A DNA stretch of 64,000 nucleotides from Bacillus sp. MM2020_4 (lineage in GTDB: Bacteria > Bacillota > Bacilli > Bacillales > Cytobacillaceae), in contig NZ_JAANMZ010000003.1 of the NCBI RefSeq assembly GCF_011250555.1, positions 124,001 through 188,000 on the forward strand. Direction: 5' to 3'. Below the pieces are notes generated by a model. That model worked only from the letters and a program-made list of their open reading frames with translations, was not told the origin of the DNA and did not search any database. Below, one piece after another: positions 1 through 64,000 of the stretch; the first letter of the stretch is position 1; each line of letters starts with the position of its first letter. The translations under genes were made by a program, and so were the position numbers.

Positions 1-252
1 GGATTGTTTTCCGACATGAAGTTGATTGGCGAACGCCATCCAATTGATGTAGCCTTCCTACCGATAGGTGATAACTTTACAATGGGGCCTGAGGATGCGG
101 CTTATGCAGCTAAACTACTGAATGCAAAGACAGTTGTACCGATTCACTTCAATACCTTCCCGCCAATTAAACAAGACCCCTATCAATTTATTGATAGGTT
201 GGAGGGGAAAAATGGAAAAGTGCTCGTTCCAGGTGAGGCAATTGAAATTTAG
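1..252 (+). CDS. ytkL: YtkL, UPF0173 metal-dependent hydrolase (C-terminal part)
   Basis: Only the last 83 codons are present; the frame is open from base 1, so the gene starts before the window. The visible part has the end of a metallo-beta-lactamase fold: an ALPIGDNF-like strand ([15 protein letters not shown]) and [11 protein letters not shown], whose histidine is normally a metal ligand, followed by a short strand ending in PGEAIEI. This matches the Bacillus UPF0173 family (YtkL). The family is predicted to hydrolyse an ester or similar bond with bound metals, but the substrate is unknown. The next gene follows after 86 bases. Identification is from sequence recognition and is fairly sure; function is not. 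Confidence 0.85.
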
Positions 253-338
253 CTGATTTAGTGGTTTCACATACTTTTTTTCCTCCTGTATGCATAAAGA
301 TGAAACAAGCAGTCTTTTTAACAAAGGAGGTAAAAGAA

Positions 339-572
339 ATGAAAAAAAACAGGTATTTACTTTGCTTGCTGCTTTGTGGTTTTATGCTTTATTTTGCTGT
401 GCCAAAATTATCAGTGACAGCAGAAGGGACACAAGGGATTTTCGCGATTGTTTGGCTTTCATTTGCATTAATTGTGATTGCTGGGAATCTTACCGGTCTT
501 CTCTATAGCCCGAAAAAGTTAGTAAAAAAGCCTCTGCAACAGAGTGCAAAGAGAAAAACCCGGTCATATTAA
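339..572 (+). CDS. Small membrane protein, function unknown
   Basis: A 77-residue protein that I do not recognise. The reading frame extends upstream to 261, but the ATG at 339 is preceded by AAAGGAGG with a spacing of 8, which decides the start. Two hydrophobic segments are visible, residues about 5-26 (YLLCLLLCGFMLYFAVP) and about 36-57, and the tail is strongly basic (KKLVKK and KRKTRSY), so a two-pass membrane protein with a cytoplasmic positive C-terminus is likely. The first segment could instead be a signal peptide. It stands alone between ytkL and ytoI in the same direction. No function can be inferred. Confidence 0.7.
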   Translation: MKKNRYLLCLLLCGFMLYFAVPKLSVTAEGTQGIFAIVWLSFALIVIAGNLTGLLYSPKKLVKKPLQQSAKRKTRSY

Positions 573-697
573 TAAGAATTGAATGATAATCTAGAGTACT
601 TCGTTGAATCAAGGACCTTTAAACTTTATAATAGAATTTAGGGAATAAATTAAACTGACTAAATAACTAGGAATTCGAATTATAAAGGGTGAAGGTC

Positions 698-2017
698 TTG
701 GCTACTAAGCATGAACAAATATTGCAATACATTGATAAACTCCCTATTGGGGAAAAGATATCAGTGCGGCAAATCGCCAAAGCGATGACCGTGAGTGAAG
801 GGACAGCTTACCGGGCAATTAAAGAGGCTGAAAATAAAGGCTATGTCAGTACGATTGAACGAGTAGGTACTATACGAATTGAACGGAAGAAGAAAGAAAA
901 TATTGAAAAGCTAACGTTTGCCGAAGTGGTTAATATCGTGGACGGGCAAGTTTTAGGCGGGCGGACGGGCTTGCATAAAACCCTCAATAAATTTGTGATT
1001 GGTGCCATGAAGCTAGAGGCCATGATGCGGTACACGGAAGCTGGAAATCTGTTGATTGTTGGAAATCGTACCCAGGCGCATGAGTTAGCTTTAAAAGCCG
1101 GCGCTGCGGTGTTGATTACCGGTGGTTTTGATTCCGAGGACCATGTAAAAAAGCTGGCAGATAAATTAGAACTGCCGGTTATTTCAACAAGTTATGACAC
1201 CTTTACTGTCGCTACGATGATTAACCGGGCAATCTATGACCAATTAATTAAAAAGGAAATTATTTTAGTAGAGGATATTTTAACCCCTCTCACAGATACC
1301 TTTTACTTAAAAACATCTGATAAAGTGTCAAAATGGCATGAACTTAATCAAAGGACAACGCACAGCCGTTATCCTGTAGTCGATCAAAACTTGAAAATTC
1401 AGGGGATTGTCACAAGTAAGGATATTTTGGGTCAGAATATGGAAGCCTCCATCGATAAGATTATGACCAAAAATCCAATGACGGTGCATGGGAAAACAAG
1501 TGTTGCATCGACTGCACATACGATGGTCTGGGAGGGAATAGAGGTTCTCCCCGTTGCCGATGACTCGAACCGTTTAGAAGGGATTATCAGCAGGCAGGAT
1601 GTATTAAAGGCATTGCAAATGAACCAACGGCAGCCGCAGGTTGGCGAAACCATTGATGACATTGTGACCAATCAAATGGTGTTAATGCAGGGTAAACCAA
1701 AAGGTGAAGAAGTATATTCATGCGAAGTGACACCGCAAATGACCAATCACCTTGGGACTATTTCATATGGCGTATTTACAACCATTGTCGCGGATGCAGC
1801 CAACCGGATTTTACGCAGCTATAAAAAAGGCGACCTGGTCGTGGAAAATATGTCGATCTACTTTATTAAACCGGTTCAAATGGAAAGCACCTTAGAAATT
1901 TTCCCGAAAATACTGGAAGTAGGACGTAAATTTGGGAAGGTAGATGTGGAAGTTTTCAATGAGGGAATTTTAGTTGGAAAAGCAATGATGATGTGCCAAT
2001 TGATTGACAGAAACTAG
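698..2017 (+). CDS. ytoI: YtoI: HTH, DRTGG, paired CBS and hotdog domains
   Basis: A 439-residue multidomain protein. Domains in order: a winged-helix-like N-terminus (about 1-60, with SVRQIAKAMTVSEGTAYRAI), a DRTGG domain (about 65-175), two CBS motifs (about 185-310), which usually bind adenine nucleotides, and a C-terminal hotdog/thioesterase-like domain (about 325-439, with HLGTISYGVFTTIVADAA). This is the YtoI architecture of Bacillus. A DNA-binding sensor of a nucleotide or acyl-CoA is plausible but unproven. The frame also offers GTG at 689, but AAAGGGTGA lies on top of it and sits correctly in front of the TTG at 698, so MATKHEQ is preferred. It converges on ytpI across a hairpin terminator. 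Confidence 0.88.
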   Translation: MATKHEQILQYIDKLPIGEKISVRQIAKAMTVSEGTAYRAIKEAENKGYVSTIERVGTIRIERKKKENIEKLTFAEVVNIVDGQVLGGRTGLHKTLNKFVIGAMKLEAMMRYTEAGNLLIVGNRTQAHELALKAGAAVLITGGFDSEDHVKKLADKLELPVISTSYDTFTVATMINRAIYDQLIKKEIILVEDILTPLTDTFYLKTSDKVSKWHELNQRTTHSRYPVVDQNLKIQGIVTSKDILGQNMEASIDKIMTKNPMTVHGKTSVASTAHTMVWEGIEVLPVADDSNRLEGIISRQDVLKALQMNQRQPQVGETIDDIVTNQMVLMQGKPKGEEVYSCEVTPQMTNHLGTISYGVFTTIVADAANRILRSYKKGDLVVENMSIYFIKPVQMESTLEIFPKILEVGRKFGKVDVEVFNEGILVGKAMMMCQLIDRN

Positions 2018-2041
2018 CCTTTGATCCAAGCTGTAGTAAAT

Positions 2042-2087
2042 AAAAAAAGCCGCTTCTCAACTTGAGAAACGGCTTCCTATTATTTTT
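2042..2087. terminator. Bidirectional terminator between ytoI and ytpI
   Basis: Inverted repeat 2048-2060 with 2062-2074 (AGCCGCTTCTCAA / TTGAGAAACGGCT, one mismatch). A run of seven A on the left gives the U-tract for ytpI on the reverse strand; a T-rich stretch on the right can serve ytoI. Confidence 0.8.
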
Positions 2088-2391
2088 GGGCATCTAGCAT
2101 ATGAGCTTCTTCAATTGCAAATGGATGGTAGTGTTTATATTTTTTGAATCCAATCCAGCTAAATACGGCTCCGTAAATACTAAATACGGCAGCCACAATA
2201 TAGGAAACAGTCGATTCTGAAATAAATAGTAAGTGATTCATACCAAACAGACAGACAAAAAGTCCAAGAGCAATATTTGATTTTGCTGAAAGCCATTTCT
2301 TTTCAACTTGACGGTTGCTTCTAATGTATTTTGTTTTATAAAATAAATAGAAAGCAAATAAAACGACAATTAATACAACGAGTACAAACAT
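2080..2391 (-). CDS. ytpI: YtpI-family membrane protein
   Basis: A 103-residue protein with three predicted membrane segments: residues about 2-20 (FVLVVLIVVLFAFYLF), about 40-60 (NIALGLFVCLFGMNHLLF) and about 65-88. A basic stretch follows the first segment (KTKYIRSNRQVEKKW). It matches Bacillus YtpI by sequence and position next to nrnA. The start is the ATG at 2391, preceded on the reverse strand by TTGGAGG at good spacing; an upstream TTG at 2406 would lie inside that ribosome binding site. Function is unknown. It is divergent from nrnA and converges on ytoI. Confidence 0.82.
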   Translation of the reverse strand: MFVLVVLIVVLFAFYLFYKTKYIRSNRQVEKKWLSAKSNIALGLFVCLFGMNHLLFISESTVSYIVAAVFSIYGAVFSWIGFKKYKHYHPFAIEEAHMLDAQK

Positions 2392-2481
2392 GATTGGTTC
2401 CTCCAAGTTTCTAAAAATCTTCTATTATTTTAACCTGTATTTAAAAAAAAAGCCATTATTGGTTCATGAGGAGCATTGTCC

Positions 2482-3426
2482 ATGATTGAGCAAATTATCG
2501 CAGCAATCGAACAATATGATACCATCATTGTTCATCGTCACGTCCGTCCAGACCCTGATGCCTATGGCTCGCAAGGCGGTTTGGTTGCCATTCTGCAAGA
2601 ATCCTATCCCGAAAAAAGGATATTTGCGGTTGGGAAAGAAGAGCCGACCTTACATTACATGCGCAGATTAGATGTGATTGAGAATGAGGTATATAACGGG
2701 GCATTGGTCATTATATGTGATACCGCCAATGCCGAGAGAATATGTGATGGGCGATACACATTGGGAGATAAGCTTATAAAAATAGATCATCATCCAAACG
2801 AAGACCCTTACGGGGATTTGTTATGGGTGGACACATCAGCAAGCTCGTGCAGTGAAATGATCTATGAGTTCTACTTAAAAGGAAAAGATAAAGGACTAAA
2901 AATGAACGATGAAGCGGCAAGACTTCTATTTGCCGGGATTGTCGGGGATACGGGAAGATTTCTATTTCCTAGTTCCACAGATAAGACATTCGCCTATGCA
3001 GGGGAATTGATTCACTATCATTTTTCACGGACTGAACTATTTGATAGGATGTATGAATTAGAACCAAATATCATTAAGTTGAAGGGGTATGTCCTGCAAA
3101 ATTTTGAGCTTCAGCCAAACGGAGTTGCTTCCGTCAAACTTACGAAAGAGTTAATAAAAGAATATGATGCAAGGCCCGCAGAGGCATCCCTGCTTGTGGG
3201 GATTTTAGGAGATGTAAAAGGAATTATCGCATGGGTCTTTTTTATTGAGGAAGACGATCAAATCCGTGTGCGGCTGCGCTCGAAAGGGCCCGTTATCAAT
3301 GGAGTTGCAAGAAAGTTTAATGGCGGGGGCCATCCTCTTGCGTCGGGAGCGTCGATTTACTCTTGGGAGACGGTAAAGGATGTTTTGCGGGAAGTAGACG
3401 CGGTATGTGAACAGTATTCAAAATAG
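2482..3426 (+). CDS. nrnA: NrnA, bifunctional oligoribonuclease / pAp phosphatase
   Basis: A DHH/DHHA1-family phosphoesterase of 314 residues, the usual length. NrnA degrades 2-5 nt RNAs from the 5' or 3' end and converts pAp (from sulfate assimilation and carrier-protein charging) to AMP. Visible motifs: HVRPDPDAYGSQ near residue 23, the DHH box in KIDHHPNEDPYGD, GIVGDTGRF, and the DHHA1 substrate loop NGGGHPLASGAS near residue 285. The ATG at 2482 lies 8 bases after GAGGAG; the TTG at 2476 is too close to it. It is transcribed away from ytpI and ends in a strong terminator shared with ytrI. It matches B. subtilis NrnA (YtqI) closely. Confidence 0.95.
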   Translation: MIEQIIAAIEQYDTIIVHRHVRPDPDAYGSQGGLVAILQESYPEKRIFAVGKEEPTLHYMRRLDVIENEVYNGALVIICDTANAERICDGRYTLGDKLIKIDHHPNEDPYGDLLWVDTSASSCSEMIYEFYLKGKDKGLKMNDEAARLLFAGIVGDTGRFLFPSSTDKTFAYAGELIHYHFSRTELFDRMYELEPNIIKLKGYVLQNFELQPNGVASVKLTKELIKEYDARPAEASLLVGILGDVKGIIAWVFFIEEDDQIRVRLRSKGPVINGVARKFNGGGHPLASGASIYSWETVKDVLREVDAVCEQYSK

Positions 3427-3427
3427 A

Positions 3428-3468
3428 AAAGGCGGAACGACCTATTAAAGGAGGGTCGTTCCGCTTTT
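3428..3468. terminator. Bidirectional terminator nrnA / ytrI
   Basis: Perfect 11-bp inverted repeat GCGGAACGACC (3432-3442) / GGTCGTTCCGC (3454-3464), flanked by A4 on the left and T4 on the right, so it can end both nrnA and the convergent ytrI. Confidence 0.88.
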
Positions 3469-3969
3469 CTATTCAAACTGTATTTCAAGCTGTATCGATA
3501 CATTTGTATAAATAACCATTTCTTTTACCTTCAGTTTGTATCTTTTTTCATTGATTTTTACCGGTTTATTTTCAATTATTTTTTTTAGTAAATCCCTGCT
3601 TTTATAGACAGTCTCTAAGTCCTTAGCAAGCAATGAACTGAGATCATCCCTTACCGCATTTTCCGTTTCAAGAACACTTAATGAATCCAGTTTGTATTTT
3701 TCAAAGTTTGTTATTTTTATATTAAAATTCTGAACAGTCAAGTTTTCGATATTCCGCTTGTTTATTTCCTTATATTCTTCCTGCCATATCTTTTTCTCAT
3801 TATTTAAATCAACAATGTTCTCCTGCTGCTTACGAATCATTTCGGTATTCTCCTCTTGCCAAACGCCATAAATATATAGAAAAATACACCAGCTGATGGC
3901 GCCGCCAACTGCCATCCCAGAAAAAAATCGCTGCCATGCGGGTCGATGATAGTAGGGAGGGATTCTCAT
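3469..3969 (-). CDS. ytrI: Sporulation membrane protein YtrI
   Basis: A 166-residue protein beginning MRIPPYYHRPAWQRFFSGM, the characteristic YtrI start. One membrane segment follows at residues about 18-38 (AVGGAISWCIFLYIYGVW). A predicted coiled coil comes next (about 40-80, rich in E, K, Q), then a soluble mixed region. In Bacillus, ytrI with ytrH is needed for efficient sporulation and is expressed in the mother cell. The start is the ATG at 3969, not the in-frame upstream ATG at 3996: the family begins here, and this ATG overlaps the ytrH stop as ATGA, indicating translational coupling. The terminator with nrnA follows directly. Confidence 0.9.
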   Translation of the reverse strand: MRIPPYYHRPAWQRFFSGMAVGGAISWCIFLYIYGVWQEENTEMIRKQQENIVDLNNEKKIWQEEYKEINKRNIENLTVQNFNIKITNFEKYKLDSLSVLETENAVRDDLSSLLAKDLETVYKSRDLLKKIIENKPVKINEKRYKLKVKEMVIYTNVSIQLEIQFE

Positions 3970-4322
3970 GATGATATATGCTCCTGTGTCAGCCAATTTA
4001 TGATGAGTGCTCCTGTCTGGGCACCGCCTAAGGCAGAAAGAATTAATAAAAATTGTTTAAAAAGATCCTTTGTATCTGCATTAAATAAACCTCTTTCAAA
4101 GGTATAAACCGTATCAAACGTCCCGCCAATCGCTGCCACAATGGCCCAGATTCTAAGTGCTGATGACAAGCGGTAGACTGTCGTGAGCGGTGGTTGTCCA
4201 GTTAAGAAAGAGGCGATTCCGCCAATTAATGAACCACCAAGCACGACTCCTAAGGCAATAAAATAGCTTTCGATAAAAGCAGGAAAAAAACCAATTTCTT
4301 TCATTCCTTCAACCGCCTTCAT
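3966..4322 (-). CDS. ytrH: Sporulation membrane protein YtrH
   Basis: A 118-residue integral membrane protein with three or four hydrophobic stretches: about 13-38 (FIESYFIALGVVLGGSLIGGIASFL), about 55-70 (IWAIVAAIGGTFDTVY) and about 88-110. The block RIWAIVAAIGGTFDTVYTFERGLF is diagnostic of the YtrH family, so the function is sporulation-related, in the mother cell. It is the first gene of a two-gene reverse-strand unit and overlaps ytrI by four bases. The start at 4322 has only a weak purine-rich leader, and the in-frame ATG at 4304 is possible. Divergent from dnaE. Confidence 0.9.
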   Translation of the reverse strand: MKAVEGMKEIGFFPAFIESYFIALGVVLGGSLIGGIASFLTGQPPLTTVYRLSSALRIWAIVAAIGGTFDTVYTFERGLFNADTKDLFKQFLLILSALGGAQTGALIINWLTQEHISS

Positions 4323-4469
4323 AGATAATCTCTATTCATTTATATGGACAAAGGTTGGGGAATATGTTATTTGCAAAGCAATAGTTAAAAACGAGAACAT
4401 ATTTTCTTTTTTTGCGATTAAGATTTATAATAAATAATAGATAATAAGATTAAGGAAAGGTGAGGCAAA

Positions 4470-7400
4470 ATGTCTTTTATTCACCTTCATGTATATACTG
4501 CCTATAGTTTGTTGACAAGCACCGCGTCTGTCCCAGATTTAATCAAAAATGCAAAGAGTAAAGGTTTTTCGGCGATCGCCTTAACCGACAGAAATGTGAT
4601 GCATGGAACAATTGAATTTTATAAACTTTGTAAAAAAAATAATCTTAAACCAATTATTGGGCTAACAGTAGATGTGGAAAGTGAAATCACTCCGAACGAA
4701 TGCTATCCGCTAGTCCTATTGGCTGAAAATGAGGACGGTTTTAAAAACCTTTTGAAAATTTCCAGTGCCGTTCAAACTAAGACTGATCATGGGATCCCAT
4801 TAAAATGGCTAAAACATTACGCAAAGGGGCTAATTGCTTTAACACCAGGCCTTGAAGGGGAAATTGAACAGTCTGTGTTAAACGGAAACGAGGAGATGAC
4901 CAGAAAGCTGATTAAAAAGTTAGTTGCCATTTTTGGTAACGGCAGCTTTTTTCTTTCGCTTCAACATCATCAGCTTGAACAGGAAGCGACCATTGGAAAA
5001 CAGTTTCTCGCTATTTCAAATGAGTTACATGTACCCGTTGTTGCAACCAACAGAGTACATTATTTGGAAAAGGAAGATACGTTTGCGCATGAATGTTTGA
5101 TGGCCATAAAAAATGGTGACAAATTACAGGATGAGCATCGCGAAAAACTGGACAGTGATCAATTTTATTTAAAAAGGGCTGCGGAAATGGTCGATTGCTT
5201 TTCCGAAGTCCCCGATGCACTAGAAAATACGCTGCGGATCGCTAGTAGATGCAACGTAAATATTGAATTAAATAAAACGTATTTACCAACCTTTCCAACC
5301 GAAAATAACATGCCGGCAGAGGAATATCTCGAGATGTTATGTGAAAAGGGTCTTCGTGAACGCATTCCCAAGCCAACCAAGGAATATCTTGACAGGTTAG
5401 CCTTTGAATTAGCAGTCATCAAGCGGATGAAATTTAGTAATTACTTTTTAATTGTTTGGGATTTTATGAGATATGCACGATCGAAGGGGATTTTAACTGG
5501 CCCGGGTCGGGGTTCAGCCGCAGGATCACTTGTTGCCTATGTTTTATATATTACAGATGTCGACCCACTTGAACATAACTTATTGTTTGAACGTTTTTTA
5601 AATCCTGAGCGTATTTCGATGCCTGATATTGATATTGACTTTCCCGACCATCGCCGTGATGAAGTAATCGAATATGTGGCACAGAAATACGGAGAACTGC
5701 ATGTTGCACAGATTGTTACCTTTGGAACACTTGCTGCAAAGGCAGCCCTAAGAGATGTCGGCAGGACCTTTGGGTTAAATTCAAAGGAACTTGAGCAATT
5801 ATCAAGAATGATTCCACCACATTTAGGTATAGACCTGCAAGGAGCTTACAAAGAATCCGAACCGTTAAGAAGGTTTATCAATGAGACCCCGCTAAACCGT
5901 AAACTTTTTGACACTGCGTTAAAGCTTGAAGGTTTGCCAAGGCATACCTCCACGCATGCTGCAGGTGTCGTCATCAGTGAAAAGCAGCTCATTGACTTAA
6001 TCCCAATTCAACGTGGATCCAACCATGTGTACTTGACGCAATACTCGATGGAATACCTCGAAGAAATTGGGCTTTTAAAAATGGATTTCCTTGGCCTCAG
6101 AAATTTATCACTCATTGAAACTATCCTTTCGTCTATTTCCCGAAATACCGGAAGAAAAGTAGATATTGGCCGGGTTCCATTAGATGATCCAAAGACATTC
6201 GAAATATTGGCTAAAGGGGAAACAACAGGCATATTTCAGTTAGAATCAGAAGGAATGCGGAAAGTATTAACACGATTAAAACCATCGCGATTTGAGGATA
6301 TTGTCGCCGTCAATGCTTTGTACCGTCCGGGCCCAATGGAAAATATCCCTCTGTTTATTGAACGAAAACATGGTCGAGAGCCGGTAGTATATCCACACCC
6401 GGATTTAGAGTCTATTCTGGAAAATACGTATGGGGTCATTGTCTACCAGGAACAAATCATGCAAATTGCTTCGAAGATGGCAGGATTTTCACTTGGTGAA
6501 GCAGATCTTTTACGACGGGCGGTTGGAAAAAAGCAAAAGGAAGTTCTTGATAAAGAGCGAAATCATTTTGTCCAAGGGGCTTTGAAAAAGGGATATAACC
6601 AAGGACTTGCGAATGATATATACGATTTAATTGTTAGATTTGCAAACTACGGCTTTAATCGGAGCCATGCGGTTGCCTATAGTATGATTGCTTACCAGCT
6701 CGCCTATTTAAAGGCAAATTTTCCGGTCCATTTTATGGCGGGTCTCTTAACCTCGGCCATCGGTAATGACACAAAAATCGCCCAATACATTATGGAGACG
6801 AGGCAAAAGGAAATCGTTGTACTGCCTCCATCCATAAATCATAGTACGTACTCATTCCATGTAGAAAAAACGGATGCGATCCGCTTTAGTCTTGCCGCCA
6901 TCAAAAGTGTTGGGGGTGCCGCCTTAAAGGAAATTTTTCAATCAAGGAAACGTAAAAAATTTGATGACCTCTTTGATTTTTGTATTAGAGTTTCTCAGAA
7001 GGCGATTAACCGCAAGACACTTGAATTTCTTGTTCATTCCGGTTGTTTTGATGAATTTGGCGAAGATCGTGCCATTCTGTTGGCAAGCTTGGATGTAGCT
7101 ATCGAGCATGCCCAGATTTTCAAGCCGGATGATTCCAACCAATTTGATTTATTCGACGATGAAATGATCCCGAAACCGAAATATGTTCAAGTTGACCCGA
7201 TAAGTTTAGAAAATAAGCTGATATTTGAAAAAGAAGCGCTTGGTCTTTATCTCTCTGATCATCCTATTTCTATTTATGAAAAGAATCTCACCCGGGTTGG
7301 GGCATCATTGTTATACCAATTAAGAAGTGATAATAAAAGGGCCATCGCGGGTGTATATCTTTCCACGCTGAAATCGATTCGTACCAAAAAGGGTGATTCG

Positions 7401-7835
7401 ATGGCATTTTTAACGATAAGTGATGCCAGCGGTGAAATGGAGGCAGTGGTATTTCCTACTGTATATAAGAGGTACCAGCCATTATTACGGCAAGGGAACT
7501 TTCTACTGATCGAAGGGAAAATAGAAGATCGCGATGAAAAGCGACAATTTATCATTCAGCAGATAACAGAATTAGAGCAGTGGTTACAAACAAAAATGGT
7601 AAACCAGCCAGTCTTATATATTAAAATTTCCTCCACTCAGCAAGATCAGCTGGTACTGCCAAAAATAAAGCAGCTATTACAGGCGAGTAAAGGGGACGCT
7701 GTGGTTGTTTTACATGATGAGGGGACTAGAAAGTCAGTGAAATTAGGAGCAGAAAACAACGTCAATCCAACCCCTGCGGTCATTCAGCAATTAAGAAATT
7801 TACTTGGAGAAAAAAATGTTGTTCTAAAAGATTAA
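4470..7835 (+). CDS. dnaE: DNA polymerase III subunit alpha DnaE
   Basis: The 1121-residue DnaE-type replicative polymerase. In Bacillus it extends RNA primers on the lagging strand before handing over to PolC. Order of domains: PHP (about 1-210, starting HLHVYTAYSLL), palm/thumb/fingers with the catalytic PDIDIDF (residues 385-391, Asp386/388 plus a downstream Asp), the GPGRGSAAGSL loop, the tandem HhH region, and an OB-fold (about 980-1065). There is no DnaQ-like proofreading domain, as expected for DnaE. The ATG at 4470 follows GGAAAGGTGAGG. It is apparently monocistronic or read through into malic enzyme; no terminator is visible before 7839. Confidence 0.97.
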   Translation: MSFIHLHVYTAYSLLTSTASVPDLIKNAKSKGFSAIALTDRNVMHGTIEFYKLCKKNNLKPIIGLTVDVESEITPNECYPLVLLAENEDGFKNLLKISSAVQTKTDHGIPLKWLKHYAKGLIALTPGLEGEIEQSVLNGNEEMTRKLIKKLVAIFGNGSFFLSLQHHQLEQEATIGKQFLAISNELHVPVVATNRVHYLEKEDTFAHECLMAIKNGDKLQDEHREKLDSDQFYLKRAAEMVDCFSEVPDALENTLRIASRCNVNIELNKTYLPTFPTENNMPAEEYLEMLCEKGLRERIPKPTKEYLDRLAFELAVIKRMKFSNYFLIVWDFMRYARSKGILTGPGRGSAAGSLVAYVLYITDVDPLEHNLLFERFLNPERISMPDIDIDFPDHRRDEVIEYVAQKYGELHVAQIVTFGTLAAKAALRDVGRTFGLNSKELEQLSRMIPPHLGIDLQGAYKESEPLRRFINETPLNRKLFDTALKLEGLPRHTSTHAAGVVISEKQLIDLIPIQRGSNHVYLTQYSMEYLEEIGLLKMDFLGLRNLSLIETILSSISRNTGRKVDIGRVPLDDPKTFEILAKGETTGIFQLESEGMRKVLTRLKPSRFEDIVAVNALYRPGPMENIPLFIERKHGREPVVYPHPDLESILENTYGVIVYQEQIMQIASKMAGFSLGEADLLRRAVGKKQKEVLDKERNHFVQGALKKGYNQGLANDIYDLIVRFANYGFNRSHAVAYSMIAYQLAYLKANFPVHFMAGLLTSAIGNDTKIAQYIMETRQKEIVVLPPSINHSTYSFHVEKTDAIRFSLAAIKSVGGAALKEIFQSRKRKKFDDLFDFCIRVSQKAINRKTLEFLVHSGCFDEFGEDRAILLASLDVAIEHAQIFKPDDSNQFDLFDDEMIPKPKYVQVDPISLENKLIFEKEALGLYLSDHPISIYEKNLTRVGASLLYQLRSDNKRAIAGVYLSTLKSIRTKKGDSMAFLTISDASGEMEAVVFPTVYKRYQPLLRQGNFLLIEGKIEDRDEKRQFIIQQITELEQWLQTKMVNQPVLYIKISSTQQDQLVLPKIKQLLQASKGDAVVVLHDEGTRKSVKLGAENNVNPTPAVIQQLRNLLGEKNVVLKD

Positions 7836-7838
7836 TTC

Positions 7839-7866
7839 TTTACAACTTTTGAAGATATGTTATATT
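7839..7866 (+). promoter_or_regulatory. Candidate sigma-A promoter for malic enzyme
   Basis: TTTACA (7839-7844) and TATATT (7861-7866) with a 16-bp spacer. It begins immediately after the dnaE stop codon and puts the start of transcription near 7873, just before the palindromic operator. Confidence 0.5.
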
Positions 7867-7881
7867 GGTAAAGAGACTTGT

Positions 7882-7894
7882 GTGGTCTGACCAC
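7882..7894. promoter_or_regulatory. Palindromic operator upstream of malic enzyme (GntR-type)
   Basis: GTGGTCTGACCAC, a perfect 6-bp inverted repeat around a central T. It has the TGGT-N3-ACCA form typical of operators of FadR-subfamily GntR regulators. The same 13 bases recur at 9897-9909 in front of accD, and a GntR-family gene lies between the two. It sits just downstream of the candidate -10, a position suited to blocking transcription. Binding is inferred, not shown. Confidence 0.75.
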
Positions 7895-7949
7895 TAAAGC
7901 GGGACGTTTTTAAGTGAGAATGTTTTTATAAATATGAGGGGTGACAGAC

Positions 7950-9188
7950 TTGACTTTACGTGAAGAAGCATTACATATGCATCGGATTAATAAGGGGAAA
8001 TTAGAGTCGAAATCAAAAGTTCCAGTTAGAAATGCACATGATTTAAGTTTAGCCTATTCACCGGGTGTGGCGGAGCCATGTAAAGATATTTATGAAAAAC
8101 CTGAAACGGTATACGATTATACCATGAAAGGAAACATGGTTGCTGTGGTTTCCGATGGTACGGCGGTCCTTGGACTTGGTAATATTGGACCTGAGGCAGC
8201 ACTTCCTGTTATGGAAGGCAAGGCCGTTTTGTTTAAAAGCTTTGCCGGTGTTGATGCGTTTCCCATTTGTTTAAATACAACGGATGTGGAGAAAATTATT
8301 GAAACGGTTAAGTTGCTTGAACCAACTTTCGGGGGAGTTAATCTCGAGGATATCGCCGCTCCTAATTGTTTTGTCATTGAGGAAAGATTAAAGAAGGAAG
8401 CAAATATTCCGATTTTTCATGATGACCAACATGGCACAGCCATTGTTACGGTAGCGGGTCTTGTCAATGCCCTTAAATTAATTGGAAAAAAGATGACTGA
8501 AATTAAAATAGTGGCAAGTGGTGCTGGTGCAGCTGGGATTGCCATTATTAAATTGCTATATAGCTATGGTGTTAGAGATATTATTATGTGTGATACAAAA
8601 GGTGCGATTTACGAGGGCCGCCCGCAAGGAATGAACTCAGTCAAAGCAGAAGTAGCCAAATTTACCAATCGCGATAATTTAACAGGCAGTCTCGCGGATG
8701 TAATTAAAGGTGCGGATGTATTTATTGGGGTATCCGTTGCAGGAGCACTTACAAAAGAAATGGTGGCATCAATGAATACGGATGCGATTATTTTTGCCAT
8801 GGCAAATCCGGATCCCGAAATAATGCCTGATGACGCCAAAGCAGCTGGGGCAAAAGTAGTTGGAACCGGTCGCTCTGATTTTCCAAACCAGGTCAATAAT
8901 GTCCTTGCTTTCCCAGGAATTTTCCGTGGAGCACTTGATGTTCGCGCGACGCATATTAATGAAAAAATGAAAGTAGCTGCAGTAGAAGCCATTGCCGGCC
9001 TAATCAGTGAGGACGAGCTTCATGCCGATTACGTCATTCCTGCACCATTTGATCCAAGGGTAGCACCAAATGTAGCAGCGGCTGTCGCAAAAGCAGCAAT
9101 GGAAACCGGTGTGGCCCGTATTAAGGTAGATCCTGATGATATTAAGGAAAAAACGCAAAGGCTCGCGATAATTGGCAAAAGTGAGTGA
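7950..9188 (+). CDS. ytsJ: NAD(P)-dependent malic enzyme (YtsJ type)
   Basis: A 412-residue decarboxylating malate dehydrogenase that converts malate to pyruvate and CO2, linking the TCA cycle to pyruvate and reduced nicotinamide. The N-terminal malic domain carries SLAYSPGVAEPC, DGTAVLGLGNIGP and HDDQHGTAIV; the Rossmann part has the nucleotide loop ASGAGAAGIAI, and MANPDPEIMP and GRSDFPNQVNN are typical. This is the short bacterial form, closest to B. subtilis YtsJ, the NADP-preferring paralogue. GTG at 7941 is in frame, but AGGGGTGA covers it, so TTG at 7950 (MTLREEA) is the start. It overlaps the following regulator gene by four bases, so the two are coupled, and has the GntR-type palindrome upstream. 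Confidence 0.95.
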   Translation: MTLREEALHMHRINKGKLESKSKVPVRNAHDLSLAYSPGVAEPCKDIYEKPETVYDYTMKGNMVAVVSDGTAVLGLGNIGPEAALPVMEGKAVLFKSFAGVDAFPICLNTTDVEKIIETVKLLEPTFGGVNLEDIAAPNCFVIEERLKKEANIPIFHDDQHGTAIVTVAGLVNALKLIGKKMTEIKIVASGAGAAGIAIIKLLYSYGVRDIIMCDTKGAIYEGRPQGMNSVKAEVAKFTNRDNLTGSLADVIKGADVFIGVSVAGALTKEMVASMNTDAIIFAMANPDPEIMPDDAKAAGAKVVGTGRSDFPNQVNNVLAFPGIFRGALDVRATHINEKMKVAAVEAIAGLISEDELHADYVIPAPFDPRVAPNVAAAVAKAAMETGVARIKVDPDDIKEKTQRLAIIGKSE

Positions 9189-9823
9189 TTAAGGTAGTGA
9201 CAAATTCTAAAGTATATTTAGAGATTGTAAAGCAGTTACGAGAAATGATTAGCAGTGATGGACTGAAAACTGGAGATAAGATTCCTTCAGAACGGGAATT
9301 GTCGGAGCGCCTGAATTTCGGGCGCTCTTCCGTTCGGGAGGCACTTAGAGCACTAGAACTGCTTGGCTTAATAGAAACAAGGCGAGGCGAAGGGACGTTT
9401 ATTCGGGACTTCCGAGGTCATCAATTGGTTCAGCTTCTCAGTACATTTATTTTGCAAGATGAAAAAGCAAAGCAGGATGTATTCGAAACCAAAAACTATA
9501 TTGAGATGGATTGCCTCCGGTTAGCACTGAAAAGGGTCAGCAAGCAGCAGGTTGAATCCCTGCAGGAATGGGTAACTAAAACGGATAGCTTTACGGATGA
9601 TGAGTTTTTTCAACGAATTATCGAGGTTTCAGATAACCACTTATTCTTAAGAATGTGGTTGATTTTAAAAGAATATTATTATTCATTAGAGGATTATTCT
9701 GTAGACTATCAGCGCGAAGACTATCTGGTTATATTGGGAGCAATAGCAGAAAAGAATGAAGAGAAGACACTTTCGGCCTATGGCAAACTACGAAATTTGT
9801 CTGACTTTACCGACAAATACTAA
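9185..9823 (+). CDS. GntR-family (FadR/FCD subfamily) transcriptional regulator
   Basis: A 212-residue regulator. Residues about 8-75 form the GntR winged helix, with KIPSERELSERLNFGRSSVR and RRGEGTFIRD. The remainder is a helical FCD-like ligand domain with FFQRIIEVSDNHLFLRMW. In canonical FCD domains the position after the first F is His, a metal ligand, and another His follows near the end; here the first is Gln and the second is absent, so metal binding may be lost. The GTG start overlaps the malic enzyme stop as GTGA, with GTG at 9197 as an alternative; neither has a good ribosome binding site. Two identical palindromes flank the gene, suggesting it controls malic enzyme, itself and accDA. 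Ligand unknown; an acyl-CoA or carboxylate is a guess. Confidence 0.88.
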   Translation: MIKVVTNSKVYLEIVKQLREMISSDGLKTGDKIPSERELSERLNFGRSSVREALRALELLGLIETRRGEGTFIRDFRGHQLVQLLSTFILQDEKAKQDVFETKNYIEMDCLRLALKRVSKQQVESLQEWVTKTDSFTDDEFFQRIIEVSDNHLFLRMWLILKEYYYSLEDYSVDYQREDYLVILGAIAEKNEEKTLSAYGKLRNLSDFTDKY

Positions 9824-9896
9824 CAGATTTTGAACTTTTTTTATTTTATAGTGTAAGTTATACAAGCCCATGGAAAAAGGGTATTTTTAATCCCCG

Positions 9897-9909
9897 GTGG
9901 TCTGACCAC
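9897..9909. promoter_or_regulatory. Palindromic operator upstream of accDA (GntR-type)
   Basis: GTGGTCTGACCAC, identical to the palindrome at 7882-7894. It lies 113 bases before the accD start. A weak promoter TATACA (9859-9864), 17-bp spacer, TATTTT (9882-9887) would place it at about the start of transcription. No FapR-like sequence was seen in this leader. Confidence 0.75.
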
Positions 9910-10021
9910 TTTTAGGAGTTTCTAGGTATGAAGTTACCTTAGGATAGAAAGACTTTTGAATAGCAAAAGATGGAGAATCTTGCCGTTAAGGCAAGGTGCG
10001 TTACACTAGGGAGGTTTTAAT

Positions 10022-10909
10022 TTGGCGCTTAAAGATCTTTTTTCAAAAAATCAACCGAAAAAGAAAAAATATGCAACCATTTCAAAAGACATGGCTAAAC
10101 ATGACGTTCCAGAAGGGATTATGACCAAATGCCCTTCATGTAAGAAAATCATGTACACAAAGGAATTAGTGAAAAATGCAAAGGTTTGCCTTCATTGCGG
10201 TTATCATTTCCAGATGAATGCAAAAGAGCGAATTGATAGCTTTATTGATGAGGGCAGTTTTGTAGAAATTAATGAAAATATGGTTTCGAAAAATCCACTA
10301 AATTTTCCAGACTATCTAGAAAAGCTTGAAAAGGATCGGCAAAAAAGTAAATTAAATGAGGCTGTTGTCACTGGAATGGGGACGGTTAATGGTCAAAAAA
10401 TAGTTGTGGCGATTATGGATGCTACTTTCCGGATGGGAAGCATGGGCTCTGTCGTGGGTGAGAAAATTACCCTTGCGATCGAAAAGGCAGATGAACTTGC
10501 GATTCCCTTCATCATCTTCACTGCATCAGGTGGTGCTAGAATGCAGGAGGGAGCCCTGAGCTTAATGCAAATGGCTAAAACAAGTGTTGCGTTAAAGAGA
10601 TTTAGTAATAACGGCGGCTTAATTATTTCCATTATGACACACCCGACTACGGGAGGTGTTTCTGCAAGCTTCGCCTCATTGGGTGACTACAACTTTGCTG
10701 AACCAGGGGCGCTCATTGCTTTTGCCGGCCGCAGGGTCATTGAACAATCGATTCGTGAGGAATTACCGGAGGACTTTCAAACAGCGGAATTCCTGTTAAA
10801 ACACGGCCAGCTAGATGCGATTATTTCACGAATAGATTTGGTGGAGAAGATCACGAACATTTTAGATATTCATAATCCGGGAGGTGAACTCGAATGGCAG
10901 GGGAATTAG
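10022..10909 (+). CDS. accD: Acetyl-CoA carboxylase carboxyltransferase subunit beta
   Basis: AccD, 295 residues, pairs with AccA to move the carboxyl group from carboxybiotin to acetyl-CoA, making malonyl-CoA for fatty acid synthesis. A four-cysteine zinc ribbon is visible at residues about 37-60 (CPSCKK and CLHCGYH), followed by the crotonase-like carboxyltransferase core with [12 protein letters not shown] and SHPTTGG-type [14 protein letters not shown]. It starts with TTG, with GGGAGG in front. The last 16 bases overlap accA, so the two subunits are translationally coupled. The upstream leader carries a GntR-type palindrome. The gene follows the usual Bacillus order with malic enzyme upstream. 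Confidence 0.96.
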
Positions 10910-11871
10910 AATTCGAACGACCAATTGTGGAGCTAAGAAAGAAAATCACTGAATTAAAAGAGTTCACAAAAACAGCCGAAGTCGATTTAAGTGCTGAAAT
11001 TGTTAAATTAGAGACTAGGCTAGTTAAGCTAGAGCAGGAAATATATGAAAATATTAAGCCATGGGATCGCGTACAAATTGCGCGTCTTGCGAACAGGCCG
11101 ACAACTCTTGAATATATTTCTTTCCTTTTTGAAGGGTTCTTTGAATGCCATGGTGACCGAACGTTTGCGGATGATGAGGCCATCGTTGGCGGTGTAGCTA
11201 AATTTAAGGGGCTTCCTGTCACCGTGATTGGTCATCAGCGGGGAAAAGATACGAAGGAGAATATCCGCCGCAACTTTGGAATGCCTCATCCTGAGGGGTA
11301 CCGCAAGGCTTTACGCTTAATGAAACAGGCGGATAAGTTTAATCGACCAATCATTTGTTTTATTGATACGAAAGGTGCCTATCCCGGTAAAGCTGCCGAA
11401 GAGCGTGGTCAAAGCGAAGCGATTGCCCGAAACCTCTTTGAAATGGCGGGTCTAAAGGTTCCTGTCATTTGTATTGTAATTGGTGAAGGCGGAAGTGGTG
11501 GTGCCTTGGCACTTGGTGTCGGAAACCGCATCTACATGCTCGAAAACTCAACTTATTCTGTTATTTCTCCTGAAGGAGCGGCAGCTATTTTGTGGAAGGA
11601 TGCAGCCCTTGCCAAAAATGCGGCCGAAACAATGAAGATTACTGCTCCTGACTTGAAGGAATTAGGAATCATTGATGCCATTATTCCCGAAATCAAAGGC
11701 GGGGCACATAAAGATGTGAAAATGCAAGCGACAGAAATCGAAAAAGTGATAAAAGATTCCCTTCAACAACTGCTTAAACTTTCAGAGGAAGAATTAATAG
11801 CGGACCGTTATAACCGTTTTAGAACAATTGGCGAATATACGGAAATGAAGGATTATATTGGTGTAAATTAG
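10894..11871 (+). CDS. accA: Acetyl-CoA carboxylase carboxyltransferase subunit alpha
   Basis: AccA, 325 residues, the usual length, is the other half of the carboxyltransferase heterotetramer. Residues about 1-50 form a coiled region ([12 protein letters not shown]). The catalytic core has [20 protein letters not shown], which binds carboxybiotin, [11 protein letters not shown] and [12 protein letters not shown]. The ATG at 10894 lies within the end of accD (GGGAGGTG precedes it). A strong intrinsic terminator follows at 11877-11900, ending the malic enzyme/acc cluster before pfkA. Confidence 0.97.
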
Positions 11872-11876
11872 AGATT

Positions 11877-11900
11877 GTGCTCAGGTTGAGCACTTTTTTT
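11877..11900 (+). terminator. Intrinsic terminator after accA
   Basis: GTGCTCA (11877-11883), loop GGT, TGAGCAC (11887-11893) and T7. Confidence 0.9.
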
Positions 11901-11933
11901 ATGATGTTCACAAAAAATTCATTAAAAAAGTGA

Positions 11934-11968
11934 TGTTTGCGCTTTCAGTTCAAAATAAATCGCTTTCA
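11934..11968 (+). promoter_or_regulatory. Two tandem cre-like sequences upstream of pfkA
   Basis: TGTTTGCGCTTTCA (11934-11947) and ATAAATCGCTTTCA (11955-11968). Each matches 12 of 14 positions of the CcpA consensus TGWAANCGNTNWCA, and their CGCTTTCA cores are exactly 21 bp, two helical turns, apart. They lie about 190-220 bp before pfkA. In some Firmicutes the pfk-pyk operon is activated by CcpA from upstream sites; here this is only inferred. The rest of the 285-base gap holds no clear promoter; TTGTTA (12013) with TATTTT (12036) is a weak candidate. Confidence 0.4.
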
Positions 11969-12135
11969 TTTAACTAATTATTCCGTCTATTTTAATTACT
12001 GATTTGAATCGGTTGTTATAGGCATTTCTTCATGTTATTTTATTAATATTCAAAGGTTTTATGTAGATAATAAGAGAAGCGCTACTTGCAGTTGATTTTA
12101 TTTACTTTTTAGAAAAGGTACATAGACTTTCTTAA

Positions 12136-13116
<981 letters not shown>

Positions 13117-13158
13117 GAAATTAGGTTTAGCCTTTTCTAAAATGGGAGGAAAAAAAGG

Positions 13159-14922
13159 ATGTTACGTAAAACAAAAATCGTTTGTACGATTGGTCCTGCT
13201 AGTGAAAGCATAGAAAAATTAACTGATTTAATCAATTCGGGGATGAACGTTGCCCGTTTGAATTTTTCCCATGGGGATTTTGAAGAGCATGGTGCACGGA
13301 TTCAAAATATTCGTGAGGCGTCAAAGCAAACGGGAAAAACGGTTGCCATCTTGCTCGATACGAAAGGTCCTGAAATTCGAACAAATAACATGCAAAATGG
13401 TGCGATTGAGCTTCAGGCTGGAGAAAACGTGATTGTCTCTATGACAGAAGTGGAAGGGACCACCCAGAAATTCTCTGTTACATACAATGAGTTAATTGAT
13501 GATGTCCATGTAGGCTCTAGAATTCTTTTGGATGATGGATTAATTGGACTTGAAGTAACGGAAATAGATAAGACCGCTAATGAAATTCACACCAAAATAT
13601 TAAATACTGGCATCTTAAAAAATAAAAAAGGTGTGAACGTTCCAGGTGTTTCAGTTAACTTACCGGGGATTACCGAAAAGGACAGACAAGATATTCTGTT
13701 TGGTATTGAACAGGGGGTCGACTTTATTGCCGCCTCATTTGTCCGCCGTGCCAAAGATGTTTTAGAAATCCGCCAGTTATTAGAAGAAAACAATGCCACC
13801 TATATCCACATTATCCCCAAAATTGAAAACCAAGAAGGCGTAGATAACATCGATGAAATCCTTGAAATTTCTGATGGTCTGATGGTTGCTCGTGGGGATC
13901 TTGGCGTGGAAATCCCGGCAGAAGAGGTTCCACTAGTACAAAAGATGTTAATAAAGAAATGTAATGCACTTGGAAAACCGGTTATTACGGCAACACAAAT
14001 GCTTGATTCGATGCAGCGTAATCCAAGACCGACTCGTGCTGAGGCAAGCGATGTCGCCAATGCTATTTTTGATGGCACGGATGCGATCATGCTTTCTGGC
14101 GAAACGGCTGCAGGTCTTTATCCTGCAGAAGCTGTGCAAACGATGCATAATATAGCTTCGAGAGCAGAATCTGCCTTAGATCATAAGGAAATTTTATCAA
14201 GCCGCAGCAAAGATACGGAACATAATCTTACAGATGCAATTGGTCAATCTGTTGCCCACACAGCATTAAATCTTGAAGTGAAATCGATTATTACACCAAC
14301 AGAAAGCGGTCATACAGCAAGAATGATTTCCAAGTATCGCCCAAAGGCATCGATTGTGGCAGTGACAGCAAATGAACATGTCCGCCGCCGATTACAGCTT
14401 GTTTGGGGGGTATATCCGCAGCTTGGTAGAATTTGTACAACCACTGATGAAATGCTTGATATTGCCGTAGAAGAAAGCTTAAATAGCGGGATTGTGAAGC
14501 ATGGTGACCTGGTTGTCATTACAGCGGGTGTTCCTGTCGGTGAAGCGGGCACAACTAATTTAATGAAGATTCATGTTGTCGGTGATATTCTCGCTAAGGC
14601 GCAGGGAATTGGCCGCAGATCAGCATTTGGAAAAGTGGTTATTGCCCATGATGCCAAAGAAGCCTTGGAAAAAGTAAAACCAGGATCGATTCTTGTGACA
14701 ATCGGATCTGACCGTGATATGGTACCGGCAATTGAAAAATGCGCTGCCCTTATTACCCAAGAAGGCGGCTTAACAAGCCATGCAGCTGTGGTTGGTCTAA
14801 GCCTCAGCATTCCCGTCATTGTTGGCGTAGACAATGCGTTAGAATTGTTTAAAGAGGGTCAAGAAGTAACGGTAGACGCAGCTAGAGGAATTATTTATAA
14901 CGGTCATGCCAGCGTGTTATAA
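13159..14922 (+). CDS. pyk: Pyruvate kinase with extra C-terminal PEP-utilizing domain
   Basis: Pyruvate kinase makes pyruvate and ATP from phosphoenolpyruvate. The protein has 587 residues, about 115 longer than the basic enzyme, because it carries the C-terminal PEP-utilizer-like domain found in Bacillus and Geobacillus ([11 protein letters not shown] near residue 540, resembling the phosphohistidine loop of EI and PPDK, and retaining its histidine). The core has [21 protein letters not shown], the active-site block [12 protein letters not shown], and TQMLDSM. The ribosome binding site is GGGAGGAAAAAAAGG. It is the second gene of the pfkA-pyk unit and is followed by a strong terminator. Confidence 0.97.
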
Positions 14923-14929
14923 GAAAAAT

Positions 14930-14960
14930 GTCAGCTCCGTATGAGAGCTGACGTTTTTTT
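14930..14960. terminator. Terminator pyk / ytvI
   Basis: GTCAGCTC (14930-14937) / GAGCTGAC (14945-14952) followed by GT7. An A-rich flank on the left gives a weaker reverse-strand U-tract for the convergent ytvI, whose stop codon overlaps this element. Confidence 0.88.
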
Positions 14961-16074
14961 ATGTCTCTTTTCCTTTAATGAATGCCCAAACATCATGAAA
15001 TACATTTGCACGGTAAAGGGTGCTGATAATGACGAGTGTGACGGGCCCAACAATTAATCCTAGAAAGCCGATTAATTTAAATCCGACAAATAAGGAAATG
15101 AGTGTTGCTAATGGATCGAGACCAATATTTGATGAAAGGATCTTCGGCTCCATGATTTGCCGTTGGACGAGGACGATCATATATAGAACACCTAAACCTA
15201 AGGCAAGACCTGTATTGTCGCCAATCGCTGCATATATAATCCAAGGGACAAACACAGCACCGGTACCAAGGTAAGGAATAATATCGACAATACCTGTAGC
15301 TAATGCAATCGTAATGGCATAATCAACCCGTAAAATTAAAAGACCAATCAGAATGATTACTGTTGTAATCGAAATGAGCGTAACTTGTGCTTTAATAAAA
15401 CCGAATAATGCTTTTTTTAGGTCGATAAAAACGGTTCTACCGCTCCTTTTTGCCTTTTCAGGCAAGAGTCTTCCTCCCATTGCCGACAAGCGGTACCAAT
15501 CCTTACTAATAAAAAAGGTGGCCAATAGCGAGAATATAAGAACCGTTGCAGCATTTGGGAACCAAGATAAGATATTCGGGATATTCCCAAATAAATTCTT
15601 AATAAACGTTCCAATCGTTGTTCCAACTCTTGTTCCCACGTTTTGAATATTTCCGATGATGGTATCCTTCTGACCGGCATCAAGCTTATTAAATACACTT
15701 GTTAATTGATTGTATAAGGGGATGATTTGAGCCGTAAAATAATCCTCGATATAATTAATTAATGTATCAAGATGTTCTGGGACGACTTTTGCCAAATAGG
15801 CAGCGCCGGAGACAATTTCTGCGACTAATAAAGTCACTAACCCCGCAAATAAAGCAAAAATAATGATAAGTGTGACAAGAACTGAGAGCACGCGCGGCAT
15901 TTTCGCTTTTTTTTCAAGAAAGTTTACTAGCGGATTAATCATAAAGGCAATGATAAGACCAATTAAAAATGGATAGGTTACGGTTGATAAGAAATAAAAT
16001 AGGTAGAGTGTCAAAACAACAGCACCAATCACAAGTAGGAATCGAACGGTCCGGTATATGTACGTAAGATCCAA
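14959..16074 (-). CDS. ytvI: AI-2E family transporter / sporulation protein YtvI
   Basis: A 371-residue polytopic membrane protein of the AI-2E transporter (PerM) family, with about seven or eight hydrophobic segments. The first (about 10-35) is followed by the family block YPFLIGLIIAFMINPLVNFLEKK. A long periplasmic-type loop (about 75-145) follows, and a C-terminal bundle has DIIPYLGTGAVFVPWIIYA and GFKLIGFLGLIVGPV. The Bacillus orthologue is YtvI, annotated as a sporulation integral membrane protein; the transported substrate is unknown. GGAGGG is immediately next to the TTG at 16080, so the TTG at 16074 is preferred, which also gives the usual length of 371. Convergent with pyk. Confidence 0.9.
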   Translation of the reverse strand: MDLTYIYRTVRFLLVIGAVVLTLYLFYFLSTVTYPFLIGLIIAFMINPLVNFLEKKAKMPRVLSVLVTLIIIFALFAGLVTLLVAEIVSGAAYLAKVVPEHLDTLINYIEDYFTAQIIPLYNQLTSVFNKLDAGQKDTIIGNIQNVGTRVGTTIGTFIKNLFGNIPNILSWFPNAATVLIFSLLATFFISKDWYRLSAMGGRLLPEKAKRSGRTVFIDLKKALFGFIKAQVTLISITTVIILIGLLILRVDYAITIALATGIVDIIPYLGTGAVFVPWIIYAAIGDNTGLALGLGVLYMIVLVQRQIMEPKILSSNIGLDPLATLISLFVGFKLIGFLGLIVGPVTLVIISTLYRANVFHDVWAFIKGKET

Positions 16075-16267
16075 AAGCAACCCTCCTTTACATTTAATTA
16101 ATAGTTTCAGTTTAACATTTTATGAATAAAACCGCATATTTTTCCAATTAGATTATTATTACGGATAACCAGGGTAGAAGTTTCATAACTACAGACGGAA
16201 AAACGTATTTTCTACCTAGTTAAAAACTATTATGGTACGATAATTTTTTGACAGGATGGTGAAAGGA

Positions 16268-16729
16268 TTGCCAAGTCAGCCCATATTATTTCTATTACTA
16301 CTATTTGCGATTGGCCTTATTGCTAAAAATAGTTCATTAATAGTTGCTATCGAAGTATTGCTTGTATTGAAAGTCGGTGGATTGGATACAAAATTTTTTT
16401 CATTACTACAATCTAAGGGAATTAATTGGGGAGTCACCGTGATCACTATTGCTGTTTTAGCTCCAATTGCCAGCGGAGAAATAGGGTTTAAAGATTTATC
16501 CGGAGCATTTAAAACACCATTTGCATGGATAGCTCTCATCTCAGGGATGTTAGTCGCTATGCTTGCAAAGGGTGGAGTTAAATTACTAGCCGATGATCCG
16601 CAAATTACAACGGCATTAGTGCTTGGAACTATTCTTTCTGTTTCTATTTTTAAAGGTGTGGCGGTTGGTCCTTTAATTGGAGCCGGAATTGCATACGTTG
16701 CTATGAGAATTTTCAGTTTTTTTAGCTAG
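16268..16729 (+). CDS. ytwI: YtwI, DUF441 membrane protein
   Basis: A 153-residue DUF441 family protein with four to five membrane segments: about 5-20 (ILFLLLLFAIGLIAKN), 25-40, 53-72 (GVTVITIAVLAPIASGEIGF), 88-105 and 120-150. SKGINWGVTVITIAVLAP and FKGVAVGPLIGAGIAYV are diagnostic. The frame opens at ATG 16256; TTG 16268 is preferred because GGTGA lies 5 bases before it and the resulting N-terminus aligns with the family, but this choice is moderate. Function unknown. It is divergent from ytvI and monocistronic. Confidence 0.88.
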   Translation: MPSQPILFLLLLFAIGLIAKNSSLIVAIEVLLVLKVGGLDTKFFSLLQSKGINWGVTVITIAVLAPIASGEIGFKDLSGAFKTPFAWIALISGMLVAMLAKGGVKLLADDPQITTALVLGTILSVSIFKGVAVGPLIGAGIAYVAMRIFSFFS

Positions 16730-16776
16730 ATTTTTTGTAAAATAATATTTTTTTTGTATTTTTCCACTCCTTTTCG

Positions 16777-16805
16777 TTCACAAAAATTTGATAATTGTTT
16801 ATAAT
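16777..16805 (+). promoter_or_regulatory. citZ promoter
   Basis: TTCACA (16777-16782), 17-bp spacer, TATAAT (16800-16805). The start of transcription would be near 16812, giving a leader of about 208 nt before citZ. Confidence 0.75.
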
Positions 16806-16810
16806 AGGCT

Positions 16811-16824
16811 TGTAAGCGTATCCT
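16811..16824 (+). promoter_or_regulatory. cre-like site at the citZ start of transcription
   Basis: TGTAAGCGTATCCT matches 11 of 14 positions of TGWAANCGNTNWCA, with the left half and CG core intact. It overlaps the expected start site, a place where CcpA would repress. Citrate synthase is glucose-repressed by CcpA in B. subtilis. Confidence 0.5.
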
Positions 16825-16917
16825 TTTTTTACATAAACCGTATATATATGCTTAATTACTTGTAAAAACTTTTCTATTGATGAATGAAAAGGCAATCACA
16901 ATGTTTGTGGATATCCC

Positions 16918-16976
16918 GAGCAATCGCTCAGTCAATATTAAAAGAATGTCGCTAGTATGCAATTTTCTTGATTGCA
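16918..16976 (+). promoter_or_regulatory. Two small hairpins in the citZ leader
   Basis: GAGC-AATC-GCTC (16918-16929) and TGCAAT / ATTGCA with a 7-nt loop (16958-16963 with 16971-16976), the latter about 43 nt before the start codon. In B. subtilis the citZ leader is bound by aconitase acting as an RNA-binding protein; whether either hairpin plays that role here is inference. Confidence 0.35.
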
Positions 16977-17019
16977 AAAAGAATATTGGGGAAATAAGAA
17001 TGTAAAGGAGAGATTTATT

Positions 17020-18138
17020 ATGACAGTAAAACAAGGTCTAGAAGGAATAGTGGCAACAACTTCCTCCATCAGTTCAATTATTGATGATACGCTAACATAC
17101 GTTGGCTATGATATTGATGATTTAGCTGTAAATGCTAGCTTTGAAGAGGTAATCTACTTATTATGGCATCGTAAATTACCGAATGCTGAACAATTAGTTG
17201 AGTTAAAACAACAACTAGCTGAAAACTATGCATTGCCACAAGAAGTGATTGAACACTTTAAGATGTACCCAATTCAAAAAGTACATCCAATGGCAGCACT
17301 TCGCTCAGCAGTTTCTTTACTAGGCTTATATGATGACGAAGCAGACCTAATGGACGAAGCAGCCAATTATCGTAAAGCAGTACGTCTTCAAGCAAAAATG
17401 CCAGCGATTGTCACAACCTTTGCTCGTGTAAGAAAAGGTCTGGACCCAATCCCACCAAGACAAGATTTAAGTTTTGCAGCTAATTTCTTATACATGCTTA
17501 CTGGTAAAGAACCTGATTCCATTGCAGTTGAAGCAATGAACAAGGCGCTCGTATTACATGCAGATCATGAATTAAATGCTTCAACATTTACTGCACGTGT
17601 ATGTGTGGCAACATTATCTGATGTATACTCTGGCGTAACAGCTGCTATTGGCGCATTAAAAGGACCTCTACATGGTGGTGCGAACGAGGCAGTTATGAAA
17701 ATGCTGTCTGAAATTGGCACACTTGAAAATGTCGATCCATATATCCGCGGTAAGCTTGAACATAAAGAAAAAATTATGGGCTTTGGCCACAGGGTATATC
17801 GGAAAGGCGACCCTCGTGCCAAGCATTTAAAAGAAATGTCTAAAAAGTTAACTGAGCTTACTGGTGAACCGCATTGGTACGATATGTCCGTCAAGATTCA
17901 AGACATCGTAACAGGTGAAAAGAATCTACCGCCAAATGTAGATTTCTATTCCGCCTCTGTTTATCACAGCTTAGGAATTGATCACGACTTAATGACACCG
18001 ATCTTTGCGATAAGCCGCGTTTCTGGATGGCTTGCACATATTTTAGAACAATATGAAAATAATCGTTTAATCCGTCCGCGTGCGGAATATACTGGACCTG
18101 GAATGCAAAAATATGTTCCAATCGAGCAAAGAGGATAA
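17020..18138 (+). CDS. citZ: Citrate synthase (CitZ)
   Basis: Citrate synthase, 372 residues, condenses acetyl-CoA and oxaloacetate at the entry of the TCA cycle. The catalytic residues are visible in the usual places: His in HADHELNAST, His in GFGHRVYRKGDPRA and Asp in PNVDFYSASVYHSLG. ALKGPLHGGANEAVMKML is also a family block. The ATG at 17020 follows AAAGGAG; the frame upstream to 16972 is not used. It is the first gene of the conserved citZ-icd-mdh cluster, with its own promoter, a cre-like site and a long leader. Confidence 0.97.
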   Translation: MTVKQGLEGIVATTSSISSIIDDTLTYVGYDIDDLAVNASFEEVIYLLWHRKLPNAEQLVELKQQLAENYALPQEVIEHFKMYPIQKVHPMAALRSAVSLLGLYDDEADLMDEAANYRKAVRLQAKMPAIVTTFARVRKGLDPIPPRQDLSFAANFLYMLTGKEPDSIAVEAMNKALVLHADHELNASTFTARVCVATLSDVYSGVTAAIGALKGPLHGGANEAVMKMLSEIGTLENVDPYIRGKLEHKEKIMGFGHRVYRKGDPRAKHLKEMSKKLTELTGEPHWYDMSVKIQDIVTGEKNLPPNVDFYSASVYHSLGIDHDLMTPIFAISRVSGWLAHILEQYENNRLIRPRAEYTGPGMQKYVPIEQRG

Positions 18139-18181
18139 TAGTTTACTTTTATTCAAAAAATTGATTCAATAAGATAGGAGT

Positions 18182-18211
18182 AAAGGTTAGGGGTACTGCT
18201 CACTAACCTTT
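18182..18211 (+). other. Hairpin between citZ and icd
   Basis: Perfect 9-bp inverted repeat AAAGGTTAG (18182-18190) / CTAACCTTT (18203-18211) in the 132-bp gap. It lacks a clean T-run, so it may be a weak attenuator or an RNA-processing or stability element rather than a true terminator. Confidence 0.5.
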
Positions 18212-18270
18212 GATTCAGTCTTTTGAAATAACACGAACAAGTTTTTTACATAATAGGAGGGAGAACAACT

Positions 18271-19539
18271 ATGCAAGGCGAAAAAATCACGGTTAAAGAC
18301 GGAGTATTAAACGTACCAAACAATCCAATTATCCCATTTATTGAAGGGGACGGTATCGGACCAGATATTTGGGCTGCTTCTGAAAGAGTCTTAAATGCAG
18401 CAGTTGAAAAAGCCTATAAAGGTGAGCGTAAATTAGTATGGAAAGAGGTTTTAGCGGGAGAAAAGGCTTTTAACCAAACGGGTGAATGGCTTCCTTCTGA
18501 AACTCTTGATGTAATCAATGAATATTTGATTGCCATCAAAGGTCCATTAACAACACCTGTTGGCGGCGGTATTCGTTCGTTAAATGTGGCACTTCGCCAA
18601 GAATTAGATTTATTTGTCTGCTTACGTCCTGTAAGATGGTTCGAAGGCGTTCCATCCCCAGTTAAGCGTCCACAAGATACCGATATGGTCATCTTCCGTG
18701 AAAATACTGAAGATATTTATGCCGGTATTGAATACGAAAAAGGCACTGAAGCGGCTAAAAAGGTAATTGACTTCTTACAGAACGAGATGGGTGTTAAGAA
18801 AATCAGATTCCCTGAAACTTCAGGTATTGGTATTAAGCCTGTTTCTGAAGAAGGTACAAATCGTCTTGTGCGTGCTGCCATTAATTATGCAATCAAAGAA
18901 GGCCGTAAATCCGTTACACTCGTGCATAAAGGAAATATCATGAAATTTACTGAAGGCGCGTTTAAAAATTGGGGCTATGAGCTTGCAGAAAAGGAATTTG
19001 GCGATAAAGTCTTTACATGGGCTCAATATGATCGCATTAAGGAAGAGCAAGGAGCAGATGCTGCGAACAAGGCACAAGCCGATGCAGAGGCTGCTGGAAA
19101 AATCATCGTAAAAGATGCGATTGCTGACATTTTCTTACAACAAATCCTTACTCGTCCACGTGAGTTTGATGTTGTGGCTACAATGAACCTAAACGGCGAC
19201 TTCATTTCTGATGCACTTGCAGCACAAGTTGGTGGAATTGGCATTGCTCCTGGAGCAAATATTAACTATGAAACGGGACATGCTATTTTTGAAGCAACAC
19301 ATGGTACTGCACCTAAATACGCAGGTCTAGACAAAGTAAATCCATCATCTGTCATTTTATCCGGTGTGTTATTGCTTGAGCACTTAGGCTGGAATGAAGC
19401 AGCTACTATGGTAATTAAATCAGTTGAAGACACAATTGCTTCTAAGGTTGTCACATATGACTTCGCACGCTTGATGGAAGGTGCAACAGAAGTTAAAACA
19501 TCTGAATTTGCAAATGAATTAATCAAAAATATGAAATAA
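18271..19539 (+). CDS. icd: NADP-dependent isocitrate dehydrogenase
   Basis: Icd (CitC), 422 residues, oxidatively decarboxylates isocitrate to 2-oxoglutarate. Motifs: [14 protein letters not shown], the substrate loop with the phosphorylatable serine in [33 protein letters not shown], the metal-binding [17 protein letters not shown] and [11 protein letters not shown]. The size and [13 protein letters not shown]-like stretch match the homodimeric Bacillus/E. coli enzyme. A good ribosome binding site (AGGAGGGAG) precedes the ATG. It is in the citZ-icd-mdh order with hairpins in both intergenic gaps, so internal processing or differential stability is possible. Confidence 0.97.
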
Positions 19540-19576
19540 GAAATTAAAAAGCGGATGCGCCACGCGCTGAGGCTTT

Positions 19577-19608
19577 ACTTGAGCTGTTTTTTCGGAGACA
19601 GCTCAAGT
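19577..19608 (+). other. Hairpin between icd and mdh
   Basis: Perfect 11-bp inverted repeat ACTTGAGCTGT (19577-19587) / ACAGCTCAAGT (19598-19608), loop of 10 including TTTTTCGGAG, ending 28 bases before mdh. No T-run follows, so readthrough into mdh is likely and the element may protect the upstream message. Confidence 0.55.
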
Positions 19609-19636
19609 CATTTTACATATAAGGGGAGGGCTTAAA

Positions 19637-20575
19637 ATGTCATTAAAACGTAAAAAGGTTTCTGTAATCGGCGGCGGATTCACTGGTGCTACAACTGCAT
19701 TTTTACTTGCTCAAAAAGAACTTGGAGACGTTGTTTTAGTTGATATCGCTCCAATGGAAAACCCTACAAAAGGTAAAGCATTAGATATGCTTGAAGCTAG
19801 CCCAGTTCAAGGCTTTGATGCGAATATCACTGGTACTTCAAATTATGAAGATACTCGCGATTCTGATATCGTTGTCATTACTGCCGGAATTGCCCGCAAG
19901 CCAGGCATGAGCCGTGATGATTTAGTGCAAACAAACCAAAAGGTAATGAAAAGTGTAACACAGGAGATTGTGAAATACTCTCCAAACAGTACAATTATTG
20001 TTTTAACAAACCCTGTTGATGCGATGACTTACACCGTATTCAAAGAGTCTGGTTTCCCTAAAAACCGGGTAATTGGTCAATCTGGTGTACTTGATACTGC
20101 TCGTTTCCGTACATTTGTTGCGCAAGAATTAAATCTTTCTGTAAAAGATGTAACTGGTTTTGTTCTTGGCGGCCATGGCGATGATATGGTACCGCTTGTG
20201 CGTTACTCCTATGCCGGTGGAATTCCATTAGAAACCTTAATTCCTAAAGATCGTCTTGAGGCCATTGTTGAGCGCACTCGTAAAGGCGGCGGCGAAATCG
20301 TTAACCTTCTTGGTAACGGAAGTGCCTATTATGCCCCTGCAGCTTCTTTAGTTGAGATGTGTGAAGCAATCCTTAAAGATCAACGTCGTGTATTACCATC
20401 CATTGCATACCTTGAGGGCGAGTTTGGCTATGAAGGCATTTACCTTGGTGTTCCAACTATTCTCGGTGGAAATGGTATCGAAAAAATAATTGAATTAGAT
20501 CTTACAGCAGACGAAAAAGCTGCATTAGACAAGTCTGTTGAATCTGTTCGTAATGTAATGCAAGTATTGGTGTAA
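19637..20575 (+). CDS. mdh: Malate dehydrogenase
   Basis: Mdh, 312 residues, interconverts malate and oxaloacetate with NAD. This is the LDH-like bacterial type: nucleotide loop [16 protein letters not shown] near the N-terminus, Asp41-type NAD-selecting residue in [24 protein letters not shown] (substrate loop with Arg), [11 protein letters not shown], and the catalytic His in [17 protein letters not shown]. It is the third gene of the TCA cluster and closes with a long hairpin. Its substrate is also that of the malic enzyme at 7950-9188. Confidence 0.97.
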
Positions 20576-20590
20576 TGCTTATACTTTTCT

Positions 20591-20630
20591 GAAATTCGGG
20601 GGCGGCGTCAAGACGGCGCCCTCGAATTTC
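20591..20630 (+). terminator. Long hairpin after mdh
   Basis: GAAATTCG (20591-20598) / CGAATTTC (20623-20630) outer stem, with a GC-rich inner stem around GGGCGGCGTC / GACGGCGCCC (one mismatch). The T-tract is poor (TCTATCATTTATTTTG), so termination may be partial. Confidence 0.65.
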
Positions 20631-20644
20631 TCTATCATTTATTT

Positions 20645-20658
20645 TGTAATCGCTTACA
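20645..20658 (+). promoter_or_regulatory. Perfect cre (CcpA site) upstream of the MaoC-like gene
   Basis: TGTAATCGCTTACA matches all 14 positions of TGWAANCGNTNWCA. It lies 20-33 bp before the start codon at 20678 and ends just before the ribosome binding site AGAGGTGA. A site this close to the start would block transcription elongation or a nearby promoter. Confidence 0.8.
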
Positions 20659-20677
20659 ATAAAAGAGGTGAAATTTG

Positions 20678-21154
20678 ATGCTTTTAGGAAAAAAGAGAAA
20701 ACTAGGGCGAAGAATTGAGGAAATAACCGTAGGTGAAAAATTAGTCCTAACAGAGAAAATTGAAGACAAGGATCTTCTTCTCTATCTGGGATTAACCGAT
20801 GATGCCAACCCTCTCTATATTCAACATGACTATGCATCACAAACTCCGTTCGAGAGACCACTTGTTCCTAGTATTATGCTAATAGGAATGATCACTTCTG
20901 CCATTTCAAAATATTTACCAGGGCCAGGAAGCCATGTCTTAGGCCAAGAGATTGAGTTTCCAAAACCTGTCTATCATTACGGAACGGTCGAGCTATTGCT
21001 TGAAGTGATTGACGTGGATCATTATGAGCATACAGCTGTGGTGAGCGTCTTAGGTTCTAATGAAAAAAAGGAAACCGTCATTAGTGGGAAATTCAAGGTA
21101 TGCCCGCCGCATAAATTAGAAGAAATTCATGGGAAGGCCTTGGAGAATTTTTAA
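20678..21154 (+). CDS. MaoC-like hotdog hydratase/dehydratase family protein
   Basis: A 158-residue single hotdog protein. The family signature Asp and His of the hydratase dyad are present in DDANPLYIQHDYA, followed by PLVPSIMLIGMITSAISKYLPGPGSHVL. Relatives hydrate 2-enoyl-CoA or act as small dehydratases in fatty acid or polyester metabolism; the substrate here cannot be read from sequence. The ATG at 20678 is correctly spaced from AGAGGTG; the TTG at 20675 is too close. A perfect cre lies directly upstream, suggesting glucose repression, which fits a catabolic role. It converges on the NERD gene across the 52-bp repeats. Confidence 0.85.
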   Translation: MLLGKKRKLGRRIEEITVGEKLVLTEKIEDKDLLLYLGLTDDANPLYIQHDYASQTPFERPLVPSIMLIGMITSAISKYLPGPGSHVLGQEIEFPKPVYHYGTVELLLEVIDVDHYEHTAVVSVLGSNEKKETVISGKFKVCPPHKLEEIHGKALENF

Positions 21155-21158
21155 TAGT

Positions 21159-21362
21159 GAGGTTCATGAGGGCGGAAACCATGAATGAGAAAGCAAAAGT
21201 GTCCTCATGAGAGGTTCATGAGGGCGGAAACCATGAATGAAAAAGCAAAAGTGTCCTCATGAGAGGTTCATGAGGACAGAAACCATGAATAAAAAAGCAA
21301 AAGTGTCCTCATGAGAGATTCATGAGGACAGAAACTGTTAATGAAAAACCCAAAACGTCCTC
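21159..21362. repeat. Four tandem 52-bp repeats with internal hairpins
   Basis: Copies start at 21159, 21211, 21263 and 21315, with an exact 52-bp period. The first three are nearly identical; the fourth diverges at its end. Each unit has TCATGAGGACA-like and TGTCCTCATGA-like ends that are inverted repeats, so each can fold into a hairpin about 48 nt long. The array fills the whole gap between two convergent genes and ends at the stop codon of the NERD gene. There are no unique spacers, so it is not CRISPR. A terminator or boundary role is possible. Confidence 0.9.
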
Positions 21363-21363
21363 A

Positions 21364-22281
21364 TCAATCATTTACATAGTATGAAAATTTACCATGACCC
21401 ACTCTTCTAAATTTTTTTGTAAGTATCCTATTTATTGCCTTCATAGAAACACCCCCGCCACACCACTCATGAACACAAGTAATCGTAATTTTCATATCCG
21501 GAAACAATAGCTTAATCTCTTTTACATTCCGCAATACCACAGCCTCAATACTTTCCACATTCCCGCATGTAGTACACACAATCTTCCTTTCACCATCCGG
21601 GTTGGAAACGTTAAACGATTTGCACTTTGCACATGTGAAGCCTTTTCGCAATTTACCATAATTATAAGCCGGTAACTTTGTATATGATGATTTGGTATGA
21701 TGTAATGATACCAGCTTATCAGCAAGCATCTTGTGCTTATTAGAAAGCTTTGATGGCCGGGCATTTAATTTTTTCATCAATGCATTTAACTGTGTTGGGA
21801 AAATAAAGGGTTCGTTTGGGGGTGCCTGGAATAAGGTGAATTCGGAGTTAATAAACACAACGGATCCCTCAATGGCAAAATGATAGCCAAGCTTTATGAG
21901 TAATTGGCCGAGCGAGAATTTGCTTCGTTTTAATTGGTCAAGAGGATTCTTATATTCCTTTCCATAAGTTGCTTCCAGACTGTCAGGTTTGTAAATGAAA
22001 TCTCCTTCAAAGTTTTTTACTTCAAAAGGGAAAATGGTATCTTGGTATATGATTGTGGTATCAAGCTGGAAAGACGAGTTGTCAACCTCAAGCAGCAAAT
22101 CATTTAGAATGAGGCAATCACTTTGAAGCTGCTCAGTCAATAAGTCAAACTGAACTTCACCTTCAAAACCCTTTTCCTTATTTAAATAATACCTATGCTC
22201 CTCTTGAGACAATTTCGTTCGTATGTCTAAAATTCTAAGAGCTAATAAATCCATAGGGACAAAGCGAGGTTTGTAGGCCAT
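21364..22281 (-). CDS. NERD domain protein with C-terminal zinc ribbon
   Basis: A 305-residue protein that I recognise only at domain level. Residues about 38-150 look like a NERD (nuclease-related) domain: GFEGEVQFDLL, then LLEVDNSSFQLDTTIIYQDTIFPFEVKNFEGDF, whose E/D...E-x-K pattern resembles the restriction-endonuclease-like fold. Around residue 218 there is a four-cysteine zinc ribbon (CAKCKS and CTTCGN), followed by a basic C-terminal region (MKAINRILTKKFRRVGHGKF) with a helical DNA-binding look. It may be a nuclease or nucleic-acid-binding protein; no partner gene is adjacent. The ATG at 22281 follows AAAGGAAGTGG; Met at 22254 is an alternative. It sits alone, reversed, beside the repeat array, so it is probably an accessory gene. 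Confidence 0.8.
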   Translation of the reverse strand: MAYKPRFVPMDLLALRILDIRTKLSQEEHRYYLNKEKGFEGEVQFDLLTEQLQSDCLILNDLLLEVDNSSFQLDTTIIYQDTIFPFEVKNFEGDFIYKPDSLEATYGKEYKNPLDQLKRSKFSLGQLLIKLGYHFAIEGSVVFINSEFTLFQAPPNEPFIFPTQLNALMKKLNARPSKLSNKHKMLADKLVSLHHTKSSYTKLPAYNYGKLRKGFTCAKCKSFNVSNPDGERKIVCTTCGNVESIEAVVLRNVKEIKLLFPDMKITITCVHEWCGGGVSMKAINRILTKKFRRVGHGKFSYYVND

Positions 22282-22463
22282 ATTCCACTTCCTTTCTACC
22301 TATCTAAATTTATTTTACAAAAAATGCACTTATCATCCGAACAGAAACATGTCAATCTTGTTAACTTTTATAAAAATCGTTCAGCCCATAAAACTAGATA
22401 ATCTTTATTCCTTACCTATATAATGAAGGTAACTACGCTATGAAGGGCAAGGGTGGGGAATAT

Positions 22464-23180
22464 ATGAAAAATAAAGTACTTGTTGTCGATGATGAACAGT
22501 CAATTGTCACCTTATTGCAATATAATTTAGAACAAGCAGGCTTTGAAGTTATAACAGCAATGGACGGTATAGAGGGGAAACAGTTAGCTGAAACAGAGAC
22601 ACCTGATATCATCGTTTTGGATTTAATGCTGCCAAAGTTAGATGGAATGGAAGTATGTAAGCAGCTTCGCAAAAAAAATATCATGACTCCCATCTTAATG
22701 CTGACGGCAAAAGATGACGAACTTGATAAAATTTTGGGCCTTGAGCTTGGGGCAGACGATTACATGGTAAAACCATTCAGCCCGCGTGAAGTTATCGCCC
22801 GTGTGAAAGCTATTTTAAGAAGAACACAAATACAAACAGAAATAACGGTGGAAAATGATACTACAGAAGAGCAAATTCAAATAGGGAAAATAACCATCTT
22901 CCCCGAAAAATACGAGGCATACTTTAGAGATCAACATCTTGAGTTAACACTTAAGGAATTTGAATTACTTCTCTACCTTGCACAAAATAAAGGCCGGGTG
23001 TTAACTCGGGATCAATTACTAAGCGCCGTTTGGAATTATGACTTTGCTGGCGATACTAGAATTGTGGATGTACATATTTCACATCTTCGAGAAAAAATTG
23101 AAGAGGAAACTAAAAAGCCTGTATATATCAAAACCATTCGCGGCCTTGGCTACAAATTGGAGGAACCTAAAGGAGAATGA
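22464..23180 (+). CDS. phoP: Phosphate response regulator PhoP
   Basis: An OmpR-type response regulator of 238 residues that controls the phosphate-starvation regulon. The receiver domain (about 3-118) has the acidic pair Asp9/Asp10, the phosphoacceptor Asp53 (IIVLDLMLPKLDG), Thr in LMLTAKDDE and Lys in MVKPFSPRE. The C-terminal winged helix (about 145-235) has LTLKEFELLLYLAQNKGRVL and DVHISHLREKIE. The ATG at 22464 is where the family begins (MKNKVLVVDDE); the frame also opens at 22440. It overlaps phoR as ATGA with the phoR ribosome binding site inside the phoP end. Highly similar to B. subtilis PhoP. Confidence 0.95.
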   Translation: MKNKVLVVDDEQSIVTLLQYNLEQAGFEVITAMDGIEGKQLAETETPDIIVLDLMLPKLDGMEVCKQLRKKNIMTPILMLTAKDDELDKILGLELGADDYMVKPFSPREVIARVKAILRRTQIQTEITVENDTTEEQIQIGKITIFPEKYEAYFRDQHLELTLKEFELLLYLAQNKGRVLTRDQLLSAVWNYDFAGDTRIVDVHISHLREKIEEETKKPVYIKTIRGLGYKLEEPKGE

Positions 23181-24589
23181 CAAAGTTCCGCACAAGGATA
23201 TTTATTATCTTAATCTTTTTAATGATTCTCGTTTTAGTCGGATTAGGTATACTGCTTGGGCAGTTATTTAAATATGACTTTTTAGAATCACTTAATGAAC
23301 AGATAAAAGTTGAAATATGGTGGATCCTTACTAGTGGTCTGGGAATTGCTGTGGTTGTCATCATCATATTGGGCATCCGAATTACCACAAGGTATACCAA
23401 GCCAATAAAAGCGGCTACAGAGGTCGCAATTGAACTTGCACATGGAAACTACCGTGCCAGAACAACGGTGAATCGTTTTGATGATGCGGGAATGCTTGGA
23501 AAGTCGATTAATATGCTGGCGGAAAACCTTCAAGAACTCACAAAGTCACATGAAATGCAACAGGACCGCCTAAGTGTTTTGATTGAGAACATGGGAGCAG
23601 GGTTAGTGTTAATCGATAGTCGCGGGTACATAAACCTAATCAATAAAGGCTATATTGAGATCTTTCATATAGATTCGAAAGATTACTTAAATAAACTTTA
23701 TTACGAGGTCATAGAAAATGAGGAAATCTGTCGATTAGTTGAAGAAGTATTCCGGACTGAGCAAAATGCAAGTAAACAATTACTCCTTTCATTTTTGATT
23801 GAGCGTCGATATTTTGTTGTTTACGGAGTCCCGATTATTGGAACTAATAAGGTTTGGAAAGGGGTATTGCTCGTATTTCACGACATTACCGAATTAAAAA
23901 GACTTGAGCAAATGCGCAAGGATTTTGTGGCTAATGTTTCCCATGAACTAAAAACCCCCGTTACCTCCATAAAAGGGTTTACCGAGACACTTTTGGATGG
24001 GGCGATGAACAATCATGAAACATTAGAAGCATTCCTTTCGATCATTTTAAAAGAAAGCGATCGGCTTCAATCACTTATTCAAGACTTGCTGGAGCTTTCC
24101 AAAATAGAGCAGCAAGGCTTTCGATTAAATCTACAAGAATTTGAGTTGCGTACACTTCTAGAAGATGTGATCACACTCCTTTCCGGGAAAGCAGAGGAGA
24201 AGAACATCCGTCTCGAATTTTATTGCAACCGGAACCAAGTGATCATGAATGGTGACACAGACCGCCTAAAACAAGTATTTATCAACTTAATAGGCAATGC
24301 CATAACCTATACTCCAGTTGAGGGGGATGTGAAAATTATCCTCTTAGAAAATGAAAAGAATGTGCGGATTCATGTAAAAGACTCGGGTGTGGGAATTGAT
24401 GAGGAAGAAATACCGCGGATTTTTGAGCGTTTTTACCGGGTTGACCGTGCGAGAAGCCGGAATTCAGGCGGGACTGGTTTGGGTTTAGCGATTGTTAAAC
24501 ATTTAATTGAAGCTCATCATGGGAACATAAGTGTCAGAAGTACAGTGGGCGAAGGCAGTGAATTTATTATTGAACTACAAAAGAATTAA
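23177..24589 (+). CDS. phoR: Sensor histidine kinase PhoR, short form
   Basis: A 470-residue membrane histidine kinase paired with PhoP. Segments: TM1 about 8-30, a loop of only about 15-18 residues (FKYDFLESLNEQIKVE), TM2 about 47-69, HAMP (about 70-120), a cytoplasmic PAS domain (about 125-235), HisKA with the phosphorylated His256 in NVSHELKTPVTSIKG, and the HATPase with VFINLIGNAITYTP, DSGVGI and GGTGLGLAIVKHL. B. subtilis PhoR is about 579 residues and has a folded extracytoplasmic domain between the two TM segments. That domain is absent here, while all cytoplasmic parts are intact. Phosphate sensing in Bacillus depends on cytoplasmic signals, so the protein is probably functional. Confidence 0.93.
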   Translation: MTKFRTRIFIILIFLMILVLVGLGILLGQLFKYDFLESLNEQIKVEIWWILTSGLGIAVVVIIILGIRITTRYTKPIKAATEVAIELAHGNYRARTTVNRFDDAGMLGKSINMLAENLQELTKSHEMQQDRLSVLIENMGAGLVLIDSRGYINLINKGYIEIFHIDSKDYLNKLYYEVIENEEICRLVEEVFRTEQNASKQLLLSFLIERRYFVVYGVPIIGTNKVWKGVLLVFHDITELKRLEQMRKDFVANVSHELKTPVTSIKGFTETLLDGAMNNHETLEAFLSIILKESDRLQSLIQDLLELSKIEQQGFRLNLQEFELRTLLEDVITLLSGKAEEKNIRLEFYCNRNQVIMNGDTDRLKQVFINLIGNAITYTPVEGDVKIILLENEKNVRIHVKDSGVGIDEEEIPRIFERFYRVDRARSRNSGGTGLGLAIVKHLIEAHHGNISVRSTVGEGSEFIIELQKN

Positions 24590-24606
24590 ATTTTTGGATG
24601 GTGACG

Positions 24607-27246
24607 ATGGTGGAAAAGAAAAAACTTGTGTTGATTGACGGGAATAGTATTGCTTACCGTGCGTTTTTTGCCTTACCCCTACTTAATAATGATAAAGGGA
24701 TTCATACGAACGCAGTATACGGTTTTACGATGATGCTGATGAAAATTTTGGAGGATGAAAAGCCGACACATATGCTTGTTGCCTTTGATGCTGGAAAAAC
24801 CACCTTTCGACATAAAACTTTTACCGAATACAAGGGTGGCAGGCAAAAAACACCGCCTGAATTATCAGAGCAATTTCCGTTTATTCGCGAATTATTAGAC
24901 GCTTACAGCATTTCAAGATACGAGCTTGAAAACTACGAGGCAGATGATATTATCGGGACCCTTTCATTATCAGCGGAAAAGGATGGTTATGAGGTAAAAG
25001 TAATATCTGGGGACAAGGATTTAACCCAGCTTTCCTCCCCAACAACAACGGTCGGTATTACTCGAAAAGGGATTACTGATATTGAAGAATATACACCAGA
25101 ACATATTGCGGAAAAGTACGGGTTAACGCCAGAACAAATTATTGATATGAAAGGTTTAATGGGGGATCCCTCTGACAATATTCCAGGTGTTCCTGGTGTG
25201 GGGGAAAAGACAGCGATTAAGCTGTTAAAAGAGTTTTCAACCCTAGAAAATCTACTCAAATCAATTGATCAAGTCAGTGGAAACAAATTGAAGGAAAAAC
25301 TAGAAGAATTCAAGGATCAGGCCTTAATGAGCAAGGAACTTGCCACCATTGAGCGGCAAGCGCCGGTAAAAGTTGCGTTAGAAACAATCTCCTACGAGGG
25401 CTTTACACGTGAAAAATTAGTAGCTCTTTTTAAAGAATTAGGGTTTCATTCCTTATTGGATAGGCTTGGTGAAGATACATCTGTTATCGAGGAGCAAGCA
25501 CTAGAAGAGGTTGAATATGTCATTCCAAATGAAATAACGGATGATATTTTCGCTGATATCAATTATTTTTATGTGGAAATGCTCGATGATAATTATCATT
25601 TTGCCGAAATTATTGGTTTTTCGCTCGTAAACGAAAATGGGCACTATTACTTGCCCACGGAGCAAGCCATCCAATCAGCAGCTTTTAAAAAATGGGCGGA
25701 AGATGATGAAAAAAAGAAAATTGTTTATGATGCTAAACGTTCTGAAGTTTCCTTAAGAAGGCGGGACATCCATTTAAAAGGCTCAAACTTTGATATATTA
25801 ATGGCATCTTATCTTATTAATCCATCAGAAAATATTGAGGATTTGGCAGCAATAGCAAAAAGATATGATATCCACAATATCCAATCCGATGAATCCTTTT
25901 ATGGCAAAGGTGCCAAACGGAAAGTTCCAGAGTCGTCTAAGCTTGCCGAGCATCTTGTTCGTAAAAGCCTAGCGATGTCTGACCTGAGAGAGAAACTGGA
26001 AGATGAATTAAGAAAAAATGAACAATATGAATTGTTTACAGAGCTAGAAATGCCGTTATCACTTATTTTGGCCGATATGGAATCATGCGGTATTATGGTG
26101 GAGCAGGAACGTCTCCAGATGATGGGGAAAGAACTGAATGACCGTCTCATCGAAATTGAAGAAAAAATATGTGAATTAGCCGGTGAAAAATTTAATATCA
26201 ACTCACCAAAACAGCTTGGCGTTATTTTATTTGAAAAATTAGGTCTGCATTCTTTTAAGAAAACAAAAACAGGCCATTCGACATCTGCGGATGTATTAGA
26301 AAAATTAGCCGATGACCACGAAATCATTGAACATATTCTGCTCTACAGACAGCTTGGAAAGCTTCAGTCAACCTATATTGAGGGCTTGTTAAAAGTAATT
26401 GATCCTAAAACTGGAAAGGTTCATACAAGGTACCAACAGACCTTAACGGCAACAGGAAGATTAAGCTCCATTGATCCGAATCTGCAAAACATTCCAATCC
26501 GCCTTGAAGAAGGACGGAAGATTCGCCAAGCATTTATTCCATCGGAAAAGGGCTGGGTGATCTTTGCCGCGGATTATTCGCAAATTGAGCTTCGGGTGCT
26601 TGCGGATATAGCCGGCGATGAAAAACTGATACAGGCCTTTAAGGATGACATGGATATTCATACGAAAACAGCCATGGAAGTCTTCCACGTTGATAAGGAA
26701 GAGATAACTTCAAATATGAGACGACATGCCAAGGCAGTAAATTTTGGGATTGTATATGGTATTAGTGATTACGGTCTTTCTCAATCATTAGGAATCACAA
26801 GAAAAGAGGCTGGTCAATTCATTGATCGTTACCTTAATAGCTATCCTGGTGTAAAGGAATATATGGATGACATCATTCACTCTGCAAGACAAAAAGGATA
26901 CGTATCGACCTTATTACATAGGAGAAGATACATCCCTGAAATAACAAGCCGAAATTTTAACATCAGAAGTTTTGCTGAAAGAACAGCGATGAACACGCCT
27001 ATTCAAGGCAGCGCCGCTGATATCATAAAAAAAGCCATGATTGATATGGATGAAGCATTAAAGGACAAAGGGTTAAGAACCCGACTATTGCTCCAGGTAC
27101 ACGATGAATTGATTTTTGAAGCTCCTGAAGAGGAAGTGGAGATTCTAAAAAAATTAGTCCCCGACGTGATGGAGAATGCACTTGAATTGAAGGTACCGTT
27201 AAAGGTAGATTATGCTTATGGTCCAACATGGTTTGACGCGAAATAA
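24607..27246 (+). CDS. polA: DNA polymerase I
   Basis: PolA, 879 residues, fills gaps and removes primers. The N-terminal 5'-3' exonuclease/FEN domain (about 1-290) has LVLIDGNSIAYRAFFALP, AFDAGKTTFRH, YEADDIIGTL and the HhH DNPGVPG-like DNIPGVPGVGEKTA. The central 3'-5' exonuclease-like domain (about 300-470) lacks the DxE catalytic acids, as in other Bacillus PolA, so no proofreading is expected. The polymerase domain has motif A DYSQIELRVLA near residue 657, the O-helix RRHAKAVNFGIVYGISDYG and motif C QVHDEL. ATG 24607 is preferred over 24598 because GGTGA lies between them. Confidence 0.96.
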   Translation: MVEKKKLVLIDGNSIAYRAFFALPLLNNDKGIHTNAVYGFTMMLMKILEDEKPTHMLVAFDAGKTTFRHKTFTEYKGGRQKTPPELSEQFPFIRELLDAYSISRYELENYEADDIIGTLSLSAEKDGYEVKVISGDKDLTQLSSPTTTVGITRKGITDIEEYTPEHIAEKYGLTPEQIIDMKGLMGDPSDNIPGVPGVGEKTAIKLLKEFSTLENLLKSIDQVSGNKLKEKLEEFKDQALMSKELATIERQAPVKVALETISYEGFTREKLVALFKELGFHSLLDRLGEDTSVIEEQALEEVEYVIPNEITDDIFADINYFYVEMLDDNYHFAEIIGFSLVNENGHYYLPTEQAIQSAAFKKWAEDDEKKKIVYDAKRSEVSLRRRDIHLKGSNFDILMASYLINPSENIEDLAAIAKRYDIHNIQSDESFYGKGAKRKVPESSKLAEHLVRKSLAMSDLREKLEDELRKNEQYELFTELEMPLSLILADMESCGIMVEQERLQMMGKELNDRLIEIEEKICELAGEKFNINSPKQLGVILFEKLGLHSFKKTKTGHSTSADVLEKLADDHEIIEHILLYRQLGKLQSTYIEGLLKVIDPKTGKVHTRYQQTLTATGRLSSIDPNLQNIPIRLEEGRKIRQAFIPSEKGWVIFAADYSQIELRVLADIAGDEKLIQAFKDDMDIHTKTAMEVFHVDKEEITSNMRRHAKAVNFGIVYGISDYGLSQSLGITRKEAGQFIDRYLNSYPGVKEYMDDIIHSARQKGYVSTLLHRRRYIPEITSRNFNIRSFAERTAMNTPIQGSAADIIKKAMIDMDEALKDKGLRTRLLLQVHDELIFEAPEEEVEILKKLVPDVMENALELKVPLKVDYAYGPTWFDAK

Positions 27247-27269
27247 AAGAGCAAAGGGGGATCCTGGAC

Positions 27270-28097
27270 ATGCCAGAGCTTCCTGAAGTTGAAACGGTAC
27301 GAAAGACGTTAAAGAAATTAGTTCTTACGAAAACAATTGAAAACATAACCGTTTACTGGCCGAAAATCATAAAAAACCCTGCCGACGTGGAGCAATTCGT
27401 TGATGCCTTAAAAGGGGAAACAGTCATGGATGTCGGCAGACGAGGGAAATTTTTAATTATTTATACGGGTAATTATGCATTAGTCTCGCATTTGCGAATG
27501 GAAGGTAAATATGGACTCCACTCGAAGAACGAGCCGTTTGATAAACATACGCATGTGATTTTCCGTTTTACCGATGGTACGGAACTGAGGTATCGGGATG
27601 TACGGAAATTTGGAACGATGCACCTATATAAGAAAGGGGAGGAATTTTTAAAGGCACCGTTGATTGAACTCGGACCGGAACCTTTTTCAGAGGAATTTAC
27701 TGTAGAATATTTGGCTGAGAAGTTGAATAAGACAACCAGGAAAGTTAAACCTGCCTTACTTGATCAAAAACTTTTTGTGGGGCTCGGTAACATTTATGTA
27801 GACGAGGCGCTTTTTCGAGCTGAAATCCATCCAGAACGTTTAGCGAATACGCTTAATGAAAAGGAAATGACTGTCCTTCATCGTGAAATTGTTGCAACAT
27901 TAAGCGAGGCCGTTAAAAAAGGCGGCAGCACGATTCGTTCCTATGTGAATTCACAGGGAGAGATCGGCATGTTTCAACTTGAATTATATGCGTATGGCCG
28001 AAAAGGGGAGGCCTGTAAAAAATGCGGCACTCCTATTGAGAAAACGACTGTAGGTGGCAGAGGAACGCATTACTGTCCTACCTGTCAAAAACTTTAA
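27270..28097 (+). CDS. mutM: Formamidopyrimidine-DNA glycosylase (Fpg)
   Basis: MutM, 275 residues, removes 8-oxoguanine and related lesions from DNA and nicks the abasic site. The catalytic N-terminus MPELPEVETVRKTL (Pro1 after Met removal, Glu2) is intact. The conserved lysine region (GRRGKFLII), the H2TH block LLDQKLFVGLGNIYVDEALF and the C-terminal zinc finger (CKKCGTPIEKTTVGGRGTHYCPTCQ region, four Cys) are also present. The ribosome binding site AAAGGGGGATCC precedes the ATG. It is 23 bases after polA in the same direction, a conserved Bacillus repair cluster continuing with ytaF and coaE. Confidence 0.97.
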   Translation: MPELPEVETVRKTLKKLVLTKTIENITVYWPKIIKNPADVEQFVDALKGETVMDVGRRGKFLIIYTGNYALVSHLRMEGKYGLHSKNEPFDKHTHVIFRFTDGTELRYRDVRKFGTMHLYKKGEEFLKAPLIELGPEPFSEEFTVEYLAEKLNKTTRKVKPALLDQKLFVGLGNIYVDEALFRAEIHPERLANTLNEKEMTVLHREIVATLSEAVKKGGSTIRSYVNSQGEIGMFQLELYAYGRKGEACKKCGTPIEKTTVGGRGTHYCPTCQKL

Positions 28098-28155
28098 ATT
28101 TTAAGAAATGTCGCCCTTAACCAAGGCACTTTCGCTTTTCTGTTAACATCGGATG

Positions 28156-28198
28156 GGCTCCTTCCATATACTATCATAGTGATTTGGAGGAAGGAGTC
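28156..28198 (+). promoter_or_regulatory. Hairpin covering the ytaF ribosome binding site
   Basis: GGCTCCTTCC (28156-28165) pairs with GGAAGGAGTC (28189-28198): eight Watson-Crick pairs plus a G-T and a G-C. The right arm contains AAGGAG, the Shine-Dalgarno of ytaF. If transcription starts upstream, translation would be repressed in this fold. If a sporulation promoter starts within the loop (CATATACT at 28165), the hairpin would not form. Confidence 0.5.
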
Positions 28199-28207
28199 AG
28201 AGATCAT

Positions 28208-28843
28208 ATGGTTCACTTGTTCTCGCTACTCGTATTAGCATTTGCTCTCAGTCTTGACAGCTTTAGTGTTGGGTTTACCTATGGTTTGAGGAAAATGGTA
28301 ATGCCGATTAAGTCAATTTTGATTATTGCAACATGCTCGGCTGTCTCTTTAATGATAGCTGTGTCAATTGGACATGGACTAGAAAGAGTACTCTCGCCAG
28401 CTATTACGGCAAGCCTTGGTGGATTTATTCTAATTGCCCTTGGCGCCTGGGTAGTGTACCAATTTTTCCGTCCTGAAAAAGAAAAGGAAATTTTAAAACA
28501 CGAAAAGACGATTGTGAATTTTGAAATACGCTCCCTTGGAATTGCCATTAATATCCTGAAAAAACCAATGTCTGCTGATTTTGACCAATCAGGCACAATT
28601 ACAGGAATTGAAGCGCTTATGCTGGGATTTGCCTTATCGTTAGACTCATTTGGAGCAGGAATTGGGGCAGCGATGCTTGGCTTCTCCCCCTTTTATCTAG
28701 CTGCAACAGTTGCGATCATGAGCTCGTTATTTGTTCTCTTTGGGATCAAAAGCGGAACATTCTTTCATAAGTTTGAATGGATTCAAAAGTTTACCTTTTT
28801 GCCAGGGATTTTATTAATAATAATAGGTATTTGGAAAATTTAA
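28208..28843 (+). CDS. ytaF: Sporulation membrane protein YtaF (MntP-like)
   Basis: A 211-residue membrane protein with six hydrophobic segments arranged as two similar halves. Each half carries the MntP-type motif: LAFALSLDSFSVGFTYGLR at the N-terminus and GFALSLDSFGAGIGAAML in the second half. The MntP family exports manganese; YtaF is the sporulation-associated Bacillus member, and its substrate is not known. The loop between the halves (about 85-120) is charged. ATG 28208 is the start, with AAGGAG about 11 bases upstream; the frame extends to a TTG at 28184. It lies between mutM and coaE. Confidence 0.88.
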   Translation: MVHLFSLLVLAFALSLDSFSVGFTYGLRKMVMPIKSILIIATCSAVSLMIAVSIGHGLERVLSPAITASLGGFILIALGAWVVYQFFRPEKEKEILKHEKTIVNFEIRSLGIAINILKKPMSADFDQSGTITGIEALMLGFALSLDSFGAGIGAAMLGFSPFYLAATVAIMSSLFVLFGIKSGTFFHKFEWIQKFTFLPGILLIIIGIWKI

Positions 28844-28863
28844 TCGATTGAAAGGAAACAACC

Positions 28864-29469
28864 ATGTCACTAGTTATTGGTTTAACAGGCGGAATCGCCA
28901 GTGGAAAAAGTACAGTTTCAACTATGTTTAAGGAAATGGATATCACAGTGGTCGATGCAGATATCGAGGCCCGCCTGGCGGTGAAAAAAGGAGAACCTGC
29001 GTACCTTAAAATTATTGCCGAATTTGGCACGGAAATATTATTGGAGGACGGGGAAATCGATCGTCCAAAGCTCGGCTCGATTATATTCCATCAAGCAGAG
29101 AAAAGACAGCTCTTAAATGAAATTACCCACCCGGAAGTAAGAAAAAGAATGAGGAAACAAATAGATAACGCAACAAAGAACAATGAAAAAGTTGTTGTTC
29201 TTGATATCCCATTATTATTTGAAAGTAAACTAACGTTTATGGTGGATAAAACCATTTTGGTATTTGTGGATAATGAAACGCAATTACGAAGATTAATTGA
29301 GAGAAATGACCTCTCCGTTGACGATGCCAAAGCAAGAATCCGTTCTCAGATGCCGCTGTCTGACAAGGTTACCCTCGCAGATGCGGTAATTAATAATAAT
29401 GGAACAATCTCTGATACGAGGAAACAGCTCATTAATGTTTTAACAGAATGGGGAATTGGAATGAAATAA
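28864..29469 (+). CDS. coaE: Dephospho-CoA kinase
   Basis: CoaE, 201 residues, phosphorylates the 3'-hydroxyl of dephospho-CoA in the last step of CoA synthesis. The Walker A P-loop GLTGGIASGKSTV is at residues 6-18. DADIEARLAVKKGEPAY, ITHPEVRKRM and VVLDIPLLFE follow in the usual order, with the lid Arg region QLRRLIERNDLS. The ATG follows GAAAGGAAACAACC and is 20 bases after ytaF. A GC-poor hairpin with a T-run follows (29479-29512). Confidence 0.96.
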   Translation: MSLVIGLTGGIASGKSTVSTMFKEMDITVVDADIEARLAVKKGEPAYLKIIAEFGTEILLEDGEIDRPKLGSIIFHQAEKRQLLNEITHPEVRKRMRKQIDNATKNNEKVVVLDIPLLFESKLTFMVDKTILVFVDNETQLRRLIERNDLSVDDAKARIRSQMPLSDKVTLADAVINNNGTISDTRKQLINVLTEWGIGMK

Positions 29470-29478
29470 TCGAAATGT

Positions 29479-29512
29479 GAGAAGGGTTACCTTAGGGAAC
29501 TCTTCTTTTTTA
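29479..29512 (+). terminator. Terminator after coaE
   Basis: GAAGGGTT (29481-29488) / AACTCTTC (29498-29505) with one G-T, followed by T6. Confidence 0.7.
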
Positions 29513-29561
29513 ATTAATAATTATCAGAATTATAAAACATTAAAAAATCCGCTATTTATTC

Positions 29562-29623
29562 ATCACAATTATACCTAAATATGTTATACTAATTGCAATA
29601 ATACGAGTTAACAGTATAACATT
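29562..29623 (+). promoter_or_regulatory. gapB promoter with paired CcpN-like operators
   Basis: ATCACA (29562-29567), 17-bp spacer, TATACT (29585-29590). TATGTTATACT (29580-29590) fits the published CcpN consensus TRTGHYATAYW at every position and overlaps the -10. An inverted copy at 29613-29623 (AGTATAACATT) matches at 10 of 11. The two share a perfect 10-bp inverted repeat ATGTTATACT / AGTATAACAT. CcpN represses gapB under glycolytic conditions in B. subtilis; ccpN is not in this window. Confidence 0.75.
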
Positions 29624-29643
29624 AATACGGAAGGGGCCGTAAA

Positions 29644-30675
29644 ATGAAGGCGAAAATTGCGATTAATGGATTTGGGAGAATTGGAAGGATGGTCTTTCGA
29701 AAAGCAATACTTGAAAATAAAATGGAGATTGTAGCTATAAATGCGAGCTATCCAGCAGAAACTTTAGCACATTTACTTAAATATGACACGACCCATGGGC
29801 CATTCCAGGGCGATGTCATTCCATTGGACGATGAATTGGTCGTGAATGGGAAAAGAATTAAGCTAATAAATAAGCGTAATCCTGAAGAACTTCCATGGAA
29901 AGAGCTTGGTATTGATATTGTGATTGAGGCAACAGGAAAATTTAATGACAGAGATAAAGCTGCCCTGCACTTAGACGCTGGAGCCAAAAAGGTACTTTTG
30001 ACGGCACCAGGAAAAAATGAAGATATAACAATTGTTATGGGTGTTAATGACGGAATGCTGGATATTTCCAAGCATGATATTATTTCCAATGCCTCATGTA
30101 CAACCAACTGCCTTGCACCTGTTGCAAAGGTGTTAGATGAAAAATTTGGAATTGAGTGCGGGTTAATGACTACCATCCATGCTTATACAAATGATCAAAA
30201 GAACATTGATAATCCGCATAAGGATTTACGGAGAGCACGTGCATGTGGACAATCTATTATTCCTACCACAACAGGAGCTGCAAAGGCGTTGTCACTCGTA
30301 TTACCGCAGTTAAAGGGAAAATTACATGGAATGTCACTTCGAGTACCTACGCCGAACGTTTCGCTTGTTGACTTAGTGGTCGACCTTAACCAAGATGTAA
30401 CCGTTGATGAAATTAATCACGCTTTTATTGAAGCATCTACCGGATCGCTACGGGGTATTGTGGATTTCACTATGGAACCATTGGTTTCTGTTGATTTTAA
30501 TACAAACGAGCATTCAGCAATTATTGATGGCCTCTCTACAATGGTAATGGGCAAAAGGAAAGTGAAAGTTTTAGCCTGGTACGATAATGAGTGGGGCTAT
30601 TCAACACGAGTTGTTGAGCTAGCTTTATATGTCGCAGACGAAATTGCGAATGCCGCTAAGGTAAAGGTTGGATAA
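29644..30675 (+). CDS. gapB: Glyceraldehyde-3-phosphate dehydrogenase GapB (gluconeogenic)
   Basis: GapB, 343 residues, runs in the gluconeogenic direction with NADP in Bacillus. Motifs: the Rossmann loop AINGFGRIGRMVFR, the catalytic cysteine in SNASCTTNCLAPVAKVL, and NEWGYSTRVVELA. At the cofactor-selecting position after the second strand the sequence is AINASYPAETLAHLLKYD. The Asp that favours NAD in GapA is missing, as expected for an NADP enzyme. The ribosome binding site is GGAAGGGG. Gene order gapB-speD is as in B. subtilis. Regulation by CcpN is suggested by the upstream operators. Confidence 0.96.
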   Translation: MKAKIAINGFGRIGRMVFRKAILENKMEIVAINASYPAETLAHLLKYDTTHGPFQGDVIPLDDELVVNGKRIKLINKRNPEELPWKELGIDIVIEATGKFNDRDKAALHLDAGAKKVLLTAPGKNEDITIVMGVNDGMLDISKHDIISNASCTTNCLAPVAKVLDEKFGIECGLMTTIHAYTNDQKNIDNPHKDLRRARACGQSIIPTTTGAAKALSLVLPQLKGKLHGMSLRVPTPNVSLVDLVVDLNQDVTVDEINHAFIEASTGSLRGIVDFTMEPLVSVDFNTNEHSAIIDGLSTMVMGKRKVKVLAWYDNEWGYSTRVVELALYVADEIANAAKVKVG

Positions 30676-30683
30676 TCATCATA

Positions 30684-30716
30684 AAAAAATGCTGTCATTT
30701 GACGGCTTTTTTTTTT
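30684..30716 (+). terminator. Terminator after gapB
   Basis: GCTGTC (30691-30696) / GACGGC (30701-30706, one G-T), A-rich before and T10 after. It separates gapB from the speD promoter; the remaining 170 bases to 30888 hold only AT-rich sequence and that promoter. Confidence 0.8.
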
Positions 30717-30852
30717 GATTGGGTTGTACCATTGCGGGCTTTTTCGCATAGTATAGTTTTACCGAAAGAATCATTTATGCGCAGATATAATGAAAAATGA
30801 CCAGTAGCCATTATTATGAAAATTAATCATGAAAAAAATTTATTTTGATAGG

Positions 30853-30881
30853 TTGCAAAAAAAATATAAACCAAGTATACT
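30853..30881 (+). promoter_or_regulatory. speD promoter
   Basis: TTGCAA (30853-30858), 17-bp spacer, TATACT (30876-30881). The start of transcription would be near 30888, directly before the structured leader. Confidence 0.75.
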
Positions 30882-30887
30882 AGTCAT

Positions 30888-31028
30888 CGTGAACTTCTTG
30901 AAATCAGGTAGCGATAAATTACTTAAAGGGTTAGGACCTCTTTGGACTAACTTTCCCCCGTGGTAGTTAGAAGATGCCGTCAATAATAGGATTTCAAGAA
31001 ACCATCATAAAAGGTAAAAGGGGGAAAA
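30888..31028 (+). promoter_or_regulatory. Structured speD leader RNA, candidate translational switch
   Basis: An 11-bp perfect closing helix TTCTTGAAATC (30895-30905) / GATTTCAAGAA (30990-31000) encloses 84 nt. Inside, AGGTA (30906-30910) can pair with TACTT (30920-30924). CTAACT (30947-30952) can pair either with the upstream GGTTAG (30929-30934) or with AGTTAG (30965-30970). TTTCCCCC (30952-30959) is exactly complementary to GGGGGAAA (31020-31027), the speD Shine-Dalgarno. This looks like an RNA that exposes or hides the ribosome binding site. I do not recognise it as a known riboswitch class. Confidence 0.6.
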
Positions 31029-31409
31029 ATGAATATGGAAACAATGGGACGTCATGTAATCTCAGAACTTTGGGGTTGCGACTTTGAAAAATTAAATGAT
31101 ATGGACTTTATTGAAACCACGTTTGTCGAAGCTGCTCTTAAATCCGGTGCTGAAGTTCGTGAAGTAGCATTTCACAAATTTGCGCCACAAGGTGTCAGCG
31201 GTGTAGTCATTATTTCTGAATCACACCTTACTATCCACAGCTTCCCTGAGCACGGCTATGCCAGCATTGATGTGTATACATGCGGTGATTTAAACCCGAA
31301 TGTGGCAGCTGACTATATTGCTGAAGCGTTAAATGCCGAAACGCGTGAAAATATTGAAATTCCGCGCGGAATGGGGCCTGTACATGTAAAACAGGCGAAA
31401 GTTCTATAA
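31029..31409 (+). CDS. speD: S-adenosylmethionine decarboxylase proenzyme
   Basis: SpeD of the short bacterial class, which self-cleaves to give a pyruvoyl enzyme and makes decarboxylated SAM for spermidine synthesis. Counting from the second in-frame Met (31035, [17 protein letters not shown], the usual start), the cleavage site is Glu62-Ser63 in [18 protein letters not shown]; the Ser becomes the pyruvoyl group. [14 protein letters not shown] completes the core. Length 124-126 fits. The Shine-Dalgarno AAAAGGGGG gives ideal spacing to ATG 31029 and a long one to 31035. It has its own promoter and structured leader, so it is separable from gapB. Confidence 0.96.
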
Positions 31410-31435
31410 TCAATCTTTATAAAAACAATTAGCTT

Positions 31436-31466
31436 AGAGGTGTACCACTTGTACATCTCTTTTTAT
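31436..31466 (+). terminator. Terminator after speD
   Basis: AGAGGTGTAC (31436-31445) / GTACATCTCT (31451-31460, one G-T), then T5. Confidence 0.88.
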
Positions 31467-31521
31467 ATTTTGCTGGAAATGTTGTAAACTAAGTTAAAGA
31501 GTAGATATTTGGAGGGGTAGT

Positions 31522-31899
31522 ATGGGTATTTTTACACGGTTTAAAAAGCAAATAGAAACTTCAGACCAAAACACGGATGATTCCTTGAAAACGCATTATT
31601 ATAAGGCCACTTTTAATCAGTTATTTCAATCAGTCGAAAAAATTTTCCATGATGATGCCGATTGTCAGGTCATAACCGTATCTAAGGACCATGGAGAGAT
31701 TGCGGTTGAAGTCAAAAAACCAATACCTTGTTTCTTGATTATCACAATTGTTTCGGTAAAACCGATGGAAACAGCGGTTGATTTTAATATTTCATCAGAA
31801 AGATTTTCATTAATAGGCATAAATCCCGTTTTAAAAACCCGTATTACTGCTTATTATAAGCGGATTGGCCAATTACATAATCTTGTTGGAACGAAATAA
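31522..31899 (+). CDS. Conserved hypothetical cytosolic protein
   Basis: A 125-residue soluble protein, no signal peptide or membrane segment obvious, that I do not recognise with confidence. The N-terminus is basic (MGIFTRFKKQIE). The middle alternates beta-like strands: CQVITVSKDHGEIAVEVKK, PCFLIITIVSVKPMETAVDFNIS. The C-terminus is helical and basic (LKTRITAYYKRIGQLHNL). The strand pattern with basic tail recalls DUF1499-like cytosolic proteins of Bacillus, but that is a weak impression. A good ribosome binding site (GGAGGGG) precedes the ATG. It lies alone between the speD terminator and nrdR. Confidence 0.7.
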   Translation: MGIFTRFKKQIETSDQNTDDSLKTHYYKATFNQLFQSVEKIFHDDADCQVITVSKDHGEIAVEVKKPIPCFLIITIVSVKPMETAVDFNISSERFSLIGINPVLKTRITAYYKRIGQLHNLVGTK

Positions 31900-31983
31900 A
31901 ACTCGTACACTTCTACTTGTACAAAGGGCTGCTATTTAATAAGATAAAGATAAGGATTTTGTCGATTTGGAGCTGATTAAACA

Positions 31984-32445
31984 ATGAAATGCCCTTCATG
32001 TCAAAATTATGGTACACGTGTTCTGGATTCCCGGCCTGTTGATGAAGGACGTGCAACACGGAGAAGGCGGGAATGTGAAGAATGCGGATATCGATTTACC
32101 ACTTTCGAGAAGATTGAAGAGATCCCCTTAATTGTGGTGAAAAAAGAAGGAACGAGAGAAGAATTCAGCCGTGATAAGATATTGCGGGGCTTGATTAAGG
32201 CGTGCGAAAAACGACCTGTAGCCTTAAAAGAGTTAGAAGATATCACTCATGGTGTTGAAAAGGATCTTCGCAGTCAGGGTATTTCAGAAATCAAAAGTGA
32301 TGCCATTGGTGAAATGGTGATGGACAGGCTGGCGCATGTCGATGAAGTCGCATATGTGAGATTCGCCTCTGTTTACCGCCAATTTAAAGATATCAATGTA
32401 TTTATCGATGAATTAAAAGAATTAATCAAAAAGGAAAAATCTTAA
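31984..32445 (+). CDS. nrdR: Transcriptional repressor NrdR
   Basis: NrdR, 153 residues, represses ribonucleotide reductase operons according to ATP/dATP. The N-terminal zinc ribbon has [16 protein letters not shown] and [12 protein letters not shown] (residues 3-36), and residues about 49-139 form the ATP cone ([20 protein letters not shown]). The family block [19 protein letters not shown] is complete. No canonical NrdR box was sought in other genes because the target operons are outside the window. The gene stands 59 bases before dnaB, as in the nrdR-dnaB-dnaI cluster of B. subtilis. Confidence 0.96.
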
Positions 32446-32504
32446 CTGAGCTAAAGGGTCAATCTTTGGCTCTTTTTTCACTAACGAAGGAGTGTTGGAT
32501 TGAT

Positions 32505-33896
32505 ATGGCGCAGCATTGGCAGGAAATTCTTCCTATCGACCGGTATATGGTAGCGGCCAATGGGCTTTTACATGAGTATGACCGTAAAGTGCTGACGTTT
32601 TTATATCAGCCTTTGATAGGATCAACTTGTTTTAGTTTGTATATGACTCTCTGGATGGAGCTTGAGGAAAACCGCCTTTGGTCTGAAACTTCCACACATC
32701 ATCTTTTGATGAACATAATGGAAATGAATTTAAATGATATATATGAGGCTCGATTAAAGTTAGAGGGAATTGGTTTATTAAAGACCTTTGTTAAAACGAA
32801 TGGCGAGGATCGTTCCTTTATTTACGAACTGTATCCCCCATTAAATCCTGAGCAATTCTTCTTAGATGGGATGTTAAATATTTATCTTTACAGAAAAATT
32901 GGCAAAAATCATTTTGCAAGACTAAAACGCTTCTTTACTGTCCAGCAAAAGCCGGGGGAAAAAGAATACCAAGATGTGACGAGGGCTTTTCAGGACGTGT
33001 TTGCATCGGCTGCTCCCGGAAGCCTGCAATACCTTCAGGATGTTTCAGAAGATATTGAATGGTCAGGGGACCATAATCAGTTTATTGGCCGAAATGAATC
33101 AAATCCTATTCAAATTGATACGGGTTCGTTCGATTTTGCTTTGTTAGAAGCGGGTCTGAATGAATCCTTAGTTCCTAAAAAAGCACTGACATCTAAAGTG
33201 AAGAATGTAATTAGCAATCTTGCATTTTTATATAATATCGACCCGATTGAAATGAAAAATTTTATCTTAGGTGCGATCAATCCGAATGATGAAATTGATA
33301 TTGAGGACTTGAGAAAAGGTGCGCGCGATTGGTATCAATTTGAGAATTATGACCAATTGCCAAGCCTGATTAATCGGATCCAACCGGCCGCTCTTCAAAC
33401 CCAATTAACCGAACCGAAAACACCAGAAGAAAATTTGATTCGATCATATGAAACAACCCCACCGCTAACTGTCTTTAAAGAGATCTCAGGTGGTGTGGAA
33501 CCGTCTGATGCTAACTTAAAAGTTTTAGAAGAAGTGATGATAAAATATAAGCTTTCTCCCGGTGTGGTAAATGTTTTGATTGATTTTGTCATGAGAAAAA
33601 CGAAGATGCAATTTTCCAAGAATTATGTTGATGCGGTCGCAAGTACGTGGGCACGATTGCAAATAAAAACGGTGAAAGAAGCAATGGAACTCGCCAAAAA
33701 TAATGAAACGGCTCAGAATGAAAATAAAAAGGCTAGAACAAGAGGGAATAAAAAGCCCATTCGAACCGAGTTAATCCCTGATTGGTTTGAAGAAAGTCCG
33801 AATACACCGGTTAAAGATTCTTCCCTTGAAAACAAAACCGAAGACGAAGAGAAAAAGCGGGCGATTGAAGAGAAATTAAAAGCCTTTAGGAAGTAG
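32505..33896 (+). CDS. dnaB: Replication initiation and membrane attachment protein DnaB
   Basis: The Bacillus-type DnaB (not the helicase), 463 residues, which with DnaD and DnaI loads the DnaC helicase at oriC and restarts. It contains two DnaB/DnaD-type helical repeats: an N-terminal winged-helix dimerisation domain (about 1-110), and a C-terminal DDBH2 domain around residues 320-395 (EVMIKYKLSPGVVNVLIDFVMRKT). A charged tail (KKARTRGNKKPIR and EDEEKKRAIEEKLKAFRK) follows. The ATG at 32505 is where the family starts; an upstream GAAGGAG is about 12 bases away. It is followed after 12 bases by dnaI. Confidence 0.95.
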   Translation: MAQHWQEILPIDRYMVAANGLLHEYDRKVLTFLYQPLIGSTCFSLYMTLWMELEENRLWSETSTHHLLMNIMEMNLNDIYEARLKLEGIGLLKTFVKTNGEDRSFIYELYPPLNPEQFFLDGMLNIYLYRKIGKNHFARLKRFFTVQQKPGEKEYQDVTRAFQDVFASAAPGSLQYLQDVSEDIEWSGDHNQFIGRNESNPIQIDTGSFDFALLEAGLNESLVPKKALTSKVKNVISNLAFLYNIDPIEMKNFILGAINPNDEIDIEDLRKGARDWYQFENYDQLPSLINRIQPAALQTQLTEPKTPEENLIRSYETTPPLTVFKEISGGVEPSDANLKVLEEVMIKYKLSPGVVNVLIDFVMRKTKMQFSKNYVDAVASTWARLQIKTVKEAMELAKNNETAQNENKKARTRGNKKPIRTELIPDWFEESPNTPVKDSSLENKTEDEEKKRAIEEKLKAFRK

Positions 33897-33908
33897 GATG
33901 TGAATCGT

Positions 33909-34835
33909 ATGGAAAAGATAAATAAAACCTTACAGCGGCTTGCCTCGAATCAGAACTTTCAAAAGCGCTATCAAGAACAGCGTCAGAAAGTCCTGCAAAA
34001 TCGGGGAGTTCAAGTATTTTTATCTGAGCATGAAGATGAAATTACCCAAGAAATGATTGAAAAGAGCATGAGTAAACTATACGAATACACGAACCAAAGT
34101 CAGGACTGCAACCGCTGTGAGAGTCTTGAAAAATGTATAAACTTTATGAAGGGATATGAACCTGAATTGGTTCTATCACGAAACTCCATTGATGTGGTCT
34201 ATAAGCGATGCAAGCTGAAGGTCATAGCAGATGAGAAAAAGAAAAATGAAAAGCTTATTAAAAGTCTCTATGTACCAAGGGATATCCTTGAGGCGACCTT
34301 TGAGGACTTCGAAGGGGATACGGGCCGGCTTGATGCGGGCGATAAAGCGGCAACTTTTTTAATGAATTATGAAGCAGGTAAAAAAGCCAAAGGCCTCTAT
34401 TTATACGGGAAATTCGGTGTAGGTAAGTCGTATATATTAGGTGCCATTGCCAATGAGCTGGCAAGAAAACAAATTTCATCAATGATTGTTTATGTTCCGG
34501 AATTACTGAGGGAAATGAAAAGCTCCATAGCCGACTCAACACTTAATGAAAAAATTGAAGCATTAAAGAAAGAACCCATTTTAATGCTAGATGATATTGG
34601 TGCTGAAGCCATGTCAAGCTGGACACGGGACGAAATTCTCGGGCCAATATTGCAATTCCGGATGCTCGAAAGTCTTCCAACCTTTTTCACCTCGAATTTT
34701 GATTTTAAAGGGCTCGAGCATCACTTAACATACAGCCAGCGCGGTGAAGAAGAAAAGATGAAGGCCATGCGAATTATGGAACGAATTCGAACCTTGAGCG
34801 AACCTGTGCTTGTAGATGGCAGAAATCGAAGATAA
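33909..34835 (+). CDS. dnaI: Primosomal protein DnaI, helicase loader
   Basis: DnaI, 308 residues, an AAA+ ATPase that loads replicative helicase onto DNA. The N-terminal helicase-binding zinc domain has cysteines in CNRCESLEKC and the later RCKLK region (about 70-110). The ATPase part carries Walker A LYGKFGVGKS, Walker B ILMLDDIGAE, sensor TSNFDF and the arginine finger region YSQRGEEEK. ATG 33909 is preferred because GGATGTGA lies before it; GTG 33900 falls inside that element. It ends the nrdR-dnaB-dnaI cluster with an intrinsic terminator. Confidence 0.96.
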   Translation: MEKINKTLQRLASNQNFQKRYQEQRQKVLQNRGVQVFLSEHEDEITQEMIEKSMSKLYEYTNQSQDCNRCESLEKCINFMKGYEPELVLSRNSIDVVYKRCKLKVIADEKKKNEKLIKSLYVPRDILEATFEDFEGDTGRLDAGDKAATFLMNYEAGKKAKGLYLYGKFGVGKSYILGAIANELARKQISSMIVYVPELLREMKSSIADSTLNEKIEALKKEPILMLDDIGAEAMSSWTRDEILGPILQFRMLESLPTFFTSNFDFKGLEHHLTYSQRGEEEKMKAMRIMERIRTLSEPVLVDGRNRR

Positions 34836-34847
34836 TAAACTGTGTTT

Positions 34848-34882
34848 AGGATTGTCGTACTAAAACGGCGATCCTTTTTTTA
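34848..34882 (+). terminator. Terminator after dnaI
   Basis: AGGATTGTCG (34848-34857) / CGGCGATCCT (34866-34875) with two G-T pairs, then T7. Confidence 0.85.
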
Positions 34883-34977
34883 TTTAAATACAAAAAGCCT
34901 TGGTCTGCTAACTTCTATTTTGGCCAAGACCCCCATATATATTTAAAACAGTGATTTGACAAAAAGGGGGGATTTGG

Positions 34978-35859
34978 TTGGCGGAAATCATCTTCCAAGG
35001 CAAGCTGGATGCACAAAGATTTTATGCCCACTTGCTAAAGTATGTTCCATATAAACCGGAAAAAGAAACTATTCTTCTACTTGAAGATCGACATATAGTA
35101 AAAATTTTAGATAGCGAATGTTCCGTTGATATTTTTGAAGCACTGAAAACGGCTTTTTTTGATTTTATTACAATAATAAAACGAAATGACTGGTTTAGAG
35201 AGATTATTAAGAATCAATTTTATTATGAGGATTTAGAAGAGCAGCAGCAAATTATGGAAATCATTTATTCTGTACTTGAGGGTCAGAGAGACGACTTAGC
35301 TGTTTTCTTAAAAGAAACAAGTGAAGAGCTCGATATGATTAAGGCTGCCATCAGCCATGTGTTTCAAGATCATGTTTCTTTATCATTTGACTCGTTCCAT
35401 AAATTTCGTTTGCGCCCCTATCTTCAAATGCTTGAGGGTTACGTAGAGCTGGCTATTGATGAGTATAAAATGGAGCAGGAATATCAAATGTTTGTGCAAA
35501 TGCTTAGGGATTTTTTGATGAATCGGGAACCGAAAATGGACATTCTTCATGTATTATTTGATGAGGAAATTACTTTCTATAATGAAGAGTTAAAGGAGAT
35601 CAAACGAGGGGAATTAACAAAAATGATTGACCGTAAATTATTAGTGAATCATCCTGTATATGTCGATTCTGCCTCCATTGCACCGCTGTTGTCGTTGGCA
35701 CCGACTTCTATTTTTATTTATACAAACGTCCCTAACGAGCCACTCGTTAGAACCATTAAAAATATCTTTGAAGAGCGGGTAACTATTAAAACCTTTGCGG
35801 CACTCCGAGAGGTAAAGAAATTGTCTGTGGGTGAGAAATCCTCCGAAAATCATGCATAA
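34978..35859 (+). CDS. ytxC: Sporulation protein YtxC
   Basis: A 293-residue soluble protein of the YtxC family, named in Bacillus as a putative sporulation protein; the molecular function is unknown. The sequence is mostly helical and acidic. Characteristic stretches are FDSFHKFRLRPYLQMLEGYVELAIDEYKMEQEYQ (in pieces, residues about 140-175) and VDSASIAPLLSLAPTSIFIYT near 225. It starts with TTG directly after AAAAAGGGGGGAT. It is monocistronic between the dnaI terminator and the thrS T-box, the same order as in B. subtilis. Confidence 0.9.
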   Translation: MAEIIFQGKLDAQRFYAHLLKYVPYKPEKETILLLEDRHIVKILDSECSVDIFEALKTAFFDFITIIKRNDWFREIIKNQFYYEDLEEQQQIMEIIYSVLEGQRDDLAVFLKETSEELDMIKAAISHVFQDHVSLSFDSFHKFRLRPYLQMLEGYVELAIDEYKMEQEYQMFVQMLRDFLMNREPKMDILHVLFDEEITFYNEELKEIKRGELTKMIDRKLLVNHPVYVDSASIAPLLSLAPTSIFIYTNVPNEPLVRTIKNIFEERVTIKTFAALREVKKLSVGEKSSENHA

Positions 35860-35895
35860 AAAATAATATTATGGGAATAGTTAGTTTTGCGTACC

Positions 35896-35924
35896 TTGAT
35901 TTTTTATTTTGTACTGATTATAAT
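35896..35924 (+). promoter_or_regulatory. thrS promoter
   Basis: TTGATT (35896-35901), 17-bp spacer, TATAAT (35919-35924). Confidence 0.75.
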
Positions 35925-35930
35925 AACGTA

Positions 35931-36217
35931 CATAGCAATTATATTTATTAAAAGTAATGATAAGGACAATAGTATTTCTTTACGGTTTTTTAGAGAGGGA
36001 GAGCGCCGGCTGAAAATCTCCTAACACGAAAAAAATACTTACCACCTTTAAACTTCAACTGTGAACACTGCATTTTCTATGGAGTAAGTAATGGTTGACG
36101 GTCTACAGCCGTTACCTGACCAAAGTCATTTTTCAGTGTTATGTACCTGAAAATGAAAAATTGGGTGGAACCACGTGTTTTCAAAACTCGTCCCTATTCC
36201 AGGGGCGGGTTTTTTTG
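35931..36217 (+). promoter_or_regulatory. T-box leader of thrS
   Basis: A tRNA-sensing antitermination leader. The T-box GGGTGGAACCACG is at 36163-36175. The terminator CTCGTCCCT (36187-36195) / AGGGGCGGG (36201-36209) with T7 follows. Uncharged tRNA-Thr pairs its NCCA end with the TGGAA bulge to allow readthrough. ACC triplets at 36041 could be the specifier, but I could not place the specifier loop with confidence. It fills most of the 426-base gap before thrS. Confidence 0.93.
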
Positions 36218-36229
36218 TTTTATTAGAAA

Positions 36230-36255
36230 AGCTTCAGCGCCTAGGTGCTGAAGCT
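36230..36255 (+). repeat. Hairpin element between T-box terminator and thrS
   Basis: AGCTTCAGC (36230-36238) / GCTGAAGCT (36247-36255), perfect 9-bp arms around GCCTAGGT, which is itself nearly palindromic. It lies after the T-box terminator and 31 bases before the thrS start. It resembles short interspersed palindromes seen in Bacillus genomes; role unknown. Confidence 0.6.
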
Positions 36256-36285
36256 GGACACTTTAAATTAAAGGGAGGAATTTAT

Positions 36286-38217
36286 ATGTCAGATGTTGTA
36301 AAGATTTCGTTTCCTGACGGGGCAGTAAAGGAGTTTGCACGGGGGACAACAACGGAGGATATTGCTGCTTCCATCAGCCCGGGCTTAAAGAAAAAAGCCA
36401 TTGCCGGCAAATGGAATGGCCAACTATTTGATCTTCGCCGTCCCATTATCGAAGACGGATCTATAGAAATAGTTACACCGGAATCAAGTGATGCGCTTGA
36501 AGTTTTACGCCATAGTACTGCCCATTTAATGGCACAAGCGGTCAATCGCCTTTATCCTGATGTAAATCTTGGTGTGGGACCTGTTATTGAAGGCGGATTT
36601 TACTACGATATGGATCTTGAGGTTTCTTTAACACCTGAAGATCTTCCAAAGATTGAAAAGGAAATGATGAAAATTGTTAACGAAAATCTTGAAATCATTC
36701 GAAAAGAAGTAAGCAGGGATGAGGCGGTTCAGCTTTTTACAGAAATGGATGATCCTTATAAGCTTGAATTAATCGAAGCGATTCCAGATGGGGAAACAGT
36801 AACACTTTATCAACAGGGTGAATTCGTTGACCTCTGCCGTGGTATCCATGTTCCTTCTACTGGGAAGATTAAAGAATTTAAATTATTAAGTATTGCCGGT
36901 GCTTATTGGCGCGGCAATAGTGACAATAAAATGCTGCAGCGTGTGTATGGAACTGCTTTTTTCAAAAAAGAGGATTTAGCAGAGCACCTTCGCTTGCTTG
37001 AAGAAGCGAAAGAACGTGATCATCGCAAAATTGGGAAAGAATTGAGCCTTTTCACTAATTCCCAATTAGTTGGACAAGGGTTACCGTTATGGCTTCCTAA
37101 AGGTGCAACAATCCGCCGTATTGTTGAGCGCTATATCGTTGATAAAGAAGTTCGTCTTGGTTATGACCATGTATATACTCCTGTGATGGGAAGTGTTGAG
37201 CTTTATAAAACTTCCGGCCACTGGGATCATTATCAAGAAGACATGTTTCCGGTCATGGACATGGACAACGAGCAATTAGTTCTTCGACCAATGAATTGCC
37301 CGCATCACATGATGGTGTATAAAAACAGCATTCACAGTTATCGTGAACTGCCAATTCGGATTGCGGAACTTGGTACAATGCACCGTTATGAAATGTCCGG
37401 TGCCTTATCTGGATTACAGCGTGTTCGCGGCATGACGTTAAATGACGCCCACATTTTTGTTCGTCCAGATCAAATTAAGGATGAATTCAAACGAGTAGTG
37501 AATCTCGTTCTAGCGGTCTATAAAGATTTTAACCTTACTGATTATTCATTCCGTCTTTCTTACCGTGACCCACAGGATACTGAAAAGTATTTTGATGATG
37601 ATGCGATGTGGGAAAAAGCGCAGGGTATGCTGAAAGAAGCAATGGATGACCTTGGACTTGATTATTATGAAGCAGAGGGTGAAGCGGCTTTTTACGGTCC
37701 TAAGCTTGATGTTCAAGTGAAAACGGCCTTAGGTAAAGAGGAAACTTTATCTACTGTCCAATTAGACTTCTTACTCCCAGAGCGCTTTGATTTAACATAT
37801 GTGGGTGAGGACGGCAAACAGCATCGTCCAGTCGTCATCCACCGCGGTGTCGTGTCAACCATGGAACGGTTTGTAGCCTTCTTAATTGAAGAATACAAAG
37901 GAGCCTTCCCAACATGGCTTGCGCCAGTTCAGGTTCAGGTGATCCCTGTATCGCCGGGCGCACATTATGATTACGCACGTAAGGTTCAGGAGCAATTGCA
38001 AAACGAGGGCTTCCGTGTTGAATTGGATGGCCGTGATGAAAAAATCGGCTATAAAATCCGTGAGGCGCAAATGCAAAAAATACCATATATGCTTGTTGTT
38101 GGTGACAAAGAGGTTGAGGATCAAGCAGTCAACGTTCGTAAATATGGTGAACAAAACTCAGAAACAAAGCCATTCGCGGACTTTCTTACAGCACTTAATG
38201 CTGAAGTGAAAAAATAA
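36286..38217 (+). CDS. thrS: Threonyl-tRNA synthetase
   Basis: ThrS, 643 residues, charges tRNA-Thr. Domains: N-terminal TGS (about 1-62), the editing domain with the HxxxH motif in [17 protein letters not shown] and its CRGIH-type zinc/editing residues (LCRGIHV), the class II catalytic core with motif 1 near [27 protein letters not shown] (Cys/His zinc ligands that select threonine) and motif 3 in [18 protein letters not shown], and the anticodon-binding C-terminus (about 535-640). The frame runs upstream into the T-box at 36175; ATG 36286 after AAGGGAGG is the true start. Regulated by the T-box. Confidence 0.97.
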
Positions 38218-38225
38218 AAGTTTTT

Positions 38226-38253
38226 AAAAAAGGGAGGGAGACTTCCCTTTTTA
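38226..38253 (+). terminator. Terminator after thrS
   Basis: AAAAAAGGGA (38226-38235) / TCCCTTTTT (38244-38252). Confidence 0.8.
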
Positions 38254-38324
38254 TTAAAAAAAATGTTGAATAATTTTTAGTTTCTTGCTACAATAAATTT
38301 CGTTGTCATCAAGGAAATGGTTCG

Positions 38325-38354
38325 TTGACATCATATCTTTGTTTGTGGTATAGT
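38325..38354 (+). promoter_or_regulatory. infC-rpmI-rplT promoter
   Basis: TTGACA (38325-38330), 18-bp spacer, TATAGT (38349-38354), just before the L20 leader. Confidence 0.75.
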
Positions 38355-38361
38355 TACTAAG

Positions 38362-38507
38362 GTGAAAATTGAATACTTATTTTGGGGAAAAGAAGAAGCA
38401 CCCGCTTCTCACCTGATTGACGCATTTGGCAGTTGGCAGGTTTTACGTGAACTTTTTTATTACATTTGTTTCGTAAAGTGTGGGTGTATTCATCCGCACT
38501 TTTTTAT
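38362..38507 (+). promoter_or_regulatory. L20-type autoregulatory leader with terminator
   Basis: The leader upstream of infC-rpmI-rplT in Bacillus is bound by ribosomal protein L20, which promotes termination. Here the region contains a structured stretch (ACCCGCTTCTCACC and following) and a clear intrinsic terminator AAGTGTGGGTG (38476-38486) / CATCCGCACTT (38491-38501) with T6. Assignment as the L20 leader is by position and terminator, not by a covariance search. A 73-codon frame inside it is not a gene. Confidence 0.8.
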
Positions 38508-38606
38508 TTGTGTAACATTGATAAAAAGATTTTCAAACCTGTTGATTCAAGTAAGGTGTCTTGACCCGGAAGTTGTATTCTGATAAATCCTTGGAGGTGG
38601 CTAATT

Positions 38607-39122
38607 ATTAGCAAAGACATGTTGTTAAATGAGGGCATTCGCGCTCGCGAGGTTCGTTTAATTGATCAAAACGGCGAGCAATTAGGAATTAAAACCAAGT
38701 TTGAAGCGTTAGAAATTGCTGGAAGAGTGAATCTTGATTTGGTACTTGTAGCACCAAATGCGAAGCCTCCAGTAGCCCGAATTATGGACTATGGCAAATT
38801 TAAATTCGAGAATCAAAAGAAAGAAAAAGAAGCTCGAAAGAATCAAAAAATCATTACGACAAAAGAAGTACGTCTCAGCCCAACGATTGATGAGCATGAC
38901 TTTAATACAAAGCTGCGCAATGCCATTAAGTTTTTGGAAAAAGGCGACAAGGTAAAAGCTTCAATCCGATTCAAGGGCCGGGCGATTACCCATAAAGAAA
39001 TCGGTCAACGTGTGTTAGACCGTTTTTCCGAAGCGTGCAAGGAAGTTGCAACGATTGAATCACATCCTAAAATGGATGGACGAAGCATGTTCCTAGTTTT
39101 AGCACCAAAACAAGAGAAGTAA
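38607..39122 (+). CDS. infC: Translation initiation factor IF-3 (ATT start)
   Basis: IF-3, 171 residues, binds the 30S subunit and discriminates against non-canonical starts. The first ATG in frame is 38619, but the ribosome binding site GGAGGTGG (38593-38600) is 19-21 bases before it. The in-frame codons between are ATT ATT AGC AAA GAC. As in B. subtilis, the gene therefore starts at an ATT (38607, or 38604), giving [20 protein letters not shown]. The rare start lets IF-3 limit its own synthesis. The N-domain (about 1-75), basic linker ([11 protein letters not shown]) and C-domain ([17 protein letters not shown]) are complete. Preceded by the L20 leader. Confidence 0.95.
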
Positions 39123-39139
39123 TAAGGAGGACAATCACA

Positions 39140-39340
39140 ATGCCTAAAATGAAAACTCACCGCGGCGCTGCAAAGCGTTTCAAGAAAACAGGTTCTGGTC
39201 AATTAAAACGTGACCATGCTTATACAAGCCACTTATTTGCGAACAAATCTACAAAAGCTAAGCGTAAACTTCGCAAAGGAACTCTTGTTTCTAAAGGCGA
39301 TTTCAAACGCATTCGTCAATTATTAACTTACATGAAGTAA
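39140..39340 (+). CDS. rpmI: 50S ribosomal protein L35
   Basis: L35, 66 residues, a small basic protein of the large ribosomal subunit: [20 protein letters not shown] at the N-terminus and [12 protein letters not shown] at the end, both typical. It lies 17 bases after infC with AAGGAGG before its ATG, and rplT follows after 33 bases. The three genes form the standard infC-rpmI-rplT operon controlled by L20 binding the leader. Confidence 0.98.
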
Positions 39341-39373
39341 TCTCAAGTGATCGATATCTAGGAGGGAAATTAC

Positions 39374-39733
39374 ATGCCACGTGTTAAAGGCGGTACAGTT
39401 ACGCGCAAGCGTCGTAAAAAAGTTCTTAAATTAGCAAAAGGTTATTACGGTTCAAAACATACATTATATAAAGTTGCTAACCAACAGGTTATGAAATCAT
39501 TAATGTATGCATTCCGCGACCGTCGCCAGAAAAAGCGCGACTTCCGCAAACTTTGGATTACTCGTATCAATGCAGCAGCTCGTATGAACGGTCTTTCTTA
39601 TAGCCGTTTAATGCACGGTTTAAAGCTTGCTGGTATCGAAGTAAACCGCAAGATGCTTGCTGAATTAGCGGTAAGCGATGCAAACGCATTTGCTGAATTA
39701 GCTAACGTTGCTAAGCAACAAAACAACAAATAA
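39374..39733 (+). CDS. rplT: 50S ribosomal protein L20
   Basis: L20, 119 residues, is an early assembly protein of the 50S subunit that binds 23S rRNA; in Bacillus it also represses its own operon through the leader. The long basic N-terminal helix begins [19 protein letters not shown], followed by [21 protein letters not shown] (split here) and the globular C-terminus ending [14 protein letters not shown]. The ribosome binding site is AGGAGGG. A terminator follows at 39746-39775. Confidence 0.98.
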
Positions 39734-39745
39734 TTTTTGATAAAT

Positions 39746-39775
39746 GCCATTCTCATCGATGAGGATGGCTTTTTC
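39746..39775 (+). terminator. Terminator after rplT
   Basis: GCCATTCTCAT (39746-39756) / ATGAGGATGGC (39759-39769, one G-T) then T5. Confidence 0.88.
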
Positions 39776-39794
39776 TATAAGGGGGATTTAGAGG

Positions 39795-40055
39795 ATGACG
39801 ATGATGTTAGCAATCTTTGTTGTTATGAATATCGCTGGTCTGTTCATTATGGGAGTGGATAAAAAGCGGGCGAGAAAACATCAATATAGAATAAGGGAGC
39901 GGACTTTGTGGCTTGTAGCTCTATTTGGGGGAGCAATTGGGACGACGGCAGGGATGCAGATTTACCGCCACAAAACGAAGCATACCTCGTTTAAAGTTGG
40001 CTTCCCTGTCCTTGCTATTATAGAGTTCGTTCTTTTTATAAAAATACTATTATAA
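39795..40055 (+). CDS. ysdA: YsdA, DUF1294 membrane protein
   Basis: An 86-residue DUF1294 family protein with three membrane segments: residues about 3-20, about 38-55 (LWLVALFGGAIGTTAGMQ) and about 68-84. Family motifs are MGVDKKRARKHQYRIRE in the first loop and the block GAIGTTAGMQIYRHKTKH. Function unknown. Starts at 39801 or 39804 are possible, but GGGGGA is best spaced for 39795. It follows the rplT terminator and converges on ysdB, the same order as in B. subtilis. Confidence 0.88.
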   Translation: MTMMLAIFVVMNIAGLFIMGVDKKRARKHQYRIRERTLWLVALFGGAIGTTAGMQIYRHKTKHTSFKVGFPVLAIIEFVLFIKILL

Positions 40056-40076
40056 AAAGCCGCTTACATAGCGGCT
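40052..40076 (-). terminator. Terminator of ysdB (also near ysdA end)
   Basis: AGCCGC (40058-40063) / GCGGCT (40071-40076) with A5 on the left, which is a U-tract on the reverse strand. Confidence 0.75.
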
Positions 40077-40077
40077 G

Positions 40078-40452
40078 TCATTGTAAGAATTCCTTCACCG
40101 GACTTTTCCAACTAATTTCGGCATTCGGATAGTACTCGCGTATTTTTTTATCCATATAGTAAAAATCATCTTTTACCATCCCTTTTAACGAAGCCGTGTT
40201 TTCCGGCCAAATGGAGATGGACACAACATCAAAAGTATTATTAGCAGTTCCCATGTATTTTTCACCGGCAAACACAGCACCTTTATAGGTGAGGTGAAAA
40301 TTCCTTCTCACATCATCATGATCAAGTAGTAAGAACCGTTTATGTTTACGTGCCGATTCAAGCTTTCGGGACGATTGAAATAGTAATTTAACCCCCATGT
40401 AAACCGCAAAAATGATGAAAAATAATAATACGAAGCGCAGTAACCAAATCAT
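40078..40452 (-). CDS. ysdB: YsdB, sigma-W pathway protein
   Basis: A 124-residue protein with one N-terminal membrane segment (residues 3-25, LLRFVLLFFIIFAVYMGVKLLF) and a cytoplasmic beta-rich domain: RRNFHLTYKGAVFAGEKYMG, VVSISIWPENTASLKGM, and YPNAEISWKSPVKEFLQ at the end. It is the orthologue of B. subtilis YsdB, which affects sigma-W activity, possibly through RsiW proteolysis; the mechanism is not known. The ATG at 40452 follows AGGAGGCTTAGCC on the reverse strand. Convergent with ysdA. Confidence 0.88.
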   Translation of the reverse strand: MIWLLRFVLLFFIIFAVYMGVKLLFQSSRKLESARKHKRFLLLDHDDVRRNFHLTYKGAVFAGEKYMGTANNTFDVVSISIWPENTASLKGMVKDDFYYMDKKIREYYPNAEISWKSPVKEFLQ

Positions 40453-40557
40453 GGCTAAGCCTCCTACACCTATTTTCTATGTATTACGACTCAGCTGCAA
40501 AAAGGTTTCAATTATTTCTCACTTTGCTATAATTTTTCCATAAGGAGTGTGAGTTGA

Positions 40558-41049
40558 ATGCAACTTGAAAAACTGTTTAAGATGCAAGCGGCGTTGGATA
40601 CCCATATTGAGGAAAAGCACAATTTACAGGAAGAGGATTTATTCGAAAGGAAAATTCTTGCCTTGCTTGTGGAAATCGGGGAATTGGCGAATGAAACCCG
40701 CTGTTTTAAGTTTTGGAGTGTGAGACCATCTTCCGCTAAAGAAGTGATTTTAGAAGAGTTTGTCGATGGGGTTCATTTTATTTTGTCGCTCGGGATTGAG
40801 TGTGGCTTTGACCGCCAGCGAGTTGAAGTAGATATCAGTCAGTCTAATTTGAATGTAACGGAGCAGTTTCTTCGTGTTTATGAAAGGATCACCATCTTTC
40901 ACAAAAGCAAAGACTTGACTGACTTTAGATATTTATTCGAGTCATACTTGCGGCTGGCCTTGTTGCTAGGTTTCAAAGATGAGGAAATCGAAAAGGCATA
41001 TTTTGATAAAAACGAAGTGAATTATCAAAGACAACAAAATAACTATTAG
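40558..41049 (+). CDS. dUTP diphosphatase, all-alpha (MazG-like dimeric) type
   Basis: A 163-residue all-alpha NTP pyrophosphohydrolase of the dimeric dUTPase family, which hydrolyses dUTP to dUMP and keeps uracil out of DNA. The metal-binding glutamates are visible in LVEIGELANETRCFKFW (ExxE) and the later EEFVDGVHFILSLG (ExxD). SNLNVTEQFLRVYE and the C-terminal ELRLALLLGF-like helix fit the family. The ribosome binding site AAGGAGTGTG precedes the ATG. It is divergent from ysdB and precedes ysdC by 72 bases. Confidence 0.9.
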   Translation: MQLEKLFKMQAALDTHIEEKHNLQEEDLFERKILALLVEIGELANETRCFKFWSVRPSSAKEVILEEFVDGVHFILSLGIECGFDRQRVEVDISQSNLNVTEQFLRVYERITIFHKSKDLTDFRYLFESYLRLALLLGFKDEEIEKAYFDKNEVNYQRQQNNY

Positions 41050-41121
41050 CAGGAAATTGTGAATTTGCAGATTCCTTCTGTATAATAAAGAATGTAGTAC
41101 ATACATAAAGGGGGCTTATTA

Positions 41122-42207
41122 ATGGTGCAATTAGACGCAACATTAACGATGTTAAAAGAATTAACGGATGCCAGAGGAATTGCCGGCAACGAGCGCGAAG
41201 TCCGCGATGTGATGAAGAAATACATAGAACCATTTGCCGATGAATTAACAACGGATGGCCTTGGCAGTTTAATCGCAAAAAAGGTCGGGAAAGCCGGCGG
41301 ACCGAAGATTATGGTGGCGGGTCACTTAGATGAAGTTGGCTTCATGATCACCCAAATTGATGATAAAGGCTTTCTGCGCTTCCAACCGGTCGGTGGCTGG
41401 TGGGGGCAGGTTATGCTCGCACAACGGGTAACCATTGTGACGAGGAAGGGTGATGTAACAGGTATCATTGGCTCTAAGCCGCCGCATGTTCTGTCGGCTG
41501 AGGCCCGCAAAAAGCCGGTTGAGATTAAAGATATGTTTATTGATATCGGTGCATCAAGCCGTGAGGAAGCTTCAGAATGGGGCGTCCGTCCTGGGGATAT
41601 GGTTGTCCCATATTTTGAATTTACGGTTATGAATAATGAGAAAATGCTGTTGGCGAAGGCATGGGATAATCGGATTGGCTGTGCAATTGCGATTGATGTT
41701 TTGAAGCGATTAAAGGACGTCGAACATCCTAATGAGGTGTACGGTGTTGGGGCGGTTCAAGAAGAGGTTGGATTACGTGGTGCCAAGACGGCAACGTATA
41801 AAATCCAGCCAGAAATCGGTTTTGCAGTGGATGTCGGTATCGCTGGCGATACACCTGGGATTTCCGAAAAAGAAGCGATGAGTAAAATGGGTAAAGGACC
41901 TCAGGTAGTTGTCTATGATGCTTCGATGGTCGCTCATAAAGGCTTGCGTGATTTAGTCACGGATACAGCGGATGAATTGAATATCCCATATCAATTCGAA
42001 TCCATCCCTGGTGGTGGAACTGATGCAGGCTCCATTCATTTGACACACAATGGCGTACCGGCATTGGCCATTACCATTGCTACCCGTTATATCCATTCAC
42101 ACGCAGCGATGCTTCACCGTGACGATTATGAAAATGCGGTTAAATTAATTGTCGAAGTGATTAAACGCTTAGACCGTGAAACGGTTGATAAGATTACATT
42201 TGAATAA
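41122..42207 (+). CDS. ysdC: M42 family metallopeptidase YsdC
   Basis: A 361-residue aminopeptidase/glucanase-type M42 peptidase that forms large cytosolic complexes and trims peptides with two metal ions. Metal and catalytic residues are in the standard places: His/Asp in [12 protein letters not shown], Asp in [12 protein letters not shown], the Glu pair in [14 protein letters not shown], Asp in [11 protein letters not shown], and the late His in [10 protein letters not shown]. The family insert (about 70-165) is present. AAAGGGGGC precedes the ATG. A terminator follows at 42217-42250. Confidence 0.94.
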
Positions 42208-42216
42208 AAGTATTAG

Positions 42217-42250
42217 ATCCTCGGCTGAAGGTTTTGGTCGAGGATTTTTT
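42217..42250 (+). terminator. Terminator after ysdC
   Basis: ATCCTCG (42217-42223) / CGAGGAT (42239-42245) then T6. Confidence 0.83.
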
Positions 42251-42253
42251 ATA

Positions 42254-42286
42254 TAAAAAAAGCTGCCTGGGGTGATTATGGCAGCT
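42254..42286 (-). terminator. Terminator of sspI
   Basis: AGCTGCC (42261-42267) / GGCAGCT (42280-42286) with A7 on the left, a U-tract for the reverse strand. Confidence 0.85.
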
Positions 42287-42298
42287 TGGATAGGAGGG

Positions 42299-42505
42299 TT
42301 ACTTTAGTCCGCTCTCAAGGACGGAAAGCATTTCCTTTTTCTCTTCTTCAGATGCGTTTTTCCAAATGATTTCAAATAAAACGCCTAGTCCTGGGAGCAT
42401 CTTTTCTTCCCCATTTTGAATCGCATCAACGATTGTATCCTCTAATTGATCTTGTGTGTTGCCTGAAACATTGTGAATAATAGCATTACGCAAATTTAGG
42501 TTCAT
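42299..42505 (-). CDS. sspI: Small acid-soluble spore protein I
   Basis: SspI, 68 residues, a minor spore protein made in the forespore under sigma-G in Bacillus. The sequence [35 protein letters not shown] and [17 protein letters not shown] matches the family over its full length. It is not one of the DNA-binding alpha/beta SASPs. ATG 42505 is well spaced from AAGGAG; the GTG at 42511 abuts that element. It lies reversed between ysdC and ysgA, as in B. subtilis. Confidence 0.95.
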
Positions 42506-42613
42506 ATCCACACACTCCTTTTTATCCTGTATTTCTTTAATATGTTTTCTATTTTTGGTTTAATTATGTATTATTGTTATCATTACATGAGTTTTTTTAA
42601 AGGAGACCGAGTT

Positions 42614-43363
42614 TTGAAATATATAGAATCTGTCAATAATTCTAAGGTAAAACAATGGAAAAAACTTTTAACGAAAAAAGAGCGAGATAAGTCGGGAACA
42701 TTTTTAATCGAAGGGTTTCATTTAGTGGAAGAGGCATTAAAGCAGGGTGAGCAAATTTTAGAAGTGATTGTTTCGGAAAAAGTGGACTTACCGCCCCGTT
42801 GGGATCCCGCCGGTACACCTGTCACACTCGTCACAGACGAGATTTCGAATTTGTTATCCGAGACTGAAGCACCGCAAGGGATTTATGCCGTTTGCCGACA
42901 AACTGTTTCCGAAGCTGGTGAGGCAAAAACCTTTTTATTCATCGATGCTGTCCAAGACCCGGGAAATCTGGGTACGATGATTCGGACAGCGGATGCCGCT
43001 GGTATTGATGCAGTTATTGTCGGTCGCGGCAGTGTTGATATTTTTAACTCCAAGGTACTTAGATCTGCACAAGGAAGCCACTTTCATCTTCCGATTATTA
43101 GAGGTGATTTGCATGAATGGATCAACAAACTTGAAGAAAAAAATATTCCAGTTTACGGAACGGCACTAGAAGGGGCTTCAGCATACACTGATATATCAAG
43201 TGGAGATTCATTTGCGCTGATTGTTGGCAACGAGGGAAACGGTGTCGGAAAAGATATTCTTTCAAGCACCACAGCCAATCTTTATATTCCGATATACGGG
43301 AAAAGCGAGTCGCTAAATGTCGCGGTCGCAACAGGAATTCTGCTCTATTATTTGAAAAAATAG
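42614..43363 (+). CDS. ysgA: SpoU-family RNA 2'-O-methyltransferase YsgA
   Basis: A 249-residue TrmH/SpoU methyltransferase. An N-terminal substrate-binding domain (about 1-85, with KKLLTKKERDKSGTFLIEG) precedes the knotted SPOUT domain. The three SpoU motifs are visible: DPGNLGTMIRTADAAGIDAV, FALIVGNEGNGV and LYIPIYGKSESLNVAVATGI. It probably modifies rRNA or tRNA; the site is not known. The frame opens at 42542, but AAAGGAG lies before the TTG at 42614, where the family begins (MKYIESVNN). It directly precedes the pheS T-box. Confidence 0.93.
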   Translation: MKYIESVNNSKVKQWKKLLTKKERDKSGTFLIEGFHLVEEALKQGEQILEVIVSEKVDLPPRWDPAGTPVTLVTDEISNLLSETEAPQGIYAVCRQTVSEAGEAKTFLFIDAVQDPGNLGTMIRTADAAGIDAVIVGRGSVDIFNSKVLRSAQGSHFHLPIIRGDLHEWINKLEEKNIPVYGTALEGASAYTDISSGDSFALIVGNEGNGVGKDILSSTTANLYIPIYGKSESLNVAVATGILLYYLKK

Positions 43364-43375
43364 ATGCAAACTGGT

Positions 43376-43405
43376 TTGACCTTTTGAGGAAAATTATTAT
43401 ATAAT
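43376..43405 (+). promoter_or_regulatory. pheST promoter
   Basis: TTGACC (43376-43381), 18-bp spacer, TATAAT (43400-43405). Confidence 0.7.
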
Positions 43406-43411
43406 AGTGAA

Positions 43412-43690
43412 CAATTGATTATTATAAAAACGATGACGGAGAAAAGTATCATGTCAATTGACCATGTAGGGAGAAAGTGCCTCGACTGAAAGCACTTTTA
43501 TGGTTCAGGACAAGAGAAGTTCACCTCCCGAGTTGGCATCGGGACCATTTTTTGCGAAAAAAATGTAAAGATGCACCGGCATATGCCGTTATCCGAATGA
43601 AGCGAACACAATGTTTCTATACATATCGTGTTTACAAGGGTGGTACCGCGAATAACAAACCTCGTCCCTTACCAGGGATGGGGTTTTTTT
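43412..43690 (+). promoter_or_regulatory. T-box leader of pheST, Phe (TTC) specifier
   Basis: The T-box GGGTGGTACCGCG is at 43638-43650. The terminator CCTCGTCCCT (43660-43669) / AGGGATGGGG (43674-43683) with T7 follows. The specifier is probably TTC at 43520-43522 in GAGAAGTTCACCTC, matching phenylalanine. An open frame across this leader (43477-43770) is a by-product of the RNA, not a gene. Confidence 0.94.
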
Positions 43691-43697
43691 GTCTTTT

Positions 43698-43749
43698 GGT
43701 GCCTGACACCCTTTGTACTATCACCGTATTAGTAATGGTGCCTGACACC
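43698..43749 (+). repeat. Two copies of GGTGCCTGACACC
   Basis: Identical 13-mers at 43698-43710 and 43737-43749, 39 bp apart, between the T-box terminator and the pheS ribosome binding site. Each has GGTG/CACC ends. Related sequence forms the hairpin after lysC at 63882-63920. Looks like a small dispersed repeat family. Confidence 0.7.
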
Positions 43750-43783
43750 AATCTTACCGGCTATGAATAAGGAGGAATTGATC

Positions 43784-44821
43784 ATGCAAGAACGTTTAAA
43801 GGAATTGCAGGAAGAGGCAATTCAAAAAATTGAGCAGTCTGCAAGCTTAAAAGAATTAAATGACATCCGTGTTGCCTATTTAGGGAAAAAGGGCCCAATC
43901 ACTGAAGTACTTCGCGGGATGGGCAAATTGTCTGCTGAAGAGCGCCCAGTGATGGGAGCACTCGCGAATGAAGTCCGTGAAGCGATTGCGGTAAAAATTG
44001 AGGCAAAACAAAAGGGGTTAGAAGAGGCTGCTGTTCTTGAAAAGCTAGCATCTGAAAGTATTGATGTGACACTTCCTGGAAGCCCAGTTAGGCAAGGAAA
44101 TCACCATCCGTTAACAAGAATCATTGAAGAAATTGAAGACTTATTTATTGGCATGGGCTATCAAGTTGCTGAAGGGCCAGAGGTTGAGCAAGATTACTAT
44201 AACTTCGAAGCACTTAATTTACCGAAAGGTCACCCTGCTCGCGACATGCAAGACTCGTTCTATATCACCGAAGAGATTTTGATGCGAACTCACACATCAC
44301 CAGTCCAAGCAAGGACAATGGAGAAACATCAAGGGAAGGGGCCGATCAAAATTATTTGTCCGGGTAAAGTCTATCGCCGGGACAATGACGATGCGACACA
44401 CTCACACCAATTCATGCAAATTGAAGGCCTCGTAGTTGGCGAGAATATCCGCATGAGTGATTTAAAAGGAACGTTAGAGGTTTTTGCGAAAAAAATGTTC
44501 GGAGCTGACCGTGAAATTCGCTTAAGACCAAGTTTCTTCCCATTTACAGAGCCATCTGTTGAAATGGATATATCCTGCAAAATCTGCGGTGGTTCAGGCT
44601 GCAGTGTGTGTAAACAAACAGGCTGGATTGAAATTCTTGGTGCTGGCATGGTTCATCCAAACGTTCTTGAGATGGCTGGGTATGATTCTAAAAAATACAC
44701 AGGATTTGCCTTCGGTATGGGACCTGAGCGGATTGCCATGTTAAAATACGGTGTCGATGACATCAGACATTTTTATACAAATGATGTTCGGTTCTTAAAA
44801 CAATTTTCAAAACATGAATAA
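43784..44821 (+). CDS. pheS: Phenylalanyl-tRNA synthetase subunit alpha
   Basis: PheS, 345 residues, is the catalytic subunit of the alpha2beta2 enzyme. An N-terminal coiled coil (about 1-85) binds tRNA. The class II core follows with motif 1 around [19 protein letters not shown], motif 2 in [19 protein letters not shown] and motif 3 in [18 protein letters not shown] cysteine cluster ([16 protein letters not shown]) is the usual bacterial insertion. The frame opens at 43763; ATG 43784 after AAGGAGG is the start used by the family. Controlled by the T-box; pheT follows after 127 bases. Confidence 0.97.
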
Positions 44822-44866
44822 AACAAAATGCACCTTGATATGGGGCGACAGGCATAAGACGAGCAG

Positions 44867-44901
44867 CCGGCAGTAAGGTTGTTCTGTACCCTTTTTGCCG
44901 G
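44867..44901 (+). other. Hairpin between pheS and pheT
   Basis: CCGGCA (44867-44872) / TGCCGG (44896-44901), with AAGG/CCTT able to extend inward. There is no T-run, so it is not a terminator. It may stabilise or process the dicistronic message. Confidence 0.4.
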
Positions 44902-44948
44902 ATTGGCTTACTAGGCGCTGAAAATGGATAATAGAAGGAGATGACGAC

Positions 44949-47363
44949 ATGTTCGTTTCATATAAATGGCTCGAAGATTATATCGATTTAACTGGAGTAA
45001 CAGCAGATGAATTAGCTGAAAAGATTACCAAAAGCGGTATCGAAGTTGAAGGTGTTGAGGTTTTAAACGAAGGTATTAAAGGTGTTGTTATCGGTCACAT
45101 ACTAGAGCGTGAGCAGCATCCGAATGCCGATAAATTAAGCAAATGCCTTGTCGATGTTGGTGAAGATCAGCCTATTCAAATTATTTGCGGCGCACCGAAT
45201 GTAGCTCAAGGACAAAAGGTTGCCGTGGCCAAAGTAGGTGCGGTTTTACCAGGTAATTTTAAAATTAAACGGGCTAAGCTTCGCGGCGAAGAATCGAACG
45301 GAATGATTTGTTCTCTTACTGAGTTAGGATTGGAAGGAAAGGTCGTTCCAAAAGAATATTCTGAAGGGATCTTTGTTTTTCCAGCAGCTGCTGAAGTTGG
45401 TGCCGACGCACTTGCATTATTAGGCAGAGACGATGAGGTCTTAGAACTAAGCTTGACACCAAACCGTGCCGATTGCTTGAGCATGCTTGGGGTTGCCTAT
45501 GAAGTGGCGGCTATTCTTGGAAGAGAGGTTAAACTTCCGGAAACAAACCTAGACCCTGGGGCAGAAAAGGCTTCAGACTATGTGAAAATTACTGTTGAGG
45601 CAAAAGAAGATAATCCATTATATGTAGCAAAAATGATCAAAAATGTAAAAATCGGACCATCTCCGCTTTGGATGCAGGCACGTCTTATGTCTGCGGGGAT
45701 TCGTCCGCACAATAATGTGGTCGATATTACGAACTATATTTTATTAGAATACGGTCAGCCGCTACATGCGTTTGATTACGACCGTTTAGGATCGAAAGAA
45801 ATCCTTGTTCGCCGTGCGGTTGACGGTGAAAAATTTGTAACACTTGACGACGTTGAACGGACATTAAGCGTTGACCATCTTGTGATTACAAATGGGGTGG
45901 AACCAGTTGCCCTTGCAGGTGTGATGGGGGGAGCGAATTCAGAGGTAACTTCAGATACAACGGCGGTTTTACTGGAATCCGCTTATTTTAACGGGGGAAC
46001 TGTTAGGAAGGCTTCCAAGGATCATGGTTTACGAAGTGAAGCAAGTGCCCGTTTTGAAAAAGGTGTCGACCCTAACCGCGTTCGTGCAGCAGGAGAACGT
46101 GCTGCCTATTTAATGGCAAAATTTGCAGGCGGTGAAGTTTTAATTGGTGCTGCTGAAGCTGATACACTTACTGTTGAACCGGCAGTTGTTTCGATTACTT
46201 TGGAAAAAATTAATCGTGTCCTTGGCACAGAGTTGCATATGAAGGATGTAAAAGAAATTTTCGACCGCTTGCAATTTGCTGTGAGTATAGAAGGAGATTT
46301 GATTACAGTAACGGCGCCAACACGCCGCGGTGATATTAGAATCGAAGAAGATTTAGTGGAAGAAGTTGCCCGTCTTTATGGATATGACAATATTCCTAAA
46401 ACACTTCCAATTGGGTCTTCGACACCCGGGAAATTGTCCGAATACCAGAAGAAACGTCGTGAAGTTCGACAGTATCTTGAGGGAGCAGGGTTGTACCAAG
46501 CTGTGACTTATTCCTTAACAAGTGAGGAGAAGGCAGCACAATTTGCATTAGAAAAACGGGATACGATCCGTCTTGCAATGCCAATGAGTGAGGAGCGCAG
46601 TATCCTTCGCCTTAGCATCTTGCCTCAACTTTTAGAGGTAGTAAAATACAATAGTGCCCGTCAAAATGACAGCCTAGCCGTTTATGAAACGGGTGCCGTA
46701 TTCTTAGCGAATGGTGTGGAAGTGCTACCGGAAGAAAAGGAGCATTTAGCTGCAGCAGTTACTGGCTTATGGCATAGTCATTCCTGGCAAGGAGAGAAGA
46801 AGCCTGTCGATTTCTATGTTGTGAAGGGAATCTTAGAAGGCATGTTTGCTAAGATTGGGCTTTCTGAACAAGTTGAATATGTCCAAGCGCAGGTAGACGG
46901 CATGCACCCCGGCCGTACCGCAGAAATCCGCTTGAATGGTGAAAAGATCGGTTTCGTCGGTCAAGTACACCCAAGCGTCCAAAAAGAACTTGATTTAAAG
47001 GATACCTATGTATTTGAACTATCATTAAAAGCAGTCCTTGAAGCGGACACACCAATATTACAATACGAAGCCATTCCCCGCTTCCCATCGATCACAAGAG
47101 ACATTGCCCTTGTGGTAAACAGTGAAACGGTGTCAGGCACCATGAAAAACATTATCATTGAGGCTGGGGCACCTTTGTTAAAAGAGGCGCAGGTGTTTGA
47201 TTTGTATGAGGGTGATAAGATGGAGGCAGGTAAGAAGTCAATTGCTTTCGCTCTTAAATATGCTAATCCGGAACGTACGTTGACGGACGAAGAAGTTACA
47301 AAGGTTCACGAGCGTGTGTTGGGTGCCTTGAAAGACAAGGCAGGCGCGGTTCTTAGAGGTTAA
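44949..47363 (+). CDS. pheT: Phenylalanyl-tRNA synthetase subunit beta
   Basis: PheT, 804 residues, provides tRNA recognition and editing. Domains: N-terminal B1/EMAP-like tRNA-binding region (about 40-150, with [15 protein letters not shown] and [15 protein letters not shown]), the B3/B4 editing module (about 210-400, with [22 protein letters not shown]), B5 (about 410-480, [23 protein letters not shown] in parts), an inactive class II core, and the C-terminal ferredoxin-fold anticodon-binding domain ending near [20 protein letters not shown] 44949 follows AGAAGGAGATGACG. Second gene of the T-box operon, followed by a terminator. Confidence 0.97.
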
Positions 47364-47374
47364 TTTTATTGAGG

Positions 47375-47409
47375 CTTGCTCGAAAGATTTTCGGGCAGGT
47401 TTTTTTTTC
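47375..47409 (+). terminator. Terminator after pheT
   Basis: CTTGCTCGAA (47375-47384) / TTCGGGCAGG (47390-47399, G-T pairs included) then T9. Confidence 0.85.
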
Positions 47410-47422
47410 GATAGGATTTCAG

Positions 47423-47496
47423 TTTCGCAAATAAAACGGCCTCTTTCGCAAATAACTATCCTGTTTCGCAAATAAATGATCAACTTTCGCAAATAA
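47423..47496. repeat. Four TTTCGCAAATAA repeats
   Basis: TTTCGCAAATAA occurs at 47423, 47444, 47464 and 47485, with a period of 20-21 bp, and 8-9 variable bases between copies. The array lies in the 250-base gap between convergent pheT and the pterin dehydratase. The regular two-turn spacing on one DNA face could suit a binding protein, or this may be a dispersed repeat remnant. Confidence 0.85.
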
Positions 47497-47571
47497 AAAA
47501 ATTTTTTCCCAAAAGGACAAATCAAATTGGTTGGAAGGCAGCCAATTTAATGTAAACCCTCCATAAGAATA

Positions 47572-47612
47572 ACAAAAAAGGCTGCTCCATAATCAAAAAC
47601 TTCGGGCAGCCT
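47572..47612 (-). terminator. Terminator of the pterin dehydratase gene
   Basis: AGGCTGC (47579-47585) / GCAGCCT (47606-47612) with A6 on the left, giving a reverse-strand U-tract. Confidence 0.82.
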
Positions 47613-47619
47613 CTTTCAA

Positions 47620-47910
47620 TTACATTTTCCCATAAATTTCATCATAGTTTTTCGCCAAGGCAACGTCTAAATCGGTTAGACCTCCCGCATTCCAGGAGGT
47701 GAGCCTTAGCGTTACTAATTTATAGTCAATCGCCATGAACGGGTGATGATTTTTTTCCTCCGAAAGTGCTGCAATTTCATTTACAAAGGCAATCCCTTTC
47801 AAAAACTCCTGAAAGCGATACTTTTTCACAATGAATTTACCGTCCAGTTTCCAGCCGGGTAATTCAGCCAGAGAGTCATCAATTTCTGTTAAAGTAAGTC
47901 TTTTTACCAC
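47620..47910 (-). CDS. 4a-hydroxytetrahydrobiopterin dehydratase (PCD/DCoH family)
   Basis: A 96-residue pterin-4a-carbinolamine dehydratase. It dehydrates the 4a-hydroxy pterin formed by aromatic amino acid hydroxylases; in bacteria lacking that pathway it may serve molybdopterin or folate-related pterins. The signature E-K-x-H-H-P is present in [17 protein letters not shown], followed by [19 protein letters not shown]. There is no in-frame ATG; it begins with GTG, with GGGGGG upstream as a modest ribosome binding site. Lies downstream of rnhC on the same strand. Confidence 0.9.
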
Positions 47911-47950
47911 CCATACCGCCCCCCAACTCCATTTAACTTATATTTATTCC

Positions 47951-48907
47951 TCAGCCCCGCTTTTTATTTACAATCACCATTGCTTTATCTGTATTCGCAA
48001 AGTGCAGCTTCACAAAGGATGGTAAAATATCGCGGCCTTTACTCATAATCAGCTTGGCAGCTGCGATATCAACCTGTGCACCGGCACCTTTTGGGATTTT
48101 AAAACCAGCTGCCTCGCTAAGCTTATCGATATATTGAATAAATGCGTACCGGGCAAGGATGCTGGCGGCAGCAACTGCCAGATGAATACCTTCCGCTTTC
48201 GTACTGAAAAAAACATTTTCTTTGGCAATGGCTTTCTGCCCCTTAATATGCTGAAAATAGGTACTTGGCTGCACGAATTGATCGATCAGAATCGCCTCTG
48301 GTTTTACAGGGGCAATTTTATCCAACACATTTAAAATCGCTTGGTTATGGAGAAGCGCCTTCATCTTCCCTTGGGACATTCCCGACTTTTGCACTTGATT
48401 GTATTTTTCATTTTTCAATGTCATTAGGCTAAATGGAATGACATCTTTGATGACTTTAGCAATCGCACTAATTTTTTCATCATTTAAGTCCTTGGAATCA
48501 CGCACCCCTAATTCCTTTAATAACGGGATATCTTCTTTTCTTACATAGGCAGCTACAACGGTAATGGGGCCAAAAAAATCGCCCGTGCCAACCTCATCTG
48601 ACCCGATGGCAGACATTCCACCTATTCCGACTGGTAGATCTCCCTTAGCCACTGATTTTCCTTTAGCAGCAGCCGGCTTATTCCCGGGGGAACTAACAGA
48701 AACACCGGCACTCCACTTACTGGCTTCTTTCTCGCTATTGTTCCCCTGAAATAAGACTTTCCCAGATTTATATGCTGTGATCATGCATGAAGGAGTTTTC
48801 ACTGCAAACACACTTCCAGGTATGTTTTTATCTAATAGCTGCTTCCCATAATAGCTTTTCATTTCGCTTATTTTGGACATTTCCAAATTCAGAACTACGT
48901 TTCCCAT
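47951..48907 (-). CDS. rnhC: Ribonuclease HIII
   Basis: RnhC, 318 residues, cleaves the RNA strand of RNA-DNA hybrids, removing R-loops and primers. The N-terminal TBP-like substrate-binding domain (about 1-90) is characteristic of HIII rather than HII. The catalytic core begins IGSDEVGTGDFFGPITVVA with the D-E-G motif, then LGVRDSKDLNDEKI, and a third Asp in KPEAILIDQFVQP. A lysine/proline-rich linker lies at about 78-92. The ATG at 48907 has only a weak ribosome binding site. It is divergent from zapA, as in B. subtilis. Confidence 0.95.
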   Translation of the reverse strand: MGNVVLNLEMSKISEMKSYYGKQLLDKNIPGSVFAVKTPSCMITAYKSGKVLFQGNNSEKEASKWSAGVSVSSPGNKPAAAKGKSVAKGDLPVGIGGMSAIGSDEVGTGDFFGPITVVAAYVRKEDIPLLKELGVRDSKDLNDEKISAIAKVIKDVIPFSLMTLKNEKYNQVQKSGMSQGKMKALLHNQAILNVLDKIAPVKPEAILIDQFVQPSTYFQHIKGQKAIAKENVFFSTKAEGIHLAVAAASILARYAFIQYIDKLSEAAGFKIPKGAGAQVDIAAAKLIMSKGRDILPSFVKLHFANTDKAMVIVNKKRG

Positions 48908-49023
48908 TATAAATGCACCACATTTCTAAAAAATAGATTTCCATTTTGAATTTGTTTGACTTTTCGATTTCTATCAATTCGTGTTATGATATGGAGTAGG
49001 ATTCTGGAATGGAGGCAGTAACG

Positions 49024-49287
49024 TTGTCAAATACACAAAAACACCGAACAACCGTAGATATTTACGGGCAGCAATACGTCATTATGGGGACGGAAAGCCC
49101 AAGTCATATTCGACTTGTGGGATCGTTAGTTGACGATAAAATGCGCGAAATACATTCGAAGAATCCTAATTTAGACGTGAACAAACTTGCTGTTTTAACA
49201 GCAGTCAATGCAGTCAATGATTATATTAAAATCAAAGATCAATTAGAACGGCTGCAAACAGAACTACAAAAGGAAAAGGACAACTAA
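49024..49287 (+). CDS. zapA: Cell division protein ZapA
   Basis: ZapA, 87 residues, binds FtsZ and bundles protofilaments in the Z ring. The N-terminal globular part has [20 protein letters not shown] and [16 protein letters not shown]; the C-terminal half is a long coiled coil ([21 protein letters not shown] in parts). The TTG at 49024 lies 8 bases after GGAGG and gives [10 protein letters not shown], like the family; the in-frame ATG at 49009 lies before that element. It is two bases from yshB, so the two are one unit. Confidence 0.94.
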
Positions 49288-49289
49288 TT

Positions 49290-49844
49290 ATGTTAGATTT
49301 AGCCATAATCATATTTTTAATAATCGGATTTTTCGTCGGTTTAAAGCGCGGTTTTATCCTCCAGCTTGTTCATTTATTAGGTTTTATTATTGCATATATT
49401 GCGGCCTATTCATACTATGACGAGTTAGCTCCCAAATTAACACTATGGATTCCATATCCAAACTTTGGTGAAGGTACGACATTAAAACTTTTAACGGACT
49501 CAAGTGATATGGAAACGGCTTTTTATCGGGCAATTGCCTTTGTCATTATCTTTTTTGCTGTAAAGGTATTATTCCAAATCGTTGGGTCGATGCTTGACTT
49601 TATCGCCCATTTGCCTGTTCTGAAGCAACTCAATATATTTGCAGGCGGCATTCTTGGTTTATGTGAAGTCTATTTAATTATCTTTATTTTATTATACATT
49701 AGTGCGTTAATACCAATTGAACTCATTCAAAATCAATTGGATCACTCCATTTTGGCAAATGCTATTGTAAATCATACACCTATCCTTTCGCAGCAAATCA
49801 AAAGCTTGTGGATTGAATATACAGCTGCATTAACTTCTCTGTAG
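49290..49844 (+). CDS. yshB: CvpA family membrane protein YshB
   Basis: A 184-residue CvpA/colicin V production family protein with four membrane segments: residues about 3-20 (LAIIIFLIIGFFVGLKRGF), 25-45, 75-100 (FYRAIAFVIIFFAVKVLFQIV) and 112-140. The family hallmark GFFVGLKRGFILQLVHLLG is near the N-terminus. Its role in Bacillus is unknown. It starts two bases after zapA, whose end carries AAGGAAAAGGAC as a ribosome binding site, so translation is probably coupled. polX follows after 73 bases. Confidence 0.9.
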   Translation: MLDLAIIIFLIIGFFVGLKRGFILQLVHLLGFIIAYIAAYSYYDELAPKLTLWIPYPNFGEGTTLKLLTDSSDMETAFYRAIAFVIIFFAVKVLFQIVGSMLDFIAHLPVLKQLNIFAGGILGLCEVYLIIFILLYISALIPIELIQNQLDHSILANAIVNHTPILSQQIKSLWIEYTAALTSL

Positions 49845-49917
49845 CAGAGAAGTTTTTCTTTTCACCCTTAAAATAAGATAAAATGAAGATGCTAAATTAG
49901 AGGGCAGGTGAGAGTCA

Positions 49918-51633
49918 ATGAAAATAACGAAAAAAGAAGTTATTCACTTATTAGAAATGATTGCAATTTATATGGAATTAAAAGGGGAGAATCCGTTCAA
50001 AGTTTCGGCCTTTCGCAAGGCGGCAACTGCACTGGAAACGGATGAGCGACCCCTTTCAGAGATTGAAGACTATACAGCAATTTCAGGCATTGGTAAAGGC
50101 ACTGCGGCTGTGATTGATGAATACATAAATGAGGGTTCTTCTTCTGTATTAAAAGAACTGAAAGAAGAAGTGCCGGCCGGTTTAATTCCATTGCTGCAGC
50201 TCCCAGGCCTTGGCGGGAAGAAAATTGCCAAGTTATATAAAGAGTTAGGCATAATAGATGTTTCCAGTTTAAAGGAAGCCTGTGAAGCAGGGAAGGTACA
50301 AGCACTTGCGGGATTTGGGAAAAAAACGGAGGAAAAGATCTTAAGTGCCATTGCGAATGTCGGGACAAGGCCAGATCGGCTGCCGCTAGCCTATATGCTT
50401 CCAATTGCTGAGCAAATTGAAGCAAGACTTGCGGAACTGCCGGAGATTGACCGTTTTTCAAGAGCTGGAAGTTTACGAAGAATGAGAGAGACAATAAAGG
50501 ATCTCGACTTTATCATTGCAACACTTCAGCCGGAAATTGTCCGTGAGCATCTTTTACACTTGCCGAAAATAAAAGAAATCATTGGCGCAGGCGATACAAA
50601 GGTATCTGTTATTTTTGCGTTAGATTATGATGTTTCCGTCGATTTTCGGCTTGTAAAACCGAAGGAATTTATTACCACCCTCCACCATTTCACTGGTTCA
50701 AAGGATCATAATGTCCGGATGCGCCAGCTGGCAAAGGAACGCGGTGAAAAAATCAGTGAGTATGGGGTAGAAGACTTAGAATCAGGAGACATCCGTACCT
50801 TCTCATCTGAAGAAGAATTTTTCAAGCATTTTGACCTCCCGTTCATTCCGCCGGAAATCAGGGAAGACGGAAACGAAGTAGAGACTTTCTCAGTGGAGGA
50901 AGGGGTAATCGAGCTCGAAGATATTAAAGGTGACCTCCACATGCATACCACCTGGAGCGATGGTGCCCATTCGATAGAGGAAATGGTAGAAGCCTGCCGC
51001 AAAAGAGGCTATCAATACATGGCAATCACCGACCATTCACAGTATTTAAAGGTTGCTAATGGTCTAACCAGAGAAAGATTAGTAAAGCAAAAGGAAGAAA
51101 TTAAGAAATTAAATGAGAAATACGATGATTTGCTGATCCTTTCCGGGGTAGAAATGGATATTCTTCCTGACGGCACATTAGACTATGATGATGAACTGCT
51201 AGAAGAAATGGACTTTGTCATTGCGTCCATTCATTCAGCCTTTTCCCAGCCAAGGGAAAAAATTATGGAGCGGCTAAAAACGGCACTTGAAAATGCCCAT
51301 GTCGATTTAATAGCCCATCCCACTGGCAGAAAAATCGGCCGACGCGCGGGGTACGATGTGGATATCGATCTATTAATCCAGTTGGCGAAGGAAACCAATA
51401 CAGCATTAGAATTAAATGCCAATCCAAACCGGCTCGACCTAGCAGCAGAATATTTACGGAAAGCGCAGGATGCCGGTGTAAAGATTCTCATCAATACGGA
51501 TGCCCACAAAATGGACACCTTAGAACATATGAAAATCGGAGTTTCTGCTGCGAAAAAGGGTTGGATTCGAAAATCAACTGTGATCAATGCACTTGATAAA
51601 AATGACTTACTAGAATTTTTGCATAATAGATAA
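49918..51633 (+). CDS. polX: DNA polymerase/3'-5' exonuclease PolX
   Basis: PolX, 571 residues, a family X repair polymerase. The N-terminal helix-hairpin-helix region (about 1-140, with [16 protein letters not shown] and [17 protein letters not shown]) binds DNA, followed by the palm with [17 protein letters not shown] (catalytic Asp pair) and SVDFRLV. The C-terminal PHP domain (about 335-571) has [32 protein letters not shown] and NTDAHK, the metal ligands for the Mn-dependent 3'-5' exonuclease. The ribosome binding site GGGCAGGTGAG precedes the ATG; mutS2 follows after 16 bases. Confidence 0.95.
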
Positions 51634-51649
51634 AAGGAGGATATACTCC

Positions 51650-54007
51650 ATGCAAGAAAGAGCCTTAAAGGTACTAGAATTTACAAAGGTAAGAGAGCTG
51701 CTGTTGGAACACGCATCCTCCTCACTTGGTAGAGAGAAAATAAAAAATCTTGTGCCATCAACTGATTTTGAAGAAGTAGCCAGACTGCAAACCGAGACCG
51801 ATGAAGCAGCAACGGTTTTTCGGATAAAAGGAAATGTTCCGTTATCAGGGATCCATGATATTCGCGCCCATATCAAACGTTCTGTGATTGGCGGTGTCCT
51901 CAGCCCGCATGAATTAAATCAAATCGCGAGCACCATCCATGCCAGCCGTCAAATGAAGCGATTCATTGAGGACATTGCTGCCGAAAGAACAGAACTGCCC
52001 ATTTTAGTAGAACAAGTCGAGAGGATCATTCCGCTCACAAACCTGGAGCAAGATATTAAACATGCCATTGATGAAGGCGGCGAGGTGTTAGATAGCGCGA
52101 GTGACTTATTGCGCACCTTAAGACACCAACTCAGGTCAAATGAATCGCGTGTTCGTGAGAAACTAGAAAGTATGATTCGTTCGTCAAATGCAGCAAAAAT
52201 GCTGTCAGATGCGATTGTTACGATTCGTAATGACCGGTTTGTTATTCCGGTAAAACAAGAATACCGCGGCCATTATGGCGGTATCATTCATGATCAAAGC
52301 GCATCCGGCCAAACGCTATTTATTGAGCCGCAGGTCATCGTTCAATTAAATAATCAATTACAGGACATCCGAGTAAAGGAACAGCTTGAAATTGACCGAA
52401 TCCTGACAGAGCTTTCCGCAAAAGCGGCTGAGCATGAGAGCGAGCTCAAAGTCATTGTGGAAGTTTTAGCTAATTTAGATTTTATATTTGCAAAGGCGAG
52501 ATACGGGAAAAAAATAAAGGCATCGAAACCGCTGATGAATAATGAGGGAAGAATTGCCTTATATAAGGCGAGACATCCGTTAATTCCCATTGATGAAGTA
52601 GTGGCCAACGACATCATGCTTGGGAAAGAGTTTACGACTATTGTTATTACCGGGCCAAACACCGGGGGGAAAACGGTAACGTTAAAAACCCTGGGCTTAT
52701 GCTCTTTAATGGCGCAGGCAGGATTACAGGTTCCGGCCTTAGACGGCTCTGAGCTTGCGGTCTTTGATGCGGTGTACGCTGACATTGGCGATGAACAGTC
52801 GATTGAACAGAGCTTAAGTACTTTTTCTTCGCATATGGTCAATATCGTTGACATCTTAAATAGTGTAGATTTCAACAGTTTGGTATTATTTGATGAACTT
52901 GGAGCGGGGACGGATCCACAGGAAGGCGCCGCTTTGGCCATTTCGATACTCGACGAGGTGCACAAGCGGGGGGCAAGGGTCATTGCAACAACCCATTACC
53001 CGGAATTAAAGGCGTACGGCTATAATCGTGAAGGTGTGTTAAATGCCAGTGTAGAATTTGATGTTGAAACATTAAGCCCAACATATAAATTACTTCTAGG
53101 AGTCCCGGGCAGAAGTAACGCCTTTGAAATCTCGAAACGTTTAGGTTTAAGTGACCGGGTGATTCAAGCAGCGCGTTCACATGTTAGTGAAGACACAAAT
53201 CAAATTGATAAGATGATTGCTTCTTTAGAAAGCAGTAAACGGCAGGCGGAAGAGGAGCAGTTGGAAGCAAGGGATTATTTGAACCAAGCGGAGAAGCTGC
53301 ACCAGGACTTGCAAAAGCAAATGATCGAATTTTATGAGAAGAAAGATGCCATGCTGGAAAAAGCGGCAGAAAAAGCCGCGGACATCGTCGATGAGGCTAA
53401 ACAAGAGGCAGAGCAAGTCATTCGTGATCTTCGCAAAATGAGAACTGAAAAACATCTGGAAATTAAGGAGCATGAATTAATTGATGCCAAACGTCGTCTT
53501 GAAGACGCAGCGCCGGAAATTAAGAAATCTGTGAATCTTGCTAATAAGAAAAATAAAAAGCACAGTTACATGCCGGGGGATGAGGTAAAAGTTTTAACAT
53601 TTGACCAAAAAGGGACACTCGTTGAAAAAGTGTCTGCAAATGAGTGGCAGGTTCAAATCGGAATTTTGAAAATGAAGGTCAAAGAGAAGGACATGGAATA
53701 TGTGAGTACGCCAAAACAAGTGGAAACAAGACCAATGGCTATTGTCCAAGGGCGTGATTCACATGTTAAACTGGAATTAGATCTTCGCGGAGAACGGTAT
53801 GAAGATGCCCTATTGAAAGTGGAAAAATATATTGATGATGCTCTTCTTTCCAGTTATCCACGTGTATCGATTATCCACGGGAAAGGGACAGGAGCCCTAA
53901 GGCAAGGTGTTCAGGAATATTTACGAAACCATCGTTCCGTCAAGAAAATTCGCTTTGGAGAAGCCGGAGAGGGTGGATCAGGCGTAACCATCGTAGAGTT
54001 TAAATAA
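51650..54007 (+). CDS. mutS2: MutS2, recombination suppressor / ribosome-rescue nuclease
   Basis: MutS2, 785 residues. The order is: a clamp/core region (about 1-290), an ABC-type ATPase (about 310-520), a long coiled coil (about 520-640), a KOW-like segment, and a C-terminal Smr nuclease domain (about 710-785). Walker A is [17 protein letters not shown], the signature region [16 protein letters not shown], Walker [17 protein letters not shown], and the Smr motifs [13 protein letters not shown] and [14 protein letters not shown]. The mismatch-recognition domain of MutS1 is absent, as expected. The family limits recombination and, in B. subtilis, also splits collided ribosomes. AAAGGAGG precedes the ATG. 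Confidence 0.96.
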
Positions 54008-54026
54008 GGTCGGGGAGAAGCGAAAA

Positions 54027-54434
54027 ATGGACCAGTTTTGGGAGAACGAATATATTCAAATTGCTGCCTATTATAGTGTAGTTATTCTTTGTATGGTTGT
54101 CTTTTTAGCCATTTTTGAAATGGTAACAAAATATAAAAATTGGGAAGAAATTAAAAATGGTAATTTAGCAGTGGCATTGGCAACCGGCGGGAAAATATTT
54201 GGTGTAGCGAATATTTTCCGAGCATCCGTCGACGTGCATAATTCTCTGCTTGAAATGATTGGTTGGGGGATCTACGGTTTTGTGCTATTACTTGCCGGCT
54301 ATTTTATCTTCGAATTTTTAACGCCAAAATTTAAAATTGATGAAGAAATTCAGAATGATAATCGTGCAGTAGGGTTGATTTCGCTGATTATCTCAGTTGG
54401 ATTGTCATACGTAATTGGGGCAGGGATTTCGTAA
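54027..54434 (+). CDS. yshE: YshE, DUF350 membrane protein
   Basis: A 135-residue DUF350 family protein with four membrane segments: residues about 12-32, about 48-62, about 75-100 (LLEMIGWGIYGFVLLLAGYFIFEFL) and about 112-133. Each half carries the family pattern of a polar N/D-R-A-V turn before a helix (NGNLAVALATGGKIFG and DNRAVGLISLIISVGLSY). Function unknown. It follows mutS2 after 19 bases and precedes a 27-codon ORF. Confidence 0.9.
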   Translation: MDQFWENEYIQIAAYYSVVILCMVVFLAIFEMVTKYKNWEEIKNGNLAVALATGGKIFGVANIFRASVDVHNSLLEMIGWGIYGFVLLLAGYFIFEFLTPKFKIDEEIQNDNRAVGLISLIISVGLSYVIGAGIS

Positions 54435-54447
54435 GGGGAGAATGAAA

Positions 54448-54531
54448 GTGGAAACATTAGCAAAAGTTCTTATTGGTTTATGCGGTATATTTGTGCTACT
54501 TGGTATTATCTATTTTGTGTTTTTTGCTTAA
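54448..54531 (+). CDS. 27-residue single-pass membrane peptide
   Basis: A very small ORF 13 bases after yshE: GTG start, product METLAKVLIGLCGIFVLLGI followed by IYFVFFA, nearly entirely one membrane helix. AAGGGGAG (54433-54440) is well placed for GTG 54448; ATG at 54442 is in frame but too close. The terminator begins 6 bases after the stop, so the ORF is the last item of the mutS2-yshE transcript, which supports its being translated. I do not recognise a family. Confidence 0.55.
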   Translation: METLAKVLIGLCGIFVLLGIIYFVFFA

Positions 54532-54536
54532 ACATG

Positions 54537-54570
54537 ACATCGCTGAAACTGATTCAGCGGTGTTTTTTTC
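54537..54570 (+). terminator. Terminator after yshE unit
   Basis: ACATCGCTGAA (54537-54547) / TTCAGCGGTGT (54553-54563, one G-T) then T7. Confidence 0.9.
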
Positions 54571-54616
54571 AATAAGAAATTTAAGCCATCAACTATCCTG
54601 TTGAAGCTTTTCTTCA

Positions 54617-54645
54617 TTGTCTATTGTGAAGTACTGTACTATAAT
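54617..54645 (+). promoter_or_regulatory. lcfA promoter
   Basis: TTGTCT (54617-54622), 17-bp spacer, TATAAT (54640-54645). No FadR-like palindrome was seen here. Confidence 0.65.
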
Positions 54646-54700
54646 TAAAGAGAGTTTTGAATTTTTATAATTATACAGATAAATAAGAGGGAGGTTATGC

Positions 54701-56407
54701 ATGTTGGAATCAAAACCATGGTTGAATCATTATCCGAAAGAAATTCCTACCACACTTGAATACTCCTCAGAACCTGTGCAAGAATATTTGGCAGATGCAG
54801 CAAGAAAGTTTCCAGAGAAAATAGCGATTCATTTTATGGGCAAAGAAATGACCTACAAACAGTTGTATGAAGATGTAGTACATTTTGCCAGTTACCTTCA
54901 GGGGCATTTGGGAATTAAAAAAGACGATCGAGTCGCAATTATGCTCCCCAATACACCACAAGCAGTTATTAGTTATTTTGGTATATTAATGGCTGGTGGA
55001 ATTGTCGTTCAAACCAACCCATTATATACGGAACGTGAACTTGAATATCAAATGAAGGACTCCGGAGCCAAAGTAATTATCACCCTAGACATCCTCTACC
55101 CAAGAGTCTCGAAGGTTATGCCGAAAACGGATTTACAACATATTATTGTAACCGCTATCAAAGACTACTTGCCCTTTCCAAAGAATCTAATCTATCCTTA
55201 CATCCAGAAAAAACAATATGGAATTGTCGTGAAAGTCAAACACGGGGGATCCTCCCATTCATTGACTGAAATTTTGAAGGAAAACCCGAAAGAATTAACG
55301 AAATACGACTTCAACCCTGATGAAGACATTGCCCTATTGCAATATACGGGTGGAACAACCGGCTCTCCGAAAGGTGTCATGTTAACACATAAAAATTTAC
55401 AATCGAACACATTGATGAGTGAGGCATGGTTATATAAAGCGAAGCCCGGTGAAGAATCGATGCTGGGAATTGTCCCGTTTTTCCATGTTTATGGGATGAC
55501 TGTCTGCATGATCCTATCAATTAAGATGGCTTGCAAAATGATATTACTGCCGAAATTCGATGCATTGACAACGTTAAAAACGATTCATAAACAGCGCCCG
55601 ACCCTATTTCCCGGTGCCCCAACTATTTATATCGGCTTATTAAACCATCCTGATTTAAAAAAATACGATTTATCTTCGATTGAGGCATGCATCAGCGGTT
55701 CAGCCCCGCTTCCGCTGGAAGTACAGGAGAAATTTGAGGAGGTGACCGGGGGAAAACTGGTGGAAGGCTATGGGTTATCGGAAGCATCACCAGTCACCCA
55801 TTCCAATTTTTTGTGGGACGTGGAAAGAGTAAAGGGAAGTATCGGCGTTCCGTACCCTGATACCAATGCAAAAATTGTCTCTATTGAAACAGGTGAAGAC
55901 ATGCCTGTAGGAGAAATTGGCGAAATTGTCATTAAAGGTCCACAAATTATGAAAGGCTATTGGAATCGTCCGGAAGAAACAAGAGAAGTTCTGCATGATG
56001 GTTGGCTTTATACGGGTGACTTAGGATATATGAATGAGGAAGGATATTTTTACGTCGTCGACCGTAAAAAGGATATGATTATTGCCGGGGGCTACAATAT
56101 TTATCCTCGCGAAATTGAAGAGGTATTATATGAACATCCCGATGTGCTCGAGGCAGTTGCAGCAGGCATTCCAGATCCATATCGCGGTGAAACGGTTAAA
56201 GCGTATATTGTTCTAAAAGAAGGTTCAACGGTTACGGGAGATGAAATGAATCAATATGCCAGGAAGTTTCTGGCTGCATATAAGGCACCGCGGCTATATG
56301 AATTTAGAGATGAATTGCCCAAAACAGCAGTAGGAAAAATTTTAAGAAGAATGCTTGTTGAAGAGGAAAAGCGAAAAATAGAGGAAGAAGCTCAAAAACA
56401 CGCCTAA
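54701..56407 (+). CDS. lcfA: Long-chain fatty acid-CoA ligase
   Basis: LcfA, 568 residues, activates long-chain fatty acids to acyl-CoA with ATP, the entry to beta-oxidation. Motifs: the AMP-binding P-loop LLQYTGGTTGSPKGVMLTH, VEGYGLSEASPVTH, the hinge/fatty-acid signature GWLYTGDLGYMNEEGYFYVVDR (in parts), and the C-terminal catalytic lysine in PKTAVGKILRRML. ATG 54701 follows GGGAGGTTATGC. First of the conserved lcfA-fadR-fadB-etfB-etfA cluster, with its own promoter; the FadR box lies downstream of it. Confidence 0.96.
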   Translation: MLESKPWLNHYPKEIPTTLEYSSEPVQEYLADAARKFPEKIAIHFMGKEMTYKQLYEDVVHFASYLQGHLGIKKDDRVAIMLPNTPQAVISYFGILMAGGIVVQTNPLYTERELEYQMKDSGAKVIITLDILYPRVSKVMPKTDLQHIIVTAIKDYLPFPKNLIYPYIQKKQYGIVVKVKHGGSSHSLTEILKENPKELTKYDFNPDEDIALLQYTGGTTGSPKGVMLTHKNLQSNTLMSEAWLYKAKPGEESMLGIVPFFHVYGMTVCMILSIKMACKMILLPKFDALTTLKTIHKQRPTLFPGAPTIYIGLLNHPDLKKYDLSSIEACISGSAPLPLEVQEKFEEVTGGKLVEGYGLSEASPVTHSNFLWDVERVKGSIGVPYPDTNAKIVSIETGEDMPVGEIGEIVIKGPQIMKGYWNRPEETREVLHDGWLYTGDLGYMNEEGYFYVVDRKKDMIIAGGYNIYPREIEEVLYEHPDVLEAVAAGIPDPYRGETVKAYIVLKEGSTVTGDEMNQYARKFLAAYKAPRLYEFRDELPKTAVGKILRRMLVEEEKRKIEEEAQKHA

Positions 56408-56483
56408 TCTAGAAAATTTTTTTTGAACGGATAGGCTTGTCTGATATATGATAATAAGTAGCCAAAGTTTCTGGCAGAAGTTC

Positions 56484-56512
56484 TTGACAGAAGTGAAGAT
56501 AAATTCTATTAT
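56484..56512 (+). promoter_or_regulatory. fadR-fadB-etfBA promoter
   Basis: TTGACA (56484-56489), 17-bp spacer, TATTAT (56507-56512), start of transcription near 56519, at the edge of the FadR box. Confidence 0.8.
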
Positions 56513-56519
56513 AAAAATA

Positions 56520-56537
56520 TGAATGATGATTCATTCA
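56520..56537. promoter_or_regulatory. FadR (TetR-type) operator
   Basis: TGAATGATGATTCATTCA: arms TGAATGA and TCATTCA with a 4-bp centre, the published Bacillus FadR box. Located at about +1 of the promoter just upstream, so repression by blocking RNA polymerase is expected, relieved by long-chain acyl-CoA. Confidence 0.9.
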
Positions 56538-56595
56538 TATTTTTATTTTTACTTAACAAGTAATGTACATAATTTTCTTCAAAGGGGGGGATAGA

Positions 56596-57192
56596 TTGAA
56601 AAAAAGTAAGCCGAAATACATGCAAATAATTGATGCTGCAGTCATCGCTATTGCTGAAAATGGCTACCACCAAGCCCAAGTTTCGAAAATTGCGAAGCAG
56701 GCGGGAGTGGCAGATGGCACGATTTATCTTTATTTTAAAAACAAAGAAGACATCCTCATCTCACTCTTTGAAGAAAAAATGGGAACATTCATTGAAAAAA
56801 TAGATCAAATGATAGCAGGAAAAGGGACGGCGGCGGAGAAGTTATTAAAGATGATTGAAGCGCATTTCAGTTTGCTTTATGAGGATCACCATCTTGCCAT
56901 TGTGACCCAGTTGGAATTGCGCCAATCTAACAAGGATTTACGGCTTCGCATTAATAATGTTCTAAAAGGGTACCTACAGGTGATTGATAAAATTATACTC
57001 GAAGGCATAGAGACGGGTGAGTTTTCACCGGACCTAGATGTACGTCTTGCCCGGCAAATGATTTTCGGTACGATTGATGAAACCGCTACCTCATGGGTAA
57101 TGAACGAGGAAAAGTATAATTTGATAAAACTGGCAACCCCGGTTCATCACCTATTAATTAATGGCTGTGGGTTCAGAAGAGGAAAAGAATAG
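56596..57192 (+). CDS. fadR: Fatty acid degradation repressor FadR (TetR family)
   Basis: FadR (YsiA), 198 residues, a TetR repressor of the Bacillus fad regulon that releases DNA on binding long-chain acyl-CoA. The helix-turn-helix (about 22-55) has AENGYHQAQVSKIAKQAGVA and GTIYLYFKNKEDIL. The C-terminal ligand domain contains VTQLELRQSNKDLRLRIN and DVRLARQMIFGTIDETATSWVM, as in B. subtilis. The frame opens at ATG 56563, but AAAGGGGGGG lies before the TTG at 56596, which fits the family. A perfect FadR box lies 58 bases upstream, so it is autoregulated. Confidence 0.96.
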   Translation: MKKSKPKYMQIIDAAVIAIAENGYHQAQVSKIAKQAGVADGTIYLYFKNKEDILISLFEEKMGTFIEKIDQMIAGKGTAAEKLLKMIEAHFSLLYEDHHLAIVTQLELRQSNKDLRLRINNVLKGYLQVIDKIILEGIETGEFSPDLDVRLARQMIFGTIDETATSWVMNEEKYNLIKLATPVHHLLINGCGFRRGKE

Positions 57193-57203
57193 GGGGAAAA
57201 ACT

Positions 57204-57977
57204 TTGGAATATTTAAAATGGTCGTATCAAGAAAGTATTGCCACGATTACAATTCAGCGTCCTCCGGCAAATGCCCTTTCATCAGGTCTTTTAAGGGAAT
57301 TGTCGTTGATACTGGATGAAATCGAACCAAACCGTGAGATTCGTGTGATTGTTATTCATGGTGAAGGCCGCTTTTTCTCAGCAGGTGCTGATATTAAAGA
57401 ATTTACCACGGTCACTTCTTCAGGAGATTTCGCTAACCTTGGTAAATTCGGTCAGGATTTATTTGATCGTATGGAAAAGTTTCCAAAGCCGATTATTGCC
57501 GCAATCCATGGCGCAGCACTTGGCGGCGGATTGGAACTTGCTATGGCTTGTCACATCCGCTATGTCAGCGAAACGGCTAAACTTGGCCTTCCTGAGCTGC
57601 AGCTTGGTTTAATCCCTGGATTTGCCGGTACACAGCGCCTGCCAAAATATGTAGGAGTTGCCCGTGCGGCAGAAATGCTGTTCACATCTGAGCCCATCAC
57701 AGGTTTAGAAGCAGTAGAATACGGGTTGGCCACCCGAGCTTTTCCAGAAACTGATGTATTGGACCAGGCTTATCAATTAGCTGGGAAAATTGCTAAGAAA
57801 AGCCCTGTCTCCATTGGTGCTGCTATTCAATTATTAAACTATGCAAAAACAGAAGAGTTTTACGAAGGTACCAAAAAAGAGGCTGAATTGTTTGGTAAAG
57901 TTTTTATTTCAAACGATGCCAAAGAAGGGATACAAGCCTTCCTCGAAAAAAGAGAACCAAACTTTAAAGGTGAATAA
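57204..57977 (+). CDS. fadB: Enoyl-CoA hydratase FadB (YsiB)
   Basis: A 257-residue crotonase-family protein that hydrates 2-enoyl-CoA in beta-oxidation. The oxyanion-hole segments are FSAGADIKEF and AAIHGAALGGGLELAMACH, and the two catalytic glutamates of typical hydratases are in ELAMACH-like LELAMACHIR and LPELQLGLIPGFAGTQRLP. It starts with TTG after AGGGGGAAAAAC, 11 bases after fadR. etfB follows after 115 bases. Confidence 0.95.
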   Translation: MEYLKWSYQESIATITIQRPPANALSSGLLRELSLILDEIEPNREIRVIVIHGEGRFFSAGADIKEFTTVTSSGDFANLGKFGQDLFDRMEKFPKPIIAAIHGAALGGGLELAMACHIRYVSETAKLGLPELQLGLIPGFAGTQRLPKYVGVARAAEMLFTSEPITGLEAVEYGLATRAFPETDVLDQAYQLAGKIAKKSPVSIGAAIQLLNYAKTEEFYEGTKKEAELFGKVFISNDAKEGIQAFLEKREPNFKGE

Positions 57978-58092
57978 CTTCCATAAGCAGGGCTCCTGTT
58001 TTAAGAAGTTTTATAAATTTTTTTCTAAAAAATTATCTCAATCTTTCAAACTGAGCGAATGCTCGAATATTTCATAGGAGGGGACCAAAAGC

Positions 58093-58866
58093 ATGAACAT
58101 TTATGTGTTAATGAAAAGAACCTTTGATACGGAAGAAAAGATTACGCTGAACGGTGGAAAAATCAATGAGGATGGTGCTGAATTTATCATCAATCCATAT
58201 GATGAATATGCGATTGAAGAAGCCATCCAAGTCCGTGATGCCAATGGTGGCGAAGTAACCGTTATTTCTGTTGGCAACGAAGAAACTGAAAAACAATTGC
58301 GTACTGCTCTAGCAATGGGTGCAGATAAGGCGGTTCTAATCAATACGGAAGACGATGTGGAGAATGGTGACCAATTTACGACAGCCAAAATCCTTGCTGA
58401 ATACTTAAAAGATAAAGAGGCAGATTTAATCATCGGCGGAAATGTTGCCATCGATGGCGGATCAGGACAGGTTGGCCCGCGTGTTGCCGAGTTATTAAAC
58501 ATTCCGTATGTAACAACGATTACCAAGTTGGAAATTGACGGAACAAATGTAACCGTTACCCGTGACGTTGAAGGGGATGCTGAAGTCATTGGAACAAGCC
58601 TGCCTTTGTTAATCACGGCACAACAAGGTCTTAATGAACCTCGTTATCCATCATTACCGGGGATTATGAAAGCGAAGAAGAAGCCGCTTGAAGAATTAGA
58701 ATTAGATGACCTTGACCTTGATGAAGATGATGTTGAAGCGAAAACTAAGACAATTGAAATTAATCTGCCAGCCAAAAAAGAAGCAGGAAAGGTTTTAGCC
58801 GGCGAATTAAATGATCAGGTTAAAGAACTTGTTCACCTACTTCATACTGAAGCAAAAGTAATTTAA
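58093..58866 (+). CDS. etfB: Electron transfer flavoprotein subunit beta
   Basis: EtfB, 257 residues, forms with EtfA the FAD/AMP protein that carries electrons from acyl-CoA dehydrogenases to the respiratory chain. The AMP-binding region includes MGADKAVLI and GNVAIDGGSGQVGPRVAELL; the EtfB signature VTRDVEGDAEVIGTSLPLLI (in parts) and the recognition loop PRYPSLPGIMKAKKKPLE near residue 190 are present. AGGAGGGGACC precedes the ATG. It is part of the fadR-fadB-etfBA unit. No internal terminator was seen between fadB and etfB. Confidence 0.96.
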   Translation: MNIYVLMKRTFDTEEKITLNGGKINEDGAEFIINPYDEYAIEEAIQVRDANGGEVTVISVGNEETEKQLRTALAMGADKAVLINTEDDVENGDQFTTAKILAEYLKDKEADLIIGGNVAIDGGSGQVGPRVAELLNIPYVTTITKLEIDGTNVTVTRDVEGDAEVIGTSLPLLITAQQGLNEPRYPSLPGIMKAKKKPLEELELDDLDLDEDDVEAKTKTIEINLPAKKEAGKVLAGELNDQVKELVHLLHTEAKVI

Positions 58867-58908
58867 TCGAATTCACATAAAAATTGTTTTTTCAGGAGGT
58901 AAACATAC

Positions 58909-59886
58909 ATGTCAAGAAAAGTATTGGTATTAGGAGAAGTTCGTGACGGATCATTACGTAATGTTTCTTTCGAAGCAATTGCTGCCGCAAAAACGGTTGC
59001 TGAGGGCGGAGATGTTGTTGGTGTCTTAGTTGGCCAAGCTGTAAGCGCTTTAGGTACGGAACTAGTCCAAAATGGTGCAGACCGCGTTATCATTGTAGAA
59101 GATGAGAAATTAAATCAATATACATCTGATGGGTATGCCCAAGCATTACTTGCAGTTATTGAGCAGGAAAAACCGGAAGGACTTGTTTTCGGTCATACAG
59201 CACTTGGTAAGGACTTGGCACCAAGAATTGCTGGGAAACTTTCATCGGGTCTCATTTCTGACGCAACTGCTGTTGAAGCAGCCGGCGGAAATATCGTGTT
59301 TACACGACCAATTTATTCTGGAAAAGCATTTGAAAAGAAAATTGTAACCAGCGGATTGATTTTTGCAACGGTTCGCCCAAATAACATTGCTCCTTTAGAA
59401 AAGGATGAAAGCAGAACTGGAGAGGTTTCTTCCCTATCTGTTGATATTAAAGACCTTCGTGCCATTATTAAAGAAGTGGTAAGAAAAGCAAGCGAGGGTG
59501 TTGATTTAAGTGAAGCAAAAGTGGTTATTTCCGGAGGCCGCGGTGTTAAGAGTGCGCAAGGGTTCGAACCATTGAAAGAATTAGCTCAAGTATTAGGTGG
59601 AGCTGTTGGCGCTTCCCGTGGTGCATGTGATGCCGACTATTGTGATTACTCCTTACAAATTGGCCAAACTGGTAAAGTTGTAACGCCTGACTTATATATT
59701 GCCTGTGGAATTTCCGGTGCTATCCAGCATTTAGCGGGCATGTCCAACTCCAAGGTGATTGTTGCGATCAACAAAGATCCTGAAGCAAACATCTTTAAAG
59801 TAGCAGACTACGGAATCGTTGGTGACCTTTTCGAAGTTGTGCCATTATTAACAGAAGAGTTTAAAAAGCTTAAGGTTCATTCATAA
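58909..59886 (+). CDS. etfA: Electron transfer flavoprotein subunit alpha
   Basis: EtfA, 325 residues, the FAD-binding subunit. An N-terminal alpha/beta domain (about 1-190) resembles EtfB. The C-terminal FAD domain carries ISGGRGVKSAQGFEPLKELA, GASRGACDADYCDYSLQIGQ (with TGK next, split here), PDLYIACGISGAIQHLAGM and INKDPEANIFKVADYGIVGD, all standard. CAGGAGG precedes the ATG, 42 bases after etfB. It is the last gene of the fatty acid degradation cluster and ends in a strong hairpin terminator. Confidence 0.97.
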   Translation: MSRKVLVLGEVRDGSLRNVSFEAIAAAKTVAEGGDVVGVLVGQAVSALGTELVQNGADRVIIVEDEKLNQYTSDGYAQALLAVIEQEKPEGLVFGHTALGKDLAPRIAGKLSSGLISDATAVEAAGGNIVFTRPIYSGKAFEKKIVTSGLIFATVRPNNIAPLEKDESRTGEVSSLSVDIKDLRAIIKEVVRKASEGVDLSEAKVVISGGRGVKSAQGFEPLKELAQVLGGAVGASRGACDADYCDYSLQIGQTGKVVTPDLYIACGISGAIQHLAGMSNSKVIVAINKDPEANIFKVADYGIVGDLFEVVPLLTEEFKKLKVHS

Positions 59887-59896
59887 TAATAATGGG

Positions 59897-59930
59897 GCGA
59901 GCAGGGTGTTCTGCTCGCTTCTAAATTTTT
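59897..59930 (+). terminator. Terminator after etfA
   Basis: GCGAGCAG (59897-59904) / CTGCTCGC (59911-59918), then TTCTAAATTTTT. Confidence 0.82.
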
Positions 59931-60048
59931 AGGAATATGATGGCTAAAATAAGGGAAAATAACGAGTAGAGCAATTTATTAGCGTGTTATTTCAATCGAT
60001 GTTATACTCTGGGTAGTATTTCAGTATTTATTAGGGGGTAAATAAAAA

Positions 60049-60363
60049 ATGGCTATTTCACACGTAACAGATCAAAATTTTACGGCTGAAACAGGTTCAG
60101 GACTTGTCCTTGTAGATTTCTGGGCACCATGGTGCGGACCTTGTAAAATGATTGCACCAGTTCTTGAAGAGCTTGATGCAGACATGGGCGATAAAGTGAA
60201 AATTACGAAGCTTGATGTGGATGACAACCCGCAAACAGCTGCAAACTTCGGTGTTATGAGCATTCCAACATTGTTGGTCATGAAAAATGGCGAAGTCGTT
60301 GATAAAGTAGTCGGCTTCCAGCCTAAAGAAGCATTAGCAAGTGTATTAGAAAAGCACGTTTAA
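60049..60363 (+). CDS. trxA: Thioredoxin
   Basis: TrxA, 104 residues, the general cytosolic disulfide reductant. The active site [18 protein letters not shown] is at residues about 26-43 with the redox pair CGPC, and the cis-proline is in [12 protein letters not shown]. It has the usual length and no signal peptide. AGGGGG precedes the ATG. TATACT (60003-60008) is a likely -10, but no convincing -35 was found. The gene is monocistronic, with a terminator after it. Confidence 0.98.
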
Positions 60364-60383
60364 GTATACAAAGATACAAAATG

Positions 60384-60421
60384 AAACCTTAGCTGGGCTT
60401 GTTCCAGTTAAGGTTTTTTTT
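60384..60421 (+). terminator. Terminator after trxA
   Basis: AAACCTTAGCTGG (60384-60396) / CCAGTTAAGGTTT (60404-60416) with one mismatch, then T-run. Confidence 0.9.
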
Positions 60422-60509
60422 GATAAGAAAAACATCCCACTTCCCTTTAATGGCCATTTGCATTACTATTTTATAAGATAGAAAAAAAGACGGATGGGAG
60501 TGGCCGGAA

Positions 60510-62288
60510 ATGAATGAGATAATTAATCAAAAACTGACACTGCTGCCTGATCAGCCTGGCTGCTACTTAATGAAAGACCGTCAGGGAACGATTATTTATG
60601 TAGGGAAAGCAAAAGTTTTAAAGAATCGTGTTCGTTCCTATTTTACCGGATCACATGATGGGAAGACATTAAGGCTCGTTAATGAGATTGAGGACTTTGA
60701 ATACATTGTTACTTCTTCAAATATAGAAGCGCTTTTACTCGAACTAAACCTTATCAAGAAATACGATCCCAAATACAATATCATGCTGAAGGATGATAAA
60801 AGCTACCCGTTTATAAAAATTACTGCGGAAAGACACCCACAGCTAGTCATAACGCGAAAAGTACGAAAAGATAAAGGGAAGTATTTTGGCCCCTATCCGA
60901 ATGTTGGTGCTGCAAAGGAAACGAAGAAATTACTTGACCGCATGTTTCCCTTACGAAAATGCAACAACTTCACCACGGGACGACCATGTTTTTATTATCA
61001 TTTAGGTCAATGTATCGGCCCCTGCGTTAAAGAGGTTAGTGAAGAAGAATATAAAAAAGTAACAGATGATATTTCTCGATTTTTAAACGGTGGCCATAAA
61101 GAAATAAAAAAAGAGCTTACTGAGAAAATGACCGCAGCAGCCGATGAACTAGATTTTGAACGAGCAAAGGAATACCGCGATAAAATCGTTCATATTGAAA
61201 CGATTATGGAAAAACAAAAAATTACGATGACTGATTTTACGGACCGTGATGTCTTTGGCTATGCTGTTGACAAAGGCTGGATGTGTGTCCAAGTCTTCTT
61301 TGTCCGCCAAGGAAAGCTGATTGAACGGGATGTCTCTACTTTTCCAATCTACAATGAACCGGAGGAAGAAATCTTAACCTTCCTTGGTCAATTCTACACA
61401 AAAGCCAATCATTTCAAGCCCAAAGAGATTTTGATTCAGGATGAGGTAGAACTAACAATGGCGGAGCAGCTGCTCGAAGATGTGAAAGTGCTGCAGCCAC
61501 AGCGCGGACAAAAAAAGGATCTCGTCAAAATGGCCATTAAAAATGCCAAAATTGCTCTAAATGAAAAATTCTCCTTGATTGAAAAAGATGAGGAAAGAAC
61601 GATAAAGGCAGTAGAAAACCTAGGGGAATTACTAGGGATTTACACTCCGCATCGGATTGAGTCATTTGATAACTCCAACATTCAAGGAACAGACCCCGTT
61701 TCTGCAATGGTCGTTTTTATCGATGGCAAGGCCACCAAGCGGGAATACCGCAAGTATAAAATTAAATCAGTAAAAGGTCCTGATGATTATGAATCCATGC
61801 GGGAAGTCACAAGAAGAAGATACTCCAGGGCCTTAAAGGATGAACTGCCACTCCCAGATTTGATTATCATTGATGGTGGAAAAGGACATGTTGAGACTGT
61901 AAGAGATGTGCTTGAAAATGAATTGGGGCTTGATATTCCGCTTGCTGGTCTGGTGAAGGATGAAAAACACCGAACTTCACAACTTCTATATGGAAATCCG
62001 CTAGAAATTGTCCCTCTAGCAAGGAACAGCCAAGAATTTTATTTATTGCAAAGGATCCAAGATGAGGTTCACCGCTTTGCGATTACCTTTCACCGTCAAA
62101 TTCGCGGGAAGTCGGCCTTTCATTCATTACTTGATGATATTCCGGGAATTGGTGAAAAGCGGAAAAAACAATTGCTAAAGGAATTCGGCTCGGTAAAGAA
62201 AATGAAGGAAGCTACGGTTGAGGAATTTCGAGCCCTGGGAATCCCAGCCAATGTAGTGGAAGAATTAATCAAAAAACTTCAATCGTAA
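60510..62288 (+). CDS. uvrC: Excinuclease ABC subunit C
   Basis: UvrC, 592 residues, makes both incisions in nucleotide excision repair after UvrAB mark the damage. The GIY-YIG domain (about 14-95) has [12 protein letters not shown] and [19 protein letters not shown] cysteine cluster ([22 protein letters not shown], in parts) follows, then the UVR motif (about 205-240), the RNase H-like C-nuclease with [20 protein letters not shown] and [10 protein letters not shown], and the C-terminal HhH pair ending [19 protein letters not shown] 60510 follows GGGAGTGGCCGGAA. Precedes lysC, as in B. subtilis. Confidence 0.96.
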
Positions 62289-62291
62289 GGA

Positions 62292-62320
62292 TTGTCAGAA
62301 AAAATTGAACATGCTATAAT
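62292..62320 (+). promoter_or_regulatory. lysC promoter
   Basis: TTGTCA (62292-62297), 17-bp spacer, TATAAT (62315-62320), only 3 bases after the uvrC stop. Confidence 0.8.
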
Positions 62321-62362
62321 AAGTGAAAATTTAATTTACTATCACTTTTACGTATTAAAGTG

Positions 62363-62602
62363 AAGGTAGAGGTGCGAGCTTCAATAGTAATGGTTCTGAG
62401 AAGGATGAGCTTCGAAGATGAATCATGAAAGGGGATGTTCGCCGAAGTAAGGAAGGTCTCATTTCTTTCTTTGCTGGTTCTGCATTGAATAAATGCAGGA
62501 TTGTCAAGACCTTGGTCTTGGAGAGCTATCTTACATTGTGTGTACGGAAATTTATATTTTCGTGGTCTTAAAGCAATGAGATGCCCTTCTCATTGCTTTT
62601 TT
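62363..62602 (+). promoter_or_regulatory. Lysine riboswitch (L box) with terminator
   Basis: The aptamer runs about 62363-62533, with conserved pieces GTAGAGGTGCGAGCTTCA (start), AAGGGGATGTTCGCCGAAGT (middle), and CTGGTTCTGCAT. AAGGTAG and CTATCTT can close P1. The expression platform is a strong terminator AAGCAATGAGA (62571-62581) / TCTCATTGCTT (62588-62598) with T6. Lysine binding would stop transcription before lysC. It fills most of the 365-base gap. Confidence 0.95.
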
Positions 62603-62653
62603 GCGTGTTTGGGGAAAATTAATAGTATTACTTAAAAAAAGGGGAAGAAGATC

Positions 62654-63868
62654 ATGGGGCTTATTGTACAAAAATTTGGGGGAACCTCCGTTGGCAGTGC
62701 AGAAAGAATTTTGAATGTGGCAGCCTGTGTGAAAGAGGAGACGGAACGAGGCAATAACGTCGTTGTCGTCGTTTCAGCAATGGGGAAATCTACAGATCAA
62801 CTAGTCAGCATGGCTAAGGAAATATCCTCGCAGCCAAGTAAGCGAGAAATGGATATGTTGTTATCCACTGGGGAGCAGGTGACCATCTCCTTACTTTCGA
62901 TGGCCTTAAATCAACAAGGACTTGATGCGGTTTCCTTCACTGGCTGGCAGGCGGGTATTGTGACCGAACCTGTTCATGGAAATGCGAGAATCTCGAAAAT
63001 TAACACGGAGGCCATTCAGACCCAGTTATCGGATGGTAAGGTGGTTATTGTTGCCGGGTTCCAGGGAATCACAGAGGACGGTGAGATTACCACCCTTGGC
63101 CGCGGCGGTTCTGATACGACCGCTGTAGCATTAGCTGCTGCGCTTAAAGCAGATAAGTGTGATATTTATACCGATGTAACCGGGGTATTCACCACTGACC
63201 CAAGGTATGTTAAAGCGGCACGTAAATTATTATCTGTGTCGTATGATGAGATGCTGGAGCTTGCCAATTTGGGTGCGGGTGTCTTGCATCCAAGAGCTGT
63301 AGAGTTTGCAAAGAACTATCAAGTTCAGCTTGAGGTTCGTTCAAGTATGGAGAAAATAGAAGGAACAGTCATAGAGGGGGAAGCAACAATGGAGCAAAAT
63401 TTAGTCGTACGCGGAGTGGCGTTTGAAGACGAAATTACTAGGGTAACGGTATTGGGGCTTACCAATTCACTAACTAGCCTGTCAACGATATTTACAACCT
63501 TGGCACAGAATCATCTTAACGTGGACATTATCATTCAAAGTACAACAGAGGGTGGTACGGCGAATTTGTCTTTCTCGATACATACAAATGATTTGTTAGA
63601 GACATTAAAGGTATTAGAAGACAATAAAGAAGTGCTAGGCTATGAGCAACTCGATGCAGAAAATAAATTAGCGAAGGTATCCATTGTTGGTTCCGGCATG
63701 ATCTCCAATCCAGGGGTGGCAGCCAAAATGTTTGAAGTTCTAGCGGCTAATAATATCCAAATTAAAATGGTCAGTACTTCAGAAATAAAAGTATCCGCCG
63801 TCGTCGAAGAAAAAAATATGCTTAAAGCAGTAGAAGCACTCCATGCAGCATTCGAACTAAGCAAATAG
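62654..63868 (+). CDS. lysC: Aspartokinase II, lysine-sensitive (alpha subunit)
   Basis: LysC, 404 residues, phosphorylates aspartate in the first step to lysine, threonine and methionine. The kinase domain (about 1-240) has VQKFGGTSVGS, the substrate segment TTLGRGGSDTTAVALAAAL and YTDVTGVFTTDPR. Two ACT domains follow (about 262-330 and 342-400), which bind the inhibitor lysine. The gene also encodes the beta subunit from an internal start. AAAAAGGGGAAGAAG precedes the ATG. Expression is controlled by the upstream lysine riboswitch; a hairpin at 63882-63920 ends the gene. Confidence 0.97.
   Translation: MGLIVQKFGGTSVGSAERILNVAACVKEETERGNNVVVVVSAMGKSTDQLVSMAKEISSQPSKREMDMLLSTGEQVTISLLSMALNQQGLDAVSFTGWQAGIVTEPVHGNARISKINTEAIQTQLSDGKVVIVAGFQGITEDGEITTLGRGGSDTTAVALAAALKADKCDIYTDVTGVFTTDPRYVKAARKLLSVSYDEMLELANLGAGVLHPRAVEFAKNYQVQLEVRSSMEKIEGTVIEGEATMEQNLVVRGVAFEDEITRVTVLGLTNSLTSLSTIFTTLAQNHLNVDIIIQSTTEGGTANLSFSIHTNDLLETLKVLEDNKEVLGYEQLDAENKLAKVSIVGSGMISNPGVAAKMFEVLAANNIQIKMVSTSEIKVSAVVEEKNMLKAVEALHAAFELSK
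63389..63868 (+). CDS. lysC: Aspartokinase II beta subunit (in-frame internal start)
   Basis: The B. subtilis lysC gene makes its beta subunit from an internal, in-frame start. Here ATG 63389 is codon 246 of lysC and is preceded by GAGGGGG (63374-63380) at a spacing of 8. The product would be 159 residues (MEQNLVVRGVAFEDEITRVT onward), covering just the two ACT domains, and would associate with the alpha subunit. The internal ribosome binding site is seen directly; use of the start is known from the B. subtilis enzyme and inferred here. Confidence 0.75.
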   Translation: MEQNLVVRGVAFEDEITRVTVLGLTNSLTSLSTIFTTLAQNHLNVDIIIQSTTEGGTANLSFSIHTNDLLETLKVLEDNKEVLGYEQLDAENKLAKVSIVGSGMISNPGVAAKMFEVLAANNIQIKMVSTSEIKVSAVVEEKNMLKAVEALHAAFELSK

Positions 63869-63881
63869 GTAGAAAGGCGAA

Positions 63882-63920
63882 AAAGGGTGACAGGCACCAT
63901 TCTGGTGCCTGCCACCCTTT
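63882..63920. terminator. Long hairpin after lysC, related to the GGTGCC repeats
   Basis: 18-bp arms AAAGGGTGACAGGCACCA (63882-63899) / TGGTGCCTGCCACCCTTT (63903-63920) with one A-C mismatch and a 3-nt loop. A-rich and T-rich ends on both sides suit termination in both directions. The arms contain the sequence of the 13-mers at 43698 and 43737. Confidence 0.8.
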
Positions 63921-63957
63921 AAAACACAAAAATAGTAGAAATGAACAAAAACGAATT

Positions 63958-64000
63958 TTATTTGATTGGATCTTTTGTGTCCCATTTGATGGTGAATTGG
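63958..64000 (-). CDS. yslB: C-terminal fragment of a YslB-like (DUF2507) protein
   Basis: On the reverse strand the last 14 codons read QFTIKWDTKDPIK and a TAA stop at 63958. This resembles the C-terminus I remember for Bacillus YslB (...VKWDxKDP), whose gene neighbours lysC. The fragment is too short for certainty. The rest of the gene is outside the window. Confidence 0.5.
   Translation of the reverse strand, partial: QFTIKWDTKDPIK

Follow-up and report, generated by a model that had tools for sequence, protein, structure and literature searches.

In the compact preQ1-II, SAM-II, and SAM-V RNAs, a loop pairs with the Shine-Dalgarno sequence in a pseudoknot, and in the SMK box (SAM-III), located in the leader of a SAM-pathway gene, the Shine-Dalgarno and anti-Shine-Dalgarno sequences pair with each other and this pairing closes a junction. 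These four families are included in Rfam 15. The gene considered here encodes S-adenosylmethionine decarboxylase (SpeD), which makes the decarboxylated SAM (dcSAM) needed for spermidine. A spermidine riboswitch has been described as a SAM-I variant with a four-stem junction; it has 13 representatives, functions by transcription termination, and counts speD among its associated genes (Salvail et al. 2023, PMC10853860). In B. subtilis, coimmunoprecipitation (coIP) with Hfq yielded a 79-nt peak between speD and gapB, listed as "Unknown or speD leader region" (PMC3574147, Table 2). A footnote to the table refers to previous reports of a leader at this locus, and the authors tentatively link Hfq-bound leader RNA to nuclease-resistant structured leaders; the entry itself is a coIP peak, and the table and related passages give no structure, conservation, or function for it. 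This Hfq-enriched RNA is most likely the element analyzed below. The literature searched, which excluded preprints and held few subscription papers, contained no description of this leader beyond the Hfq study and no occurrence of the core sequence strings tried.

The leader analyzed here lies in a stretch of 64,000 nucleotides from Bacillus sp. MM2020_4, which as a whole is referred to as the window. In the gene order, gapB is followed by a terminator-like hairpin and then by speD with a promoter-like site of its own (Table 1). The scan for terminator-like hairpins detected one, that after gapB, compared with 0.7 in shuffled sequences, and the scan for promoter-like sites detected four, including that of speD, compared with 2.8. 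The TATACT -10 hexamer and a TTGCAA-like -35 hexamer recur in the speD loci of relatives, as judged by eye. If transcription starts from this site, the 5' end would be located near 30888, giving a leader of about 140 nt (approximately 30888–31028). The bases at the inferred start (30888–30896, CGTGAACTT) hardly vary among the Bacillaceae loci: CGTGA[AG]CTT was present in 80 of 80, although these loci use different P1 registers. A scan of the window's leader found no terminator-like site between the promoter and speD.

Table 1. Features of the speD locus (positions in the window)
Feature	Position	Strand	Remark
gapB 3' side, terminator-like hairpin and T-run	30691–30716	+	hairpin itself 30691–30706
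speD promoter-like site TTGCAA-17-TATACT	30853–30881	+	consensus match only
Outer helix P1, 5' strand	30895–30905	+	pairs with 30990–31000
Helix P2, 5' strand	30907–30910	+	pairs with 30975–30978
Helix P3, 5' strand	30917–30922	+	pairs with 30963–30968; covariation
Conserved 41-nt core CTTAAAGGGTTAGGACCTCnnnGGACTAACTTTCCCCCGTG	30922–30962	+	all 172 copies of this length agree at 28 of 41 positions
Shine-Dalgarno mimic AAAGGG	30925–30930	+	its GGG is complementary to CCC in the anti-Shine-Dalgarno; predicted, invariant pairs
Hairpin P4, 5' strand GTTAG	30930–30934	+	pairs with 30947–30951
Hairpin P4, 3' strand CTAAC	30947–30951	+	pairs with 30930–30934
Anti-Shine-Dalgarno CCCCC	30955–30959	+	invariant in 172 of 172
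Helix P3, 3' strand	30963–30968	+	pairs with 30917–30922; covariation
Helix P2, 3' strand	30975–30978	+	pairs with 30907–30910
Outer helix P1, 3' strand	30990–31000	+	pairs with 30895–30905
speD Shine-Dalgarno GGGGG	31020–31024	+	proposed pseudoknot partner of 30955–30959
speD, S-adenosylmethionine decarboxylase	31029–31409	+	so annotated in a relative

A reading of the window made from its sequence alone (the sequence-only reading) had proposed that the speD leader is structured, and comparison with related loci bears this out. Scanning genome contigs with SpeD alone yielded 583 relatives, the best 80 of which were kept, and the core was found at all 80 of these loci, selected without reference to the leader. 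The genome of the window is Neobacillus-like: its best named relative, L003 (N. bataviensis), has a SpeD 100% identical to that of the window. Two of the Bacillaceae-type speD loci stand in records titled Pseudomonas sp. ISL-84 (L041) and Chryseobacterium sp. ISL-80 (L045), and these titles are probably wrong. The core was compared in 175 leaders including that of the window, 172 of which had a core of exactly 41 nt; since 94 of the 175 had been selected by a core 16-mer, the conservation of core positions 4–19 partly reflects this choice of leaders, but that of positions 20–41 does not. With at most one mismatch, the 16-mer occurred in 189 of 398 genomes of the class, some of which are chance matches, because the reversed 16-mer occurred in about 30 of the 398 (counted by eye). 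SpeD was detected at an E value of 0.001 or better in 276 of the same genomes. The downstream gene was read at 103 16-mer loci, leaving out about 50 of the 189 positive genomes (counted by eye): speD followed within 700 nt in 93, one locus was at a contig end, and the remaining nine, away from speD and missing the rest of the core, were rejected as chance matches. At the loci read, full cores always preceded speD, one of them lying at a contig end, and never another polyamine gene. The element is consistently associated with one pathway, which is a trait of translational riboswitches, and the restriction of full cores to speD is less easily reconciled with a sensor of spermidine than with one of SAM or dcSAM.

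The single-sequence fold of the leader (−30.0 kcal/mol, z 0.68) was matched by 148 of 200 shuffled sequences, and thus the case for structure rests on comparison. When every alignment column was compared blindly with every other across 98 representatives, pairs of helix P3 ranked 1, 2, 3, and 5 in excess pairing, and RNAalifold recovered P3 and the P4 stem unaided, together with the invariant GGG:CCC pairs in the core. In the comparison of 99 sequences, 142 cells were changed on both sides, against a mean of 44.8 in shuffled alignments (none of 500 reached the observed value) and at most 50 when the structure was slid along the alignment. All six pairs with two-sided changes fall in P3 (six of its seven), although the bare number of such pairs was unexceptional (5.6 in shuffles, 286 of 500 being as high). 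Two leaders were dropped from alignments A1 and A2, namely L103, whose range runs past the contig end, and L168, which carries an insertion; the 52 extra bases in the core copy of the latter are located at the variable tip of P4, where they would fit a hairpin loop. Among the distinct strand pairs of P3, 47 of 55 form at least five of the six pairs, compared with 29 at most in 2000 reshufflings, in a count that skipped 14 of 231 leaders by its regular expression. Twenty-three of the 32 poorly paired leaders share one common strand pair whose register is off by one base. Hairpin P4 is nearly constant within Bacilli. When distant copies were added, as 65 rows aligned to the model and hence biased towards it, 11 of 14 pairs displayed two-sided changes (8.1 in shuffles, one of 500 being as high), four of them in P4; GTTAG/CTAAC is replaced with GTTGGG/CCCGAC in L270–L272 and with GTGGG/CTCAC in L253–L257, L291, and L297.

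The perfect outer helix noticed in the sequence-only reading (P1, TTCTTGAAATC with GATTTCAAGAA, 11 bp) is real in the window and conserved beyond it. Each of its nine modelled pairs is present in 32 or 33 of the 33 Neobacillus-type leaders, each of the four pairs of P2 is present in 31 to 33 of them, and P1 is kept in a different register in three more groups of 15, 11, and 7 leaders; of the 71 distinct leaders from Bacillaceae, 66 fall into these groups, which were of our own choosing. The comparisons indicate that the leader has a conserved and covarying 5' UTR structure, another trait of translational riboswitches. The same reading had given CTAACT (30947–30952) two mutually exclusive partners. 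Both occur in the window, namely GGTTAG (30929–30934, including one G-U pair) and AGTTAG (30965–30970), but only the pairing with GGTTAG is conserved. AGTTAG was rejected as a partner, as it is exact in three of 193 leaders with CTAACT/C and in four when G-U is allowed; it also overlaps the 3' strand of P3, a covarying helix. The competition suggested by the comparison is one in which the C-run pairs either with the upstream mimic AAAGGG or with the real Shine-Dalgarno sequence.

The complementarity of the C-run to the ribosome-binding site, noted in the sequence-only reading, was confirmed: TTTCCCCC (30952–30959) is the exact complement of GGGGGAAA (31020–31027) at the speD Shine-Dalgarno. 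The 257 distinct leaders compared were divided into 231 of type I, which possess the C-run core, 16 of type II, and 10 unclassified. The Shine-Dalgarno zone contained five or more consecutive G in each of the 231 type I leaders and in 15 of 16 type II leaders, the remaining one having GGGGAGGGG. As a control, GGGGG preceded five of 46 genes of the window and one of 119 neighbouring genes in L003–L082; the control is weak, since gene starts were picked by a heuristic, and the former count indicates that a G5 Shine-Dalgarno is not rare in the window's genome. CCCCC and GGGGG hardly vary, and the pseudoknot therefore shows little direct covariation. Covariation in related leaders is strong in P3 and visible in P4 with distant copies, but slight between the C-run and the G-run. 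In the window, P1–P4 with GGG:CCC have an energy of −23.9 kcal/mol, P1–P4 with the C-run free −20.6 kcal/mol, and the duplex of the C-run and the Shine-Dalgarno alone −13.8 kcal/mol, which makes both states plausible. An upstream ORF was rejected, as no start codon was seen by eye at a fitting distance past AAAGGG in the Bacilli core.

Type II leaders have AAGGA...TCTCCTC in place of the core hairpin. The mimic AAGGA is present in 15 of 16, and 14 of 16 have AGGAGGGGGG, or a version of it with additional G, as the Shine-Dalgarno (L285 and L331 differ). All three strands have changed in type II, probably in few independent events and perhaps in one. Cross-pairing energies were calculated between type II leaders and the 71 type I leaders whose SpeD belongs to the same subfamily. 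The anti-Shine-Dalgarno of type II paired better with type II Shine-Dalgarnos (−9.56 kcal/mol) than with those of type I (−7.71 kcal/mol), and the mimics paired better with their own anti-Shine-Dalgarno (−4.22 versus −3.00 and −4.21 versus −2.40 kcal/mol). The type I anti-Shine-Dalgarno, in contrast, paired almost equally with its own and type II Shine-Dalgarnos (−12.93 versus −12.86 kcal/mol), and with longer segments it paired better with those of type II (−15.05 versus −12.72 kcal/mol). The test thus appears to favour pairing between anti-Shine-Dalgarno and Shine-Dalgarno only in part. That the leader is constitutive, its structure protecting the mRNA or displaying an extended Shine-Dalgarno without any switching, would suit the recovery of a leader RNA of the B. 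subtilis speD locus with Hfq (PMC3574147), but is very improbable in view of the conserved Shine-Dalgarno complement and mimic and the change of all three strands in type II.

The element extends well beyond the Bacillaceae. R1, a covariance model representing the core, gave matches at an E value of 0.1 in 47 of 80 chosen genomes, and 45 of the 47 places read (G161 was left out) precede a SpeD-like gene, the two exceptions being the weakest matches. In 398 genomes of the phylum searched with strict filters and an E value of 0.01, R1 matched 13, eight within the class and five outside it; three of the latter (L270–L272) precede SpeD, and the other two, at E values of about 0.01, do not. Weak R1 matches away from speD (L260, L261, L273, and L274; E 0.008 to 0.1) were rejected as chance, the rest of the core being missing. 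L270 and L271 look minimal, consisting of P3, P4, the C-run, a spacer, and the Shine-Dalgarno, with no P2. Several families of the class retain the frame TAGGAACCAGGATTCACT...AGTGAATGRCGYAGGTCCTAGCG...GCTAGGAAGGGGG with a diverged core inside it; all 30 loci read with an exact match to this frame precede SpeD, and R1 finds eight type I cores within frame loci, weakly (E 0.003 to 0.63). Among the unclassified leaders, as judged by eye, L242, L252, and L259 resemble diverged copies of the core, L282 and L284 keep a partial frame, L289 is a spurious partial match, and L275–L278, the leaders of four SpeD homologs, have no visible element. The conservation and spread of the element go far beyond what one sequence could reveal.

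Further features accompany the element in some groups. An extra hairpin between P2 and the Shine-Dalgarno, with a recurrent tip (e.g., GCTTGAAAGGGC), was seen by eye in many copies outside Bacillaceae-like genomes, namely L110–L117, L163, L164, L169–L173, L217, and L272. In L279–L288 and L300–L319, also by eye, a hairpin CCTAGC...GCTAGG directly adjoining the Shine-Dalgarno shares part of its 5' strand with the P2 3' strand GGTCCTA, so that the two pairings may be mutually exclusive, a second case of this kind. A phage origin was rejected, as the element had no match in phages or, as an exact 18-mer, in viral contigs. Among plasmids, one record matched, an Anoxybacillus record labelled plasmid (L340), with the element inside a gapB-speD block that reads polA-mutM-coaE-GAPDH-speD-nrdR-dnaI.

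The distribution among SpeD proteins bears on whether the leader is sensed by a protein, perhaps SpeD itself, that would repress its own translation by binding to the core. Long invariant motifs can serve as protein sites, and the element accompanies speD across diverged SpeD subfamilies. The diverged SpeD proteins, however, are only ~40–47% identical to that of the window over the match, and yet the core is largely unchanged. In addition, one family possesses two leader types for two SpeD paralogs: in nine of its 10 genomes searched, one paralog has a type I leader and another a type II leader. Loci L253, L254, L256, L290–L299, and L321–L327 come from genomes of this family in which one speD paralog has a C-run leader and the other a TCTCCTC leader. 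We consider such a protein-sensed leader rather improbable.

The absence of a known riboswitch family, as stated in the sequence-only reading, held up in Rfam 15. At the gathering score, no family matched a leader in the window and 18 related loci, and at a weak threshold, three leaders gave sub-threshold matches only; neither search matched SAM-I, and preQ1-II, SAM-II, SAM-V, and SAM-III were not among the matches of the leaders scanned. Elsewhere in the window, the Rfam scan identified a lysine riboswitch (62359–62536), two T-box leaders (43424–43672 and 35948–36198), and an L20 leader (38384–38511). Like preQ1-II, SAM-II, and SAM-V, the speD element has a proposed Shine-Dalgarno pseudoknot, but it differs in core and gene and lacks an Rfam match to them. 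Compared with the SMK box, which it likewise does not match in Rfam, its Shine-Dalgarno pairing would cross helix P3. The element resembles the SAM-I-variant spermidine riboswitch in being a cis-acting RNA at polyamine genes of Gram-positive bacteria, and the feedback logic on spermidine synthesis described for that riboswitch (PMC10853860) is also proposed here. However, the speD element consists of a P3–P4 core with a Shine-Dalgarno complement and has no SAM-I match, and the window's leader has no terminator-like site; 257 distinct speD leaders (247 classified) were compared here, versus the 13 spermidine riboswitch representatives. The two are different RNAs.

At the level of sequence, the conserved fold, the gene association, and the complementarity of the C-run to the Shine-Dalgarno are established. 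In our judgement, the leader RNA very probably controls translation of speD. We favour, with less assurance, a cis-acting and riboswitch-like switch of translation, and to a similar degree a small-molecule riboswitch of some kind. Comparison shows a series of nested helices that continues through P3 up to hairpin P4, with the nearly invariant core at the P3–P4 junction. In the mechanism we propose, the C-run would pair with the mimic AAAGGG in the core hairpin in the ON state, allowing ribosomes to bind; in the OFF state, the freed C-run would pair with the downstream GGGGG, and the resulting pseudoknot across P3 would block initiation. Less certainly, a small molecule of the polyamine pathway may bind the P3–P4 core and stabilize the OFF state. 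The feedback logic leads us to prefer spermidine, the end product, over the other candidates, dcSAM, SAM, and MTA, but as an identification of the ligand it is a tentative choice that may well prove wrong.

The two pairings could also be tipped without a ligand, by Mg2+, polyamine ionic strength, or temperature. Competing pairings can give a graded response without a pocket, and polyamines bind RNA broadly (PMC10853860). Against this, the invariant core positions, several of which are outside the helices, in our judgement exceed what a thermometer or salt switch needs, and we regard a ligand-free structure as a poor candidate. Starting again from the favoured riboswitch-like switch, a bolder reading can be formulated, for which we would claim only a minority chance: the element may be an ancient riboswitch class of the polyamine pathway, dominant in Bacilli and some relatives and far wider in distribution than the known spermidine riboswitch, in which mimic, anti-Shine-Dalgarno, and Shine-Dalgarno swap partners under the control of spermidine or dcSAM. 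The same speculative reading would have this triplet re-coded as a unit, from AAAGGG/CCCCC/GGGGG to AAGGA/TCTCCTC/AGGAGGGGGG, even between the speD paralogs of one genome.

Further polyamine riboswitch classes are expected surely to await discovery (PMC10853860). The speD element is a strong candidate for such a class, present in close relatives of B. subtilis and in much of the class. It is probably an ancient, almost unchanging RNA structure able to hide the ribosome site, and a widespread uncatalogued switch for polyamine supply. If it binds spermidine, dcSAM, or SAM, the element would explain how these bacteria set their polyamine supply and would be a compact RNA in which to study the structural basis of polyamine or SAM recognition. 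Should it bind none of the three, the constancy of 28 of 41 nucleotides in 172 copies would still demand an explanation.
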